A stretch of DNA of 60,470 nucleotides, taken from assembly GCA_001493195.1 (NCBI GenBank), contig FAXN01000046.1:1-60470 (forward strand), in the 5' to 3' direction. Both the position numbers and the translations under genes were made by a program. The first letter of the stretch is position 1; each line of letters begins with the position of its first letter. This document shows positions 1 to 60,470 of this stretch, piece by piece. This DNA comes from Sulfurovum sp. enrichment culture clone C5 (lineage in GTDB: Bacteria; Campylobacterota; Campylobacteria; Campylobacterales; Sulfurovaceae). The notes beneath the pieces were generated by a model, which did not search any database, was not told where the DNA came from, and saw only the letters and a list, made by a program, of their open reading frames with translations.

Positions 1-1745
1 GTAAAAAAATCAGAAAATTTTGCAAATTTAGCTTCACTTTGTAAGCCTAAGTCTTTTGCAATTTGTGGATGAGATATTTTTATGATAGGCAAGTTCTGAA
101 AATTTTCAGGCTTAAGCATCATGTTTAAAAACAATTCACTTGAACTTATACCAAACATAGTTGTAGAGCCTGTAACTTTTGATACTATTTCTGTAGCCAT
201 AGTATCAACTGGTTTCATTCTACCTAGATTGTCCTGCACAACAAGATGTCTAAAATTTTCTATGTGATTTTTATCTATATTTATGATAGTAGAATTTACA
301 TCGGCTTTAAGCTGTGTAACGCCAATACAGGAAAACAGTAACATAGCAACAAAAATTTGCTGCATATTGTTAGCTTCGCGTAAAAGTTTTTGAAATCTTC
401 CATTTTTTACGAACAGAGACCAGATCAGCCCAATAGACAAAAGAAGATATCCTAAATATGTCATTTTAGTCCCTGGATCATGATTTACTGAAAGAATCGT
501 ACCTCTCTCATCTGGATCATACGAAGTTTGAAATAGTCTAAAATTATCATAATCCAAGATATGATTCATATATATCGCATAAGGCATATTGACACCATTT
601 TTTGAATCTTTTAGTATGACATCGCTTGCATAAGAAGATGGTGTCATAGAACCAGGATATTTTTCAAGTTTAAAATCTTTTAGATAAATTTCAAATGGCA
701 ACTCTATAACTTTTGAACCAACAGTCATAGATATATCAACACCATCTATGTTCATAGTTTTGATATCTCCATTTTCTCCATTTATAGGGAAAAATTCCGT
801 CGTTTGTGTTTTGCCATTTACACTAACATCCATAGCTATATATTCCGCTTCACCTGCTGTAGGTTTTAGTGCAGAAGATGTTTTTTTGATAATTGCTTTT
901 GGATGAATTTCTTTTAAAACTATAGCATTGCTATCAAATCTATATAGAGTTCTTTTATCAAAAGCATTCAACCCTGCGCTTGTGGTATTGTTTTCTTGTG
1001 TGTCCATATTTAAAGTTTCTGCATTGCTTGGAAAATATGCTTTGAGACCCTCGTTTGAGCTAATTATATTAAAAGCCTGTGGATTGGTATTGTTATTGTC
1101 AAACGAAACAACCAGCCCACCTATCTGTTTCGTTTCCCCTTTGGTTATATACGCAGCACTTCCAGTATCGCCCATACCACTAACCATCAATTCTAATATA
1201 TCTTTTCCGCCTGCCACATTTGTTTGGACTGTCTCTTCTACTTGTGGCAAATATTCTCTTAGTGATAAATTTATATTTTTATTGCCTACTGCTATTTGTT
1301 TATCAAAACTATTTTTTGTCATTGAAGACAAAAACAATGGATACTCTTCATAAGATCTAAATTTACCATTTACTGCTTCTATCTGAAGATATCTATCCAT
1401 AGATAACATTTTATTTGTAGAACTTCCCTCTCTAACAGACAATTTACCCTCATATCCCAAATATCTAGTCATCAATGCACCAAGTGCTATTATGACAAAA
1501 GCGAGGTGAAATATAAAAACAGGTATTTTATTTTTATATGATTTGAAATTAATCATTTGATATACAAGTATAGTTATAAAATAAAACAAAAAGAATTCAA
1601 ACCATTTAGTTTTATATATCAATGCCTGTACAGTCATAGTTCCATAATCGTTTTCTATAAATGTAGCCAACCCCATGATAAAGCCAAAAAGTACCATCAT
1701 GACTACTGCCATTTTCATTGAAAAAAGTTTCTTTAGTATATTCAT
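1..1745 (-). CDS. ccsBA: CcsB-CcsA (ResB/CcsA) cytochrome c biogenesis protein, N-terminal part
   Basis: Open reading frame from an ATG at 1745 running off the left edge (581 codons visible, no stop). The N-terminus starts MNILKKLFSMKMAV and is followed by hydrophobic helices and a long periplasmic-type stretch, the layout of the ResB/CcsB half of system II cytochrome c maturation. In Campylobacterota CcsB and CcsA are normally fused into one protein of about 900-1000 residues, so the missing part should hold the haem-handling CcsA half. It would export haem and attach it to apocytochromes at CXXCH motifs. This fits the three c-type cytochrome proteins encoded just upstream. It is separated from the histidine kinase gene by 80 bp and may be co-transcribed. 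The family call rests on reading the translation; the fusion is inferred from relatives. Confidence 0.82.
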   Translation of the reverse strand, partial: MNILKKLFSMKMAVVMMVLFGFIMGLATFIENDYGTMTVQALIYKTKWFEFFLFYFITILVYQMINFKSYKNKIPVFIFHLAFVIIALGALMTRYLGYEGKLSVREGSSTNKMLSMDRYLQIEAVNGKFRSYEEYPLFLSSMTKNSFDKQIAVGNKNINLSLREYLPQVEETVQTNVAGGKDILELMVSGMGDTGSAAYITKGETKQIGGLVVSFDNNNTNPQAFNIISSNEGLKAYFPSNAETLNMDTQENNTTSAGLNAFDKRTLYRFDSNAIVLKEIHPKAIIKKTSSALKPTAGEAEYIAMDVSVNGKTQTTEFFPINGENGDIKTMNIDGVDISMTVGSKVIELPFEIYLKDFKLEKYPGSMTPSSYASDVILKDSKNGVNMPYAIYMNHILDYDNFRLFQTSYDPDERGTILSVNHDPGTKMTYLGYLLLSIGLIWSLFVKNGRFQKLLREANNMQQIFVAMLLFSCIGVTQLKADVNSTIINIDKNHIENFRHLVVQDNLGRMKPVDTMATEIVSKVTGSTTMFGISSSELFLNMMLKPENFQNLPIIKISHPQIAKDLGLQSEAKFAKFSDFF

Positions 1746-1825
1746 TTTATTCCTCAAATTTAAAAAGTTTATTTTATACATATTTGCTTTATTTAAGATA
1801 AAGATTGTCCTTAAAAGATATGTTT

Positions 1826-3052
1826 TTATGAAGATAAAATTTTATTAAAATTTATCTCAAATACAACATAATTTTTTTCATATCTATATTTTAATGAAAA
1901 TCCATGTAAATCAAGAATTCTTTTTACTATATTTAACCCCAAGCCATATCCATTTTTACTCATATCATCTTTTGTGAATGGCTCAGTGTAATATGAAAAA
2001 TCATTTTCTAAAGGCTTGGCAAAATTCTTTATACTAATCATATTTTCTTTTATATCCACATATACTACATCTTTTATTTTGTATTTTAATGCATTATCTA
2101 TAAGATTTTTTATAGCTATACTAATATAATTTATATCTGCTAAAATCGTAAAATTAATATGCTCATTTATATTTAATTCACTTTCATCAACCAACACCTT
2201 TGATAAAACATTGAGCATTACATCATCTATTGATACATTTTCCGTAAATAATTTTAAACTATTGGAGTTTAGTCTTTCTAAGTGCAAGATTTCGTTTGTC
2301 AAACTATCAATTTGCTCTATTGAGCGATATAAAATATCTTTATGTTTACTGCTTTCCATCATTGCTAAAGAGAGTTTAGCTTTTGCCAAAGGCGTACGAA
2401 GCTCATGAGATATATCTCCCAACAACTGTTTTCTTGAAGTAATTAGCATATCTATGTTTTGAGCCATAACATTAAACTGTTTTTTTAATTTTGTAATTTC
2501 ATCATTTTTTTGCTCATCGAGTAAAAATCTATATTTATAATCTCCACTTCCAAAAACTTCCATTCCTTTTGAAATATTTTTCAAAGGCTTGAGTATATTC
2601 AAAATGCTTACAAACATAAATATCAAAATCAAAATATCGGCTAAAACAAAATAATTTAAAACTTGTTTTTCTAGTGTATATTCATTTTGTTTTTTGTCTA
2701 AAAAAATGATTTCGTCATCTAGGTATTGTAAAACCAAATAATACATTTTATCTATTTCTATTATTTCTATACTACCAAAAGATATATTTGTAGAATATAT
2801 GATTTTATATTTTTTTGATTTTATATTTTTTTTATCTACTTCTTCATAGCCAAGATCTTTGGCTCTTTGTGAAAGTTCTAAACTATCATCTTTTATCAAA
2901 AAATCATAAAGTTCTTTGGATGATTCTATATACCTATCTTTGATATTGCTTTGCATATTTTTTTGAGCAATTTCATTTGTTTGAAAAGATAGAACACTCA
3001 TAATCACAATGCTCATCAAAAAAAGTATGGTAATTTTTGAAAATATAGACAT
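1826..3052 (-). CDS. sensor histidine kinase (CpxA/ArsS-like)
   Basis: 408-residue membrane sensor kinase. TM1 is at about residues 5-23, a short periplasmic sensor region follows, TM2 is at about 133-152, then HAMP (about 153-205). The phospho-acceptor H-box is ISHELRTPLAKAK (His216), the ATP-binding N-box is about 316-324 (NLIDNALKY), and the G-box GYGLGL is near 368-373. All catalytic elements are present. It follows the response regulator gene with the SD-like AGGATAAAG directly before its ATG. The gene order Spy-like protein, regulator, kinase mirrors CpxP-CpxR-CpxA, and the operon begins with SHP/DHC cytochromes, so it probably senses an envelope or redox condition and controls its own operon. 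The signal is unknown. Confidence 0.93.
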   Translation of the reverse strand: MSIFSKITILFLMSIVIMSVLSFQTNEIAQKNMQSNIKDRYIESSKELYDFLIKDDSLELSQRAKDLGYEEVDKKNIKSKKYKIIYSTNISFGSIEIIEIDKMYYLVLQYLDDEIIFLDKKQNEYTLEKQVLNYFVLADILILIFMFVSILNILKPLKNISKGMEVFGSGDYKYRFLLDEQKNDEITKLKKQFNVMAQNIDMLITSRKQLLGDISHELRTPLAKAKLSLAMMESSKHKDILYRSIEQIDSLTNEILHLERLNSNSLKLFTENVSIDDVMLNVLSKVLVDESELNINEHINFTILADINYISIAIKNLIDNALKYKIKDVVYVDIKENMISIKNFAKPLENDFSYYTEPFTKDDMSKNGYGLGLNIVKRILDLHGFSLKYRYEKNYVVFEINFNKILSS

Positions 3053-3054
3053 CT

Positions 3055-3714
3055 TTATCCTATAAACTTATAGCCTATGCCCCAAATAGACTTAATGTAT
3101 TTGGGATTTTTGATATCGTCAAATATCTTTGATCTTATATTGCTGATATGCATATCTATCGTCCTGTCTTTTGGTTCTATACCTATATACAAAGCTATAG
3201 ATTCTCTTGAGAGGGGCTCTCTTGGATGATGCAAAAGAGCAGAAAATATCTGATATTCTATGGGTGTAAATTCCAACAAATAACCATCTTGAAAAATTTC
3301 CATTTTATTTTCATCTATACTAAAATCTCCTATAGTTTTAAGTGGATTTGCTCTTTTTATTCTTCTAAAGATAGCATCTATTCTAAGTAGTAACTCTTTT
3401 GGCTCATACGGCTTGGCTAGATAGTCATCGGCTCCATGCTCAAAAGTAACTACCTTGTCGCTTAAATTGCCCCTAGCACTTGAAATGATTATGGGTACAT
3501 CACTAATATCTCTTATCTTTTTACAAACATCAAAACCGTCCATTTTTGGCAACATCAAATCAAGCACCACCAAATCAATATCTACACTATTTTTTAAAAA
3601 ATCTAAAGCTTCTATGGGATTTGCAAATGCCTTTGTATCAAAACTATTGCTTTCTAGATACTCCACTAGCAATCCTTGTATATCCAAATCGTCCTCTATG
3701 ATTAAAATTTTCAA
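3055..3714 (-). CDS. OmpR/PhoB-family response regulator
   Basis: Two-domain regulator: receiver domain with the acidic pair EDD near the N-terminus, phospho-acceptor Asp in VVLDLMLPKMDG (about residue 52) and the conserved Lys in YLAKPYEPKE. A C-terminal winged-helix DNA-binding domain follows (DMHISNIRSK, WGIGYKF). I place the start at TTG 3714, which gives the usual MKILIIEDD N-terminus, has GGGAG five bases upstream and overlaps the stop of the preceding gene (TTGA). A GTG at 3726 is an alternative start adding four residues. It is the partner of the kinase encoded immediately downstream. The likely target is the CpxR-like box at 6252-6267. Confidence 0.93.
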   Translation of the reverse strand: MKILIIEDDLDIQGLLVEYLESNSFDTKAFANPIEALDFLKNSVDIDLVVLDLMLPKMDGFDVCKKIRDISDVPIIISSARGNLSDKVVTFEHGADDYLAKPYEPKELLLRIDAIFRRIKRANPLKTIGDFSIDENKMEIFQDGYLLEFTPIEYQIFSALLHHPREPLSRESIALYIGIEPKDRTIDMHISNIRSKIFDDIKNPKYIKSIWGIGYKFIG

Positions 3715-4097
3715 TCTATCTCCCACTCATCAATGTGATATATAAACTTTTGTCTTTGTTGTATTGTTAAAACAGAATGTATCTTTTTTAAAAAATTTAT
3801 TTGTATATTAGAGGCTTTTTGTGACAATTCTTGATCTATTTTTTGCATTTTTACTTCATCAAATTTTTGTGATAAAAATATTTTTTGTTTTTGTTCCTCT
3901 GAGTGTTCTTTATAGTTTTTGTAATTTTTAATTTCAATCCTATACTGATTTAAAATATTTCTTATAGCATTCTTTTGATTTTCTTTCAAGTCCAAAAATG
4001 TTAAATCTTTTTTATAGTGATGGTGACCATGCTCTTCTGAGTCTTTGTCCGCCAAAGCAATACCAAACAATAAGAAAAAAATGATTACAAATCTCAC
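3711..4097 (-). CDS. Spy/CpxP-like periplasmic protein
   Basis: 128 residues with an N-terminal signal peptide (MRFVIIFFLLFGIALA) and a His/Asp/Glu-rich start to the mature protein (EEHGHHHY) that could bind metal. The rest is a charged helical body with one good LTxxQ motif (LTIQQRQKF) near the C-terminus and a divergent partner (DLKENQKNAI) near the N-terminus, the signature of the CpxP/Spy family. Members act as periplasmic chaperones or as inhibitors of the cognate sensor kinase. Its start overlaps the cytochrome b gene stop by 4 bp and its stop overlaps the regulator start, so it is translationally embedded in the SHP operon. Family assignment is by motif and context; the role as kinase modulator is inferred. 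Confidence 0.75.
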   Translation of the reverse strand: MRFVIIFFLLFGIALADKDSEEHGHHHYKKDLTFLDLKENQKNAIRNILNQYRIEIKNYKNYKEHSEEQKQKIFLSQKFDEVKMQKIDQELSQKASNIQINFLKKIHSVLTIQQRQKFIYHIDEWEID

Positions 4098-5221
4098 AAA
4101 ACAGCCTTTATATTTTTGGTATCTATTAACTCACTATCAAGCAATCCTTTTTCTATATCAATATGACAAGCTTGACAGTTTGCCCTACTCTTTACTTTAT
4201 TTGATAAAAATACTTTACTATCTATATCCTTATGCTTCGCTTTCCAAAATGGAGTTTTTGTGATAGCTATAATAGTTTGATTTTGATTATTTAAACTTTT
4301 TTGTATTTTAAGAGCCACTTCACTTGTGCTGTTTTCACTTGCTTCTTTTTGTAAAAATGTGCTTATGGATAATCTAGTTTTTTCATCCAACGATGCATCA
4401 TCGCCAAAGTGATTTGTTAGATTATTCATCATCACACTCCAAGATTTTTTAGGTAGCAAATATGGCGGGTATGCTATGTGGCAACTAGCACACTCGTTTA
4501 CGAAGTCTACATTCATAGCTTCGTAATCTACTGCTTTATTTTCACTTTTTATAAAAATATTATCTTTTATTCCAAGCAGGTAAACAAATGATGCAACAGC
4601 AACCAATATCCAAATAATTTGAAATATTTTACCAAATAAACTGGTTTTTGTATCAACTGCTGTCTCGGTGTTTTTGTAGCCTGTAACCATAGATTTGATA
4701 CTATCTCCACCTCTTACAAACTTCTCTATCAAGCTACCTGCTATATGAGCTATGATGATAGCAAGGAATACATTAACTAGCAGTTCATGTAACTCTTCAA
4801 ATACCTCTGTATCTTTAAAATATATAGAGTGCAAAAAGGCAAATACGCCATGATTTTCGCCTACTCCATATGCCAAAAGACCACTCAATATGCTAAGCAA
4901 TCCAATGATAAACATTGCTATAATAGCCCAGCTTGAAGCAGGATTGTGTCCTATGTGTGCTTTTGTTTTTGCAAAAACAGATGATAAATATACAACAAGA
5001 TTTTTGATACTAAAATCAAAATCACTAAACTTAGAATACTTTGGACCAACAACACCCCATAGTATTCTAAATATTATAAGCACACCAAGAGAGATTCCGA
5101 AAACTGCATGGAATGAAAGTAACTCGTCTTCATCGCCAGACAAATATGAGGCTGCAAAAAGTAGTATCATCAAAACATGAGATATCCTGTTGCCAAGAGG
5201 CCAAATGTAACTCTTAATCAT
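4094..5221 (-). CDS. cytochrome b561-type membrane subunit fused to a diheme cytochrome c (DHC) domain
   Basis: About 375 residues. The N-terminal half is a four-helix cytochrome b of the Ni-hydrogenase/b561 class, with His residues in helix contexts (GNRISHVLM, LSFHAVFG, LHELLVNVFLAIIIAHIAG). A further helix (about 200-220) leads to a periplasmic C-terminal domain with two c-haem motifs, CASCH and CQACH. This domain closely resembles the separate DHC encoded upstream (both have LLPK..W..MMN and HFGDDASLD). I chose ATG 5221 because GGAGG lies five bases upstream and the ATG overlaps the DHC stop; ATG 5233 is also in frame. It probably moves electrons between the quinone pool and the periplasmic DHC/SHP cytochromes. 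The fusion is unusual compared with separate DHC and cytochrome b genes. Confidence 0.85.
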   Translation of the reverse strand: MIKSYIWPLGNRISHVLMILLFAASYLSGDEDELLSFHAVFGISLGVLIIFRILWGVVGPKYSKFSDFDFSIKNLVVYLSSVFAKTKAHIGHNPASSWAIIAMFIIGLLSILSGLLAYGVGENHGVFAFLHSIYFKDTEVFEELHELLVNVFLAIIIAHIAGSLIEKFVRGGDSIKSMVTGYKNTETAVDTKTSLFGKIFQIIWILVAVASFVYLLGIKDNIFIKSENKAVDYEAMNVDFVNECASCHIAYPPYLLPKKSWSVMMNNLTNHFGDDASLDEKTRLSISTFLQKEASENSTSEVALKIQKSLNNQNQTIIAITKTPFWKAKHKDIDSKVFLSNKVKSRANCQACHIDIEKGLLDSELIDTKNIKAVL

Positions 5222-5759
5222 CCCATCCTCCATAATTTGGTATTTTTATATCTCTTTCGCTATATATACCTTTGTCTGCCGTAGTATGACAAGCTACACA
5301 ATTACCTATATTACCAACATCTTTTTGAGTTATCATTTTTTTAGGAATTTCATTGTGCTTATGGATGAAATACGGTGTTTTTGTGATACGAAGTGGTACT
5401 TGATTTGATGCGATAGATGATGTTATCTTTTTGCTTCTTTTATATTCCAAAGAATTATCACTGCTATTTTGAATTAGATAATTTTTCAGATAATTTGTAG
5501 TTTTTGGATCAAGCGAGGCATCATCGCCAAAATGATTATCAAGTTCATTCATCATCTTATTCCAAGAACGCTTAGGTAAAAGCCCAGGCTGATATGCAAA
5601 ATGACAACTTCCGCACTCTTTTTGGTAAACTGTATTATTTGCCACTGCCACATCGCCAAGTTTGTTAAACCCATGATGACCATGCTCATCGTCATCATCT
5701 GCCATGATTATAACTGCACCAACCAATAAAAACGGTAAAATTAATAATAATTTTTTCAT
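5214..5759 (-). CDS. dhc: periplasmic diheme cytochrome c (DHC)
   Basis: 181 residues with a signal peptide (residues 1-20), a His/Asp-rich linker (DDDDEHGHHG) and two haem-binding motifs, CGSCH (about 49-53) and CVACH (about 154-158). The sequence between them carries the DHC-family features LLPKRSW and HFGDDASLD. DHC is the known electron donor of SHP (sphaeroides haem protein), whose homologue is encoded immediately upstream with a 10-bp gap. The gene is followed by the cytochrome b-DHC fusion, so electrons could pass quinol, cytochrome b, DHC, SHP. The start has an upstream ATTGTCCTTATTTTG-type spacer on the plus strand with no ambiguity in frame. Confidence 0.86.
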   Translation of the reverse strand: MKKLLLILPFLLVGAVIIMADDDDEHGHHGFNKLGDVAVANNTVYQKECGSCHFAYQPGLLPKRSWNKMMNELDNHFGDDASLDPKTTNYLKNYLIQNSSDNSLEYKRSKKITSSIASNQVPLRITKTPYFIHKHNEIPKKMITQKDVGNIGNCVACHTTADKGIYSERDIKIPNYGGWDD

Positions 5760-5769
5760 ATTATTGTCC

Positions 5770-6186
5770 TTATTTTGATTTTATATAATAAAGAACATCA
5801 CCTTTTTCTTGTGCTGTTCCTTCTCTTTTATAAACATCATTAAAGTTTCTTTTTAGCCATTTTTGAACCTCTTGCACATCTGTTAGTCGTTGTGGATTGG
5901 CTTTTGGAGAGAGCGGATCGATTGTTTTGTTTGTAAAAGCATTCTTACTTGAAAGTGCTAGATTGCTTCCATGACATGAGACACAAGATATCTCTTTGCC
6001 TCTTTTGCCTATATGTTTTGAGGTAAATATCAATTCTCCTCTTTTTGCATTAAAATCTGTAAAATTACTATTAGATTTTTTTGCTTCAACTTTAAGACTA
6101 TTTATATAACCTTGCATTGAAGGATTAAATCCTCCAGCATTGGCTAATACTCCTGATATTATCAGCAAAGCTAGTTGTTTTTTCAT
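5770..6186 (-). CDS. shp: SHP-type (DUF1924) oxygen-binding cytochrome c
   Basis: 138 residues: signal peptide (1-17), one haem motif CVSCH (68-72), then the conserved NPQRLTDVQEVQKWLKRNF region of DUF1924/SHP proteins. In Rhodobacter sphaeroides SHP a distal Asn ligand is released on reduction so that O2 or NO can bind; Asn114 or Asn116 here (RNFNDVYK) are candidates, not proven. First gene of the operon, with AAAGGAG five bases before the ATG. Downstream partners are DHC and a membrane cytochrome b, as seen in other SHP clusters. Physiological function of SHP is unsettled (oxygen or small-ligand binding, possibly terminal reduction). The call is good at family level. Confidence 0.86.
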   Translation of the reverse strand: MKKQLALLIISGVLANAGGFNPSMQGYINSLKVEAKKSNSNFTDFNAKRGELIFTSKHIGKRGKEISCVSCHGSNLALSSKNAFTNKTIDPLSPKANPQRLTDVQEVQKWLKRNFNDVYKREGTAQEKGDVLYYIKSK

Positions 6187-6251
6187 CTTGACTCCTTTTA
6201 GTTTATATATGAAACTATAAGGCTTAGTTGTAAAATTTAAAAATACAAATC

Positions 6252-6267
6252 TTTACAAAAAATTTAC
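6252..6267 (-). promoter_or_regulatory. CpxR-like direct repeat upstream of the SHP operon
   Basis: Read on the minus strand this is GTAAA-N6-GTAAA, two half-sites one helical turn (11 bp) apart, 66-81 bp upstream of the SHP start codon. OmpR/PhoB-family regulators bind such direct repeats, and the Enterobacteria CpxR box is GTAAA-N5-GTAAA. The same operon encodes an OmpR-type regulator and a CpxP/Spy-like protein, so autoregulation is plausible. AT-rich background makes chance occurrence possible. Confidence 0.4.
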
Positions 6268-6344
6268 ATTTTTAAATAAAAAGTACTATATAAATAAAAC
6301 AAGATTGGTATATCCTCAAGATTAAATAATCATATTTCCACCTC

Positions 6345-6371
6345 CGTCATTCCTGCGAAGGCAGGAATCCA
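6345..6371. repeat. dispersed palindromic repeat (GTCATTCCTGCG.. family)
   Basis: Imperfect palindrome in which TTCCTGC is mirrored by GCAGGAA around a GAAG centre. Related copies lie at 15716-15760, 32669-32722 and 51439-51465. Together with the regulatory box and the adjacent RAYT palindromes it accounts for most of the 300-bp gap 6187-6485. Confidence 0.75.
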
Positions 6372-6405
6372 CATAAAGAGTAGCCTTATTTTATGGTGTT
6401 GGTGT

Positions 6406-6480
6406 GGTGTGTTGGCAAACACACCCTACGCATTTATATGTTTGTGTTTGTTTTCCGTAGGGTGGGTTTGCTAACCCACC
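6406..6480. repeat. RAYT-associated paired palindromes (BIME), copy A
   Basis: Two REP-like hairpins in inverted orientation. The first, at 6406-6430, is GGTGTGTTGGCAAACACACC plus CTACG. The second, at 6456-6480, is its diverged reverse complement, CGTAG plus GGTGGGTTTGCTAACCCACC. Each folds on itself and the CCTACG/CGTAGG arms can also pair, giving a large cruciform. It lies 5 bp from the stop of the first transposase gene. Confidence 0.85.
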
Positions 6481-6485
6481 GTTTA

Positions 6486-6944
6486 TCAAAACATAAATGA
6501 TGAATATTCCCACTCATTCCAAACATTTACCAATCCATGTTTTATGGGATTATTTTTGATATATTCCATCTTCTCATATAGATCTTTTTGGCTTCTTATT
6601 GTGTGTTCGTAGTATCTCTTTTGCCATACGGGTTGCATTTTCTTTTTGTGTCTACTAAATGACTGCGATACATCATTATTGATTTTATATTTTGTTGTAA
6701 AATTATACTTAATGGATTTTATAATATTTGGATAATCCTTCACATCAAAAGGTGTGATAATCATATGAAAATGGTCGGGCAATACGCATATAGCTTCTAT
6801 GTCATATTTATAATATCTTTTGCTTTCACGAAAACTGTTCCGCAGAATATTGATATTTTCTATTAGTATCGGCTCTCTGTTGTGCGTAACAACTGTAATA
6901 AAATAACTATAACCATCTAAAAACATTCTTTTGTAATTTGCCAT
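6486..6944 (-). CDS. REP-associated tyrosine transposase (RAYT, Y1/IS200-like), copy 1
   Basis: 152-residue single-domain Y1 transposase. The HUH metal motif is DHFHMII, and the C-terminal catalytic-tyrosine region is YIKNNPIKHGLV, typical of RAYT and IS200-like proteins. I use ATG 6944; the longer frame would need an upstream TTG with no SD. RAYTs nick and process palindromic REP sequences, and suitable palindromes flank the gene on both sides. The second copy 617 bp away differs at only two residues (N versus D after NILR, T versus A after HMII). Both appear intact. Confidence 0.9.
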   Translation of the reverse strand: MANYKRMFLDGYSYFITVVTHNREPILIENINILRNSFRESKRYYKYDIEAICVLPDHFHMIITPFDVKDYPNIIKSIKYNFTTKYKINNDVSQSFSRHKKKMQPVWQKRYYEHTIRSQKDLYEKMEYIKNNPIKHGLVNVWNEWEYSSFMF

Positions 6945-7022
6945 ATCACATTGTAACAACGATTACAAATAACTCAAAAATATATGTCAAAATGTCATAT
7001 TTTTTTGGTGTGTTGTTGGTGC

Positions 7023-7097
7023 GGTGTGTTGGCAAACACACCCTACGCATTGGTATGTTTATGTTTGTTTTCCGTAGGGTGGGTTTGCTAACCCACC
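7023..7097. repeat. RAYT-associated paired palindromes (BIME), copy B
   Basis: Near-identical to copy A, exactly 617 bp further on: hairpin 7023-7047 and inverted hairpin 7073-7097. It lies between the two transposase genes, 5 bp after the stop of copy 2. Confidence 0.85.
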
Positions 7098-7102
7098 TTT
7101 TA

Positions 7103-7561
7103 TCAAAACATAAATGATGAATATTCCCACTCATTCCAAACATTTACCAAGCCATGTTTTATGGGATTATTTTTGATATATTCCATCTTCTCATATAGAT
7201 CTTTTTGGCTTCTTATCGTGTGTTCGTAGTATCTCTTTTGCCATACAGGTTGCATTTTCTTTTTGTGTCTACTAAATGACTGCGATACATCATTATTGAT
7301 TTTGTATTTTGTTGTAAAATTATACTTAATAGATTTTATAATATTTGGATAATCCTTCACATCAAAAGGTGCAATAATCATATGAAAATGGTCGGGCAAT
7401 ACGCATATAGCTTCTATGTCATATTTATAATATCTTTTGCTTTCACGAAAACTATCTCGCAGAATATTGATATTTTCTATTAGTATCGGTTCTCTATTGT
7501 GCGTAACAACTGTGATAAAATAACTATAACCATCCAAAAACATTCTTTTATAATTTGCCAT
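7103..7561 (-). CDS. REP-associated tyrosine transposase (RAYT), copy 2
   Basis: 152 residues, 150 of 152 identical to copy 1, with the same HUH (DHFHMII) and tyrosine-region (YIKNNPIKHGL) motifs. The whole unit (palindromes, gene, upstream spacer) is duplicated head to tail with a 617-bp period, so this is a recent tandem duplication of the locus, not two separate insertions. It is flanked by copies B and C of the palindromes. Start ATG 7561 matches copy 1. Confidence 0.9.
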   Translation of the reverse strand: MANYKRMFLDGYSYFITVVTHNREPILIENINILRDSFRESKRYYKYDIEAICVLPDHFHMIIAPFDVKDYPNIIKSIKYNFTTKYKINNDVSQSFSRHKKKMQPVWQKRYYEHTIRSQKDLYEKMEYIKNNPIKHGLVNVWNEWEYSSFMF

Positions 7562-7621
7562 ATTGTATTGTAACAACGATTACAAATAACTCAAAAATAT
7601 ATGTCAAATTGTCATATTTTT

Positions 7622-7749
7622 TGGTGTGTCGGCAAATATATTTTGTGTATTGGTATGTTTATGCTTTTTTTCTTGGTGTGTTGGCAAACACACCCTGCAC
7701 ATTGGTATGCCTATGTTTGTTTTCCGTAGGGTGGGTTTGCTAACCCACC
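7622..7749. repeat. RAYT-associated palindromes, copy C with a degenerate half copy
   Basis: A decayed half unit (7622-7665, GGTGTGTCGGCAAATATA) is followed by a full pair (7675-7699 and 7725-7749, the latter ending GGTGGGTTTGCTAACCCACC). The degenerate unit suggests that an older third duplication has eroded. Confidence 0.8.
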
Positions 7750-7811
7750 GTTATATCAGAAATAGAATTTTTTTAAGATTTGTACGGTCTCTATTTTGAT
7801 AAACTCACATT

Positions 7812-8240
7812 ATGAAAAATGTAGCAAAAGATTTTTGGAAAACAAAAAAATTAGAAGAGATGACAAGCGACGAGTGGGAAGCACTGTGTGATAATTGTGG
7901 TCTTTGTTGTTTGCATAGAGTTATCTTAGATGATGATAGTATCGCTATGACTTGTGTAGTTTGCAAAAATTATGATTTGAAAAACAAGAGATGTGCTGAC
8001 TATAAAAACAGATTTGAGATAGTTCCTGAATGCATCAAACTGACACTAGATAAAGTCGCGATATACGACTGGCTTCCATCTACTTGTGCATATAGACTAA
8101 TATATCAAAATCTTCCACTTCTCTCTTGGCACCCACTCATAAGTGGTACAATTGAGAGTATGCTAAACATCGGGCTAAATGAAAGAGATTTTATACTTGA
8201 GAGTGATGATATAGAGATAGAAGATCACATCATAGACTAA
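7812..8240 (+). CDS. YcgN/UPF0260-family cysteine-cluster protein
   Basis: 142 residues rich in clustered cysteines: CDNCGLCC, CVVC, KRCADY and PECIKL. The pattern and length match the YcgN (UPF0260) family, small cytoplasmic proteins thought to bind Zn or Fe through the cysteine cluster and of unknown function. The conserved SDEWEALC start and the C-terminal SWHPL motif are present. It converges on the small gene at 8241-8441, sharing no bases. No partner gene suggests its role. Confidence 0.82.
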   Translation: MKNVAKDFWKTKKLEEMTSDEWEALCDNCGLCCLHRVILDDDSIAMTCVVCKNYDLKNKRCADYKNRFEIVPECIKLTLDKVAIYDWLPSTCAYRLIYQNLPLLSWHPLISGTIESMLNIGLNERDFILESDDIEIEDHIID

Positions 8241-8441
8241 CTATTTTTTGCCCAGTGGATTATCGCTTCTATTTTTTGGTTTTCTATCCTCTTCGATGGT
8301 TAGATTTTTTTGGGAAAACACCCCTGCACTATAAAGTACACACCCTTTACATCCTGGATCACATTTGTGTTTGAGGAGCATACACCACTCACTCTCTTTA
8401 TCGGTCTTGCTCAAATATTGACATCCCCATCCACTTGCCAT
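8241..8441 (-). CDS. small cysteine-rich protein downstream of polA
   Basis: 66 residues, beginning with an ATG that abuts the polA stop codon (TAA then ATG), so very likely translated with polA. Five cysteines (7, 20, 27, 31, 34) are arranged C-x12-C-x6-C-x3-C-x2-C, suggesting a metal site, followed by a basic hydrophilic tail (DRKPKNRSDNPLGKK). I do not recognise the family. Coding is supported by the tight coupling, the conserved-looking cysteine pattern and convergence with no overlap to the next gene. Confidence 0.6.
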   Translation of the reverse strand: MASGWGCQYLSKTDKESEWCMLLKHKCDPGCKGCVLYSAGVFSQKNLTIEEDRKPKNRSDNPLGKK

Positions 8442-11135
8442 TTACTTCAATTCTCCCCAATTATCTCCTATGCTGATAGAGCATTCCAGCGGAACATCAA
8501 GCTCATATATATTTTCCATGATATGAGCAAATCTTTTGCTAAGCTCTTCTGCTTTATCTGTTTTTACTTCAAATATAAGTTCATCATGAATTTGTAATAA
8601 CATAAATGCATCGAGCTTTTCTTCTATGATGAGCGTATCTATCTCGCACATAGACATCTTTATGAGATCAGCTGCACTTCCTTGAAATTTGGTATTTGTA
8701 CCCTCTCTGAGGTATGCAGCCTTTTCCATACCATTTGCATTTTGATAATCAAAAAATCTTCTTCGCCCAAGCAGTGTTTCTACATAGCCATTGTGTTTAA
8801 CATCTTCTTCTATGGAGTCTAAAAAATGTTTAGCTGTGGCAAATGTTTGAAAATAATTTGTAATAATCTCTTTTGCTTCTACTTGTGAAATTCCAAGTTC
8901 ACCTGATAGTTTCTTTTGTCCCATACCATACAAAAGTCCAAAGTTTATAGATTTTGCTATATGTCTTTTTTCTTTTGCCAAATCTTCACCAAAAAGTTTG
9001 ATAGCAGTTGCTAGATGTATATCATGACCAGAATTAAAAGCATCAAGCAAAGCTTTATCTTGTGAGAAATGAGCAAGCAGTCTAAGTTCTATTTGAGAAT
9101 AGTCGATACTTACAAGTTTATATCCATCTCTCGCTACAAATGCTTCTCTGATACTTCTGCCAAGCTCACTTCTTACTGGTATATTTTGCAAGTTCGGATC
9201 TTTTGAGCTAAGTCTTCCAGTGGTTGTTCCAGTTTGCAAAAATGAAGTATATATCCTGTTACTTTTGTCTTTAGTGCCTAGAGCTAAAAGAGGTTCAACA
9301 TAAGTAGATAAGAGTTTTGTATATTCTCTATACTCAAGGAGTTTTTCGATGATAGGATGTTCATCTTTTAAACTCTCCAACACTGCTTCGTTTGTACTGT
9401 AGCCTGTTTTGGTTTTTTTGCCGCCTTTGAGTCCTAGATTTTGAAACAAAACAACTCCAAGTTGTTGAGTGGATCGGATATTAAATTCACTTCCACTCAC
9501 ATCATATATCTCTTTTGTTAGAAGTTCGATTTTTGCAGATAATCCAACTTTTAATTCTCCGAGTTTATTTAAATCTACTTTTATACCAATGCTCTCCATT
9601 CTTGCAAGCACATTGATAAAAGGATACTCTACAGTTTTTGCAACACTATCAAGATGAGACAGTGATGCTAAGTCCATTTTTTTATTTATAGCTTCATAGA
9701 GAAGATACACCATCCATGCATCTTCACTCGCATAAAATGTAGCGTCATCTATGGAAACTGTAGAAAAATTCTCTCCTTTTTTAACCGTATCACTAAAAGA
9801 TTTCATATCATAATCAAAATAATCTTTTGCCAAAAAATCAAGTCCAACTCTCTTTGCAGGATTTGTCAACCATGCCAATATCATAGTATCTGCGTATGGT
9901 GTGACCTCTGTAATGTTGTATCTGTTATAAAGCAAGGATAGGTCAAATTTCAAATTTTGTCCTACGACTTTGCACTCAAGTATTTTCTTTATCGCGTTGA
10001 TTGCATCATTTATACTAACCTGATCTCCAACCCCAAGATAACTATGCCCCACAGGAATATAATAAGCTTTTTGTGTATCAAAACAAAAACTAAAACCAAC
10101 CAAATTTGCCTCTTTTGTATCTAGAGATGTGGTTTCTGTATCAAATGCTACTAATGTATCTTTGTTCAATCTTGATATAACACTATTTAATTTCTCATTT
10201 GTATCAAGAGTGATAGATTCAAAAGATAATTTATGTTTTCTTTCTTCTTTTATAATACAATCTGGAGTTTCGCTAGGTTTTTTTATCTCAGCTTTTTTTA
10301 GAGCTTGTCTCATCTCATATTTTTCAAATTCGCTTACCAAACAAGCCAAATAATTCTTATCTTCAAAATTAAAATTATTCCAGTCACAACTTGCGATGAT
10401 ATCTTGTCTCATGGCTACAAGTTCTCTTGAGAGGAATGCAATCTCTTTGCTCTCTATTAGCAAATTTTGCATTCTTGGAGTTCCAGCATTTTGTATATCT
10501 TCATAAATGGCTTCTAATGTATGATATTTGTTTATGAGTTCACTTGCACCTTTTTGTCCTATACCTTTTACCCCGGGGACATTATCAGAACTATCTCCTA
10601 ATATGGCTTGAAAATTTATAAAATCTTTTGGATTTACACCAAACTTTTCTATACACCCAGCTTCATCTATTTCACATTTTTTTACACTATCATAAAGAAC
10701 GACTACACCATCATCTATAAGCTGATAAAGATCTTTATCATGTGAAACAATCCTAACTTTAAGACCATCTTTTCTTGCCAAATGAGTTATGGTGGCTATG
10801 ATGTCATCCGCCTCATATCCGCTCATAGATATATTTGCAAATCCCATCTTTTCTATCCACTCTATAGCGATAGGGAGTTGAAGAGTCAAATCTTCAGGGG
10901 GTGCTTGTCTATTTGCCTTATAGGCATCATATATCCCTTTTCTAAAGGTATCGCCTTTGCTATCAAGTGCAAAAACTATATAATCAGTTTCATGTTCACG
11001 TCTAAGTGAGTCGATAAGATTTATAAAACCAGTTAAAAGTCCAGTGGGAAATCCATCGCTATTTCTAAGTGCTGGAAGTGCATAATATGAACGGAAAAAA
11101 TATCCGAATGTATCTATAATGGTGACTGTTTTCAT
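8442..11135 (-). CDS. polA: DNA polymerase I
   Basis: About 897 residues, the full three-domain form. The N-terminal 5' nuclease is seen in ILGDSSDNVPGVKGIGQKGA. The 3'-5' exonuclease domain keeps the DxE pair (AFDTETTSLD), so proofreading should be active. The polymerase domain shows motif A (SIDYSQIELRLLAH), motif B (KSINFGLLYGMGQ) and motif C (QIHDELIFEV). It fills gaps in repair and removes RNA primers. I use ATG 11135; a TTG one codon upstream is the only alternative. A 56-bp gap separates it from uvrA upstream, the excision-repair partner whose gaps PolA fills. Confidence 0.97.
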   Translation of the reverse strand: MKTVTIIDTFGYFFRSYYALPALRNSDGFPTGLLTGFINLIDSLRREHETDYIVFALDSKGDTFRKGIYDAYKANRQAPPEDLTLQLPIAIEWIEKMGFANISMSGYEADDIIATITHLARKDGLKVRIVSHDKDLYQLIDDGVVVLYDSVKKCEIDEAGCIEKFGVNPKDFINFQAILGDSSDNVPGVKGIGQKGASELINKYHTLEAIYEDIQNAGTPRMQNLLIESKEIAFLSRELVAMRQDIIASCDWNNFNFEDKNYLACLVSEFEKYEMRQALKKAEIKKPSETPDCIIKEERKHKLSFESITLDTNEKLNSVISRLNKDTLVAFDTETTSLDTKEANLVGFSFCFDTQKAYYIPVGHSYLGVGDQVSINDAINAIKKILECKVVGQNLKFDLSLLYNRYNITEVTPYADTMILAWLTNPAKRVGLDFLAKDYFDYDMKSFSDTVKKGENFSTVSIDDATFYASEDAWMVYLLYEAINKKMDLASLSHLDSVAKTVEYPFINVLARMESIGIKVDLNKLGELKVGLSAKIELLTKEIYDVSGSEFNIRSTQQLGVVLFQNLGLKGGKKTKTGYSTNEAVLESLKDEHPIIEKLLEYREYTKLLSTYVEPLLALGTKDKSNRIYTSFLQTGTTTGRLSSKDPNLQNIPVRSELGRSIREAFVARDGYKLVSIDYSQIELRLLAHFSQDKALLDAFNSGHDIHLATAIKLFGEDLAKEKRHIAKSINFGLLYGMGQKKLSGELGISQVEAKEIITNYFQTFATAKHFLDSIEEDVKHNGYVETLLGRRRFFDYQNANGMEKAAYLREGTNTKFQGSAADLIKMSMCEIDTLIIEEKLDAFMLLQIHDELIFEVKTDKAEELSKRFAHIMENIYELDVPLECSISIGDNWGELK

Positions 11136-11191
11136 CAAGCTTCTTTTTATTTCTATTTTACCCTTTTGGATATAAGAAAAATGTTAATTTA

Positions 11192-14005
11192 CTAACTTTC
11201 TAGCTCTTTTGCCAAATATTCTCCAGTATAACTTCCTGTTTCTTCGTAGCTTTTTACAAGTTCTGCTGGCGTTCCAACTGCTATGATATCTCCACCTTTA
11301 TTTCCACCCTCTGGTCCCATATCAATAATATAATCTGCATTTTTTACCATATCTAGATTGTGTTCTATGACCACTACGCTATTTCCAAGTTCGACTAGAT
11401 GATGAAGTACACCAGTCAATCTATCAACATCTGCAAAATGCAGTCCAGTTGTAGGCTCATCAAGTATATAGAGTGTGCTTCCTGTATCTTTACGGCTTAA
11501 CTCTTTACTTAATTTTATTCTTTGAGCCTCTCCACCACTAAGAGTTGTTGCATTTTGTCCAAGCTTGATATATCCAAGCCCTACGGCTTCAAGTGTACTA
11601 AGTTTTACAAAAACTGCAGGTACTGCTTTAAAGAACTCTAGTGCTTCAGTTACACTCATAGCTAAAACATCAGCTATACTTTTGCCTCTATAAAGAACTT
11701 CGAGTGTTTGTTGGTTATATCTTTTTCCTCCACAACTATCACACTGCACCATAACATCTGGCAAAAAGTGCATCTCTATTTTTATCTCTCCATCGCCTTG
11801 ACATTTTTCACATCTACCGCCTTTGACATTAAAAGAAAATCTTCCGACTTGATAGCCTCTTAGTTTTGCTTCTTTTGTTCCAGCAAATAGTTTTCTAATT
11901 TCATCCATTATGCCAGTATATGTGGCTGGATTACTTCTAGGAGTTCTTCCTATCGGATTTTGATCAAGATATATCACCTTGTCAAGTTCTTCAAGACCAA
12001 GGATTTCGACACCATCTACTTTGTTTACTTTTCTTGCACGATTCAGAATTTCCAAAGCAGTTGGTAAAAGAGTTTGAAGTATCAGAGAACTTTTACCACT
12101 CCCGCTAACTCCAGTTATGCATACGAAATTACTAAGAGGTATTTTTGCAGATAGACTTGTAATATTATTTAATGTTACATTATTTATCTCTATAAATTTA
12201 TCTTGTACTCTGTCATGTTTATAGTCTATTTTTTTTCTACCAAAAAGATAATCGGCGGTTAGTGTTTTTGCTTTTTTTAGCTTATCAAGATTCCCGCTAA
12301 ATATTATCTCTCCGCCATACTCTCCAGCCCCTGGCCCTATATCGATAACATAATCTGCATTGAGTATCGTCTCTTTGTCATGCTCAACAACTATAACACT
12401 ATTGCCTTTCGATTGCAACGATTTGAGAGTTCTTATCAGCTTCATTGTATCTCTCTCGTGAAGACCAATACTAGGCTCATCTAGAACATACATAACTCCA
12501 GTAAGCCCAGAGCCTATCTGCGAAGCTATCCTTATTCTTTGAGCTTCACCACCAGAAATAGTTCTAGCATCACGGTTCAAACTAAGATACCCTAGCCCTA
12601 CGTCATATAGAAAAAACAGTCTTTCATTAATTTCTCTCAAAATTGGTTCGGCTATTTTGGTTTGTTGAGAAGTTAAAGAATCAAAGTTTTTTTTATCTTG
12701 AAAAAATTTATAAGTCTCTTCTATGGGTTGGCTAACTATCCAAGAGATATTTTTATCGCCTATCTTTACAGCCAAGCTTTGCGGAGATAGTCTGTTACCA
12801 TTACATCTATCACATTTCTTTTCTGTCATATATTCGGCTAAATCTCTCTCGTCTTTGAACATATCATAAGCTATTCTAACAATTCCTGGCCATTCTCTTT
12901 TAAGGGCGTGTCTTTTCCAAGTAAAATTTACAATCTCGCTATTCCCATAAAGTATAGCTTTTTTCTCAAACTCTTCGAGATCTTCATATGGCTTGTTTAT
13001 ATTTATATTTTGTGATTCACAAAAAGCATTTAAAAATTTAGCATAATAGCTTTTATTAAAACCATAAACTATTTTTATAGCACCCTTATCGATACTAAGC
13101 GAACTATCTATTATTTTTTTAAGATCCAATACATATCTAATTCCCAGTCCATCACAAGTACTACAAGCACCTTTTGGTGAGTTAAATGAAAAACTTACAG
13201 GCTCAAGCGGTTCGAAACTTATCTTACAATCAAAACAAGCCAAATGTTCAGAATAGTGCAAAATTTCACTCTCTACACCAACTTCTTGATAGTTTGATAT
13301 CTCTATCTCCACTTCTCCATAACTCTCTTTTAATGCCTTTTCAACATCACTAGCAATTCTCTCTTTATTGTCATCATGAATAACAACTCTATCAATAACT
13401 ACTTTTATAGTATGTTTTTTTGTCTTGCTCAATTCTATCTCTTCATCAAGTCTTACCATAACACCATCTATAATTGCTCTAACATAACCTTTATGACGAA
13501 GAGACTCTATCATATCGGCAAATGAACCTTTTTTCTCCTTTACAAGAGGTGCTAGTATAACTACCTTGCTATCTTCTGGAAGTTTTAAAACTTCATTGAT
13601 GATATCGCTTGCACTCATAGAAGATATTGGCTTGCCACACTCATGACAATATTGCTTACCAACTCTAGCAAAAAGAAGCCTTAGATAGTCATAAATCTCT
13701 GTAATAGTTCCAACTGTAGATCTTGGATTTTTAGATGTTGTTTTTTGATCTATCGCAATAGCAGGAGTAAGTCCTTCTATTTTATCAACATCTGGTTTGC
13801 CAACTCGTCCTAAAAACTGTCTTGCATAAGATGAAAGAGATTCTATATATCTTCTTTGTCCCTCTGCATAAAGAGTAGAAAAAGCCAATGTTGACTTTCC
13901 ACTTCCGCTAAGTCCTGTCACTACTACAAGTTTATTCTTAGGTATTTCAAGAGAAATATTTTTTAGATTATTTTCTCTTGCTCCATAAACTTTAATACTA
14001 TCCAT
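11192..14005 (-). CDS. uvrA: excinuclease ABC subunit A
   Basis: 937 residues, full length. Two ABC ATPase modules have Walker A motifs [12 protein letters not shown] and [12 protein letters not shown] and signature motifs [10 protein letters not shown] and [10 protein letters not shown]. Zinc-finger cysteines are [15 protein letters not shown] and CEKCQGDGE. It recognises damaged DNA in nucleotide excision repair and loads UvrB (not in this window). The start codon follows AGGATAAAT, which overlaps the TauE-family stop 2 bp away, so the two genes are probably co-transcribed, a link with no known functional meaning. Confidence 0.98.
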
Positions 14006-14007
14006 AT

Positions 14008-14742
14008 TTATCCTAAAATTTTATTTATTGTGATTAAAAATATAAAAATATAAAACCAAACCATAATTGTCTTATAATGAGTTACTTTGATTTTTTTAAG
14101 CATCCATATACCCATCCAAATACCTAACAATGAACCAATTCCGAGCAATAATCCATGCTTATAATCCATAAGTCCAAAATAAGACAATGAAACAAAAGAT
14201 GAAAAAGATGAAAACATTACAAAAAACAATCCAACCGCTGATGATTTTTTAAGTGAAAATCCTAAAAAACTAACCAAAATAGGAGTCATAAGGATAGATC
14301 CTCCGACACCTAGCATCCCTGAAAAAATTCCAATACCAGAACCGATGAGAGTATATAGGTATGGATTATAAATCTCATCTTTTGAAGGCTGTGGATTTGA
14401 TAAAAAAAGCTTAACAAGGGTAAATACTACCACTCCCAAAAATAGGTACTCAAGCACTTTGTAATCAAGCACTTTGACTAAGTACGCTCCTAATATAGCC
14501 CCTGCTATTCCGCCTACTCCAAAATAGACTTTTCTAGACGGATTATATGTTTGATTTTTTCTGTGAAGATAAAATCCAAAAATAGAACTCATAAGCATTT
14601 GAAATACAGAAATGCCGATTGCCTGCTTTATATCAAATCCCATATAAAGCAATATTGGCACACTCGCCGTTCCGCCTCCTATGCCAAAAAAACCAGACAA
14701 TATTCCTACAAAAACACCAACTGCAACAAGCAATATTTCCAT
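14008..14742 (-). CDS. TauE/SafE-family sulfite/anion exporter
   Basis: 244 residues, almost entirely hydrophobic, with an internal two-fold repeat: GILSGFFGIGGGTASVPILL near the N-terminus is echoed by GIFSGMLGVGGSILMTPILV in the middle, the hallmark of TauE/SafE permeases. About eight helices are expected. The family exports sulfite, sulfoacetate and similar anions; the substrate cannot be assigned. Start ATG 14742 has GGAG seven bases upstream. Confidence 0.88.
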   Translation of the reverse strand: MEILLVAVGVFVGILSGFFGIGGGTASVPILLYMGFDIKQAIGISVFQMLMSSIFGFYLHRKNQTYNPSRKVYFGVGGIAGAILGAYLVKVLDYKVLEYLFLGVVVFTLVKLFLSNPQPSKDEIYNPYLYTLIGSGIGIFSGMLGVGGSILMTPILVSFLGFSLKKSSAVGLFFVMFSSFSSFVSLSYFGLMDYKHGLLLGIGSLLGIWMGIWMLKKIKVTHYKTIMVWFYIFIFLITINKILG

Positions 14743-14840
14743 CTAAAAACTCCAAAATTAAGACAATATTATACCATAAATAAGAGCATCTATAAACTTT
14801 TATCGTATAATTGCACATTCTAAACTAAAAAAGGGTTACA

Positions 14841-15707
14841 ATGAAAATTATTAATATATTTTTACTCTCTTTGGTATTATTTTTTACAGGATGTGGCGAA
14901 AACCAAAAAAATATAGTTGTTCCAAAGCCAATATATAAAAAACCAAAAATTGCAATTGCATTTGGCGGTGGTGCAGCAAAAGGTTTTGCTCACATTGGTG
15001 TCATAAAGGTACTTGAGCAAAATGGCATAAAAGTAAATATTATCACAGGAACAAGTGCTGGAGCTGTTATAGGGAGTCTTTATGCAAGTGGCATGAACAG
15101 TATAGAACTACAACAAAAAGCGATGGATTTAGAATCAGATGGCTTGATGGATTTTACATTATCTACCAATGGTTTTATAAAAGGTATTGCATTACAGAAT
15201 TTTATAAATAAATCAGTGCAAAATAAACCTATTCAAAATCTTAAAATTCCTCTAGGAATTGTAGCAACAAATAAAAACAGTGGTGCAACGGCTATATTTG
15301 TTTCAGGCAATACTGGGCAAGCTGTCAGAGCAAGTGCGAGTGTGCCAAATATTTTTCAACCTGTAAAAATAGGTAGCAATTTTTATGTTGATGGTGGACT
15401 TACACAACCAGTTCCCGTGAGCGCTGCAAAAAAAATGGGTGCAGATATTGTGATAGCTGTGGATATATCAGCAAAACCAAAAAGTGGAGTTAGCGGACTA
15501 CTTGAAACACTTGATCAAAGCATAAATATTATGAGCCAAGTTGCACTAAACAATGAACTCAAAAAAGCAAATGTTGTCATAAGACCAGACCTTGGCAGAC
15601 TTAGCTCTGTATCATTTGACTCAAAACATCAAGCTATCTTAGAAGGCGAAAAAGCAGCACTTGCCATGCTTCCTGCCATAAAAAAAGTTATAGCAAATTA
15701 TAGATAA
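14841..15707 (+). CDS. patatin-like phospholipase lipoprotein (RssA-like)
   Basis: 288 residues. It starts with a lipoprotein signal peptide (LVLFFTGC, Cys18). The patatin domain follows: oxyanion loop GGGAAKGFAHIG, nucleophile Ser72 in GTSAGA and catalytic Asp184 in VDGG, so the Ser-Asp dyad is complete. It would be an inner- or outer-leaflet-anchored lipid acyl hydrolase; the substrate is unknown. The SD-like AAGGG precedes the ATG. It converges on the DJ-1 gene, with a palindromic repeat between their ends. Confidence 0.9.
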   Translation: MKIINIFLLSLVLFFTGCGENQKNIVVPKPIYKKPKIAIAFGGGAAKGFAHIGVIKVLEQNGIKVNIITGTSAGAVIGSLYASGMNSIELQQKAMDLESDGLMDFTLSTNGFIKGIALQNFINKSVQNKPIQNLKIPLGIVATNKNSGATAIFVSGNTGQAVRASASVPNIFQPVKIGSNFYVDGGLTQPVPVSAAKKMGADIVIAVDISAKPKSGVSGLLETLDQSINIMSQVALNNELKKANVVIRPDLGRLSSVSFDSKHQAILEGEKAALAMLPAIKKVIANYR

Positions 15708-15715
15708 ACTAACCT

Positions 15716-15760
15716 TGTCATTCCCGCCGTCACCCCTGCGAAGGCAGGGGCAGGAATCTA
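15716..15760. repeat. dispersed palindromic repeat, expanded copy
   Basis: Related to 6345-6371, but here the stem is doubled: TTCCC..GGAA arms enclose an inner CCCCTGCGAAGGCAGGGG hairpin. It lies between two convergent genes (stops at 15707 and 15787) and could act as a bidirectional transcription stop. Confidence 0.7.
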
Positions 15761-15786
15761 TAATAACAATAGTAAATGCGAGAATG

Positions 15787-16350
15787 CTAGCAAAAATCGC
15801 TAAGAGTTTTATTTTTTACCATATCGTAAGTTTCTACGCCTACAAGTATTTTAACTATTTCAAGTCCAAAGCATATAGCAGTAGCAGGACCTCTAGAAGT
15901 CATAACTTTACCATCAATTACAACTTTTTGTTCTTTTGTATATCCATCAAACCGAATTTGTTCTTCAACTGACGGATAACATGTATAGTTATGATTTAAA
16001 ACCCCTGCTTTGTGTAGTGCAAGAGGAGCGGCACAAATAGCTCCTATCCACAAATCATTGGCTTTAAACTCTTTGAGAAGTGATTGCACTTTTTCGCTCT
16101 GTGCAAGTCTATTTGTACCGCCAGAACCACCAGGAAGCACTATCATATCATAATCATAGCTTGAGCAAATATTTATATCTATATTTGCTTGAATTGTTAT
16201 GCCATTGGCTCCGACTACCAAATCATTGGCAAAATCGCCACCTAGATATGCTATATCAACCTCTATGCCACCTCTTCTCATTATATTGATAAGGTTTACC
16301 GCTTCAATCTCTTCAAAACCTTCCGCAAGTGGAACTAGAACTTTTGCCAT
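15787..16350 (-). CDS. DJ-1/PfpI-family protein (YajL-like)
   Basis: 187 residues, the standard length. N-terminal AKVLVPLAEGFEEIEA contains the conserved Glu, and the nucleophile elbow IGAICAAPLAL holds the reactive Cys near residue 106. The GGSGG motif (LPGGSGGTNRL) is present. DJ-1/YajL proteins protect against oxidative and carbonyl stress as chaperones or proposed deglycases; the biochemical role is debated. It lies 15 bp after efp on the same strand, so the two are probably co-transcribed. Confidence 0.9.
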   Translation of the reverse strand: MAKVLVPLAEGFEEIEAVNLINIMRRGGIEVDIAYLGGDFANDLVVGANGITIQANIDINICSSYDYDMIVLPGGSGGTNRLAQSEKVQSLLKEFKANDLWIGAICAAPLALHKAGVLNHNYTCYPSVEEQIRFDGYTKEQKVVIDGKVMTSRGPATAICFGLEIVKILVGVETYDMVKNKTLSDFC

Positions 16351-16365
16351 ATATGCTCCTGCCTA

Positions 16366-16932
16366 TTATTTAGCTTTTTCTAGATAAACACCTTCAACTG
16401 TATCAACTTTTATCATTTCGCCTTCTAGTATGTGAAATGGTACTTGTACTACCGCACCACTCTCTAGTGTTGCAGGTTTTTTGCCGCCTTGGCTGTCACC
16501 TTTGAAGTTTGGTGGAGTTTCTACTACTTTCAAAACAACTGTTTGAGGTATCTCAACCGAGATTGCTTTTCCATTGTGAAAAAGTATATCAGCATTCATC
16601 CCATCAACCATAAAACTAAATGTATCTTCACCAACTTGAACTCTAGTAAGCCCAATCTGCTCATAAGTCTCATTATCCATAAATTGTAGATATTCACCAT
16701 CATCATAAAGATACTGCATAGTTTTTTGCTCTAATGCAGGTACTTCAAATTTATCGCCAGCATGGATAGTTTTTTCTATAACTTTTCCTGAACTCAAATG
16801 TTTGATTTTACATCTTACGAATGCTGCACCTTTACCTGGTTTTACATGTTGAAACTCTATAACTTTATAAGGATTTCCATCAAGCTCAAGCCTAACACCC
16901 TTTTTGATATCTCCCATGCCTATTGTAGCCAT
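16366..16932 (-). CDS. efp: translation elongation factor P
   Basis: 188 residues, three beta-barrel domains. Domain I carries the loop KPGKGAAF with Lys34 at the tip, the residue that is post-translationally lysylated in many bacteria. Domain III ends with the usual [18 protein letters not shown] rescues ribosomes stalled at polyproline. No modification enzyme (EpmA/EpmB type) is encoded in this window. ATG 16932 follows AAGGAGTAGTC. Confidence 0.97.
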
Positions 16933-17082
16933 GACTACTCCTTGTTTAATAAAATATATTAATTATATCCAATGGTTGGTTAAAGAAGCGAAAAAACACT
17001 TTTTTAGCCTTAGTGTCACAATTGACAACCTTCTTGCATTTAACTATAATACAGATTATTATATAGCACAAAGAGGTGTTGC

Positions 17083-17850
17083 ATGAATCTCTTAGCCTTA
17101 AGTCTCAACAGAAGTATAACCAAAGCAAAAATAGCAAACTTATTGGATATCAAGCTCAACAGAGGTATCGAAAACGGATATTATGGATATAATGAAAAAC
17201 TGCATATAGTATTGGTGCCTTTTGGTGTACTTGCAATTATTGCGGATGATAAAAAAACAATTTTGAAAGCGTTGGAAACACTAAATATTTTCATAAAAGA
17301 TGAAGATAATGTCACACAAGACTATGCCATCAGAATAGATGATAATCTTTCTACTTCATTTTTTATTACAAATGAAGAAATCGTACTAAAAGAAATATCT
17401 GCACTTAACTTCAATGTTATAGCTTTAGCAGTTGCACAAAGTGTTGGTTTGGAAAAGTATGAAAAAAAACTGGATATTCTCTTTGCTAAAAGTCGAGATA
17501 TTATTGAACTAACTCATAAATTTATATCAATCAGCCGTGGTCATATAATGAAATTTGCAAAACACTTAGTATTGACTCGCCATGATATGGTAGGCAATCT
17601 ATTATTATTAGATAAACCAAATATATTATGGGACAATGAAGAAGCTGAACACTTATATAATTCATTGGCAAAAATCCTCGAATTACATGATAGACATGAA
17701 GTAGCCTTATCAAAACTCTCTCAGATACAAGAAGATGTTGTTCTTGTCATGGATATAATCAATCATAAAAGAAGTGAATTTTTAGAATGGATAATAATTA
17801 TTTTGATTTTTATAGAAATTGTAATGGGAATTTTTCAAATGCTAAAATAA
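17083..17850 (+). CDS. RMD1/DUF155-family membrane-anchored protein
   Basis: 255 residues: soluble N-terminal region, then a C-terminal helical part with NILWDNEEAEHLYNSL and LHDRHEVALSKLSQIQ, ending in one transmembrane helix (LEWIIIILIFIEIVMGIF). This matches the RMD1/DUF155 family, known from yeast meiotic proteins and mitochondrial assembly factors; the bacterial function is not established. AGAGG precedes the ATG. It is divergent from efp and convergent with the RND genes, so probably a single-gene unit. Confidence 0.8.
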   Translation: MNLLALSLNRSITKAKIANLLDIKLNRGIENGYYGYNEKLHIVLVPFGVLAIIADDKKTILKALETLNIFIKDEDNVTQDYAIRIDDNLSTSFFITNEEIVLKEISALNFNVIALAVAQSVGLEKYEKKLDILFAKSRDIIELTHKFISISRGHIMKFAKHLVLTRHDMVGNLLLLDKPNILWDNEEAEHLYNSLAKILELHDRHEVALSKLSQIQEDVVLVMDIINHKRSEFLEWIIIILIFIEIVMGIFQMLK

Positions 17851-17877
17851 TATTTTTAATATAGGCAGATTGAGTGT

Positions 17878-17904
17878 TTGCTTCCATGAAAACAATGGAA
17901 GCAA
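17878..17904. terminator. stem-loop between convergent genes
   Basis: Perfect 10-bp inverted repeat (TTGCTTCCAT / ATGGAAGCAA) with a 7-base loop between the stops of the RMD1 gene and the split RND gene. There is no clear T-run on either side, so it may be a Rho-independent terminator of weak form or an RNA-stabilising hairpin. Confidence 0.5.
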
Positions 17905-17926
17905 GTTGGTTTACAATAAAAAATAA

Positions 17927-19651
17927 TTACTTCGTTATAGCAATATTTTCTTTTGCTTCACAAGCCTCAGGCTCAAAATCCATAGCTTTAGAGTTATCCA
18001 TCAAAATCGGGATAAACAAAAGCGATACAAAAACCGCTGCAACCGTACCAGATATAAGCGCCACTCCAAGACCACCAAATATAGGATCACTTGCAAGAAG
18101 TGCGGAACCTAGTATAATGGCAATAGCAGTCAATGCTATTGGTTTTGCTCTAGTAGCAGCCGCAACTGCGATAGCTCTTCTTTTTGGTATACCATGACAC
18201 TCCATGAGAGATTTTGCAAAGTCAATCAATAGTAATGAATTTCTCGAACTTATCCCCATTAGTGCGATGAAACCTATCAGAGAAGTTGCCGTCAAAAAGA
18301 ATGTATCTGTTGTGACTATGTCAGCTACTAGATGTCCAAATATAACACCGATGATAGACAAAAATGAACCTAAAAGCACAATTCCGCTTAGTGCAAAACT
18401 TTTATAATAAATTACAAGCAATAAAAATATAAGCACAAGTGCAGCGATAAATGCACCGCCAAGATCTTTAAAAGTATCTAGTGTTACTTTCATCTCTCCA
18501 TCCCATCGTAGCAAAAACTCTTCACCTGTTTTTTTGTCTTTCAAATTCAAATCAAACATATATGTTGACATGCCTGCAACTTTCGTTACTTCATAATTTT
18601 TACCAAAATGTTCTATCATTTGCTCTCTTGCATCAAGCAGTGGATAAACTTGTGACACCATATCTGTTTCTGCAACTACATTCATCATTTTATTTAGATT
18701 TTTATGCATGATTACAGGATTGTTTTCAACTTTTTGCAATGTTACAAGTTCGCTTACAGGTATTTGCATACCCATTTGATTCATAAGATTCAAAGATGAT
18801 AACTTTAACATCACTTCATCTTCGCTCGATGATGCTATACTTTTACTCTCTTTATCCAATGATAAAAATATAGGTATTTGATCTGAATAGTCTTGGTTAT
18901 TTTTTTGACCTACTACCATACCTTCAAAAGCAAGATAAAGTATGTTATTGAGTTGCTCTACGCTCACACCACTCTGCGCTATTCTCTCTTTATCTGGCAC
19001 TAGTTGATATTTTTGATATATTTTATCTCCAACTATATCAACATCAACCAAGCCTTCTGTTTTACTCAATATACTTACGACTTCATTTGATATATTGCGT
19101 ATCTTTTTATTGTCATTTCCATAAACTTCAACTACGATAGAAGCCATCGTAGGTGGTCCTGCTGGTTGCTCTATAAACTTAATAGATGTATTTTTTACTA
19201 TTCGTTCACACTCTTTTTGGATAATTGGTCTTAGTCTTTGAACCATTAGATAAGACGGCTCATCTCTTTCATGCTTATCGGTCAAATTTACAGATATTTC
19301 AGCAACATTTTCACTTTGCTTCATTCCGCTTCCTTTAACAAGACCTGCATAATCCAAAGGCAATCCCTGACCTAAAAATAACTCTATATTTAAAACTTCT
19401 TTTTCTTTTTTTAATATATCTATAGCACACTGACTAATTTTATTTGTTTGCTCTATAGAAGTACCAGATGGTGCATCAACATAAAGTGAAAAAGTGTTAT
19501 CACTTTTACCTGGTAGCATTTTAGCAAGCACTATCTTTGTTGGAAACATCAAGATAGCCAACGCAAAAGCTAGGGCAGTAAGCAACAAAACCATTTTTTT
19601 CTTTTTTGGTGTATCAAGGATATCATAAACAAAATCTTCAAACTTTTTCAC
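17927..19651 (-). CDS. RND efflux permease, C-terminal half (split gene)
   Basis: 574 residues covering TM7-TM12 and the second porter/docking loop of an AcrB-like RND pump. It starts MKKFEDFVYDILDTPKKKK (amphipathic lead), then TM7. TM10 has GISSRNSLLLIDF, where Arg-Asn stands for the Lys-Asn pair used in proton relay by AcrB. The start is GTG 19651, with AAAGGAG seven bases upstream, overlapping the stop of the N-terminal half (GTGA). A normal RND pump is one chain of about 1000-1100 residues; here the chain is cut exactly in the cytoplasmic linker between TM6 and TM7. Both halves look complete, so the two products probably co-assemble. Confidence 0.88.
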   Translation of the reverse strand: MKKFEDFVYDILDTPKKKKMVLLLTALAFALAILMFPTKIVLAKMLPGKSDNTFSLYVDAPSGTSIEQTNKISQCAIDILKKEKEVLNIELFLGQGLPLDYAGLVKGSGMKQSENVAEISVNLTDKHERDEPSYLMVQRLRPIIQKECERIVKNTSIKFIEQPAGPPTMASIVVEVYGNDNKKIRNISNEVVSILSKTEGLVDVDIVGDKIYQKYQLVPDKERIAQSGVSVEQLNNILYLAFEGMVVGQKNNQDYSDQIPIFLSLDKESKSIASSSEDEVMLKLSSLNLMNQMGMQIPVSELVTLQKVENNPVIMHKNLNKMMNVVAETDMVSQVYPLLDAREQMIEHFGKNYEVTKVAGMSTYMFDLNLKDKKTGEEFLLRWDGEMKVTLDTFKDLGGAFIAALVLIFLLLVIYYKSFALSGIVLLGSFLSIIGVIFGHLVADIVTTDTFFLTATSLIGFIALMGISSRNSLLLIDFAKSLMECHGIPKRRAIAVAAATRAKPIALTAIAIILGSALLASDPIFGGLGVALISGTVAAVFVSLLFIPILMDNSKAMDFEPEACEAKENIAITK

Positions 19652-21252
19652 TGTTTTGCTCCTTTGTTATGAGTATGTGTTGGTTTTTTAAGTAACTTCA
19701 ATGCCAAATATGGTGTAAATATATATGCAACAAACAATGACGCCACTAGTGCAACTGGAACATTTAGTGGAATTGGTTTCATAAACGAGCCCATCATCCC
19801 TCCAACAAATCCCATAGGAACCATTGTAAGGATAATAGCAAGTGTTGCTATATTTGTTGGCGGTCCTATCTCATCCGTTGCTTCGACTAAAAGCTCTTCC
19901 ATACTCTGATGATCAGATGTATGAGAGTGCAAGTGACGATGAATATTTTCTATAACTATAATTGCAGCATCTACTAATAGCCCCAAAGAGAGCAAGAATG
20001 CAAACAATGTAATACGATTAATCGTTTGCCCACCAAGATAAGCAATAAAAAGCGTAATTGCCAAAATAGCCGGAACAGTAAAAGTAACTATAAGAGACTC
20101 TCTCCACCCAAGAGCAAAAACAAGCATAATAGAAATAATGATGATAGTGATAATCAAATGATGCATAAGCTCATTAACTGCATTATCTGCCCTAACTCCA
20201 TAATTTCTAGTGATAACATATCCTATACCACCATCTGATAGGGATTTTTCATTTTTATTTAAAACTTCTAACACATCATTGGAAACATTTACTGCATTTG
20301 TTCCTGCTAATTTCGAGATACTAAGTGTTGTTTGAGCCAACTCTTTTCCCATTTTTTCGTCACTATCATTTTTGAACACGATTGAAGCATTTTTAAAATT
20401 CTGAACATCGCCACCTTCTGTTACAGTAGCCACATCTCGTAAATATATAAGCGACCCGCCGTAATCAGCTACTGCTATATTGCCAACATCTTCGACATTT
20501 TCAATAGCATTTTTTATACCAAATACGATAAGCTGTCCATCATTTGTTCTACTTTTTACATCAGGAACATTGCTTGCAACAGATTTGACGCCTTGCATAA
20601 TCTGCCCTAAAGATAAATTATATCCAGCGAGTTTATTTAAATCTACTTGAACATTGTATTGGGCTCTACGTTCTCCTTTTAGGGAGGTTTTAGAAACATT
20701 CTCAACTTCATTGATTTGTTGCTGGATAGATCTTACTTTGTTATATAAAGTAACTTGATTTACTTTTTTTGGATCTTTAACATAAAAAGCGACTGTTACT
20801 ATAGGTATATCAATATCTATATCAAATGGTTTGATTAGTGGTTGCATAGCACCTTTTGGCAATTCATCCATATTTTGCATAACTTTATCATAAAGTTTCA
20901 AGTTAGAATCTTCTCTATTTTGACCAATATAATACATAACATTGACAACACCTACATTATCCATTGCCATACCATAGATATGCTCGATGCCTTTGATTTC
21001 TCTAAGTTTTCTCTCAAGCGGATTAACTATAACTTTTTCCACTTCGCTTGCTGTTGCACCAGGCATCATAACCATAACAGTTCCGCCACTAATGGCAATT
21101 TGTGGATCTTCTTCTCTCGGCATAATATTTAAAGATAGATAACCCATAAAAAGCAAAAATGCTCCCAAGAGTGCAGTTAGTGGATTTTTTAGAAAACCAA
21201 GAGCAAGTTTTCCTGAAACATCTTTAACTTTATATAAAATTCGTTCGCTCAT
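19648..21252 (-). CDS. RND efflux permease, N-terminal half (split gene)
   Basis: 534 residues: TM1, the first large periplasmic porter loop (PREEDPQIAI, GATASEVEKVI) and TM2-TM6. TM4 carries a single proton-relay Asp in GLLVDAAIIVIEN (AcrB has two). It ends shortly after TM6 with a His/Lys-rich tail (KKPTHTHNKGAKQ) and a real stop at 19648. Preceded by adaptor and TolC genes on the same strand, it is the third gene of a complete tripartite pump operon. The substrate cannot be predicted. Confidence 0.88.
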   Translation of the reverse strand: MSERILYKVKDVSGKLALGFLKNPLTALLGAFLLFMGYLSLNIMPREEDPQIAISGGTVMVMMPGATASEVEKVIVNPLERKLREIKGIEHIYGMAMDNVGVVNVMYYIGQNREDSNLKLYDKVMQNMDELPKGAMQPLIKPFDIDIDIPIVTVAFYVKDPKKVNQVTLYNKVRSIQQQINEVENVSKTSLKGERRAQYNVQVDLNKLAGYNLSLGQIMQGVKSVASNVPDVKSRTNDGQLIVFGIKNAIENVEDVGNIAVADYGGSLIYLRDVATVTEGGDVQNFKNASIVFKNDSDEKMGKELAQTTLSISKLAGTNAVNVSNDVLEVLNKNEKSLSDGGIGYVITRNYGVRADNAVNELMHHLIITIIIISIMLVFALGWRESLIVTFTVPAILAITLFIAYLGGQTINRITLFAFLLSLGLLVDAAIIVIENIHRHLHSHTSDHQSMEELLVEATDEIGPPTNIATLAIILTMVPMGFVGGMMGSFMKPIPLNVPVALVASLFVAYIFTPYLALKLLKKPTHTHNKGAKQ

Positions 21253-21263
21253 TGGAAAACTTC

Positions 21264-21974
21264 TTATATTTTGATATTGACTCTAGCATACATGCCTGGA
21301 TAAACCATTGCACTACCTCTGTCAAATTTTATTTTAATAGTAAACTTATGTGTCATAGGATTTGATGCTGGAATTATCGAAGAGATAACGCCTGTTGTTT
21401 TAAATCCAACAGAAGGAACCTCTACTCCAACTTCTTTTCCTATTTTAATATTTTTTAGATTACTCTCACCAACTTCAACCATAACTCTAAGTTTACTCAT
21501 ATCCGTCAAAACAAGTGCTGGCATACCAGGAGCTGCCATTTCGCCTTCATTTATTTTTTTGGCGACTATTATCCCATCATTTGGAGCTCTTACTTGAAGA
21601 TAATTTTCTTGGGTTTCGGCAATTCTCACCATTTCTTTTTGATTTTTTGCAGCAAGTCTTAAATTTTCAAGATCATATCTTGATACCATCCCTTTTTTAT
21701 AAAGTCTTTCATGTCTTGCTAAATTTAACAATATATTGTTAAGTTGATTTTTTTGCATAGCGATCGCGGAATTATTTTCTGTGGAATCTATGATATATAA
21801 AAGTTGTCCCCTTTTTACAAAATCACCTTCGCTTACAAACATTTTTTTAACATATCCCATATTTCTGCTTGTTAACATTTTTTGATTGTCTGAGATTACG
21901 CTACCACTTAGAGTCATATTTGCCCCAAATGTATAAATTGTGGCTAGTATCATTGCTAAAATTTTTATTTTCAT
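21264..21974 (-). CDS. periplasmic adaptor (membrane fusion protein) of RND pump
   Basis: 236 residues, short for the family (usually 350-400). It has a signal peptide (1-18), a lipoyl half-motif (VKKMFVSEGDFVKRGQLL), a coiled hairpin of about 50 residues (SAIAMQKNQLNN..QKEMVRIAE), the second lipoyl half (VRAPNDGIIV) and a beta-barrel domain. It stops before the membrane-proximal domain, as in compact HlyD/CusB-like adaptors. It links the RND pump to the TolC-like channel encoded 3 bp upstream. Confidence 0.88.
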   Translation of the reverse strand: MKIKILAMILATIYTFGANMTLSGSVISDNQKMLTSRNMGYVKKMFVSEGDFVKRGQLLYIIDSTENNSAIAMQKNQLNNILLNLARHERLYKKGMVSRYDLENLRLAAKNQKEMVRIAETQENYLQVRAPNDGIIVAKKINEGEMAAPGMPALVLTDMSKLRVMVEVGESNLKNIKIGKEVGVEVPSVGFKTTGVISSIIPASNPMTHKFTIKIKFDRGSAMVYPGMYARVNIKI

Positions 21975-21977
21975 ACT

Positions 21978-23330
21978 CTATTCTCCTTGTTTTATTATAG
22001 TATCAAGTTCAAATGCTTTTGCATTATAATTGTTTTTTGTAGTAAGAAGTTTAAGCAGCACTTCAAGTTCTTTTGACTGCTTAACTAAAACATCTCCGAT
22101 AGGAATCATTCCCTCTTTGTATTTCGCTAAATAATTCTCGTATATTTGTGAAGCGTATTTGAGTCTTACTTCATCGCTTCTAACCATCTCCAAACTACCC
22201 AATGCCTCACTTTGTAACCGTTTGACTTTTAACTCTGTTCCAGATTTTGCCATCTCGATTTGAGCTATAGTTTTATAATTTTCTATTTTTGCTTTTTGTA
22301 AATTCAAACTATCACTAAATCCATTAAATATATTCCAAGATGCTTGCACCCCAATAGTATAAAAGTCTTTTTCGCTAAAATCATTAAAGATAACATTGTC
22401 AGCACTTCCATACTCTACAAATGCACCTATGGTTGGGAAAAAAGAAGCTCTTTGAATCCATACAGCATCTTCAGTTATCTCAAGCCCAATAAGTGCTTTT
22501 TGAATATCAAAACTATTTGTTTCAATCTCTTTTTTTGTTGGAATATTCAAAGAAGCCATCTCATTGACTTTTTTTATTGACTCAACTTCTGTGCTTAATA
22601 AAAATGATAGATATTGATACGCAACTTCTCTATTTAGCTTAGCTTGAATTAGCATACTTTGTGCATCTGCTTTATGTGCTTGAACTTCTAGCAAATCGGT
22701 TTGTATCGCATAGCCTTCTTTAACCATCTCTTTTACGATTGATTCTAATCTATTTATATTATTATTAATGCTAGAAAGATTTGTAATATAGTTTTCTATA
22801 AGCGTGATATCATGAAATGTTTTTTTGGTTTCAAAAACTTTTTGAGCTACAACTTTTTCTTTATCAATTTTACTCATCTCATATAGTTTATGAGCTATAT
22901 TGCTGTAAGCTGTTATTTTACCGCCAGTAAAAATTGGCACTTGATATGCAACTTTTGTAAGATAATGATTTCTGGCTTTTGGATAATTCAAATCATATGG
23001 TTGAATTAACAATACATTCGGATCTGCAGGGTTAAATTCTCCAGCACCAAAATCGCCAAAAGTCGCTTCTCTGCTTTGAAGTTTGAATCCAAAAACATTT
23101 CCAGCATCATCACTTCTCATAGCACTTAGTGTAACATCAATTTTACCAAACCTCATGGCGTTTGGTAGTTTTGACTCTATTTTCTTCATTTCTGAATCAA
23201 ACTGAGCTATTTTAATCTCTAGATTTTTTTGTTTTAATATGTTTAATGCTTCTTTTAGCTCAAGATTTACTTCTCCTCCCCACAGTGGAAAAGCAAAAAA
23301 CACGATTATGAGATATCTTCCCATCTTCAT
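21978..23330 (-). CDS. TolC-family outer membrane efflux protein
   Basis: 450 residues with a signal peptide (MKMGRYLIIVFFAFPLWGG) and the internally duplicated helical pattern of TolC/OEP proteins (long coiled-coil segments at about 145-250 and 345-440, LNLQKAKIENY and YKEGMIPIGDVLVKQ). First gene of the efflux operon with AAGGAG before the ATG, followed by adaptor and the two-part RND pump. It forms the outer membrane exit duct. Confidence 0.9.
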   Translation of the reverse strand: MKMGRYLIIVFFAFPLWGGEVNLELKEALNILKQKNLEIKIAQFDSEMKKIESKLPNAMRFGKIDVTLSAMRSDDAGNVFGFKLQSREATFGDFGAGEFNPADPNVLLIQPYDLNYPKARNHYLTKVAYQVPIFTGGKITAYSNIAHKLYEMSKIDKEKVVAQKVFETKKTFHDITLIENYITNLSSINNNINRLESIVKEMVKEGYAIQTDLLEVQAHKADAQSMLIQAKLNREVAYQYLSFLLSTEVESIKKVNEMASLNIPTKKEIETNSFDIQKALIGLEITEDAVWIQRASFFPTIGAFVEYGSADNVIFNDFSEKDFYTIGVQASWNIFNGFSDSLNLQKAKIENYKTIAQIEMAKSGTELKVKRLQSEALGSLEMVRSDEVRLKYASQIYENYLAKYKEGMIPIGDVLVKQSKELEVLLKLLTTKNNYNAKAFELDTIIKQGE

Positions 23331-23397
23331 GTAAACTCCTTAATATAAAATATAATTGTTTAAAAATTTAAAAGAGTTCTATAAAATATTTAGATTA

Positions 23398-24987
23398 TTA
23401 GATTGTTGCCGAAGCGACGCTTATGCATGCTTTTAATTTTGATAACTCTTCTAGTAACTCTTTTTTTATCTCACCATCAACTCTAACTATTGCTAAAGCT
23501 TGTTTTTTGTTGTCCCTTCCCAATCTAAAATCTGAAATATTTAGATTATGCGTAGCAATAATCTTACCAACTTCTCCTATAACACCTGGGGTGTCTGTAT
23601 TTCTGAAAAATATCATAGCACCTTTAGGTTCTACGTCTAGTGCATAATCATCTATTTCGATTATTCTCTGTACAGTTGCATCAAAAACAGTACCTGATAT
23701 AGTAAATATTCCATTTTGTGTAGTTAATTTAATTTTTAGTTTATTTAAAAAACCGCTTGAATTTGGTTTTGTTTCTTTGATTATCTCTATATCTCTATCT
23801 TTAGCTACAAACTCCGCATTAACATAATTTATTTGATCAGCTACAGATTCGCTAAGAACTCCAACTGTTACAAAAGTAGTTAATGACTCTATAAAGCCAG
23901 CAATTTCACCTTTTGCTGTAACTTTTATCGATTTTATAGCACTTTTATTTAATTGCGCAGCTAAGTTACCCATTTTTTGTGCGAGTTCCAAAAATGGTCT
24001 CATGAAATCAGGCAGCTCATTCTCTTTTATTGGCAAATTAAGAGCATTAGGAAAAGCAATATTTTTTGCTGCCATTATTGCGTTTTCAGCTGACTGAATT
24101 GCAATATTTTCTTGAGATTCAAGTGTATTTGCACCCAAATGTGGTGTTACTGTAACATTGTTAAGATCCAAGAGTGGATGACTTGTTGCTGGTTCTTTAT
24201 TAAATACATCGATACCTGCTTTTGCAATTTTTCCAGATTTCAATCCTTCCAAAAGAGCATCTTCATCATAAAGACCACCTCTAGCACAGTTAATGAGTAT
24301 TACGCCGTCTTTCATTTTAGCAATCTCTTTTGCACCTATCATTCCAACTGTTTCTTCTGTTTTTGGAGTATGAATAGTGATAATATCGCAAGCCAAAATA
24401 TCATCAAAATTAGTAGTATAAGATACATCCAAATCTGTAGCTTTTGCAGGATTGATATATGGGTCATAAGCTATAACATCCATTTCGAAAGCTTTTGCTC
24501 TAACGCCGACACGAGAACCTATATTTCCAAAACCAATGATTCCAAGTTTTTTTCCAAAAAGCTCAGTACCATACCAATCTTGTCTTCTCCAAACTCTATC
24601 TATTTTCAAATTATTATGGGCATAAGGAAAACTTCTAGCACAAGAGAGCATATGTGTCATTGTAAGTTCAACAGCTGCTATTGTATTTGCAGTAGGAACA
24701 TTCATTACAACTATTCCTTTTTTACTACAACCATCTATATCGACATTATCTACGCCAACACCAGCTCTTACTATTGATGTTAATTTTGTTCCATATTCTA
24801 AAAAGAACTCATCGACATCGGTAGAACTTCTAGTTATTGCCACATCGGCTTGTGGTAATATCTCTTTAACTAATTTATCTTTTGGCTCATCAGCTGCATT
24901 TATCATGATAATATCAGAGTCTTGCTCTAATATCTTTAATCCTTTTTCATGAATATGGTCACATACAACTATGGTTTTTTTTGACAT
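23398..24987 (-). CDS. serA: D-3-phosphoglycerate dehydrogenase
   Basis: 529 residues, the long form. The NAD-binding domain has GFGNIGSRVG and the catalytic region has the Arg of NCARGGLYDEDAL and His of TPHLGANT. An ASB-like intervening domain and a C-terminal ACT domain (DTPGVIGEVGKIIATHNLNI) follow; the ACT domain usually binds serine for feedback inhibition. It catalyses the first committed step of serine synthesis. It lies 10 bp downstream of rpsA on the same strand, an arrangement common in Campylobacterota. Confidence 0.97.
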   Translation of the reverse strand: MSKKTIVVCDHIHEKGLKILEQDSDIIMINAADEPKDKLVKEILPQADVAITRSSTDVDEFFLEYGTKLTSIVRAGVGVDNVDIDGCSKKGIVVMNVPTANTIAAVELTMTHMLSCARSFPYAHNNLKIDRVWRRQDWYGTELFGKKLGIIGFGNIGSRVGVRAKAFEMDVIAYDPYINPAKATDLDVSYTTNFDDILACDIITIHTPKTEETVGMIGAKEIAKMKDGVILINCARGGLYDEDALLEGLKSGKIAKAGIDVFNKEPATSHPLLDLNNVTVTPHLGANTLESQENIAIQSAENAIMAAKNIAFPNALNLPIKENELPDFMRPFLELAQKMGNLAAQLNKSAIKSIKVTAKGEIAGFIESLTTFVTVGVLSESVADQINYVNAEFVAKDRDIEIIKETKPNSSGFLNKLKIKLTTQNGIFTISGTVFDATVQRIIEIDDYALDVEPKGAMIFFRNTDTPGVIGEVGKIIATHNLNISDFRLGRDNKKQALAIVRVDGEIKKELLEELSKLKACISVASATI

Positions 24988-24997
24988 TCTTTTGCCT

Positions 24998-26668
24998 CTA
25001 TTGTTTTTTTAATTGATCTTTTAATGCATCACCAAGAGTCATACTATCATCTTGGTTATTGTTTACTTTGGCGATACTATCACTCTCTTGCTGTCTCTCT
25101 AGTCTTCTTACAGAAACTCTGATTTTATCGTTTGCTTCGTCAAGTAAAACTATAACTCCGCTTATCTCTTGACCTTTTTCAACTTCATCAAAATTCAATG
25201 GAGCTAAATCTTCAGTTCTGATAAGTGCGTCTACTTTGTTATCTAGTGATATAAATACACCGAAGTCTTTTTTATCTTTAACAGCTCCTGTTACTATATC
25301 ACCAATTTTATGTGTAGATGCAAATTTTTTCAAAGGTGACTCTTCCAAAGCTTTTTTGCTCAAAGATATTTTGCCTGTTTTGATATCAAGGTTAATTATT
25401 TTTACCTCTACTTCATCGCCAACTTTTAGTGAATTCTTAGCATTCAAACTCTTATCCCAAGATATCTCTTGATTATGCAACAAGCCTTCTAGTGAATCTA
25501 TTTTAACAAATGCACCAAAATCTGTTAAAGATGTTATAGTACCTTTTACGATATCGCCTGTTTTATGAGATGATGCAAAACTATCGATTGGTTTATCCAT
25601 TAGATTTTTAGCACTTACTCTAAGTCTTTTTTTCTCTTTATCTACTTCGATTATTTCTACTTTGATAACTTCGCCAGATTTGATATAGTCACCAGGGTGT
25701 TTTACGTTTTTATCCCAAGATATTTCAGAAACATGCAAGAATGCTTCTAAATCATTACCCAAATCAACAAAAGCACCATAAGGCTCTATATTGCTTACTG
25801 TAGCATTAACTGTATCGCCTTTTGAAATTATTTTATCAATTTCATTCCAAGGATCATTACAAGCATCTTTCATAGACAATGATAAGTGTTTTTTCTTTTT
25901 ATCATAATCAAGTGCAACAACATTTACTTTATCGCCTATTTTATAATATTTAGAAGGATTAACAGGACCTTTGTGTGATATGTGAGAATAATGAACCAAT
26001 CCATCAACACCACCAACATCAACAAAAACGCCATAACTTGTAATCATTTTTATAGCACCTTCAACAATTATCTTCTCTTGAAGTAATTTTTCTGCTATTT
26101 CATCGATTTTGCCATTTTCTCTATCTATCAATTCTTTTCTAGATACAACAACAGAACCTCTGTCTTTATCAACTTTTGTAATTATTGCTTTTACTTTTTT
26201 ACCAGTTGGATCAGTTTTTTGGTTAAAATAAGCCAATGCTCTTGGCATAAAGAACTCCATACCATCACACTCAATTATGTAACCGCCTTTGTTCTTTTTA
26301 GTAACAACACCCTCTATTTGGTATTCATTTGTTTCATCATAACTATCTATAAAAGAGTTTAGAGCTTCTCTTTTTTTAGCCATTTCATAAGAAACAACAG
26401 GTCTTTCACCTCTATTGCCAGTTACAACAACACTTATTTTATCGCCCTCTTTAAACAACAAAGACCCATCTTCTTTGTTTTTCAATTGATCAAGATTGAT
26501 TATCGCTTCTTTTTTTCTTCCTATGTCAATTAATGCTTGATTTTCATTTTCATTAATTTTTACAATTTTTCCGTCAACCAAGTCATTACTTGAATCTTCT
26601 TTTTTGAATGATTCTTCAAGCATTGCCCCAAAATCAACATCTTCTATTTCGATATCTTCGAATTTCAT
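24998..26668 (-). CDS. rpsA: 30S ribosomal protein S1
   Basis: 556 residues with six S1/OB-fold repeats; the best copies begin GTITSLTDFGAFV, ATVSNIEPYGAFV and AIKMITSYGVFV. S1 binds mRNA and helps start translation. AAGGAAAG precedes the ATG. The C-terminal tail (DALKDQLKKQ) is acidic and basic as in relatives. It lies between ispH (61 bp upstream) and serA (10 bp downstream). Confidence 0.97.
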   Translation of the reverse strand: MKFEDIEIEDVDFGAMLEESFKKEDSSNDLVDGKIVKINENENQALIDIGRKKEAIINLDQLKNKEDGSLLFKEGDKISVVVTGNRGERPVVSYEMAKKREALNSFIDSYDETNEYQIEGVVTKKNKGGYIIECDGMEFFMPRALAYFNQKTDPTGKKVKAIITKVDKDRGSVVVSRKELIDRENGKIDEIAEKLLQEKIIVEGAIKMITSYGVFVDVGGVDGLVHYSHISHKGPVNPSKYYKIGDKVNVVALDYDKKKKHLSLSMKDACNDPWNEIDKIISKGDTVNATVSNIEPYGAFVDLGNDLEAFLHVSEISWDKNVKHPGDYIKSGEVIKVEIIEVDKEKKRLRVSAKNLMDKPIDSFASSHKTGDIVKGTITSLTDFGAFVKIDSLEGLLHNQEISWDKSLNAKNSLKVGDEVEVKIINLDIKTGKISLSKKALEESPLKKFASTHKIGDIVTGAVKDKKDFGVFISLDNKVDALIRTEDLAPLNFDEVEKGQEISGVIVLLDEANDKIRVSVRRLERQQESDSIAKVNNNQDDSMTLGDALKDQLKKQ

Positions 26669-26729
26669 ACCGCTTTCCTTATATTTGCCTAATGTGGCAA
26701 GTATTATACTATAAATAATTTAAAGTAGT

Positions 26730-27563
26730 TTATTTTAATATTTTTATTTTATTAATTACATCGTCAACTACCCAATCAGGTGTTGATGCTCCAGCAGTTA
26801 CGCCACAATATTCTTTATTTTTGAACCAGTCTAAATTTAATTCTGTTACATTTTCAATCAAGTAACTTTCGCTGCAATACATTTTACAAATAGAGTGAAG
26901 TTGTTTTGTATTAGAAGAGTGTTTTCCACCAATTATTATCATAATATCTGCTTTTTTTGCCAACTTTGCTGCAGCATCTTGATTTTCAAAAGTTGCATTA
27001 CATATAGTATTAAAAACTCTTACTTCTTTTGAATTTAGTATAAGTGCATGAACTATCTTCATAAAATCTTCATGCTTTCTCGTAGTTTGGGCAACAACAG
27101 CAACTTTGTTTTTTATATCTAAATCTTTTATTTTATCAACATTATCTACAACAAAAACCCTCGTTTCATCTACTCCATAGCTCATTACGCCTTTTATTTC
27201 TGGGTGATTAATATCCCCAAAAATCAATATATCATACCCCTCTTCACTCATCTGTTTTACTATTTGCTGAGGAGTTGTAACATAAGGACAAGTTGCATCT
27301 ATAATGCTATTGTTTTGTTCTTTTAATTTTTCTAACTCTTTTTTTGGAATGCCATGTGTTCTTATGACGATAGTTTCATTTGGAGCAATATCACTAAAAT
27401 TTTCAACCAAACCTATACCATAACTATTTTTAAGTCTATCAATCTCATCTTTGTTGTGTATCAATGGTCCGTAAGTTTTACTTTTTGGATGTGATTCTGC
27501 TATTTTTATAGCCCGTTTTACACCAAAACAAAAACCATACGAAGAAGCGATTTCTATTTTCAT
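26730..27563 (-). CDS. ispH: 4-hydroxy-3-methylbut-2-enyl diphosphate reductase
   Basis: 277 residues. The three cluster-binding cysteines are visible in [19 protein letters not shown] and [11 protein letters not shown], and the [12 protein letters not shown] substrate motif is present. It is the last enzyme of the MEP isoprenoid pathway, reducing HMBPP to IPP/DMAPP with a 4Fe-4S centre. Its ATG overlaps the aroA stop by 4 bp, implying coupled translation. Confidence 0.97.
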
Positions 27564-28849
27564 TTTTCTACTTTTGTAATTTTGCCTAGTATGTCAAAAA
27601 AATTAGGAAAAGATGTATTTATACAATCAATATCTTCTATCTCCATTCCGCACAAAAGCCCTGCGATTGCAAAACTCATAGCAACTCTATGATCTCCAAA
27701 ACTATTGATTGTACTTCGTTTAAGTTCTCCACCTGTTATCTCATAACCATCTTCAAACTCTTCACATGAAATCTCACACCGTTTTAAACCTGACAATACA
27801 GAGCTTATACGATCACTCTCTTTGGCCCTAAGTTCTTTTGCATTACTTACCTTGCTACTACCATTAGCACAAGCCATAGCGATAGATAAAGCTGGAAGTT
27901 CGTCAATAAGCCAAGCTATATTTTGACTTACATTAACTCCATTTAATTTTCCATTATAACTAACTACTATATCCCCCATAGGTTCATACAGATCAGTTTT
28001 TAACTCATATTTTATATCAGCGCCCATGGCTTCAAGAACTTTATATGCCTCTATCCTAGTTGGATTTAAAGTCATATTGACTAGTCTTATTTTGGAATTT
28101 GGAACAATGGATGCAGCAACTGCAAAGAAAAATCCACTTGAAGGATCGCTAGGTACTGTTATATTTAAAGGCTCTAAAGGCTTAGAGATGGGATGAATTT
28201 CTATCCAACCATCACTATTGGTGCTTATTTTTGCTCCCATGCCGCGGAGCATTCTCTCTGTATGGTCACGAGAAAGAAGATGTTCTTTATAATAAGATAT
28301 TCCGTTCGCATGTAGTCCAGCTAAAATTAAAGCTGATTTTACTTGCGCCGAATCTATAGGTGAGTCATACTCGAAAGCTTTTAGATTTCCACCTCTTATA
28401 AAAAGTGGTGCTAGATTTCCATTTTCTCTTCCATCTATCACAGCACCTATACTTTTAAGAGGATCTACAACTCTTTTCATTGGACGAGATCTCAAATACT
28501 TATCCCCCGTCAAAACAAATGCACCATCGATACTAGAGAGAAGTCCACAATAAAGCCTCATTCCAGTCCCTGCATTTCCGCAATCTAGTATATCAGTTGG
28601 TTCGATTATTTTAGCTGGTGGAGTAATGGTTATAGTATTGCCATTTTTTTCTATATTGGCACCTAGCATACTAGCGATATTTAGAGAATTTAGCGTGTCT
28701 TCTGCTTGTAAAAAATTGGTTATGTGAGATGGTTTATCACTAAGCAATGAAAACATTGCACATCTATGTGAGATTGACTTATCAGTTGATATATCATCGC
28801 AAATTATATCAAAATGATTTGATGTTGGATATATCAAAGCTTTTTTCAT
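27560..28849 (-). CDS. aroA: 3-phosphoshikimate 1-carboxyvinyltransferase (EPSP synthase)
   Basis: 429 residues. Conserved EPSP synthase motifs are DKSISHR near the N-terminus, [28 protein letters not shown] and [10 protein letters not shown], with C-terminal [10 protein letters not shown]. It joins shikimate-3-phosphate and PEP in aromatic amino acid synthesis. It overlaps pheT upstream and ispH downstream by 4 bp each. The NAGTGMR phosphoenolpyruvate motif corresponds to the class I glyphosate-binding site. Confidence 0.97.
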
Positions 28850-31185
28850 CTCAACACTGCTCCAGCTTTTTGGATTAGAGAATCTAGTATTTTATTCATA
28901 GCCTCTTCAAGTTCATTGTCTTCTAAAGTTTTTTCAAGTGATTGAATTACAAAACGTATAGTTAAGCTTTGTTTGTCTCCTAGAGATGTATCCGAATATA
29001 AATCAACAGGGTAAAAACTATGCAACTTATCGCATCCAATCTCTTCTATAATCTCTTTGATATTAGCAAAACTCATATCTTTATCTACCAAGATACTCAA
29101 ATCTTTTATATTTGATTGGAACTTAGAAATTTCAGTCGCCAAAATGTGTTTTTGTGCCAAAGCACTCATATCAATTTCTGCCATGAATGTATCACTCAAA
29201 TCAAAATCTTCTTGTGCTTGTGGATGTAGTTTGGATACAAATCCACAAACTTTATTGTCAATAACAATATTGGCACTTTGATAAGGATGCAAAAGAGCAT
29301 TTTTAAAGCTACATGATTTCAAATCAAAACTGCCTATAGCAAAACCTATTTTTTGTAAAAATGTACTCATATCCATATTTGATGGTTTTCCATGATTGGA
29401 TACATTTTCAAGTTCTCGCTGTCCACTCCAAACAAAAGCAATCTTTTGGCTCTCAACTCTATCACTATCAAATACAGAACCTATTTCAAAAAGTGGTATT
29501 ATCTTTTTAGAATAATTTGAATTTCTTTTTGCTGATAGTAACATATTTAACAAAAGTGTACTTCTTAGAGTATTTAGCTCTGCAACTATCGGATTTAATA
29601 ACTCAAATTCACTTTTTAAATTATCAAAATCGTATTTTTCTTGGAGAGATGAATCCGAAAAAACATAACTGATTGTTTCATAAAATCCACTAGCTACTGC
29701 ACGATTTCTTATCTGTTTTTTAAGTCTATACTCAAATATTTTACTATCTCTATGAGTATTTTCTTTGATTTTTAGAGGTTTTGCTTCAATAGTATCGATA
29801 CCTATGATTCTAAGTACCTCTTCTGCAATATCTTGTATATTTGTAATATCTGGTCTAAATTGAGGTATCGTGATACCCAATACATTTTCAATTTTTGAAG
29901 ATACTTTAAAACCTAATCTGCTCAATATGCTTGTAACAGTGCTTTTATCTAAATCTTGTCCTATGATAGAAGCAAGCTCTAAACAATCTATCAAAATTGT
30001 TCTATCTTCAATATTTACTTTATGACTCAACACACCATCATAAAAATCCAAAATTTCATATTTTGACAAAATGTTTGTTGCGTACAAAATACCAGACTCT
30101 AAATTTGGATTACTTCCTCTAGATGTATTATAAAAAATTGGATCTTTATCTATTTTTTTATCACTTATAACATCATTTAAAATATTTGGATTTATATATT
30201 GTGCGATTAAAATTATCTGTTCTGTTTTAGCATTTGCGATACCATCTTTGTCTTGTGATACACCAATGATTGATGTTTTGCCAAAAGAATTTTTAACAAT
30301 ATTTAAATCGTCTTGAGTTTTGTCTATATCAATATTGATTTTGTCTTCATCATTTTTGAAATAATTTGCATCAAATGCCCATAAAACAATACCTGTTGTA
30401 TGCATTATGTATTGCAACATATTTTGAATATTATCTTGCGTAAATAAACCAGCTGCGGATAATTGAATTAGACACAATAATGGCAATTTATGTTCACTAT
30501 CTTGCGTTGCAAGCTTTATTTCTACTGATGCGTCCATCTCGCTATTTATATTCAAAGCTACTTCTCTAGAAATTCCAAGTTTAACTTTTTTGCTGATATT
30601 TTCTTCTTTTATCTCGATAAGATCTTTTCCAAAATAAGCACTCAAATCTCTAGCAACACCATAAACACTCAAACAATCGCCACGATTTGGAGTAATTTCA
30701 AGCTCAAATAAAGTATCGTTCAATAAAGCAAATTCACTTAAATCTTTGCCAAGTTCAAGCTCTCCTATACTTTCATCAAGAATCATTATGCCACTTCCGA
30801 CACTTGGCAATCCAAGTTCATCAGCAGAACAAATCATACCATCGCTCTCAACGCCTCTTAGTTTTGTTGGTTTTATCTCCAATCCGTCTGGCATCACGGC
30901 ACCTATTGTAGCAACTGCAACATATTTTGCATACACAACATTAGCTGCACCACAAACAATTTGTCTCTTTCCAAACCCCAAATCAACACTACAAACATTT
31001 AGCTTATCTGCATCTGGATGCTTTTCGCAAGATATAATTTCACCTACAACAATTTTATTTGGTATATTAAACTTTTTTATACTAGCTAGCTCTAATCCTA
31101 TCGCATTAAAAGCAACACACAGCTCATCGTCACTTGTCTCTTTTATATCTATAAATTCATTTAACCAATTTCTAGTAACTATCAT
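28846..31185 (-). CDS. pheT: phenylalanyl-tRNA synthetase beta subunit
   Basis: 779 residues: N-terminal EMAP-type tRNA-binding domain ([18 protein letters not shown]), B3/B4 editing domain ([18 protein letters not shown]), B5, and C-terminal ferredoxin-like anticodon-binding domain ([13 protein letters not shown]). It forms an alpha2beta2 enzyme with PheS, encoded directly upstream with a 4-bp overlap. It is slightly shorter than the E. coli protein but has all domains. Confidence 0.97.
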
Positions 31186-32183
31186 CTAAACTGCTCCAAC
31201 AATCTTATATCTCCTTCAAACAATGATCTTAAATCTGGTATCTTGTGAAGCAACATCGCAAATCTCTCTACACCTAAACCAAAAGCATATCCGCTTACAT
31301 TTTCATACTCTACTGCTTTAAATACATTTGGATCTACTATCCCGCATCCCAAAACTTCGAGCCATCCAGTATGCGAGCAAACTCTACAACCATCTCCACC
31401 ACAAAATATACATGAGATATCTGCTTCTGCTGAAGGCTCGGTAAACGGGAAGAAACTAGGTCTAAACCTAACTTCAACACTGCCAAACATATGTTGCAAA
31501 AAGTCCGTTAGGATAGATTTTAGATTTGCAAAGCTTACTTCGCCTTTATCTTCTACGACAAGCCCTTCAACTTGATGAAACATTGGTGTATGAGTGAGAT
31601 CATAATCTCTTCTAAAAACTGATCCTGGGGCAATCATCCTAATTGGTGGTTTAGATGAGAGCATTTTTCTTATCTGTACAGGTGATGTGTGTGTACGAAG
31701 AAGCTTGCTATCTCCAAAATAAAAAGTATCTTGCATATCTCTTGCAGGATGATGTTTTGGTAAATTTAATGCCTCAAAGTTATGAAAATCATCTTCGACC
31801 ATAGGTCCATTTTCCACAGAAAAATTGAGTGCTACAAAATACTCTATAATCTTATCCATAGTTTCTGCTACTGGATGCAAAGCACCCTTGTTTGAAACAC
31901 CGCCATATAGACTCATATCTATCTTTTCACTTTTGAGTTTCTCTTCTAAAAGTGCTTTTTTCAAATTTGCATAATGACTATCAAAGCTCGTTTGAAGTCT
32001 CTCTTTTGCCGTATTTAGCCCTTGTGCAAAATCTTTTTTCTCTTCTGCACTCAAAGTGGCTAATTTTATAAACTCCCCAGCAAGAACTCCCTTCTTGCCA
32101 AATATATCAATTCTAATTTTCTCTATCTCTTCGATATTTTTACAAGAGAGTATTTTTTTTTCCAATATGTCCAAATCTTCCAT
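31182..32183 (-). CDS. pheS: phenylalanyl-tRNA synthetase alpha subunit
   Basis: 333 residues. The N-terminal coiled coil is about 1-90, followed by the class II catalytic core with motif 2 ([10 protein letters not shown]) and the [10 protein letters not shown] motif 3. The phenylalanine pocket sequence [14 protein letters not shown] is present. First gene of the tightly coupled pheS-pheT-aroA-ispH run. Confidence 0.97.
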
Positions 32184-32267
32184 TTAAGTCCTAATCGATA
32201 AGCTATCTGAATTTAAAAGATTGTATCAAAATCTTACTGATAAAATGGTTTTAAAGCATATATTTGT

Positions 32268-32275
32268 GATATAAT
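32268..32275 (+). promoter_or_regulatory. extended -10 promoter element for the HIT gene
   Basis: TGATATAAT, a TGn extended -10 with a perfect TATAAT hexamer, lies 35 bp before the HIT start codon in the divergent pheS/HIT gap. No good -35 is seen, which is common for sigma-70 promoters in Campylobacterota. Confidence 0.45.
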
Positions 32276-32309
32276 AATTGTAGAAAAAACCCAATTAGGA
32301 GATAGTGAT

Positions 32310-32663
32310 ATGTGTATATTTTGCAAAATTGTAAGTGGAGAGATTCCTAGCAATAGCGTGCATGAAAATGAGGATTTTATGGCATTTCATGATTTACATC
32401 CAAAAGCTCCTGTGCATATACTTATCATACCAAAAAAGCATTTTTCATCTTTCGATGATGTCACACCTGAAACTATGGCAAAAATGACTACTTTTATGCA
32501 AGAGGTTGCAAAAAAAATGGGTTTAAATGAATCTGGATATAGACTTGTTACAAATATAGGAAAAGATGGCGGACAAGAAGTCTTCCATCTTCATTTCCAT
32601 CTACTTGGTGGCGGAAAACTTGCGTGGGATCATCATCACGAAAATAGCCATAAGAGTATCTAA
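32310..32663 (+). CDS. hinT: HIT-family purine nucleoside phosphoramidase (HinT-like)
   Basis: 117 residues with the histidine triad HLHFHLLGG near the C-terminus and the N-terminal CIFCKIVSGEIPS. This is the Hint branch of the HIT superfamily, which hydrolyses AMP-lysine or nucleoside phosphoramidates. AGGAG precedes the ATG at good spacing. Divergent from pheS. Often linked to pheST in Campylobacterota. Confidence 0.94.
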   Translation: MCIFCKIVSGEIPSNSVHENEDFMAFHDLHPKAPVHILIIPKKHFSSFDDVTPETMAKMTTFMQEVAKKMGLNESGYRLVTNIGKDGGQEVFHLHFHLLGGGKLAWDHHHENSHKSI

Positions 32664-32668
32664 AATAT

Positions 32669-32722
32669 CGTCATTCCTGCAAATATGGTCAATTCTACCA
32701 TTTATGTAAACGCAGGAATCAA
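32669..32722. repeat. nested palindromic repeat between convergent genes
   Basis: The outer arms CGTCATTCCTGC / GCAGGAAT belong to the same family as 6345-6371. The centre is replaced by a second, unrelated hairpin (AAATATGGT / ACCATTT). It starts 6 bp after the HIT stop and lies before the convergent stop at 32790, a likely bidirectional terminator. Confidence 0.65.
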
Positions 32723-32789
32723 CCTCTCTCCTGTAAAATTATCACGCATTAAAACAATCTCAAAGGCAAAATAAATTTTTATAAAAAAA

Positions 32790-35543
32790 TTAATTAACAA
32801 ATCTTGTTTCACTAGATGTATCAGACTGATCTGCATTCTTCGGCTTTTCTGGAATAATAGCTAATTTCATATTCTTTTCTAAATGCTTCCAGTCATCAAA
32901 CCCACCTTTTAGCAAAGAAGATAAATGTATACAATATTTATGCCCTTTAATATCTTCACCAAATAAGTAATTTGGAAATACATAATCATCAACCTCCGGT
33001 ATACGTGTTATATCTATTAACGTGTAACCTAATTTTTTTGCATCTTCCTCAGAAATAGCATCAGTAAAAACATAAGCTGTAAATTCTTTCCATTTTTGGG
33101 TTTTAAAGATATTTTCATCTGTTTTTATTTTAGCAAGCTTTTGAATCAAATTATTTAAGTACTCATTATCAACTTTATAAAAACTACTTGAAATATTAAT
33201 TAGGTGACAATCGATAAATTCAAACCAATCTATTCTATGAGTATAAATTGTTTTGTAATTCATTGTATGTTCTATTTCTTCAATCAATTTTATCACTTTT
33301 TTGCATGCCAAATCAATATAACCAACTTCATTAAATATAATATTAAAGATATTTATTGAGTTATCTATAGCTTCGGCTCTCTGTGTGTATTCTTCCAAGG
33401 TAATGCTTTCTATTTTTCTACGCCATGCACTAGCCCTATAAGTACCAAGTATGCCCTTTACTTCTACATTATTATTTTGCCAATCTTTCGTTTTTTCAAG
33501 TACAATCTCATATTTGTGTTGATAAAGCAAAGAAAGAAAATAGCTACCAATTATTCTTATAAGAAATTTTTTAGAGTCATTTAAGCAAATTTCATCAGAG
33601 TTGTTTTTATCAGAGTTATTTTTATCAGATAGCATCTTGCTATAAATCTGTTCTGCTTTTGCGTACTCTTTAAAAATAAAAAAGTATATTTTTGCCATTA
33701 ACTCCATAGTTACATAATCATTGCTCTTAATTTCTAATGCTTTTTCATAAGATTTTAAGGCACCACTATTATCTTTTAGCCCAGCGTACAATCTGCCTAA
33801 TGACCTATGAAATATATATTCATTGCAATAAATCTCCTGCCCATTCTTAAACTCGCGAAAAAGCTCAGATGCAATATTGGGATCTATTTTATAGCCGTTG
33901 AATGATTGATTCAATTTATTCACCATGATTTTCAAGTTAGGATCAATATTTCTAGGTATAAACTTAATATTTAGTTCATTTACGCCATCCTTATCTTGAA
34001 TCCGATCTATTTCCTGCGAATGTATTTTGACTGAATTTATTTGTTCTTGAATCGAACTTCGCATCTCAATATTTTTTGGAGAGCTTAGCAATAGTTCCCT
34101 AATAGATGAACTTAGATTGAAAACTTCAATATCATTTATACTATTTCTAGCAATTAAACTAGTTTTTGATAATTCATGAATTCCTTGATATATATCATCA
34201 AGGGATAAACCTAATAGTATCCCCAATTTAGATCTATTCAGATTCGATTCTACAAATAATGCTTCTAGTATTTTAATAGAGTTTTCAGATAATTTGTCTA
34301 TCAAATTTTGGAATGAAAAATCTGCAATCATCTTTGTTGATTTGTCAATGGAAGTCGGTAATCCATTGCCAGATATATATAAATCTAACGTCAATCTAAT
34401 TGCCAAAGGATTGAAATGACATTGCTCTACGACCTTTTTGTAGTCATCTTCAGATAGAGCATCTTGACCGCTTTTTGATATGTATGTTTTAGCTAAATGT
34501 ATTGCTGACTTTTCATTAAGATTTTTTAGTGAGATAATACTAGCTGATGAAATAGATATTCTGCTTGTAACAAGAAGTCTCCATTCTCTAGGTAAAGACA
34601 AGTTAAATTCTTCGAATGATTCGTGATAATCACGAATCAATGTCTCTAAATTATCTATAAAAATTAAAAGTTTTTTATTTTCATATTTTTTAAAGAGTTC
34701 CTCTAGGGTAAATAATGAATCGTTGAAAATTCTATTAATTTCTATTTTTAATGAATTTTTTACTTCTTCAATTGTTTCTATAGCCTTTAATTTCTCTATA
34801 CCATATTGTGTTAATTTTTCTAATTTCATATCAAGAAAAACGATACCTTCACACCAATCCAAAGTTTCTTCTCGCAAAATCATGCTGTTTAATAAATCTA
34901 AAACTAGTGCTGTTTTACCAATTCCTCCTGATGCCACAATTCCTATAGTTGGGATTCTTGGATTTTCTAATAATTTTAATAATTCTTGCTCTTCTATCTT
35001 CCTTCCCACTAACCCAGTAATTGAATGTTCAAGCTTTTTTGGAAGATTATTTTTTATAATATCTTCAGAAATTTCTTGCAACCATTCTTCTGGAGGATCT
35101 TCTATTTGTCCTTTTTCTGCCGAAATAAGTGCTTTTTTTACATCTTCTAAGCCAATAATTTCAATTAATGAGTTTGATGCGACTGTAGCAATTTTATACC
35201 AATGTTCATCACGAAAAACTCTATTTGGGTGAGCAATAATATTTCTAATTGCATATATATCGTGTGTTACAAATAGCTCTCTTAATGCCTTGATATACTG
35301 ATGCATGCTAGTATTGTGTGTTGCCTCCAAAGCAAAATTAAAAAGTTCATCCAAATATGTTGCGCCAATTAATTCTTTTAAATTATTTTTGTCTATTATT
35401 CGATTACTTCTATCAAGAATATTGTCAACTGTTTTATTTGGTAAAGTATCAATTTCAGGTTTTTGTTTAATGACATAAGAACCCAAACTTTCTTCCAATT
35501 GATACAAAACCATTGTAGCTTTACGTTTATTCATTTTTAACAT
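32790..35543 (-). CDS. HEPN / NB-ARC (STAND) NTPase / TPR protein, candidate antiphage effector
   Basis: 917 residues. N-terminal region (1-140) is helical, with AIRNIIAHPNR: Arg100 and His105 form the Rx4H active-site motif of HEPN RNases. A STAND/NB-ARC NTPase follows: GLVGR entry motif (177-181), Walker A ASGGIGKTAL (about 204-213), Walker B LLIFIDNLE (Asp297), sensor RLLVTSR and the CHFNPLAIRL GxP-like motif. A winged-helix-like linker and TPR-type repeats (about 590-680, GRLYAGLKDNSGALKSYEKA) come next, then an unassigned C-terminal domain. This is the NLR layout of bacterial defence proteins: the repeat region senses, the NTPase oligomerises, and HEPN cleaves RNA. It sits 26 bp behind argH on the same strand, with an SD AGGA, an accessory gene in a housekeeping unit. 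Exact defence family unknown. Confidence 0.78.
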   Translation of the reverse strand: MLKMNKRKATMVLYQLEESLGSYVIKQKPEIDTLPNKTVDNILDRSNRIIDKNNLKELIGATYLDELFNFALEATHNTSMHQYIKALRELFVTHDIYAIRNIIAHPNRVFRDEHWYKIATVASNSLIEIIGLEDVKKALISAEKGQIEDPPEEWLQEISEDIIKNNLPKKLEHSITGLVGRKIEEQELLKLLENPRIPTIGIVASGGIGKTALVLDLLNSMILREETLDWCEGIVFLDMKLEKLTQYGIEKLKAIETIEEVKNSLKIEINRIFNDSLFTLEELFKKYENKKLLIFIDNLETLIRDYHESFEEFNLSLPREWRLLVTSRISISSASIISLKNLNEKSAIHLAKTYISKSGQDALSEDDYKKVVEQCHFNPLAIRLTLDLYISGNGLPTSIDKSTKMIADFSFQNLIDKLSENSIKILEALFVESNLNRSKLGILLGLSLDDIYQGIHELSKTSLIARNSINDIEVFNLSSSIRELLLSSPKNIEMRSSIQEQINSVKIHSQEIDRIQDKDGVNELNIKFIPRNIDPNLKIMVNKLNQSFNGYKIDPNIASELFREFKNGQEIYCNEYIFHRSLGRLYAGLKDNSGALKSYEKALEIKSNDYVTMELMAKIYFFIFKEYAKAEQIYSKMLSDKNNSDKNNSDEICLNDSKKFLIRIIGSYFLSLLYQHKYEIVLEKTKDWQNNNVEVKGILGTYRASAWRRKIESITLEEYTQRAEAIDNSINIFNIIFNEVGYIDLACKKVIKLIEEIEHTMNYKTIYTHRIDWFEFIDCHLINISSSFYKVDNEYLNNLIQKLAKIKTDENIFKTQKWKEFTAYVFTDAISEEDAKKLGYTLIDITRIPEVDDYVFPNYLFGEDIKGHKYCIHLSSLLKGGFDDWKHLEKNMKLAIIPEKPKNADQSDTSSETRFVN

Positions 35544-35569
35544 ATTTGAGTCCTATTGCGCTTTTAAAT

Positions 35570-36970
35570 TTAATTATAATTTTCTATCCAGCTCTTCATC
35601 CACTCTATCTGCTCTTCAACTCTAATGGTTGCTGTTCCACCTTTGCTTGTTCTAGCATTCATAGAGTTATGATTGTTCAACACTTCAAGCACATCTGCTT
35701 GTATGCGTGGTTCGATGCTTTGTAGTTGTTTCACATCAAGTTCTGATATATCCACACCCTGCTCTTCAGCCATATTTACTACATTTCCTACTATATGATA
35801 CGCATCACGAAAAGCAATTCCTGCTTTTTTGACTAGATAGTCTGCGAGATCCGTAGCACTTAGATGTCCTACCATGCAAGCACGAGCCATATTTTCTACA
35901 TTGACTTTAGTTAAACTCATCATTTCATTTAAAACTTTTAGTGAAAGAGTAGCGGTTTTTACACTATCAAAAACACCCTCTTTGTCCTCTTGCATATCTT
36001 TGTTGTATGCAAGTGGTAAGCCTTTCATAACTGTCAAAAGTCCTACTAAGTTACCATTTACTCTACCTGTTTTACCTCGTAAAAGCTCTGGAATATCTGG
36101 ATTTTTCTTTTGTGGCATGATAGAACTTCCTGTCGCGTGTCTATCGTCGAGAGTTATCCAGCGAAACTCACTACTACTCCAAAGTATCAGCTCTTCACTA
36201 AGACGACTTATATGCATCATCATAGTTGATATATTGAACAGTATCTCAAGTGCAAAGTCACGGTCACTAACAGTATCAAGACAATTCAGCGTAGGCTCTT
36301 TGAATCCTAGCTTTTTAGCTGTGATATCTCTATCTATCGGATGAGGAGTTCCGGCAAGTGCCGCACACCCGATGGGAGAGTAATTGTTTCTCTCATAACT
36401 ACTCATAAATCTTTCATAATCTCTTTTAAACATAGATGCATAAGCCATCATATGATAGCCAAAATTTATAGGCTGAGCGTGTTGCAAGTGCGTCATACCA
36501 GGCAGTAGTGTCGTTGTGTTTTTTGAAGCAATATCTATAAGGGTTTTTATATTTTCTATCAACAATTTAGCCAAAATAAGCGAGTTTTTTTGAACATATA
36601 GTCTAAAATCAAGCGCCACTTGGTCATTTCTACTTCTAGCGGTATGAAGTCTTTTGCCTGCATCGCCTATCTTGCTTGTCAAATATCCCTCTATCGCCAT
36701 GTGGATATCTTCATCATCTCTATCTAAACTAAAAGTTCCATTTTCTATTTCACTAAGTATCTCTTTTAGTCCACGTTCGATCAAAATATAATCATCGTTT
36801 GAAATGATACCTTGGGATGAAAGCATAAAGGCATGAGCCAAAGAACCTTCTATATCCTCTCTGAAAAGTAGTTTATCAAATGGAAGTGAATTGTTAAGCT
36901 CTCTTAAAAGCTCACTGCTTGCCTCACTAATTCTAGCTGATGCGATTTTTTTTGACATATTGTTATCCAA
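35570..36970 (-). CDS. argH: argininosuccinate lyase
   Basis: 466 residues of the fumarase/aspartase superfamily. The signature [19 protein letters not shown] is intact with the catalytic Ser, and the second region TAGRSRNDQ-type ([13 protein letters not shown]) and [10 protein letters not shown] with its His are present. Last step of arginine synthesis, releasing fumarate. Single biosynthetic gene here; the defence-like gene lies directly downstream. Confidence 0.97.
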
Positions 36971-37116
36971 ATCTTAAAAGTTAATATAGTATTTTATCCA
37001 ATACTCTATTTATAGTTGTTTTAATAATTTCACATTTTATTCACGTATTTTGTAGTACAATATTATGTTTGTTCTGTTAAAATAGCGTGCGATTTTCAAA
37101 AGGAGATATATTCATC

Positions 37117-37929
37117 ATGGATAAACTATATATTGTGGTTATTGCATTTTTTTTAAATTTCTCTTTTGCTGATAATAATATTACTTTTAGTTCTTGCAAA
37201 ACTCTTGATAGCAATGAAACTTGCAAAGATGACATATTGCCACCAGATACCAACTCATCAAATTTTGAAGAAGAGTTTGGAGATACAAACAAGAGTGCTA
37301 CTTTTGATCCATTTGAAAAATACAACAGAGTTATGACAAGTTTCAATGATAAACTTTATGTAAATGTACTAGATCCAGTTGCTAGAGGATACTCAAATAC
37401 AGTTCCAGAAGGTGGAAGAGTTGCTGTAAGCAATTTTATAAAAAACATATACTATCCAGTTAGATTTTCTAACAATGTATTGCAATTTAAATTTAAAAAT
37501 GCAACAAAAGAGACTGGTAGATTTATAGTCAATAGTACTTTTGGGATTCTAGGATTTTTCGATCCTGCAAAAACAAACTTAGGTTGGGAAGAAAGCAATG
37601 AAGATTTTGGACAAACACTTGGTTTTTATGGCTTACCAGAAGGACCACACATAGTTTGGCCTTTCATCGGTCCATCAAATTTAAGAGATACTTTTGGGAT
37701 AGTCGGAGATACCTATCTAAACCCATTATCAAATACAAAATACCATAGCATAAATTATAAAATACCTCAAAATAGACTTCAAGAGGCTGGCATTTATAGT
37801 TATGAAAAACTAAATCAAACATCTTTGCACTTAGGAGAATATGAGTCAATCAAAAAAGATGCGATAGACTTATATCCTTTTTTAAGAGATGCTTACACAC
37901 AAAATAGAATAGAAAAAATAAAAGAGTAG
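37117..37929 (+). CDS. mlaA: MlaA/VacJ-family outer membrane lipid-asymmetry protein
   Basis: About 270 residues from ATG 37117, which has GGAG upstream and is followed directly by a signal peptide (LYIVVIAFFLNFSFA). An in-frame GTG at 37087 would bury the signal peptide and lacks an SD. MlaA motifs are DPFEKYNRVMTSFND, RFIVNSTFGILGFFDPA, EDFGQTLGFYGLPEGPHIVWPFIGPS. E. coli MlaA is a lipoprotein; this one has no lipobox Cys after the signal peptide. With MlaC it should extract phospholipids from the outer leaflet of the outer membrane and pass them inward. Confidence 0.92.
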   Translation: MDKLYIVVIAFFLNFSFADNNITFSSCKTLDSNETCKDDILPPDTNSSNFEEEFGDTNKSATFDPFEKYNRVMTSFNDKLYVNVLDPVARGYSNTVPEGGRVAVSNFIKNIYYPVRFSNNVLQFKFKNATKETGRFIVNSTFGILGFFDPAKTNLGWEESNEDFGQTLGFYGLPEGPHIVWPFIGPSNLRDTFGIVGDTYLNPLSNTKYHSINYKIPQNRLQEAGIYSYEKLNQTSLHLGEYESIKKDAIDLYPFLRDAYTQNRIEKIKE

Positions 37930-37937
37930 GAACAGGA

Positions 37938-38513
37938 ATGAAGAATATTATAAAACTAGCAATTATGGCTTTACTATTGAGTATGCCAGCTTTTGCATTT
38001 AAACAAAATGATATTGAAAGTGGAATGAAAAGTAAAATTGATAAGGTTTTGGTTGTTTTAAAGAAAAAAGAGTCAAACACACAAAAAGGTCAACAAATCA
38101 TATCGGTTATGGATCCAGTTTTTGACTATAACCTGATGTCAAAGCTATCGCTAGGAAGCAATACATGGTCTTCATTGAGTCCAAATCAACAAAAAGAGTT
38201 CATGAAGCTTTTTGTAGCCAAGCTAAAACAATCTTATATAGATAAGCTTGACTTGTACCACAATCAAATAGTTGTATACAAAGGTGTTAAACCATATCAA
38301 AATGGCAGACTACAACTCCAAACTGAATTATCAGGCAAAGGCGAAACATATAAAATAAATTACAACTTTTATAATAATAATGGAAATTGGCTCATCTATG
38401 ATGTAGTGCTTGATGGAGTTAGTATAGTTCAAACATATCGCCAACAATTCGCTGGCATCCTAAAAGAAAAGAACTTTGATCAACTACTTGTACAGCTAAA
38501 AACAAAGAAATAA
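37938..38513 (+). CDS. mlaC: MlaC/Ttg2D-family periplasmic phospholipid-binding protein
   Basis: 191 residues: signal peptide (LAIMALLLSMPAFA), then the MlaC core with MDPVFDYNLMSKLSLGSNTW and C-terminal WLIYDVVLDGVSIVQTYRQQF. It carries phospholipids across the periplasm between MlaA and the MlaFEDB ABC complex, which is not encoded in this window. Eight bp after mlaA with AACAGGA upstream, so co-transcribed. Confidence 0.93.
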   Translation: MKNIIKLAIMALLLSMPAFAFKQNDIESGMKSKIDKVLVVLKKKESNTQKGQQIISVMDPVFDYNLMSKLSLGSNTWSSLSPNQQKEFMKLFVAKLKQSYIDKLDLYHNQIVVYKGVKPYQNGRLQLQTELSGKGETYKINYNFYNNNGNWLIYDVVLDGVSIVQTYRQQFAGILKEKNFDQLLVQLKTKK

Positions 38514-38569
38514 TCACATTTTTAGTAAAAAAGTAATAAAATATTTTTTCTACAATAAAAGGATAACCA

Positions 38570-39898
38570 ACGAATAGTCATTCAAGTGAAATAAAACTTA
38601 TTTTATTTAGTTTTTTAGCGCTCATCGCTATTGGTGCTATTTTGCTTTTACTGCCTATATCTCACAATGGTTATCTAAGCCCAATCGATGCACTATTTAC
38701 TTCCACATCTGCTGTATGCGTAACTGGTCTGATAGTCAAAGATACTGCCAATGATTTTACTATCTTTGGACAAAGTGTTATCATAGTTCTCATCCAAATT
38801 GGCGGTATTGGATATATGGCAGCTGTTACATTTTTGGCGATTGTATCGAAACAAAAACTTTCACACAGAGATAGAGTGCTACTAAAAGAATCGTTAAACT
38901 ACCCAGATATGAAAGGGCTTGTTAGGTTTTTAAAAATCGTTTTCGCTTCTATCATACTCATTGAAATCATAGGTGCGATCATACTCACACTTAGATTTTT
39001 ATATGATATGCCAGCAGATCAAGCAGTTTGGTTTGGACTTTTTCACTCTATATCAGCTTTTAATAATGCTGGTTTTTCTCTTTTTGATGATAATCTCATG
39101 AGATATAGCGGTGACATTACCATAAATATAACCATGCCTATCTTAATCATCACTGGTGGTCTTGGATATATGGTTCTTATCGAGCTAAGAAATTATTATA
39201 AAAAAGATACAAAAAGATTATCAACTCATACAAAACTTGTACTTAGTATGTATTTGTTGCTTATTTTGATAGGAATGGTTCTGTTGTTATCTTTGGAATG
39301 GAATGCTGCTTTTAAAAATATGGGTATAGGCGAAAAGATATTAGCTGCATGGTTCACATCGGTAAACTATAGAACGGCTGGTTTTAATACTATTGATTTA
39401 TCAAAACTAACCGATGCAAATCTATTTTTTGCAACATTCTTTATGATGACAGGAGGCGGTCCAGGTGGAACAGCAGGTGGTATCAAAGTAATTCCTGTAG
39501 CACTTGCCGTGATAGGAACATGGTATGCACTAAAAGGTGATGACAATGTGCATATATTTAAAAGATCTATATCTCACTACAATATAAACAAAGCCTATGC
39601 GATGATTTTTTTAGCTTCCATATATGTGGTTATTTCCACCATCATCCTAAGCGAATCAGAACATCTTCCATTTTTGAGAACTTTATTTGAAACTTGTTCT
39701 GCATTTGGAACAGTTGGTGTTTCTACTGGCAATGGAGGAGTATTGAGTTATAGTGCGTTATTTACCAATGTTGGTAAAATGAATATTATGCTACTTATGT
39801 TAGCAGGTAGGATTGGTGTTTTTGCATTTACAGTTGCAATTATAGGAAAATTTGAAAAAAGCAGAATAAAATATGCAGAAGGGAGAGTTGTGTTATGA
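38570..39898 (+). CDS. trkH: TrkH/KtrB-family potassium translocating subunit, probable ACG start
   Basis: About 442 residues. Four pore-loop motifs are visible: SAVCVTGL, SAFNNAGF, NYRTAGFN and SAFGTVGVS, plus the gating loop GGGPGGTAGGIK. The first ATG/GTG/TTG in frame is TTG 38642, which would cut TM1 in half. The frame stays open upstream to a stop at 38564, and ACG 38570 sits 6 bases after AAAGGA and gives an N-terminus TNSHSSEIKLILFSFLALIA that restores TM1. I therefore annotate an ACG start. Coupled by 4 bp with trkA downstream. Mediates K+ (or Na+/K+) uptake. Confidence 0.85.
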   Translation, partial: TNSHSSEIKLILFSFLALIAIGAILLLLPISHNGYLSPIDALFTSTSAVCVTGLIVKDTANDFTIFGQSVIIVLIQIGGIGYMAAVTFLAIVSKQKLSHRDRVLLKESLNYPDMKGLVRFLKIVFASIILIEIIGAIILTLRFLYDMPADQAVWFGLFHSISAFNNAGFSLFDDNLMRYSGDITINITMPILIITGGLGYMVLIELRNYYKKDTKRLSTHTKLVLSMYLLLILIGMVLLLSLEWNAAFKNMGIGEKILAAWFTSVNYRTAGFNTIDLSKLTDANLFFATFFMMTGGGPGGTAGGIKVIPVALAVIGTWYALKGDDNVHIFKRSISHYNINKAYAMIFLASIYVVISTIILSESEHLPFLRTLFETCSAFGTVGVSTGNGGVLSYSALFTNVGKMNIMLLMLAGRIGVFAFTVAIIGKFEKSRIKYAEGRVVL

Positions 39899-40548
39899 AG
39901 CAATACGTAGTTATAGGATTGGGTAAATTTGGTTACCACGTGGCAAAAGGTCTTGGTCAACAAGGTGCTAGTGTTATAGGTATAGATACGGATGAAGAAC
40001 ATATAAGAGAAGTTAGTGAGTATATAGAAGAGGCTATAAGCTTGGATTCTACCGACAAACATGCACTTGAAGAAGCTGGAGTGAGGGATGCTGATGTTGG
40101 AATTGTGAGTATCGGAGAAGATATAGAAGCAAGTATATTGACTGTTATGGCATTAAAAGAGCTTAATGTAAAAAAAATAATTGCGAAAGCAACAAGTCAA
40201 GTTCATGGAAAAATACTCTCCAAAATAGGAGCAGATAATATCATCTATCCAGAAAGACAAGTGGCAAAGAAAATAGTTAAAAATCTCATAGAACATACGA
40301 TGATATATGAAACTATAGATTTATCTATCACTATGAAAATTGCAAAAATGATTGTGCCTGAGATTTGGGTGGGGACATCCATACTTTCTGGAGTTTTTGA
40401 AGAAAAGTACAATGTAAAACCTATCGCTTATAAACATCATGGTATTTGGCATACAAAATTTGAAAGTGACGATATACTCGAAAGTGGTGATATAGTAGTT
40501 CTTTTAGGAAATAATGACGATATAGAAGCTCTCAGCAAAGGAGTTTGA
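39895..40548 (+). CDS. trkA: TrkA/KtrA-family potassium channel regulatory protein
   Basis: 217 residues: Rossmann RCK_N domain with GLGKFGYHVAKGL and the acidic end of strand 2 (GIDTDEEH), then an RCK_C domain. One RCK unit as in KtrA, so it probably assembles as an octameric ring on the TrkH/KtrB dimer and gates it in response to ATP/ADP or NAD(H). ATG overlaps trkH stop (ATGA). Confidence 0.94.
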   Translation: MKQYVVIGLGKFGYHVAKGLGQQGASVIGIDTDEEHIREVSEYIEEAISLDSTDKHALEEAGVRDADVGIVSIGEDIEASILTVMALKELNVKKIIAKATSQVHGKILSKIGADNIIYPERQVAKKIVKNLIEHTMIYETIDLSITMKIAKMIVPEIWVGTSILSGVFEEKYNVKPIAYKHHGIWHTKFESDDILESGDIVVLLGNNDDIEALSKGV

Positions 40549-40569
40549 TTCTATATCTTTTGAGTTAGT

Positions 40570-40959
40570 TTATCTTTTATAAGGAACTGGTTTGTATCCC
40601 TCTTGCATCAGTCTAACCATCCCACCTTGCAAATTTATGATATCATAATCATTATCTAGTATTTTTGCGATAGCACCTGTTCTAGCTCCTGTTCTGCAAA
40701 TAATCGCAAATTTTTCATTTTTCTTGATTATTTTGTTTAGCTTTGCTCTAAATGCAGCCTCTTTTGCTTCGCCTCGCTCATCAAAAAACATAATCGTGTA
40801 TGCACCTTTGATGACACCTGTACTTGCCCACTCACCTGAAGTTCTAACATCGATAATTTTTATATTTTTACCTAAAAATGCTTTACTTGCAACAACATTT
40901 GTTACATCGGCATTTGCTAATGCCATGGTTGCTATAAGAGCCAATAATATTTTTTTCAT
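40570..40959 (-). CDS. periplasmic single-domain rhodanese-like protein
   Basis: 129 residues: signal peptide (ILLALIATMALANA), then one rhodanese domain with IDVRTSGEW and the active-site loop CRTGART (Cys88). It can carry persulfide sulfur; in sulfur-oxidising Campylobacterota periplasmic rhodaneses take part in sulfur transfer. Convergent with trkA, 21 bp apart. Substrate unknown. Confidence 0.9.
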   Translation of the reverse strand: MKKILLALIATMALANADVTNVVASKAFLGKNIKIIDVRTSGEWASTGVIKGAYTIMFFDERGEAKEAAFRAKLNKIIKKNEKFAIICRTGARTGAIAKILDNDYDIINLQGGMVRLMQEGYKPVPYKR

Positions 40960-41075
40960 TTCTACATATTCCTTTTATAATTTATAATTTTAAAAAAAGA
41001 ATTTTAGCCAAAAAGTGTTAATTGGTGGTTAATGAATAAAAAGAAAAAATTTATATATAAATTTATTGGATTTTG

Positions 41076-41116
41076 TTGGCTACAGTAAAATAGCAGACGC
41101 AACCTACTGTAACCAA
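41076..41116. terminator. strong stem-loop at the left edge of the accessory island
   Basis: Inverted repeat TTGGCTACAGTA / TACTGTAACCAA (11 of 12 bp) with a 17-base loop, 12 bp beyond the stop of the gene at 41129. Base composition is less AT-rich than its surroundings. It could terminate the island's minus-strand transcription or be an edge repeat. Confidence 0.5.
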
Positions 41117-41128
41117 TGATTGGCTCTT

Positions 41129-41644
41129 TTACAATGCTACTGTTATCAAATCAAAGTGGCTCACACATCCTGGCGGTGCAATGAATCCAACTTCAGCAAG
41201 AGGCAACCCATCTATGGAAGCAGACGAGACAATTGCCCCGATAAATGGCTTAACGGATCCGCCTTTCATTTTTGGACCACCAACCCACCAGTTGTTTCTG
41301 CTTCGTGCACTGTGTCCTTGTGCGAAGAGTACATTTTTGACAACCCAAATTTTTTTAGCAGATTTAAATGTAAGTGTGCCGTAAATGGCGAAATTGAGCT
41401 TATCGGGATAACTGTCAAATGTATCGCAAGCGGCGACAACACCTGTGTCTGCAATTTGCTTGAACCATTTTGCAACCTTTTCGGAACCATGTCTTCCTGC
41501 TTTTATATTAAGCTTATCATCTCCAGAAACTGTAACACCGCCATAGGGCTGACCATCTGATATCGAATAGTCTATCACATCAAATGATTTAATCTTAATT
41601 CCTGTTAAACTGAGTTGAAGGTAATTGTCGTGTTCTGTTGCCAT
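41129..41644 (-). CDS. hypothetical protein of atypical composition
   Basis: 171 residues. I do not recognise the family. No signal peptide or membrane helix; beta-rich, with many Gly and aromatic residues (RNNWWVGGPKMKGGSV, APPGCVSHFDL) and two Cys. Base composition is visibly less AT-rich than the flanking genes, suggesting horizontal arrival. A strong hairpin follows the stop. Its AAGGATAC-type SD precedes ATG 41644. Length resembles small tube-like or lectin-like beta proteins, but nothing specific supports those. Confidence 0.6.
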   Translation of the reverse strand: MATEHDNYLQLSLTGIKIKSFDVIDYSISDGQPYGGVTVSGDDKLNIKAGRHGSEKVAKWFKQIADTGVVAACDTFDSYPDKLNFAIYGTLTFKSAKKIWVVKNVLFAQGHSARSRNNWWVGGPKMKGGSVKPFIGAIVSSASIDGLPLAEVGFIAPPGCVSHFDLITVAL

Positions 41645-41820
41645 AATTGTATCCTTTTATACTGTTGTATATTGGGGACTGAATCTTATGTCATCTCCAA
41701 GTCAATAAGTCCAAAACTAGCTTGAAGATATTAAAATCATAAAAATTATAACATAAAGATTATAATATTGAAAACTTTTTTTTATTTAATGCTATATGTT
41801 AAGCTTCTATAGTTTAGTCA

Positions 41821-42990
41821 TTAAGGAACATGTCTTCTCAGCTCTATCTTTGGATTATGTTCTCTACAGCAACTATTTGTCGTAAAAGAGTAAACTTTTC
41901 CCAAATCATCAGTAATATTAACAACACATGAAAAAGCATAGCCCCAAATATTTTTATAAAGTTTTTCTAACTCTTTTGCTTCGCGATTAAAATTTAATTC
42001 AATTGAAACTTTTTTAATGTGTTCATTTCCTATACCACGAAGTTGCAATTGTCTCTCTAGAAAATCTTTGTAATATAAGGCAGTATATTCTGCATTTATT
42101 TGAGTAGGTTCTATTATATTTGAAAGCAAATCAAATTTGATATTTTTTATACCCAGTGAACATGCTTGTTTATACAGTTTTCCCAAAGCCCAATATCCAT
42201 CAATATCATTATTTCTAGAAATAAAATTAAAAGCTACTACTGCTGATAAATCTTTTAATAATTTTCGTTTTGGCATTTTGTCTTTATCTCTATTTATTTC
42301 CATTATCCTAGGTAAAAATGCGCAAATACGTGCTTCTTCGACTAAAATTTCTGCACATCTTATGGGATTTGCCTGCAAAATCAAATGTTCTCCAGAAACT
42401 TTAAAAACATTTAGACTGCTACAAACTTTTTGCCAATTATCCAAAGACTTTCTTGGAACAAGTTTATCATTTGAGGCTTGAATATAAGTTGTTCTAATAT
42501 CAAGTTTTTTACCAATTGATTTAAGCTGTCTAATTTCTTTTAATCTATAAAAGATTACATTAGGTGAGACTTTTTTAATTGATCTTTTGAACAAATCAAT
42601 GGTTTCATTCTTGACAGAAAATCCTAAAAAAAATATTTTAATCAACAAACTAGGTATTGGCAAATCAAATATTCTACCACTTGGGATAAATCTCAACAAT
42701 AAAGGTCTAGGATTTTCTAAAAATGTTGCTGCTAAAATTAGGGATTTTAAGTGTGTTGGTTTTGTCAATGCAATATTATAAGCTATGTTACCAGAAAAAG
42801 ATTCGGCAAGTAAAATAAAATCTTCTTGTGGTAGAAGTGATATTACATATTTTGTCAGTTCATCATATGATTGCTCTTTGTCTAAATCATAATTGATGAT
42901 TTTTACTTTTATCGAACTAGGCATAGCTTCTATTAATGGTTTAAATAATTCGCCTGTTCCATCAAGACCAGGCAATAAAACAATTTTCAT
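41821..42990 (-). CDS. alpha/beta hydrolase with an unknown C-terminal domain
   Basis: About 389 residues from ATG 42990 (MKIVLLPGLDGTGELF; the frame extends 10 codons upstream to 43020 without an SD). The N-terminal 235 residues are an alpha/beta hydrolase: oxyanion strand LLPGLDGTG, nucleophile elbow LLAESFSGN (Ala replaces the first Gly of GxSxG), and a His in VSGEHLILQANP. The C-terminal 150 residues (from about KRKLLKDLSAVVA) are mixed alpha/beta with several Cys at the end (NSCCREHNP) and match nothing I know. Minus strand, part of the island. Substrate unknown; the fusion is the odd point. Confidence 0.68.
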   Translation of the reverse strand: MKIVLLPGLDGTGELFKPLIEAMPSSIKVKIINYDLDKEQSYDELTKYVISLLPQEDFILLAESFSGNIAYNIALTKPTHLKSLILAATFLENPRPLLLRFIPSGRIFDLPIPSLLIKIFFLGFSVKNETIDLFKRSIKKVSPNVIFYRLKEIRQLKSIGKKLDIRTTYIQASNDKLVPRKSLDNWQKVCSSLNVFKVSGEHLILQANPIRCAEILVEEARICAFLPRIMEINRDKDKMPKRKLLKDLSAVVAFNFISRNNDIDGYWALGKLYKQACSLGIKNIKFDLLSNIIEPTQINAEYTALYYKDFLERQLQLRGIGNEHIKKVSIELNFNREAKELEKLYKNIWGYAFSCVVNITDDLGKVYSFTTNSCCREHNPKIELRRHVP

Positions 42991-43041
42991 TTTTACAATT
43001 AACCTTTCAGTCTTTCCCATTAAGACAACTAGAACTATTTA

Positions 43042-43347
43042 TCAAATATGTCTTATTTTCTCATACTCATCTATGGCATCTGTATCTATTTCTATTTTTA
43101 CAGGTTCAGCCCAATGGGCATTACTGCCTATTTTCTTAACCCCAGAAATCCAATATTCATCATCGGTATCTTCGCAGTAATAGTTCCCAGAAATTCCACC
43201 ACCTTTTATGCGTTTTAAAACTTTCTCTTTGTAGTAAATAGTTTTACCTGTTTTCGAAAAAGTAACCCAGCCAATTCTCGCTTCACCATTATTTTTATTT
43301 TCAACATACATAACTCTTTGATTAAGTCCTTTAGTTAATTGGCTCAA
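43042..43347 (-). CDS. conserved small protein of unknown function
   Basis: 101 residues, strongly patterned: RVMYVENK, ARIGWVTFSKTGKTIYYK, GGGISGNYYCEDTDDEYWISGVKK. I recognise this as a widespread small bacterial family often found alone in accessory DNA and of unknown function. No signal peptide. One of the row of short minus-strand genes, with the repeat element 43378-43453 immediately upstream. Confidence 0.7.
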   Translation of the reverse strand: MSQLTKGLNQRVMYVENKNNGEARIGWVTFSKTGKTIYYKEKVLKRIKGGGISGNYYCEDTDDEYWISGVKKIGSNAHWAEPVKIEIDTDAIDEYEKIRHI

Positions 43348-43377
43348 GTTATTCCTTTACTGTAAAACTATTTTTCT

Positions 43378-43453
43378 AAAAACATTATATAGAAATTTTT
43401 ATAAACTCTTATATAAATTCCCATCAAGATGATTAGTTGCCATTGTTACCTAG
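43378..43453 (-). repeat. island intergenic repeat, copy 1 (mini-ORF and -10 box)
   Basis: Read on the minus strand: a 14-codon mini-ORF (43443-43399, MATNHLDGNLYKSL) is followed by an AT-rich stretch ending TATATAATG, a match to a -10 box, about 30 bp before the next gene. Related copies: 43822-43860, 44404-44440, 45298-45390, 47327-47366 and 51355-51378. Confidence 0.7.
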
Positions 43454-43482
43454 CTCCTATATGTTTGATTTAACAACATAAC

Positions 43483-43508
43483 AAAAGTGGAAATTCAACG
43501 TCTGACCC
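43483..43508 (+). repeat. REP-like sequence matching the decayed RAYT ends
   Basis: AAAAGTGGAAATTCAACG followed by TCTGACCC. Nearly identical sequences form the inverted ends of the decayed transposase at 48562-48765, 5 kb away. Confidence 0.7.
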
Positions 43509-43515
43509 TTGGAAG

Positions 43516-43797
43516 TTAAGATAGATTGAGAACCTCTAATATTACCATAAGCAGTGATGTGTGAGAAGCTTTAGCTCTTGCTCTTTTTATACTTGAAGAT
43601 AGTGCTATGCTAAATATCATAAATAATTCAATTAAATTAACAAAAAAAATTGAGCTTCCAAGCATTGGTTTTAATAAACTACTAATAACAATAGCTATGG
43701 GAATTAAAGCTATCGGAAGAATTAAACCGATTAGTATATATTCTTTTTTTTCAAACTTTCCATAATAAGAAAATATTTTTACAAGTACATCTTTCAT
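43516..43797 (-). CDS. small DUF805-like membrane protein
   Basis: 93 residues with two or three hydrophobic helices (IGLILPIALIPIAIVISSLL, FFVNLIELFMIFSIAL). The start YYGKFEKKEYILIG and the late SSIKRARAKASH resemble the DUF805 pattern (GR.sRkeyW and IkRlHD). It may be a shortened or diverged member; function unknown. ATG 43797 lies 25 bp after repeat copy 2. Confidence 0.55.
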   Translation of the reverse strand: MKDVLVKIFSYYGKFEKKEYILIGLILPIALIPIAIVISSLLKPMLGSSIFFVNLIELFMIFSIALSSSIKRARAKASHTSLLMVILEVLNLS

Positions 43798-43821
43798 GTA
43801 TCTCCTTAGCTATTTTTCTAA

Positions 43822-43860
43822 AAACATTATATATAAATTTTTATAAACTCTTATATTTAA
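43822..43860 (-). repeat. island intergenic repeat, copy 2 (promoter-like half)
   Basis: Same AT-rich segment as copy 1 (TATAAGAGTTTATAAAAATT then TATATAATG on the minus strand) without the mini-ORF part, between the DUF2569 and DUF805-like genes. Confidence 0.65.
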
Positions 43861-44378
43861 TTTACAAATGTTTCCTTAGAGCGTTGTGACAAAAATAGAT
43901 ATGGTGTCCATATAAAAAGACTTATTAACGATTTACTAAGTTCTTTTATCGTTTCAACATCAAACATAAGTGCAGTTGGAACAATTAAAGTTAATATGTA
44001 TGAATCAATCAATAAAAAAATTACAGAAAATAATGATATCGAGGCATACCATTTTGGAAAATTTGATTTCTTACCAAAAAATAGTAACACCAAATAAATC
44101 GAAGCTAAGATTATTGCTAAATTAATGATAATTTCACCAAATAGAAATAATCCCCATGATGGTAAGTATGCATTACTGGTTTCGATAGTGTGTGCCTTCC
44201 AACTGTTATCATATAACATAGGGAAATAAACTATAAATGCAAAATACAGCATACGAAAAGGCCAAAAAACAATTCCTATTGCAAGAAGAATAAGCCATCC
44301 TCCGATATTTCTAGGTACTTTTTCTACTTTGTTTTGTTGTGGTTGTAAATTTTCTTCAAGAGAAATATTTGATTGCAT
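43857..44378 (-). CDS. DUF2569-family membrane protein
   Basis: 173 residues with four predicted helices. It shows the DUF2569 signature GGWLILLAIGIVFWPFRML after a charged N-terminal tail, and a C-terminal IWTPYLFLSQRSKETFVN. Members are small membrane proteins of unknown role, often scattered in accessory DNA. The stop overlaps repeat copy 2. Confidence 0.75.
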   Translation of the reverse strand: MQSNISLEENLQPQQNKVEKVPRNIGGWLILLAIGIVFWPFRMLYFAFIVYFPMLYDNSWKAHTIETSNAYLPSWGLFLFGEIIINLAIILASIYLVLLFFGKKSNFPKWYASISLFSVIFLLIDSYILTLIVPTALMFDVETIKELSKSLISLFIWTPYLFLSQRSKETFVN

Positions 44379-44403
44379 TTTATTCCCTTACTAAAACCAT
44401 ATC

Positions 44404-44440
44404 CAACAAACATTATATATAAATTTTTGTAATTTATGTT
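44404..44440 (-). repeat. island intergenic repeat, copy 3
   Basis: Minus strand: AAACAT, an AAATT/AATTT core, then TATATAATGTTTGTTGGAT. The outer AAACAT/ATGTTT arms make an imperfect palindrome. GTTGGAT at its end fits the integron core-site consensus GTTRRRY. Confidence 0.55.
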
Positions 44441-44464
44441 TTCATATCAGAACAAAGTAGAAAT

Positions 44465-44839
44465 TTATTCAAGCAAAAACATAAGACCGAGATCAGATAG
44501 TGCTAGGAGATATCCCCATATTAGCCATGTTATCGAATCATCAAAAGGAGAGCCTTCTGGAGGTTTAATAAATTTTTTTGTTAGTTGGGCTGGAAAAATA
44601 AGAAATATTACACCAAGTATCGCAAACAAATAGATACTTCCTTTTCCATCTGCTACTCTACGTGAAAAATATCCTTCTTTGGCACTTAAAACCTCTTGGA
44701 TACCATTAAACCAATCAACCATTCCTGTAAATACAAGTAGAAAAAATATCCCAAAAATTATTCCAATTAACCTATGAATATTCACTTTCGCCTTTTCGTA
44801 GTTCTCATCATTTCGTTGAGAACGCATACTTATTTTCAT
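44465..44839 (-). CDS. small membrane protein of unknown function
   Basis: 124 residues with a basic cytoplasmic start and three hydrophobic segments (LIGIIFGIFFLLVFTGMV, GSIYLFAILGVIFLIF, LIWGYLLALSDLGLMFLL). I do not recognise the family. Minus strand like its neighbours, flanked by repeat copy 3 downstream. The 66-bp gap to the next gene upstream holds no clear repeat. Confidence 0.55.
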   Translation of the reverse strand: MKISMRSQRNDENYEKAKVNIHRLIGIIFGIFFLLVFTGMVDWFNGIQEVLSAKEGYFSRRVADGKGSIYLFAILGVIFLIFPAQLTKKFIKPPEGSPFDDSITWLIWGYLLALSDLGLMFLLE

Positions 44840-44905
44840 TATTATATTGTAAAAATAGTAAATATGAAAATCATGGATTCTGTATAAAAAAATTTGAATG
44901 ATAGT

Positions 44906-45268
44906 TTAGTGTTGTATTATTGCTGACTTCTCATAATGACCCGTTTGGTCAAAGTAGATGTGTAAGTCATCATAGTCCATTCCTATACCACTACACATTC
45001 CCAGAATATATCTATATTCTTTTTTTGTGGCTCCACCATCTGGTGTTCCAAGAATATTTTCAATATCTTTATGTGTCATTTTAGGGTTAAGCATACTCTC
45101 TCTAATGTCTTCTGCCATACCACCTCGGTAACAGGTAACATCACTTTTGTCTGTTTGATGTGCAAACCAAACCTTTGAATCAAAACTAGAAGTCCCAAAT
45201 ACACTATAATTCATCCACCAAACAACTATCACGACAAAACAACACACAACAACTAATAATGGTTTCAT
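44906..45268 (-). CDS. exported or membrane-anchored protein with a BamE/SmpA-like fold
   Basis: 120 residues: N-terminal signal anchor (LLVVVCCFVVIVVWWM), then a small domain with MTHKDIENILGTPDGG, EYRYILG and DDLHIYFDQTGH. This order (helix, LG-P turn, beta strands ending in a DxxG turn) resembles the SmpA/OmlA/BamE fold. Function unknown. Repeat copy 4 (45298-45390) lies upstream. Confidence 0.5.
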   Translation of the reverse strand: MKPLLVVVCCFVVIVVWWMNYSVFGTSSFDSKVWFAHQTDKSDVTCYRGGMAEDIRESMLNPKMTHKDIENILGTPDGGATKKEYRYILGMCSGIGMDYDDLHIYFDQTGHYEKSAIIQH

Positions 45269-45297
45269 TTATACCTCGTGCTAGTAACTTATTTATT

Positions 45298-45390
45298 CAA
45301 CAAACATTATATATAAAACTTTATAAACTCTTATATACATTTCCATCAAGATGATGAGTTGTCATTGTTGCTTGACTCTTATATTCGCTG
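45298..45390 (-). repeat. island intergenic repeat, copy 4 (full, mini-ORF and -10 box)
   Basis: Minus strand: mini-ORF 45365-45321 (MTTHHLDGNVYKSL), then TATATAATGTTTGTTGAAT. Closely related to copy 1. CAACAAA just after the RT stop mirrors TTTGTTG at the other end, so the ~105-bp element is bounded by inverted ends. GTTGAAT fits GTTRRRY. Confidence 0.65.
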
Positions 45391-45403
45391 ATTTGTTGTA
45401 CAT

Positions 45404-47143
45404 TTAGTAAAGCGATTGACAGCACAATTGCTTAGGACTTCGAAAGTTATGGTTTATTTTCTCCAAGACACAGAATAAATCTTCAAATTTACTATAATCT
45501 ACGTCATCTTTATTAGAAATAAATTTTGCTAAATTAGTTTTTTCAATTATTTTTACACCATAGGCTATGTAATTAGATACGGCACTAATATTAGAATATT
45601 TATTTTTAATTTTCATATATTTATTTAGTTCGGTTTTCGTTTTCTCTGAGAATTCTTTCCTGTTGACATCAATTTTGAAACCATACTTTTTAATTATTTT
45701 TTTAATTAGTTCTTTATCAAGTAGTTTTTCTATATAGCCTTTATTTTTAAGATCAAGTAAAAAATGATTTTTATAGTCATGTTTTTCAAAATGTTTTTCT
45801 ATTGCAATTTCATCGGCATCTAAGACGAAACAAAATTTTAGGCTCTTATCAATATTTGGTAAAATACATTTACGTATATTTGCAATGTCTAGTTCATTTA
45901 ATTTACTCATTCTAACAATATGTTCATCATATAATATTCTATGCATTTTAATTACATCAGCATAACCACCAAAATAACTGTATCTAAGGTTGAGACTAGT
46001 AAACATTTTTTTATTTTTAAAAAACTTTAGCGCTTCCTTGATATATATAATATCCGTGACACCTTCTGTAAAAACCAGCAATGAATCATAAATTTGTGTT
46101 AACAATAATTTTGCTCTATCTTGTTGCATATTATAAAAATCAAAGTGTTCAAAATAATCTAGTTTTTCTTTTAAAGAAAAAGAACTATCTAATAAATAAT
46201 AGGTATGATAAAATCGAATATAATTTAAGTCATCCGTTCCTTTTACTTGCCCTATAAAATTTATTTTTCCTAATACTATATTTTTAAAGCTTTCTTCTTT
46301 GCTGTCAATATATTTTTTTGTTTGATTATTGAAACTCTTAAAGTGCTTCTTTGAAGCTTCTTCAATACCTTCTGTTTTCCATGAATATAACATGCTTCTT
46401 ACTTGACGGATATATTTTCTAGGTACATTAACTTTTTGGTTAACTTTTAATCCTGTAACAACTTGAGATTGGTTAGCTAACTGAATACGTGTTTTTAGGG
46501 TATTTATTTCAAAGCCATTGTCCACAATTATTTTTTCTATTTCATTTAAAATAAAATCCGTGTCCAAACTATTCTTATGTGTTGAGAATGTAATATCATC
46601 GGCATATCTTGAATAAGTCAGTGAATGCTTCTTTGAAAATTGAATTAAATTATGATCCATTTTTTTACAAATAATATTTGAAATAATTGGTGAAGTAGAA
46701 GCACCTTGTGGTAACTTATTATCATATGAAATAAGTTGAGCAAATTTTGTAGCAAGCGTTTCATCTAAACTGATTGGCTTAGCTAGGAAAATTCCTCTAA
46801 CTCTGCCAAAGTTTATAGTATCAAAAAAATCTTTTATATCTATATTTATAACAATTTGTTTTTTAACATGTTGTTTTGCATTTGAAACAATACTCTTTTT
46901 CTCTTCATTCTCCTTAGATTTAATAAATGCATGAACTGAGTTTGGTGCATTGTATATAGTTTGCAAAATACGATTTAATTTCTTTTGAAGTTTATCTGTA
47001 GTTTCTGGTGGTATAAGTAATCTACGTTTTCCACCGCTTTTTTTACTTATATTTTTTCGTTTGTACTTTTTTTTTCGATTGTCATATAACGCTAATTCAA
47101 ATAATTTTTCATAGTCATTATAAAATTGTTCTAGTATTTTCAT
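45404..47143 (-). CDS. retron reverse transcriptase fused to a TOPRIM domain (Ec67-like)
   Basis: 579 residues. The RT palm has motif A INIDIKDFFD (Asp102), motif B LPQGASTSPI and motif C YSRYADDITFS (YADD 180-183). Both retron-specific signatures are present: region X NAxxH (NAKQH, 88-92) and region Y VTG (229-231). After residue 350 a TOPRIM domain follows with Glu360 in VFTEGVTDIIYI and the DxD pair in FVLDADE (442, 444), as in the OLD-type nucleases. Retron-Ec67, a known antiphage retron, has the same RT-TOPRIM fusion and similar length. The RT makes msDNA from the msr-msd RNA; the TOPRIM part is the likely effector. The start follows AAGG inside the a2 repeat of the proposed ncRNA, 2 bp away. 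High confidence for RT class and fusion. Confidence 0.92.
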   Translation of the reverse strand: MKILEQFYNDYEKLFELALYDNRKKKYKRKNISKKSGGKRRLLIPPETTDKLQKKLNRILQTIYNAPNSVHAFIKSKENEEKKSIVSNAKQHVKKQIVINIDIKDFFDTINFGRVRGIFLAKPISLDETLATKFAQLISYDNKLPQGASTSPIISNIICKKMDHNLIQFSKKHSLTYSRYADDITFSTHKNSLDTDFILNEIEKIIVDNGFEINTLKTRIQLANQSQVVTGLKVNQKVNVPRKYIRQVRSMLYSWKTEGIEEASKKHFKSFNNQTKKYIDSKEESFKNIVLGKINFIGQVKGTDDLNYIRFYHTYYLLDSSFSLKEKLDYFEHFDFYNMQQDRAKLLLTQIYDSLLVFTEGVTDIIYIKEALKFFKNKKMFTSLNLRYSYFGGYADVIKMHRILYDEHIVRMSKLNELDIANIRKCILPNIDKSLKFCFVLDADEIAIEKHFEKHDYKNHFLLDLKNKGYIEKLLDKELIKKIIKKYGFKIDVNRKEFSEKTKTELNKYMKIKNKYSNISAVSNYIAYGVKIIEKTNLAKFISNKDDVDYSKFEDLFCVLEKINHNFRSPKQLCCQSLY

Positions 47144-47145
47144 TT

Positions 47146-47274
47146 AAAACCTTATAACTTTCACTTACCTTTGTCCTTTTTTGTAGGCTTCTAGCATTAT
47201 TTCAGGAAGAATACTTTGTATCCTTTTTCTACTCGTTGCAGGAACAACAACGAAAAGTTAAATAATAAGGTTTT
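47146..47274 (-). ncRNA. candidate retron msr-msd RNA
   Basis: About 129 nt directly upstream of the RT. Ends are inverted repeats as required for a1/a2: a1 AAAACCTTAT..TAACTTTTC (47274-47251) and a2 GAAAGTTATAAGGTTTT (47162-47146), complementary apart from a 4-base bulge. Inside are a hairpin CGTTG/CAACG (msr-like, about 47251-47233) and an 8-bp stem AAGGATAC/GTATTCTT with an AAA loop (about 47225-47207) that suits the msd. A sigma-70-like promoter ends just before a1. The branching G and exact msd limits are not assigned. Supported by position, structure and promoter, not by covariance. Confidence 0.55.
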
Positions 47275-47278
47275 GTGT

Positions 47279-47307
47279 ATTCTATCATAATATTAATTGT
47301 TGTACAA
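47279..47307 (-). promoter_or_regulatory. promoter for the retron
   Basis: Minus strand TTGTAC, 17 bp, TAGAAT: a -35 with 4 of 6 and a -10 with 5 of 6 consensus bases at ideal spacing. Transcription would start about 6-7 bases on, at the first base of the a1 repeat. Confidence 0.55.
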
Positions 47308-47326
47308 TGGTTGTCGTGACCAATAA

Positions 47327-47366
47327 TTTTCCCGTCAAGATGATTAGTTGTCATCGTTACCTGACC
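47327..47366 (-). repeat. island intergenic repeat, copy 5 (mini-ORF start only)
   Basis: Minus strand GGTAACGATGACAACTAATC and CATCTTGACGGG match copies 1 and 4 through the MTTNHLDG codons, then diverge. The frame stays open to 47229 (41 codons), running over the retron promoter and a1. Confidence 0.6.
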
Positions 47367-47367
47367 C

Positions 47368-48156
47368 TCATACTTCAATAGGCTTCTCTGAACCAGCCTC
47401 GATAACAAAGAAATGTTCAACGATATGACTATCAATTTTTAATGCTAAAGCTCTAAGTGTCTTATTATACTCCATTGCATCACCAATATCCACATATTGC
47501 TTTTTCCCGTGTGCAATATCATTCCTTGTTTCCCGTACGGAATGAAAAGTCTTTATTTCATACTCTGATAATGGAACACCAAAACACCACTGAGCAAAAT
47601 GTGGAATATCAACTGATTTCATATCTTTATAGCGAGCATGTAATTCTTTTGCACCAAATGCAGACATTAATTCTGACGGAAAACGAAATTCAGAGTTTGC
47701 GAGAAGTTTTGCATGTTTAATATATTTGTCTTTCTTCCCATTTTTTGGGTATTCCCGTAGTTTACGTACGGAAGTTTTAGCAGGTTCATTTTCAGCATAT
47801 AAAATATGACTCTTTTGTCTACTAAGTGCCATCTCAATATATGTATCAAAACCACCATGATAGTTAAAAAATTCAGTAATCATAGATTTAAAATAAGCCT
47901 CAAAATAACTGAAAGAACTAAGAAGCATTAATTTACCCAAGTTCTTTTTATATGCAGGAATATAATCTCTAAGCCGTTGAAAGTCCGGATCACCATGGTA
48001 GTAATCTGCATCAGGAAGTTTTGCCGCAGAACCTTTTTCTATCGCTTTCATATAACCTTTGAGAGAAGGGACTGCACTACAACAAAGAACAGAAAAATTT
48101 ATTACCTCTTGTACTTGTTCCTTGAGTGTTTTGAAACTATTGGTATTTGAAATCAT
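47368..48156 (-). CDS. HEPN-domain protein (RiboL-PSP-HEPN-like) upstream of the retron
   Basis: 262 residues, mostly helical, no signal peptide. The C-terminal part contains SVRETRNDIAHGKK, in which Arg211 and His216 form the Rx4H motif of HEPN ribonucleases. The N-terminal LLSSFSYFEAYFKSM helix is typical of the RiboL-PSP-HEPN group. Such proteins are toxins or abortive-infection RNases. It ends 61 bp before the retron promoter on the same strand. It could be an independent cassette or an accessory to the retron; the sequence does not decide. The SD AAAGGAATA lies a little far (about 9 bp) from ATG 48156. Confidence 0.72.
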   Translation of the reverse strand: MISNTNSFKTLKEQVQEVINFSVLCCSAVPSLKGYMKAIEKGSAAKLPDADYYHGDPDFQRLRDYIPAYKKNLGKLMLLSSFSYFEAYFKSMITEFFNYHGGFDTYIEMALSRQKSHILYAENEPAKTSVRKLREYPKNGKKDKYIKHAKLLANSEFRFPSELMSAFGAKELHARYKDMKSVDIPHFAQWCFGVPLSEYEIKTFHSVRETRNDIAHGKKQYVDIGDAMEYNKTLRALALKIDSHIVEHFFVIEAGSEKPIEV

Positions 48157-48214
48157 GCTTTGAGTATTCCTTTAAATTTTTGGCACAACATAGATATAGA
48201 AAACGGTCATGCTA

Positions 48215-48285
48215 TATATAACGTTTTACTTGAGAAATAGTTGCGCACGCAGGGTCAACTATTTCTTTCTAAGGTTTTGTTATGT
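48215..48285 (-). repeat. attC-like imperfect palindrome
   Basis: Minus strand: CATAAC, spacer, CTTAG, then a perfect 10-bp stem GAAATAGTTG/CAACTATTTC (apex 48234-48265), then CTCAAG, spacer, GTTATAT. Outer ATAAC/GTTAT arms pair like R''/R'. CTTAG versus CTTGAG pair with one extra base, like the extrahelical base in L''/L' of integron attC sites. About 70 bp, starting a few bases after the stop of a small ORF. No integrase gene is in the window. Confidence 0.45.
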
Positions 48286-48290
48286 TTTTA

Positions 48291-48542
48291 TCAAACTTCA
48301 TTCTGAATAAATTTTTGGACTTTCTCTTGTTTGACATTATCAGGAATATTACAAACAAGTGCATTTAAGACTTTTCGGACTGATTCTTTAAAATCAGGTA
48401 GTTTCTCTTTATTCTGAATATCTTCCATGAGCATTTGTCTGTACTCATCATATTCATTAGTGTTTAATTCTAAATCTCGAATATATTCAAATAAGTAGCT
48501 TACATCTAATACTGACATAATATCATGTTTTTTAATCCACAT
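48291..48542 (-). CDS. hypothetical small protein
   Basis: 83 residues, helical and acidic-basic mixed (FEYIRDLELNTNEYDEYRQM, QEKVQKFIQNEV). I do not recognise the family. ATG 48542 follows GGAAAAAA. The attC-like palindrome follows its stop, the layout of an integron gene cassette. Confidence 0.5.
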   Translation of the reverse strand: MWIKKHDIMSVLDVSYLFEYIRDLELNTNEYDEYRQMLMEDIQNKEKLPDFKESVRKVLNALVCNIPDNVKQEKVQKFIQNEV

Positions 48543-48561
48543 TTTTTTCCTTTCAAACTAC

Positions 48562-48765
48562 GGGTCAGGCGTTGAATTTCCACTTTTTACCACCTTCGAA
48601 ATAAGAGATTTGGATAGTCCTAAATGATTGCTTATTTAAGATTGTGTATATCCATCATCTAATGCATTTATTATAGCAAAGTTTAAACTAAATTCAAACT
48701 AAAAAGTATGTTGGGGGCGGTGGAACGGAACAATTATAAAAAAGTGGTTATTCAACACCTGACCC
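48562..48765 (-). pseudogene. decayed RAYT/Y1 transposase remnant with inverted REP ends
   Basis: Only the C-terminal helix-turn-helix tail of a larger RAYT-type transposase remains. Reading minus-strand from 48689: FAIINALDDGYTQS, an in-frame stop, then ISNHLGLSKSLISKVV. Flanking 26-bp arms (48562-48587 and 48740-48765) are inverted copies of the AAAAGTGG..TTCAACGCCTGACCC motif. One further copy lies at 43483-43508. Confidence 0.65.
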
Positions 48766-48777
48766 GTAATATTAATG

Positions 48778-51285
48778 TTATACTTTATCAAAAAAATCAT
48801 CTAAACTACTTAGTTCATCTTCTCCTATGGATGATTGTCTTTCTGCGCTATGTCTGACTTTTTTAAGATCATCTTTGTATTTTAAAATAATATCATTTAC
48901 AACTAAATACTTTTCATCTAAATTATATGTTTCTTTTTCTTCTTTTTCTTGCATGACCAAATATTTAAGAAAAGCGTTAGTTTTAGATATTCTGTGAATT
49001 AGTCTATAGCCTTTTTTTTGCTTTGAAAATAACTTAAATTCTTCTTCCGCAGATTTTGTAATACTGTTAGCTGTTTGCTCATCATAAATTTCACAATCTG
49101 AACATATTAAATCTAAATATGAAAAAAAGTGTATTAATAAACTAATAAAATATTCCCCATATGGTGTAATAGTTATACTCTCTATTTCTGGAATGTATTT
49201 ATCTACCTTAATATCTGCTTCTATTAATTTATATTCTATTAATAATGTAATATTTTCTATAAAATCTTCTTCCATATTGAATACTGCAAAGAATTCAGAT
49301 TTCATAACTGATAATGATGTATAGGTATTAATATAGTTATGTAAATATTTTAAAATTCTAATTGATGTAAAATGAGAACCATTTTCTAAATTTCTTAGTT
49401 GAAATATATTTGGAATTAAACTAGACTTTTCTTGGTAAAAATATTTTTGAGGAGTCATTAATGGTTTTAAAACCTGATGTATTTGTAAGTTATATATATT
49501 CCCATCCGTTGCAAGCATCTCATCAATATTCATATAGCCAGAAATGACTAAAGAACGAAATAAGTCCAATGCTTTTCTCATGTCTTTTTGGGCACATGAA
49601 ACTAAAAAACTATACAAATTTGACTTTTTTTGAAAATCATATCTAAAGACATTTAAATATTTTATAAAATTCTCATTTGTAACATTATCATTAAAACTTC
49701 TGTTTTCTGTTAACTTATTAAAAAAACTTTCATCTTCCATTAAATTCATTATGTAATCTAAACGTTGTATAAATACTTTATCTGCTTTAGGAGAAGTAAT
49801 ATGATATTGAACAGTTTCATACGCATCTAATACGCCAACCTTTTTAGAGCGAAAAAATCTTTCTTCTCGTATAGTAATAATTGATAAAGATTTTATTGCA
49901 CTAAAGATTTCAGATAGAATTTGAAAAGAATAGTCTTGTATCTCAGCTGAAAACTGATCCGTATTATCTAAAACTAAAATAATCTCTTTTCTTTCTATTT
50001 CTCTTAGATATTTTGCCAACCTTATAGCAAGCTCTCTATAATCTTTTAAGCTTTCTTCTATTTTAGCTTCGATTCTTGAAGAGAAAGTTTCTGATTCTTT
50101 CGAGTATAAAGAACTTATCTGTTCTTTATAGTTAATAAATTCATCTTTAAATAACACATTCTGTACATCTGAATAACTTCTTCTAAGATTTTTAATATCA
50201 ATTGCATCTAAAACATTATTCCAGATTTTTTCTTTGAACTCTTGCAGGGCATCTTCAGTAGGTGCATATTCTAGTAAATCTAGATGGATAACACTCAACT
50301 TTTCTTGAATTTTTTTAGGTATATCAGAATGTAATAATTTTTTTATAAAAGTAGATTTTCCACACCCTCTATCTCCATAAATTACAACAATATGTTTACT
50401 ATCACTATAGTCAATAAAATTAGTAACTTTTTTAGATAACTTTTTAGATAACTTTTCTCTTGTGTAATTAATAACACCATTTTTTTCTAAATAAGGTGTA
50501 GCATTATCCACCAATAATGAAGATAGCGTCTTCTTAGTATTTTCTACATGTTCTTCAACATAACAATTTTCCAAGAAATCCATATCATCAACTTTGAGGT
50601 CACTAAAATAATATCTTATTGGTTTTTCAAGATATTGTGCAAATTCATTAAAATCTACAGCTACATTGAAAGATGAAATATTTTCTTTTATTGAATAAGT
50701 CTGCTTTGATTGTATTCTTTTTTTTTGAAGTTTTTTATATAAACTTCTATCTTTTATTAAACTGTTATAGTTTAGTAAATTATAAGATTCTGTAAAACTT
50801 TCAGAGAAAAATTTTAAGTCGTATATCACGAATGCATTTAAATTCTCAAAATCTTGAGAAAATACAGTAAAAAATATCCATATATTCCCATTAGTAATTG
50901 CTCCATGTTCTACGCCCTTGATAAAACAATATTGTCTAACTTGTTCAATCGTGTCTTTAATATTTTTATCTGTTAATAAAGTTTTTATTTTTATGAGTGC
51001 GCTATTTTTATTGTTTATATTTATGTTATTTGGAAGAGTAAAAGCCAAACCTTCTTTTTTTGCTTCTATAATTAAAATTATTTTATTGTTTTGATCTAGC
51101 AATGAATAATCAGAATAACCAACTTTATTAACATGTTCTTCTGCAATGATTGCATTTTTAGGGATAGATAAAATTGAATATAAAATTGTATCAATGATTC
51201 TACTTCTAGTTGTTGCTTCATTAAGTTTTTCTCCGTTTGAATTCAATGATTCTATTAATTGAATTGCATTTTCATGTTGCTTCAT
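48778..51285 (-). CDS. PD-(D/E)XK nuclease fused to a P-loop ATPase, candidate defence protein
   Basis: 835 residues. The N-terminal domain resembles the type I restriction HsdR N-terminal nuclease: GYSDYSLLD (Asp59), ILIIEAKKEG (Glu74-x-Lys76) and the typical AITNGNIWIFFT. From about 295 a STAND/AAA-like ATPase follows with Walker A IYGDRGCGKSTF (304-312) and Walker B EIILVLDNTDQF (Asp438), then a long helical C-terminal region without repeats I can define. No methylase or specificity gene is nearby, so this is not a type I system. The nuclease-plus-STAND plan matches Avs-like antiphage NTPases, but the family is not certain. Minus strand, upstream end of the island; a repeat element precedes it. 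Confidence 0.75.
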   Translation of the reverse strand: MKQHENAIQLIESLNSNGEKLNEATTRSRIIDTILYSILSIPKNAIIAEEHVNKVGYSDYSLLDQNNKIILIIEAKKEGLAFTLPNNININNKNSALIKIKTLLTDKNIKDTIEQVRQYCFIKGVEHGAITNGNIWIFFTVFSQDFENLNAFVIYDLKFFSESFTESYNLLNYNSLIKDRSLYKKLQKKRIQSKQTYSIKENISSFNVAVDFNEFAQYLEKPIRYYFSDLKVDDMDFLENCYVEEHVENTKKTLSSLLVDNATPYLEKNGVINYTREKLSKKLSKKVTNFIDYSDSKHIVVIYGDRGCGKSTFIKKLLHSDIPKKIQEKLSVIHLDLLEYAPTEDALQEFKEKIWNNVLDAIDIKNLRRSYSDVQNVLFKDEFINYKEQISSLYSKESETFSSRIEAKIEESLKDYRELAIRLAKYLREIERKEIILVLDNTDQFSAEIQDYSFQILSEIFSAIKSLSIITIREERFFRSKKVGVLDAYETVQYHITSPKADKVFIQRLDYIMNLMEDESFFNKLTENRSFNDNVTNENFIKYLNVFRYDFQKKSNLYSFLVSCAQKDMRKALDLFRSLVISGYMNIDEMLATDGNIYNLQIHQVLKPLMTPQKYFYQEKSSLIPNIFQLRNLENGSHFTSIRILKYLHNYINTYTSLSVMKSEFFAVFNMEEDFIENITLLIEYKLIEADIKVDKYIPEIESITITPYGEYFISLLIHFFSYLDLICSDCEIYDEQTANSITKSAEEEFKLFSKQKKGYRLIHRISKTNAFLKYLVMQEKEEKETYNLDEKYLVVNDIILKYKDDLKKVRHSAERQSSIGEDELSSLDDFFDKV

Positions 51286-51354
51286 GCGTCCCTTCCTTAT
51301 AATCTTGTCATTTTATATAGCTTTAGCATAAACTTTGAAACTTAACTATTTGTT

Positions 51355-51378
51355 AAACAAACATTATATACATTAATT
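51355..51378 (-). repeat. island intergenic repeat, copy 6 (truncated)
   Basis: Minus strand TGTATATAATGTTTGTTTAA, the -10-like end of the island repeat, about 70 bp upstream of the nuclease-ATPase gene. It marks the right edge of the repeat family. Confidence 0.5.
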
Positions 51379-51438
51379 ACTTAAATAATATAAATTAAAT
51401 ACAAAAGAAGAAATATTGTGACAGAGGATATTGATTTG

Positions 51439-51465
51439 TGGATTCCTGCTTTCGCAGGAATGACG
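51439..51465. repeat. dispersed palindromic repeat, perfect copy
   Basis: TGGATTCCTGCTTTCGCAGGAATGACG: arms ATTCCTGC / GCAGGAAT. Opposite orientation to 6345-6371. Lies in the 258-bp gap between the island and purH. Confidence 0.8.
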
Positions 51466-51489
51466 AAGATGTCATTACTAGGAGTTTAC

Positions 51490-51541
51490 CGACGAAGTAA
51501 TCCATGGATTGCCACGAACACTGCGTGTTCTCGCAATGACG
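51490..51541. repeat. second palindromic repeat family (GTCATTGCGAG..GGCAATCC)
   Basis: Arms GGATTGCCACGAACAC / GTGTTCTCGCAATGAC are complementary with mismatches. This repeat type is widespread in bacterial intergenic DNA. It ends 3 bp before the purH stop and may serve as its transcription stop. Confidence 0.65.
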
Positions 51542-51543
51542 AA

Positions 51544-53076
51544 CTAATGCAAAAAGTGTCTAATGCCTGTAAAGTAAAGTGCGATGCCATGCTCATTGGC
51601 AGCGGCGATGACTTCATCATCTCTCACACTTCCACCTGGTTCGATGATAGCTTTCACCCCAGCACTTGCAGCTGCATCTATACTATCTCTAAATGGGAAA
51701 AATGCTTCACTCGCCATAGCAGCTCCACTAACATCAAGTCCCATACTAGCAGCTTTTTTCAAAGCACATTGTGCGGCATCAACTCTGCTAGTCATACCCA
51801 TACCTACAGCCACCATAGCTCCATCTTTTACATACACAACACAGTTTGATTTGGTTAGACTTGCGATTTTATAAGCGATCTCAAGATCTTTCATCTCTTT
51901 ATCATTTGCCTCTAGTGTTCCTTGCTTTGTAGCATTGGCGACTTCTGAGTCTTCTACTTTGTCGCTGTCTTGATACACAAAACCACCATCTATGTGTTTA
52001 AAGTCGTTTTTATCATTTGCAAGGATAAGTTTATCACTTCCGTATGAAAAAAGTTTTAATCTTTTTTTTGTTTCAAAAACTTCAAGTGCATCAGCATCAA
52101 AATCACCAGCGATGACCACTTCTAAAAACATCTCATTCATCTTTAGTGCCAACTCTTTGCTCACAACACCATTCACTGCCACAACACCGCCAAATGCCGA
52201 TATACTATCACATTTGAGTGCATCAAGATATGCTTTTGTCAAATCTTCATTCAATGCAAAACCGCATGGATTGCCATGTTTGACTATACACACAGCACCT
52301 CTACTTCCAAAGCTCGCTGCGATTTTGACTGCACCATTTATATCTGTTAGATTGTTGAAACTTGCTTCACCTTTTACCTGCTTGAAGTTTTTAGTGAAAA
52401 ATCCGTCAAACTCATACAATGAACCTTTTTGATGTGGATTTTCTCCATATCTAGTATCAAATACTTTTTTGCCAGAGATAAATTGATATTCTCCAAAACC
52501 ATCATTGAATCTGCTATTCATATAATTTGCTATCATGCTATCATACGAAGCAGTATGCTCAAAAGCTTTTATCATCAAATCTCTTCTAAATTCAAGTGTA
52601 TTTGTGCCACCTTTGAGTGCATCTATCACGCCTTGATAATCATTGCTATCAGTAACTATCAAAACATCATTGAAGTTTTTTGCAGCCGAGCGAACCATCG
52701 TTGGCCCACCGATATCTATATTTTCTATGATTTCTTCAAAATCATCCGTTCTCTCGATCGTAGCTTTAAATGGATATAGATTTACACAAACAAGATCAAT
52801 CCCACTAACCCCAAGCTCTCTTGCTTGTGCCACATGAGCATCATCGCCTCTCTTGTGAAGTATGCCACCGTGAACATAAGGATTTAGTGTTTTTACACGT
52901 CCTTCAAAACATTCAGGAAATTTGGTAACTTCATCTATCTCTATGACATCTATACCATTTTCTTTTAAAACTTTGTATGTTCCACCTGTTGAAATTATCT
53001 CCCATCCAAGACCTTCTAGCCCTTTGGCAAATTCTACAATTCCGCTTTTATCACTAACACTAAGTAATGCTCTCAT
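51544..53076 (-). CDS. purH: bifunctional AICAR transformylase/IMP cyclohydrolase
   Basis: 510 residues. N-terminal MGS-like IMP cyclohydrolase domain ([29 protein letters not shown]) and C-terminal AICAR transformylase domain ([33 protein letters not shown]). It performs the last two steps of de novo IMP synthesis. 12 bp after purL on the same strand, a purine unit. Confidence 0.97.
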
Positions 53077-53088
53077 CTATCCTCTTTT

Positions 53089-55305
53089 TTATAAATCTTG
53101 TTCTATCGTTTTTGCAAATGTAGTAAAGTATATCTCTTTTAGTTTTGATACTGACATACTGATATCGTTGAGTTTGAAGTTATCATTTGCAACAACTCCT
53201 ATTTTTTGAACACTTAGTCCAAGGTCCAATGCCATTTTTATGACACTATCTAAATCTTCTGATTTTACTTCCAGAACAGCCCTACTTTGAGACTCATCAA
53301 ACAATAAATTATCTTTTTCAAATGCAACTTCCGCCTCGATACCAAGTCCTGAAACTGCAGACATTTTGGCTAACGCGATAGCAACTCCACCCATGCTAAG
53401 GTCTTTTGCACTTTCGATGAGTCCTTTTTTGTTGGCTTTTATAACAAGCTCCCACAGTCTAAGTTCTGCACTATAATCAATATCACATATAACACCTGTG
53501 GTTTCGCCAAAAAGCTCTTTTACATAAAGTGAACCACCAAACTCTCCCTTTGTTTGTCCGATAAGCAATAGTGCATTACCTTCTGCTTTAAAACTACTTT
53601 TTAAAACTTTAGAAGCATCATCATTTAGTCCTACCATCGCAATTGCAGGAGTTGGATATACACTTACTCCATTTGTTTCATTATACAAAGATACATTTCC
53701 ACTTACAACAGGAGTATTTAGCTCCTTGCAAGCTTCCTTGATGCCTTCGCAACTTTGTGCAAACTGCCACATAACTTCTGGATTTTCTGGATTTCCGAAA
53801 TTGAGACAATCCGTGATAGCAAGAGGTCTAGCACCACTCATAGCAACATTTCTACCACTTTCCATTACTGCAATAGCTGAGCCTTTAAATGGATCTATAT
53901 AGCAATATCTAGGGTTACAATCACTACTCATTGATATTGCTTTGCCATTTTGTTTTACACGAATTACACTAGCATCAAGACTTCCAGGTGCTTTAATGGT
54001 ATTTGTTTGTACCATAGAGTCGTATTGATTATATATCCAAGATTTATCAACGATTTCAAGTGATGAGAGGAGTTTTTCAAATGCTTCTTGATTTGAAACA
54101 ACAGGATAATCAAATATGTTTTTGCTGTTTACACTCTCTAGATACGCTGGTTTACTTGTTGGACGGTCTAAGATTGGAGCCTCTTCGCTCACTGGAGCGA
54201 TTGGCATATCTGCACATTTTTCACCATGCCAAAATAGCTCCATTCTTCCAGTAGGAGTAACTTCACCTATAACAGCACAGTCCAAATCCCATTTGTTGAA
54301 AATATCTATGATAGCTTGTTCGCTTCCTTTTTTGGCACAAATGAGCATTCTTTCTTGTGATTCAGAGAGCATAAAGTCGTATGGTGTCATACCCTCTTCT
54401 CTTGCTGGAACTTTATCTAAATGCATTATCATACCTGCACCTGTTTTTCCTGCCATTTCAAAAGATGAACTTGTAAGTCCAGCAGCTCCCATATCTTGGA
54501 TACCTACAACATGATCTGTTTTAAATAACTCTAAACAAGCTTCAAGAAGCAGTTTTTCAGTAAATGGATCTCCGACTTGAACCGTAGGACGAAGCGACTT
54601 ACTCTCTTCTGTGAAACTATCACTACTCATGACAGCACCACCAAGTCCATCTCTTCCAGTTTTTGAGCCAACATAAATTACAGGATTGCCTATCCCTTCT
54701 GCAACGCCTAAAAAGATATCTTCGTGTTTTACAAGTCCCAATGCAAAAGCATTTACAAGTATATTGCCATTGTAACTCTCATCAAAGCTTACTTCTCCGC
54801 CAACTGTTGGTACACCCATACAGTTGCCATAACTTCCTATCCCCTCTACTACGCCACGAACTAAATGTCTTTGATACTTAGCACTTTCGCTATCGCCTCT
54901 TACATTTCCAAATCTAAGAGAGTTTAAATTTGCAACAGGTCTTGCACCCATAGTAAATACATCCCTAAGAATACCACCTACTCCAGTAGCTGCACCTTGA
55001 AATGGTTCTATAAAGCTTGGGTGATTATGGCTTTCCATCTTAAATACCGCAGCCATTCCATTTCCCACATCTATAACACCAGCATTTTCACCAGGACCTT
55101 GTATGACCCAAGGTGCTTTGGTCGGAAAGCCATTTAGATATTTTTTGCTTGATTTGTAAGAACAATGCTCACTCCACATAGCTGAAAATATACCAATCTC
55201 AACAAGATTTGGTTCACGATCCAATATCTCTTTTATATGAGCATAATCAGCTTGAGTTAATTTGTGCGATTTTAAAACTTCATCGATGTTTGCCAGTTGC
55301 GACAT
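53089..55305 (-). CDS. purL: phosphoribosylformylglycinamidine synthase, small-type PurL
   Basis: 738 residues, the PurL form that works with PurS and PurQ (neither is here). Motifs: [72 protein letters not shown]. Fourth step of purine synthesis. It heads the purL-purH pair. Confidence 0.97.
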
Positions 55306-55391
55306 AGAAATGTTCCTTTAGGAGGGTAAAATAGGTTTATATTATATATAAAAAGTGCTAAAAAGCGAATGAAAAAAGATGAAGTTAGATA

Positions 55392-55419
55392 AAAACTGAG
55401 GATAACTTTCCTCAGTTTT
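55392..55419 (-). terminator. Rho-independent terminator
   Basis: Perfect 11-bp stem AAAACTGAGGA / TCCTCAGTTTT with a 6-base loop, followed by a T-run on the minus strand, 5 bp beyond the stop of the DUF4405 gene. Flanking T/A tracts could let it work in both directions. Confidence 0.85.
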
Positions 55420-55424
55420 TTAGA

Positions 55425-55916
55425 TTATTGTTCTTTTAAAATATCATTTAAAACTTCCATTTGCATATGTGCATCATCTCCTACTACATCTTTTATGGAT
55501 TTAGTATCATCGCTTATGACTACTCCATTTGATTTTAATCTATCTAATAAAACTTGTTTATCCGTGTGGCTTACTTGAGCCAACTCAGCAATAGATGCTT
55601 TTGCCAATACTTTTACTGGAATCATAAAAGGTTTCTCTTTTTCATCTCCACCTAAATTGATAAAACTTAAACCCAAAACTAAAACAAAAACACCAACTAT
55701 GGTTTTCCCCATAATGTTATTAAACATTTGTTTAAAACCTTTGATATTTATCATGATATGCAAAATAGCACCGACTACCATTGTAAACCCTAACCATTCG
55801 TGTGCAACTTTATTTAGTCCTGTATCTATATGAAAAAACATCAAAACCCCAGTAATTGCGATGAGCAAAAACGACCCTGTTAAAAGTGGAGTTACCCATT
55901 TTTTATCTATCGTCAT
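55425..55916 (-). CDS. DUF4405-like cytochrome b561-type membrane protein
   Basis: About 163 residues from ATG 55916 (MTIDKKWVTPLLTG; AAAGGAAAGAT precedes). The frame extends 14 codons upstream without an SD. Helices VTPLLTGSFLLIAITGVLMF, HEWLGFTMVVGAILHIMINI and TIVGVFVLVLGLSFINLG, with His in HEWLG and ILHIMINI as likely haem ligands, match DUF4405. The C-terminal third (about 100-163) is a soluble domain with VLAKASIAELAQVSHT, similar to small helical repeats seen in redox membrane proteins. Function unknown; probably an electron-transfer component. Confidence 0.72.
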   Translation of the reverse strand: MTIDKKWVTPLLTGSFLLIAITGVLMFFHIDTGLNKVAHEWLGFTMVVGAILHIMINIKGFKQMFNNIMGKTIVGVFVLVLGLSFINLGGDEKEKPFMIPVKVLAKASIAELAQVSHTDKQVLLDRLKSNGVVISDDTKSIKDVVGDDAHMQMEVLNDILKEQ

Positions 55917-56073
55917 ATCTTTCCTTTTGTATTTTATTTGAAAATTATATAACAGCAACCGTTAACAAAAGTAAACAAAATTATAATTTGATATTATAAA
56001 AATAAATATCTCGAACTAACCACTCCAAAAGCCACAAAAAGATAAAATTTTATAAATAAATCAAAGGGCGATT

Positions 56074-56751
56074 ATGTCAAAAATAAAATCCATGCTAATG
56101 CTTCAACAAGAGTTAAACGATAACACAAATGGACAAGGATGGGAAAAAGGTATTACCAAACAAGGAAAACCTATAGACTGGAAAAGATGTATACTGCTTG
56201 AATCGGCTGAACTTATAGAGTCTTATCCATGGAAACACTGGAAAAATATAGATGCCCCAGCAGACAAAGAAAACATAAAAATAGAAGTTGTTGATATATG
56301 GCATTTCGTAATGAGCGAAATACTCAAAATAAATGCAACGACATCAAACAAAACTATAGAAAATTTGATAGAAGAGATCAATAGTTTATCAAACTTTTCC
56401 ATGCTACAAAATCCATCAAATGAAATAGCAGATGATCACTTTGAACAAATAGCAAATATTGAAAATTTTATAAAAATACTTTTAAACAGTCAAGATTGGC
56501 AAGAGATGACCGATAGTTACTTTTTTATCGTATCTCAATCTGGATTGAATTTAGATAGCCTATATCAGCTATATATAGGAAAAAATATATTAAATAAATT
56601 TCGCCAAGACAATGGATACAAAGATGGTAGTTACAAAAAAATATGGGATGGAAAGGAAGATAATGTAATCATGCAAGAAATTCTCATGAATGATTCAAGC
56701 ATTACGCCACAACGCCTATATGAACAATTGAGTGAAATTTATCACTCATAA
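56074..56751 (+). CDS. dut: dimeric dUTPase (all-alpha NTP pyrophosphatase family)
   Basis: 225 residues. LLESAELIESYPWKHWK and KIEVVDIWHFVMSEIL give the acidic Mg-binding helices (ExxE, ExxD) of the dimeric dUTPase/dCTPase class known from Campylobacter and kinetoplastids, distinct from the trimeric beta-type Dut. It hydrolyses dUTP to dUMP and keeps uracil out of DNA. GGGCG precedes the ATG. Single gene, facing a lipoprotein gene on the opposite strand. Confidence 0.9.
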   Translation: MSKIKSMLMLQQELNDNTNGQGWEKGITKQGKPIDWKRCILLESAELIESYPWKHWKNIDAPADKENIKIEVVDIWHFVMSEILKINATTSNKTIENLIEEINSLSNFSMLQNPSNEIADDHFEQIANIENFIKILLNSQDWQEMTDSYFFIVSQSGLNLDSLYQLYIGKNILNKFRQDNGYKDGSYKKIWDGKEDNVIMQEILMNDSSITPQRLYEQLSEIYHS

Positions 56752-56759
56752 TCTAGGTG

Positions 56760-57371
56760 TTAGAGTGATTTGATGATATTTTTCAAAACACTCCCGTCTT
56801 TATCTACTATAATTTCATTTGCCATTCTAATGCTTTTATTGGCATCAAAACCACACTCTACCCCACATCTCATATTTCCTATAATGTAATATTTACCTTT
56901 TGGCATATTGGCAAAACTAAAATCACCTTTTTGATTTGATTTTATAAATTTTACAAAATTATAAATTTTACTATCAATGTTTCTGTTAGATTCATTGGAA
57001 TAGTAATTTTCATTAAACCATTTTTTTGAATACTTGGTTTGAGGGATAAGGTAAATATTGGAATATGAACCATTTATGAGCTGTCCACTTTGTAATCTTA
57101 TAGCTATTTTCCCAAAAATATTTGAATTACCAACTTGAGGCAAACTATAAAATTCTTTTAATTCTTCTTCTCCAATTGCAACTTCATTGATTTGCAAATC
57201 CGATAAATCAACACTTTGATCTTGTTCTTCTTTTGGAGGCCAATTTTCATCAAATTTCTCTAATTGATTTGTTTGTTGCAAAACAGGTTGGATCGAATCT
57301 GAATTTTTTGTACAACCAACTATTAAAAAAAATGTGACTGCCGATAATAATATTTTACTTATTTTTTTCAT
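56760..57371 (-). CDS. lipoprotein of unknown function
   Basis: About 203 residues from ATG 57371, with AGGA eight bases upstream lying inside the end of mnmE. An ATG-like start 18 bp further up is less likely. Signal peptide with lipobox VGCTKNSD, acidic proline-poor spacer, then a beta-rich domain with FGKIAIRLQSGQLINGSYSN and FANMPKGKYYIIGNMRCG, which looks like a carboxypeptidase-regulatory/FN3-like fold. Overlaps mnmE, so co-transcribed, though in other Campylobacterota this spot varies. Confidence 0.68.
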   Translation of the reverse strand: MKKISKILLSAVTFFLIVGCTKNSDSIQPVLQQTNQLEKFDENWPPKEEQDQSVDLSDLQINEVAIGEEELKEFYSLPQVGNSNIFGKIAIRLQSGQLINGSYSNIYLIPQTKYSKKWFNENYYSNESNRNIDSKIYNFVKFIKSNQKGDFSFANMPKGKYYIIGNMRCGVECGFDANKSIRMANEIIVDKDGSVLKNIIKSL

Positions 57372-57373
57372 TT

Positions 57374-58714
57374 TTATTTTCCTAAACAAAATTCACTAAA
57401 CATTTTATCCAATATATCTTCATTATCATAAGGTTTTGAGATAGAAGATATAGATTTGATTGCCTCGGTCAAATGATACGAAAACAGTTCAAGCTCTTCA
57501 CTTAGTAGTGGTTTTTTAGCATCTTTGATAAAATTTATAGTCTTTGCAACAGCTTCTATTTGTCTATTTGAAACGAGCATAATCTCATCTCCAACAGATA
57601 TACTGTTCAATATATTTTCTAATTTCTTGCTAAGTACATTAGAATCTGTTTTTATACTTATACTTGATATCTCATAATCATCTAAAAAAATATTATACAA
57701 TTTTCTTTCCAAATCTGATTTGTTCAACACTATCAAAATATGCTTTTGACTATCTAGATTTTTTATAATATCTGCTATATTGTCATCTTCCTCATCCCAT
57801 TCTCTTGATCCATCAAACAGAGCAATTACTATATCCGCATTATCGAGAGAAAGAAGGGATCTTTTTACTCCGATACTTTCTATCTCATCTATCGTATCCC
57901 TAATCCCAGCAGTATCAATAAGTCTGATAATATGAGTTCCGATTCTAATTCTCTCTTCGATGGTATCTCTCGTAGTCCCTGCTATATCGCTCACAATAGC
58001 TCTATCATAACTCAAAAGTGAATTTAACAAAGAACTTTTACCAACATTTGGTTTACCTATGATTGCAACATTAAAACCATCTATCAAACCATGTCTTCTC
58101 TTTGAACTCTCTAAGATATTTTCCAATTTTAATTCAAGGGTATTTAATTGATTTTGTATAGAAGAAATTATATCTTTTGGCAAATCTTCCTCGGCATAAT
58201 CTATCATAACTTCACTGTGTGCAAGTGCTAAAAGTAACAATTCCCGACTCTCGTCCACAAAAGTTCCCAATGAACCTTTCAACTGACGAGCTAAAATTTT
58301 TGCAGCATCTACACTTTGAGCTTCAATCATTTTAGCAATTGCTTCTGCTTGTGTTAAGTCTATCTTGCCATTTATGAATGCTCTTTTGGAAAATTCACCA
58401 GGCATTGCGAGCCTAGCTCCATTTTTCAAACTTATCTCTAAAATTTCATTTGCCACTATAGCTCCACCATGACATTGAAACTCAACTATATCTTCGCCCG
58501 TAAAGCTATTTGGTGATTTAAAATATAACATTACTACTTGGTCTATAATATCTTCTTCGTCTGATATGTATGCTAGATATGCGTATCTTGGTTTGATTTC
58601 ATCTTTTTTGGAAAGTTTTTTTGCAATTTGAAGTGCTTTTTCTCCACTTATCCTAACGATAGCGATAGAACCTACACCGTTTGCAGTAGCTATGGCAACA
58701 ATTGTTTCATTCAT
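57374..58714 (-). CDS. mnmE: tRNA modification GTPase MnmE
   Basis: 446 residues. N-terminal tetrahydrofolate-binding domain (GVGSIAIVRISG), helical domain, inserted G domain (G1 GKPNVGKSS, G2 AGTTRDT, G3 DTAG, G4 NKSD) and the C-terminal catalytic FCLGK motif with its Cys. With MnmG it installs the cmnm5 group on U34 of tRNAs. It belongs to the conserved yidC-jag-mnmE run of the phylum. Confidence 0.97.
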   Translation of the reverse strand: MNETIVAIATANGVGSIAIVRISGEKALQIAKKLSKKDEIKPRYAYLAYISDEEDIIDQVVMLYFKSPNSFTGEDIVEFQCHGGAIVANEILEISLKNGARLAMPGEFSKRAFINGKIDLTQAEAIAKMIEAQSVDAAKILARQLKGSLGTFVDESRELLLLALAHSEVMIDYAEEDLPKDIISSIQNQLNTLELKLENILESSKRRHGLIDGFNVAIIGKPNVGKSSLLNSLLSYDRAIVSDIAGTTRDTIEERIRIGTHIIRLIDTAGIRDTIDEIESIGVKRSLLSLDNADIVIALFDGSREWDEEDDNIADIIKNLDSQKHILIVLNKSDLERKLYNIFLDDYEISSISIKTDSNVLSKKLENILNSISVGDEIMLVSNRQIEAVAKTINFIKDAKKPLLSEELELFSYHLTEAIKSISSISKPYDNEDILDKMFSEFCLGK

Positions 58715-58717
58715 AAT

Positions 58718-59530
58718 CTATTTTTGTATAAAATCATTAACAACTATATATTTTTCACCATTCCTATTTGTTTTAATGGCAACATATTTAGTTGGGAACT
58801 CGTCTCTGAGTTTTTCTAGAGCTATTTGAACTAGAATTCCATCAAATGGTTTTGTTTTTGCTCTTCCCTCTTTTTTAACCAATTGTATAATTGGCTCTAA
58901 ATGCACGCAAATCATCTCTTTTTGAGAAGTTAAAAATCTAGCTATTTCAAGCTTTACAAATAATTCATATTTTGTATAAAGCCAATTAAATATCATATAA
59001 GATAAAGCATTGTATCTATAGCCTTCTTTGCCTATCAAAAGAGCAGCATCTTCGCCATCAATAAAGATCAGAGCTGTATTATCAACAACATCAACTTCAA
59101 TCGTATCTATGCTAAAACAACTTTTTGATAATAACTTTTTCAACTGTTTTTCGATTTCTTTTGCCAATGGTGCATTACAAGTAGGAGTTATACTATCAGA
59201 ACAGTTTTTATCTATATAACTTGTTGGTGCTGATTTTTCTTTAAAAAAATTCTCACTTACACTATCATCAATGATTTCAATTTTTTTAAATGTTTTGTCT
59301 ATCTTGTTTGTGTTATTTTCTTTTGTTATCTTTGGAGTTTCTGTGACGCTATTCTCATTTTTGTCTTTTAGAATATCTGCAACGATAATTGCATTTTTTT
59401 TACCCAATCCAAGAAAACCATTTGTTGGATTTTGGATAACTTCACATTGAAGCCCTAAAACTGAGCAACCAAAAAACTTTGATGCTTCTAGATAAGCATC
59501 TTCTAACGTTGGTGCTTCAAATTTTTTCAT
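58718..59530 (-). CDS. jag: Jag/KhpB RNA-binding protein
   Basis: 270 residues: jag_N domain (KFEAPTLEDAYLEAS..GFLGLGKKNAIIV), a linker of low complexity, a KH domain (IGKEGYRYNALSYMIFNWLY) and an R3H domain (KEGRAKTKPFDGILVQIALE). Binds RNA; linked to cell division and membrane biogenesis control through its place next to yidC. Its ATG overlaps the yidC stop by one base (TAATG). Confidence 0.93.
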   Translation of the reverse strand: MKKFEAPTLEDAYLEASKFFGCSVLGLQCEVIQNPTNGFLGLGKKNAIIVADILKDKNENSVTETPKITKENNTNKIDKTFKKIEIIDDSVSENFFKEKSAPTSYIDKNCSDSITPTCNAPLAKEIEKQLKKLLSKSCFSIDTIEVDVVDNTALIFIDGEDAALLIGKEGYRYNALSYMIFNWLYTKYELFVKLEIARFLTSQKEMICVHLEPIIQLVKKEGRAKTKPFDGILVQIALEKLRDEFPTKYVAIKTNRNGEKYIVVNDFIQK

Positions 59531-60470
59531 TAGTTGCCTTTATGATGATGGGCTTCTATTTCTTGAAGTTTATGTTTCTCATAAGCGAGATTCACAAACT
59601 TTTGTTGACCTATTGAAAGAATATTGTTTGTAATCCAATAAAGTACAAGTCCAGCTGGGAAAGTGATAAAAAATGCCGTCATCAATACTGGGAAAAATTT
59701 AAAAATTTTCTCTTGTAAAGGATCTGTAAAATTTGATGGAGTTATTTTTTGTTGATACCACATTGTAGCACCCATCAAAAGTGGCAAGATATAATATGGA
59801 TCCATTTTTGCCAAATCGTTTATCCAAAGCATCCAAGGAGCTCCTTGAAGCTCATCTGCATTCAATAAAACTCTATAAAGAGCAAAAAATATTGGTATTT
59901 GGAGTATTATAGGTAAACATCCGCCAAAAGGATTTGCTCCATGCTTCTTGTACAATTCCATCATTTTCATATTCATTTTTGATGGATCATCTTTGAATTT
60001 TTCTTTGATCTCTTTCATTTTTGGTGCAAGATCTTTAAGCTTTTGCATAGAGAGCATACCTTTGTAAGTTGGCCAAAAAAGTAAAATTTTAATGAAAATT
60101 GTAAATATTACTATAGCCCAACCCCAGTTTCCTACATAGTCATTTATCGAAGAGATGACTACAAAAAATGGCTTTGCAAGGAATGTAAACCAACCATATT
60201 CGATTACATCCGTTAATGCTGGAGATATAGAATTTAATGTTTTGTACTCTTTTGGTCCTATATATCCACTAACTTCAATTTTTCCAGTTCCGCCAACAAA
60301 TGCAAGTGGATTTTCATCACCATCTTCGAGTATAGCAACATCCATTCCATTTTTCAAATCAAAAAATAAAGAAGCATAATATCTATCAAAAGAGGAAACT
60401 ATGCTTGCTTTTTTGAAATTTTCAGTTGAAGACACATCACCATCTTCTAAAATCTTAATGGTATTATCTG
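59530..60470 (-). CDS. yidC: YidC/Oxa1 membrane protein insertase, C-terminal part
   Basis: The frame is open to the right edge (about 313 codons visible), so the start lies outside the window. The C-terminal insertase core is complete: NWGWAIVIFTIFIKILLFWP, KMMELYKKHGANPFGGCLPI, IPIFFALYRVLLNADEL, and a short basic tail (HHHKGN). The visible part of the periplasmic domain precedes TM2. In Gram-negative bacteria the full protein is about 520-550 residues. It inserts membrane proteins with or without SecYEG. Followed by jag and mnmE. Confidence 0.96.
   Translation of the reverse strand, partial: DNTIKILEDGDVSSTENFKKASIVSSFDRYYASLFFDLKNGMDVAILEDGDENPLAFVGGTGKIEVSGYIGPKEYKTLNSISPALTDVIEYGWFTFLAKPFFVVISSINDYVGNWGWAIVIFTIFIKILLFWPTYKGMLSMQKLKDLAPKMKEIKEKFKDDPSKMNMKMMELYKKHGANPFGGCLPIILQIPIFFALYRVLLNADELQGAPWMLWINDLAKMDPYYILPLLMGATMWYQQKITPSNFTDPLQEKIFKFFPVLMTAFFITFPAGLVLYWITNNILSIGQQKFVNLAYEKHKLQEIEAHHHKGN

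Follow-up and report, generated by a model that had tools for sequence, protein, structure and literature searches.

The window, i.e. the whole 60,470-nt stretch of DNA that was analysed, carries on its minus strand a 579-aa open reading frame (45404-47143) in which a reverse transcriptase (RT) is fused to a Toprim nuclease domain. Its start lies 2 nt past the interval 47146-47274, which the first-pass annotation had correctly delimited as a retron ncRNA abutting the RT start, leaving the strand unstated; the RNA is encoded on the minus strand and transcribed from 47274 to 47146. The retron anatomy, the conserved a1/a2 ends and the ribosome site within a2 were all recognised by sequence comparison, which indicates that the locus is almost certainly a single-gene RT-Toprim retron, a known kind of system. 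The following features were distinguished:

45404..47143 (-): RT-Toprim fusion protein
45449..46084 (-): Toprim effector domain, approximately residues 354-565
47146..47274 (-): retron ncRNA (msr-msd), 129 nt
47146..47161 (-): a2 inverted repeat, AAAGUUAUAAGGUUUU, ending 2 nt short of the RT ATG
47150..47154 (-): UAAGG, Shine-Dalgarno-like (SD) run within a2, ending 6 nt upstream of the ATG
47162..47167 (-): UAAGUG directly 5' of a2, presumed template start
47162..47206 (-): presumed msd template, with putative limits
47207..47225 (-): SL2 hairpin, AAGGAUACAAAGUAUUCUU
47232..47254 (-): SL1 hairpin (msr), UUCGUUGUUGUUCCUGCAACGAG
47258..47259 (-): A16-A17, conserved, in the structural position taken by the priming G in relatives
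47260..47274 (-): a1 inverted repeat, AAAACCUUAUUAUUU, nt 1-15 of the RNA
47279..47287 (-): extended -10 sequence, TGATAGAAT, with a1 beginning 5 nt downstream

A gene on the upstream side of the ncRNA (47368-48156, minus strand), separated from it by about 94 nt, encodes a 262-aa RiboL-PSP-HEPN protein (Pfam E-value 3.7e-11, weak AbiD match). It was rejected as a retron component, as homologues of the retron do not share it, and is probably a separate defence gene. Another gene (48778-51285, minus strand) encodes a protein of 835 aa that has a P-loop ATPase region (AAA_16) and a weak mad8 match; its N-terminus, judged by eye, resembles a restriction-type nuclease domain. This arrangement suggests that the two genes and the retron form a small defence island by purine-synthesis genes. 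The genes neighbouring the retron are not common to its homologues, therefore the unit consists of the ncRNA and one gene.

The RT-Toprim protein and its relatives

Among the PADLOC models, the 579-aa protein was matched best, and over its full length, by RT-Toprim_I-C (728 bits), followed by the RTs of TIR-type XII and protease-type XI retrons (345-347 bits); the Ec67-type I-C models gave 272 bits. The RT-Toprim_I-C models in question, PDLC02965 and PDLC02968 (724-728 bits), represent a second RT-Toprim subfamily and are also matched end to end by the proteins of L037, L038, L040, L044 and L056. The retron RT motifs SNAKQH (NAxxH), RYADD (YADD) and VVTGLKVN (VTG) are present. The AlphaFold2 model used was built on a 42-row alignment (pLDDT 83.4; a model from four sequences only, with pLDDT 49.5, was unusable), and its best Foldseek match was retron Eco2 (E-value 7.4e-27, 623 columns, 24% identity). 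No other RVT_1 protein was found in the genome (G000, a Campylobacterales draft of 1.6 Mb in 105 contigs).

An alignment to RT-Toprim proteins, both Eco2-like and others, from which the Toprim domain was delimited, showed that E360, D364, D442xD444, E472 and K535 are kept, a set equal to the catalytic set of Eco2 (PMC12405507) save at the position of S513. The place of this Eco2 metal ligand (residues 470-472 of the window protein) is occupied by Y in all four members of the Campylobacterales clade described below, and by C in L037, L038 and L044; the neighbouring catalytic E is retained.

A whole-genome search yielded three close homologues (L003, L004 and L005), all from Campylobacterales, with 45-59% amino acid identity to the window protein. 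L003, located on the same contig as L032, was identified as Sulfurimonas. Further Campylobacterota genomes gave no clade members beyond these three, and no relatives were found in viral contigs, whether searched with the RT or with patterns of the ncRNA. In the RT-domain tree the four loci form a fully supported clade (100/100), apart from the Eco2-like I-C clade (100/99) and placed among types XI, XII and other RT-Toprim proteins, where the deep order is poorly supported; the tree is compatible with one origin of the second Toprim group but does not establish it.

Because it joins an RT to a Toprim nuclease, the protein is, by its sequence, of type I-C. We do not file it in the Ec67 family, because its score with NCBIfam NF038237 (281.6 bits) is below the curated cut-off of 450 and it falls outside the Eco2-like clade in the RT tree. 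Retron-Eco2 (Ec67), itself of type I-C, shares with the window a single RT-Toprim gene and an upstream ncRNA that has a1/a2 ends and a single short msr stem-loop; however, it has a long DNA hairpin, which the msd of the window clade lacks. Retrons of RT-TIR type XII have a related RT (347 bits) and a similar SL1, but their effector is a TIR and not a Toprim domain.

Structure and conservation of the ncRNA

Folding of 47146-47274 as minus-strand RNA gave a z-score of -2.59, with one of 200 shuffled sequences as good, and the plus-strand structure was rejected as no better than chance (z -1.01). The long complementary ends claimed earlier do pair as a1 and a2 in the consensus fold, and their end-to-end stem score beats 996 of 1000 shuffles; the helix is not, however, one continuous duplex, but comprises 10 bp, a mismatch and shorter runs. 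Both hairpins said to be enclosed by these ends are present and conserved, SL1 with 8 pairs, formed in 100% of cells and showing a compensatory change from G-C to A-U in L003, and SL2 with 87.5% of cells paired. The locus has the msr-msd with complementary a1/a2 ends adjoining an RT gene by which a retron is recognised. No match to the ncRNA was found in Rfam, and a covariance model detected a single copy in the genome.

Conservation of the a1/a2 pairing in homologous loci had been set beforehand as a check of the first-pass annotation. The RNA is kept upstream of the RT in all three close homologues, with the pairing ends, SL1, the second hairpin and the short gap between a2 and the start. 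The invariant cores of the four-locus alignment lie in SL1, in UAAGUGAAA, which precedes a2, and in AUAAGGU within a2; the UAAGUG adjoining a2 is likewise identical in all four. In the named structure 92% of cells are paired, versus 39-55% when the partners are slid, and double changes occur at three pairs, one of them being the G-C to A-U replacement in SL1. As these figures come from four related rows of one phylum, and the structure was derived from the consensus of those same rows, we consider the covariation support for the predicted structure good but not overwhelming.

Both ends of the ncRNA are conserved and its middle is variable, a pattern general to retron RNAs. The template between SL1 and a2 is shorter in the window (64 nt) than in the relatives (79, 84 and 108 nt). 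The cDNA fold of the window has a z-score of +0.45, and in none of the four loci did the cDNA fold significantly better than shuffles, i.e. no stable msd DNA hairpin was detected.

The promoter proposed earlier, TTGTAC-17-TAGAAT, stood in part. Its -35 element (TTGTAC, 47302-47307) is a weak match, agreeing with the consensus at three of six positions, and promoter-like sites in the region are at chance level (19 versus 19.6 in shuffles). On the other hand, the position of TAGAAT upstream of a1 is conserved: the -10 hexamers directly preceding a1 are TAGAAT, TATACT, TAGAAT and TATAAT in the four loci, with an extended TGn in three. This conserved -10, the sole positional evidence, points to a transcript start at a1.

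A ribosome site inside a2

The UAAGG within a2 is the sole SD in all four loci, at the same place and 6-9 nt from the start codon (ATG; GTG in L003), which bears out the earlier assignment of the RT ribosome site to a2. Masking energetics were computed for three loci of the clade: opening of the region from -15 to +3 costs 7.8 kcal/mol in the window, 8.5 in L004 and 13.4 in L005, and drops by 3.5, 5.5 and 9.2 kcal/mol, respectively, once the first 20 nt (a1) are removed. We regard it as likely that the SD is masked when a1 and a2 are folded. The window masking is the weakest of the set that shows it (+3.5 kcal/mol), the mean unpaired probability changing merely from 0.37 to 0.42.

By contrast, a1 leaves the ribosome site unmasked in seven of the eight Eco2-like control loci (effect of -3.0 to +0.3 kcal/mol), the exception being L108 (+5.2). 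Within the PDLC02965/PDLC02968 subfamily, the SD is found in a2 only in the four Campylobacterales loci; L040 and L056, with the same kind of protein, have an SD-like run outside a2. A similar arrangement recurs in a second lineage. L041, L050 and L051 (about 3750-3870) are alphaproteobacterial TIR-type XII retrons with the predicted RT start codon itself inside a2, and there a1 adds 9.7 to 15.4 kcal/mol. The Campylobacterales TIR-XII locus L006 shows no masking (-6.4), its a2 ending 15 nt before the start. We found no earlier description of retrons with the SD in a2 among open-licence PubMed Central papers.

The RT-Toprim of L003 (3198-3288, minus strand) starts with GTG and is longer at its N-terminus by about 30 residues, and in both L003 and L005 the RT open frame extends back through a2. 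An in-frame GTG upstream of the start in these two loci was rejected, as it is not conserved in frame in the window or L004.

The computed masking and its recurrence make the coupling of RNA folding to RT synthesis, suggested in the first-pass annotation, physically plausible and recurrent, weakest as it is in the window itself; regulation of RT synthesis would go a step beyond these energetics. We hypothesize that one transcript from a1 would both supply the msr-msd template and form the 5' leader of the RT-Toprim message. Pairing of a1 with a2 would turn the RNA into a template that the RT can bind and enclose the RT's SD within the helix so formed; opening of a2 would allow the RT to be translated. 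One molecule would thus be template or messenger at a time. RT-Toprim bound to its own leader would keep translation low, and the dose of the toxic nuclease would thereby be matched to the RNA/msDNA that silences it. The Eco2 complex inhibits itself, and its Toprim domain is toxic on its own (PMC12405507); by analogy with that system, the window retron may act in abortive anti-phage defence. As an explanation of the whole locus, such a template-or-messenger RT-Toprim retron seems probable to us. Taken separately, a physiological role of the SD masking is close to an even question, on which we lean slightly to the negative.

The SD might instead lie in a2 merely because retron cassettes are compact, with ribosomes competing against an A/U-rich helix and no regulatory coupling. 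This is a real possibility, although not the one we would expect to hold. It fits the A/U-rich helix and small accessibility change of the window, and the a2-to-start distances of the other retrons of the set, which range from overlapping to tens of nt. It fits less well with an SD position kept in all four loci despite diverging flanks and msd, or with the start-codon masking that recurs in the TIR-XII retrons.

Absence of the canonical priming guanosine

In almost all characterised retrons, DNA synthesis is primed by a guanosine that stands at the inner end of a1 or follows it closely (PMC6868368); in Eco2 this guanosine is rG15 (PMC12405507). The first-pass annotation had planned to fix this branching G, but none is present at the expected place. 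Unlike Eco2, the window, L003, L004 and L005 lack it: no G occurs in the 18-19 nt that separate SL1 from the CC of a1 in any of the four loci (P ~0.03-0.05 per locus by composition, the four not being independent). In a hand-curated table of 19 loci, with the junction located via a shared short inner helix, G occurs in 12; the seven others are the four clade members (A), L037 (U), L048 and L067 (both A). The clade thus has its conserved A16-A17 where relatives have the priming G, and in the covariance-model alignment, an independent check, the G of L043 falls on model position 16, i.e. on A16. The cleanest pair is AUAUUU[G] with GUG/AAA in L066 versus UUAUUU[A] with GUG/AAA in the clade. L112, from the type XI/XII/Toprim set, is perhaps also non-G (A or U) at its predicted junction.

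All nine Eco2-like loci have G at, or no more than 2 nt from, the end of a1. In the second RT-Toprim subfamily of PADLOC a junction G is present in L038, L040, L044 and L056 and missing from L037 and the Campylobacterales four; the TIR-XII loci L041, L050 and L051, unlike the window, also have it. The first G of SL1 would be a poor substitute primer, since L003 has an A there, paired with U. The position of Eco2 R184, which contacts rG15, was tried as a marker of the missing G and discarded: it is N, Q, Q and E in the clade and uninformative, because G-bearing relatives also lack R. A literature search for G-less retron RNAs as such, in open-licence PubMed Central papers, gave nothing on point.

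The priming G is a conserved feature of retrons with a known exception, therefore the absence of a guanosine at the a1 end does not remove the four loci from this group. That exception, Retron-Sen1 (Se72), is a validated producer with, like the window, no apparent priming G (PMC6868368); it differs in being plasmid-borne, in making double-stranded DNA and in its other accessory genes. We presume that msDNA is made at the window locus, but with the canonical G absent its synthesis cannot be taken for granted.

It could be argued that the retron RNA no longer makes msDNA, or not by the usual route, and is a decaying relic or a structural RNA only. The lack of G between a1 and SL1 in all four loci would agree with this, as would cDNA folds equal to shuffles in the window and L003, and a change of the priming guanosine (rG18) abolishes defence by Eco8 (PMC12887533). 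We nevertheless consider such a loss improbable, because SL1, a1/a2 and the catalytic residues of both RT and Toprim are kept over 45-59% amino acid identity, which is unexpected of a relic, and because Retron-Sen1 makes msDNA without an apparent priming G (PMC6868368). It is hardly credible that the RNA is an ordinary leader with an attenuator and not an msr-msd: an SD within a helix by the start codon is indeed found in many leaders, but no terminator-like site was found in the region, the a1-SL1-SL2-msd-a2 architecture and the RT type point to retron RNA, and the covariance model, run against 94 sources, gave weak matches at the expected place upstream of related XI/XII/Toprim retron RTs (L006, L043, L051 and L037).

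Within the template-or-messenger reading, which we prefer, a bolder proposal may be made, although we hold it to be rather doubtful: msDNA synthesis in this lineage would be primed by a conserved adenosine, either A16 or the A after it, and the ncRNA would at the same time be a switch of the RT ribosome site. The cDNA would then start 5'-CACTTACC, joined to A16/A17.

A ribosome site in a2 would be a simple way to tie the synthesis of a toxin-bearing RT to its silencing RNA, and the arrangement recurs in a second retron lineage. What specialists would not expect is that the priming G is missing throughout a conserved clade. If the scattered A/U junctions (L037, L048, L067 and perhaps L112) are real, the requirement for G would have been relaxed more than once. 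A conserved G-less clade offers a direct test of whether G is obligatory as the 2'-OH donor, and could broaden the range of retron tools.

Follow-up and report, generated by a model that had tools for sequence, protein, structure and literature searches.

Several described systems share part of the design of the protein considered here. In AVAST (Avs) and other STAND defense NTPases, an effector lies N-terminal to a P-loop switch, and our protein has this effector-first order in common with them. RdrA of RADAR and BrxC of BREX bring an AAA+ fold of the ORC/STAND branch into defense, as here, but both are parts of multi-gene systems whereas our protein is encoded by a solo gene; we know of no nuclease fusion for either. 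HsdR of type I restriction systems (3h1t, EcoR124I) resembles it in its PD-(D/E)XK fold with D...ExK, its TNG element, and a QxxxY-like element, yet the SF2 translocase of HsdR is replaced here by an ORC/Cdc6-like AAA+ module, and HsdM and HsdS are missing. The nuclease fold also matches those of the type IIG enzymes BpuSI and DrdV, but no methylase domain is matched in our protein by Pfam. Finally, ORC/CDC6-clade AAA+ ATPases with a winged helix and a restriction endonuclease (REase) domain have been proposed as counter-invader conflict systems (PMC10853773). In the excerpt of that paper considered here, the REases are C-terminal or inserted, or the genes form HerA/FtsK operons, whereas our protein has an N-terminal HsdR-type REase and is a solo gene.

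The gene lies on contig FAXN01000046.1 of Sulfurovum sp. enrichment culture clone C5, of which the 60,470 nucleotides analyzed are called the window below. It is an intact 835-aa ORF on the minus strand (51285-48778), with an ATG start and no internal stop, and it is the sole copy in the host genome (1.6 Mb, 105 contigs, 92.9% complete). The initial annotation had placed the ORF exactly, to which we add the strand, and had read it as the fusion of a P-loop ATPase to a nuclease of HsdR type. That reading held up: the nuclease and Walker residues are invariant and the nuclease domain matches 3h1t. A chance ORF is ruled out by 75 conserved relatives. The full-length model has a mean pLDDT of 86.9 and a pTM of 0.74, and the resulting architecture, an HsdR-type nuclease followed by an ORC/Cdc6-like AAA+ module and a winged helix, is as good as certain.

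The N-terminal domain (residues 21-190; 50716-51225), delimited by profile and domain-model matches, has the alpha-beta fold with D...ExK of HsdR-type PD-(D/E)XK nucleases. None of the 75 different full-length relatives lacks any of its catalytic residues, Asp59 and Glu74-x-Lys76 (51058-51111), and the same holds for Glu23, Tyr119, and Gly133. The last of these is the glycine of the TNG element to which the initial annotation had pointed; the asparagine of that element varies, 60 of the 75 having Asn at this position and the other 15 Asp. On its own, the window protein matches HSDR_N_2 weakly (16.6 bits, Pfam cut-off 25); its relative L007 passes the cut-off for that family, and L042 and L050 pass that for HSDR_N (PF04313). 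A profile of 48 relatives retrieves the HsdR fragment 3h1t (E 3.6e-6, profile positions 18-140). The same fragment is the best solved match for a separate model of the nuclease domain (pLDDT 89.4, pTM 0.83), with a Z score of 10.7 over 120 residues at 3.5 Å, followed by BpuSI (Z 10.4) and DrdV (Z 9.3), on a scale where unrelated mitoribosome rows reach Z 7.7. Foldseek alone gave nothing below an E value of 0.001 for this domain model, its best match being BpuSI at 1.5e-3. A predicted fold lacking the nuclease core, which had been named as an outcome that would overturn the reading, is not what the domain model gives.

A helical linker (residues 191-295; 50401-50715; model confidence low at 270-294) joins the nuclease to the AAA+ core (residues 296-515; 49741-50400), which is recognized by the model and fold searches. 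Gly304, Gly307, Gly309, and Lys310 of Walker A (residues 304-311; 50353-50376) are invariant in 75/75 relatives, as are Asp440, Asn441, and Asp443 of Walker B (residues 435-444; 49954-49983), where D-N-x-D replaces the usual D-E. Because the usual catalytic glutamate is thus missing from Walker B, with Asn441 in all 75 sequences, fast ATP hydrolysis is doubtful, and to judge from this motif ATP may be more a switch than a fuel.

When the full-length model was compared with solved structures by Foldseek and VIA-align, residues ~215-720 fell with ORC/Cdc6 proteins, which were at the top of both lists, with Z scores of 13.2 for 7jgr_G (258 residues, 4.2 Å) and 12.9 for the Cdc6/Orc1 structure 2qby_A (333 residues, 7.8 Å). 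RdrA (Z 11.9), BrxC (Z 11.8), and CED-4 (Z 11.3) ranked lower, and the STAND member Apaf-1 and TnsC were further fold neighbors. A search of BFVD gave chiefly clamp-loader and AAA proteins, along with one 396-aa phage protein labeled "Type I restriction enzyme R protein, N-terminal domain." The core is followed by a lid (residues 516-635; 49381-49740; delimited by the model and conservation) and a winged-helix region (residues 636-720; 49126-49380; seen in the model's secondary structure and covered by the 2qby_A alignment, which reaches residue 720), the arrangement of the ORC/Cdc6 clade. Within the lid, Arg570, a sensor-2-type arginine, is invariant (75/75) and sits two residues past Asp/Asn 568; this ORC-type feature sets the protein apart from Avs and other STAND proteins. 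Arg508 is invariant as well, and 70/75 sequences have Arg at position 473, where the strand following Walker B ends. The model also has several helices between strand 2 and Walker B, which may or may not correspond to the helical insert that ORC/Cdc6 proteins carry past strand 2. The STAND families in Pfam gave weak matches only, all below cut-off. Taken together, the modeled fold and the lid arginine suggest an ORC/Cdc6-like AAA+ ATPase that is sister to STAND and closer to ORC/Cdc6 than to classical STAND proteins; the "STAND-type" label first given to the ATPase does not sit well with an ORC/Cdc6-led fold list.

The "long sensor-like C-terminus" of the initial annotation likewise dissolved, for the most part, into the AAA+ lid and winged helix. 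Past the winged helix only ~115 residues of helices and tail remain (residues 721-835; 48781-49125; full-length model), and Pfam finds no TPR, WD, LRR, or other repeat family in the window protein, which thus differs from Avs and other STAND proteins with their large repeat sensors. In its own clade (27 rows), mean column entropy is 1.32 to 1.52 in the lid, winged helix, and C-terminal helices, against 1.29 in the nuclease; since these values resemble each other, nothing points to a rapidly evolving sensor. The loosest parts are the N-terminal helix (2.43) and the last 45 residues (1.88), which are the only hypervariable stretch of the supposed sensor; next comes the insert of helices that precedes Walker B (1.61). 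Elsewhere in the family the C terminus carries recognizable domains: an S1 domain is detectable in 15 members of an ~890-aa subfamily (above the Pfam cut-off in L042 and L050), and L017 has two cold-shock domains and matches a PADLOC model for such a domain. Such domains in some clades fit contact with nucleic acid. Across the 75 different full-length relatives that make up the conservation set (3 duplicates and 16 sequences that were short or broken were dropped), only 17 of the 835 columns never vary, and because 13 of these 17 belong to the nuclease site or to one of the Walker motifs, both activities are under selection.

The window protein belongs to a family that has been recognized without being assigned a function. 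It matches PHROG 14719 over its full length (residues 10-802 align with profile positions 14-807 of 833, E 1.7e-70), as do all 10 of the members scanned. Its relatives are currently annotated as hypothetical, P-loop, or HsdR-N proteins, no name for the family was found in a literature search, and no family in the 2023 PADLOC models fits, 11 members giving weak partial matches only. The first description as an "undescribed type" therefore holds as far as PADLOC and naming go but is too strong otherwise, because the pairing of ORC/CDC6 ATPases with REases is already discussed in the excerpted part of PMC10853773. In the portion of the DefensePredictor paper considered here (PMC13092281), 42 E. 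coli units were validated, 13 of them from a group of 31 with PD-(D/E)XK domains, and a member of our family may be among them. With the ORC/CDC6-REase theme acknowledged and many unnamed PD-(D/E)XK proteins validated in E. coli, at least in these excerpts, the protein is best described as one of a known kind from an unnamed family.

Members of this family are widespread but patchy. Relatives were found in 28 plasmid records (17 with coverage of at least 80%), at 40 viral-contig loci, and, for the window protein's own clade, at 32 genome loci in Alpha-, Beta-, and Gammaproteobacteria, desulfobacterial bins, a planctomycete, and a Bacteroidales bin. Among 5426 complete E. coli genomes, 109 carry the S1 type on the chromosome and 7 carry most of the L029 type. 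Within the host's own family, only 1 of 175 genomes, that of the window, has a full-length match, the other 4 matches being to the P-loop only; a profile search of the whole phylum gave matches in 142 of 397 genomes, those listed, the window's own aside, being single-domain matches to the nuclease region or P-loops of other proteins. In the tree the window protein joins 28 own-clade rows with support 100, but its branch is long, so that its exact position is unsure. Since 50,697 phage records contain no match for the window protein or L042, carriage by prophages rests on the viral contigs and bacterial genomes.

The gene itself has the appearance of an arrival. Its GC content is 0.25 to 0.26, against 0.35 to 0.39 for the adjoining purH-purL, and it lies in a variable segment between a rhodanese gene and purH (40960-51543) that measures 10,584 bp here, whereas its counterparts in three relatives span ~435, 1,009, and 1,095 bp (six related regions were compared; in the other three, one of them a 3.7-kb contig, no rhodanese gene was found). 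The same segment holds, on the minus strand, a retron reverse transcriptase-Toprim gene (45404-47143; PADLOC RT-Toprim_I-C, E 1.5e-219) and a HEPN gene (47368-48156; HEPN_RiboL-PSP, E 3.7e-11, above cut-off), so the proposal from the sequence that the gene shares its island with retron and HEPN genes is borne out. Because it is short in relatives, contains an AT-rich gene, and holds the retron and HEPN genes, the segment looks like a recently acquired defense-type island. An 83-aa ORF from the ORF list, with no function assigned (48291-48542, minus strand), lies just upstream of the HEPN_RiboL-PSP gene, with which it possibly forms a pair. For the retron ncRNA, Rfam has no match in the window, and the stretch just upstream folds like its shuffles (z -0.69).

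Relatives, too, lie on mobile DNA. The P2 gpA-gpQ site, a hotspot carrying defense systems according to the excerpt considered of Rousset et al. (PMC9122126), holds 9 of the 40 viral-contig loci, several of whose contigs end too early to tell, and E. coli locus L079. Lambda-like and Rac-like prophages carry other members in their early regions, and those on plasmids and islands are accompanied by integrases and transposases. An all-against-all comparison of 459 neighbor proteins revealed no constant partner gene: the biggest recurrent groups are P2 gpQ, terminase-type, and gpA proteins, followed by transposases, resolvases, and other prophage genes. Around the 32 own-clade loci, 119 of 123 neighbor proteins were scanned with Pfam and PADLOC (the four of L110, a near copy of L007, were omitted), and the 25 largest families were listed for each. 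Phage integrases and resolvases head the Pfam families so listed, with 5 each; there are a few ATPases of defense type, and the defense models matched include AriA-like (3), mad3-like (3), and Old or GajA (2), so that known defense genes are not strongly enriched near own-clade members. At L079, a KAP-type NTPase gene (14741-16585, plus strand) directly follows the S1-type member of a P2-like E. coli prophage, a pairing not general among members. In one clade, related ORFs of ~160 aa, with no Pfam match, lie 32 to 52 bases upstream of the member (L022, 7429-7914; L024, 7402-7899; L025, 7388-7867) and are a possible partner there. A caspase-family protein gene (L009, 1451-3418, plus strand) lies near a Sinorhizobium plasmid member.

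On this evidence the protein is likely to serve in anti-phage defense, a role that the gpA-gpQ hotspot, the plasmid and island settings, and the retron and HEPN company all favor; the fold matches to RdrA and BrxC count in the same direction. The account that we favor on balance is of a stand-alone, horizontally moving anti-invader protein whose nuclease is licensed by AAA+ assembly. The effector would be the N-terminal HsdR-type nuclease, and its substrate is probably DNA. The ORC/Cdc6-like AAA+ module and winged helix would bind invader nucleic acid or a replication intermediate, and the module would assemble there in an ATP-dependent manner, perhaps as a ring, bringing nuclease domains together and so switching them on; that nucleic acid is the trigger for this assembly we put forward tentatively, at slightly less than an even chance. 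Because no methylation partner is used, self would have to be told from non-self by DNA state or expression timing rather than by a host mark.

The main rival is an Avs- or NLR-like sensor, in which the AAA+/STAND module would oligomerize on sensing a phage protein and unleash the nuclease on cellular DNA in an abortive infection. The order of effector and P-loop NTPase, the presence of CED-4 and Apaf-1 among the fold matches, and the near-constant Arg473 would all suit such a protein, but we think it unlikely, given the lack of a repeat-family match, the short stretch after the winged helix, the lid-to-C-helix entropies of the own clade, where no hypervariable sensor shows, and the absence of any Avs match in PADLOC. 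ORC/Cdc6 and TnsC as fold neighbors raise a different prospect, that of a helper for the replication, maintenance, or transposition of a mobile element, in which the nuclease would have a processing role. Integrases and transposases near members and the prophage early regions agree with it; a helper of this kind is nevertheless improbable for genes that are scattered over unrelated elements (P2-like, lambda-like, and Rac-like prophages, plasmids, and chromosomal islands) with no fixed partner, and that recur full-length in no other genome searched from the host's family.

The HsdR-type nuclease also raises the question of whether the protein might be a solitary HsdR-like subunit served by type I HsdM and HsdS encoded elsewhere. 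The window's own genome, 92.9% complete as noted, has no match anywhere to HsdM (PF02384) or HsdS (PF01420). HsdS was sought in 28 of the 32 own-clade genomes (L104, L105, L112, and L113 were omitted); it is absent from 18 and is never on the member's contig in the other 10, some of these contigs being short. The lack of methylase and specificity partners seen by the initial annotation thus extends to the whole host genome and, for HsdS, to the contigs of these relatives. Relatives that lie consistently beside hsdM/hsdS, the other finding that was to have overturned its reading, are not what this survey gives. There are two exceptions in kind: type II restriction-modification genes lie ~0.5 kb from L013, and HsdR and N6-methylase genes lie past an IS66 at L017, the latter speaking for a solitary HsdR. 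With an AAA+ module in place of the SF2 helicase motor, however, this explanation is very hard to credit, and a type I restriction subunit as such is rejected, as no helicase-motor family exceeds the Pfam cut-off, the fold is AAA+, and HsdM and HsdS are lacking.

If the favored account of a nuclease licensed by AAA+ assembly is carried to the whole family, the members could form a widespread one-protein class, "ORC-gated restriction," in which the AAA+ and winged-helix modules would read the replication state of an invader and license an HsdR-type nuclease without a methylation mark or a partner, and swappable S1 and cold-shock domains would tune the nucleic acid that is read; we offer this generalization as speculation, with the balance of probability against it. 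The family is common, spans several phyla, and sits in hotspots that feed the discovery of defense systems, and its E. coli members permit direct testing. Should these proteins restrict phage, they would show how an HsdR-type nuclease stays safe without modification, and they would link ORC/Cdc6-type ATPases to one-gene immunity.
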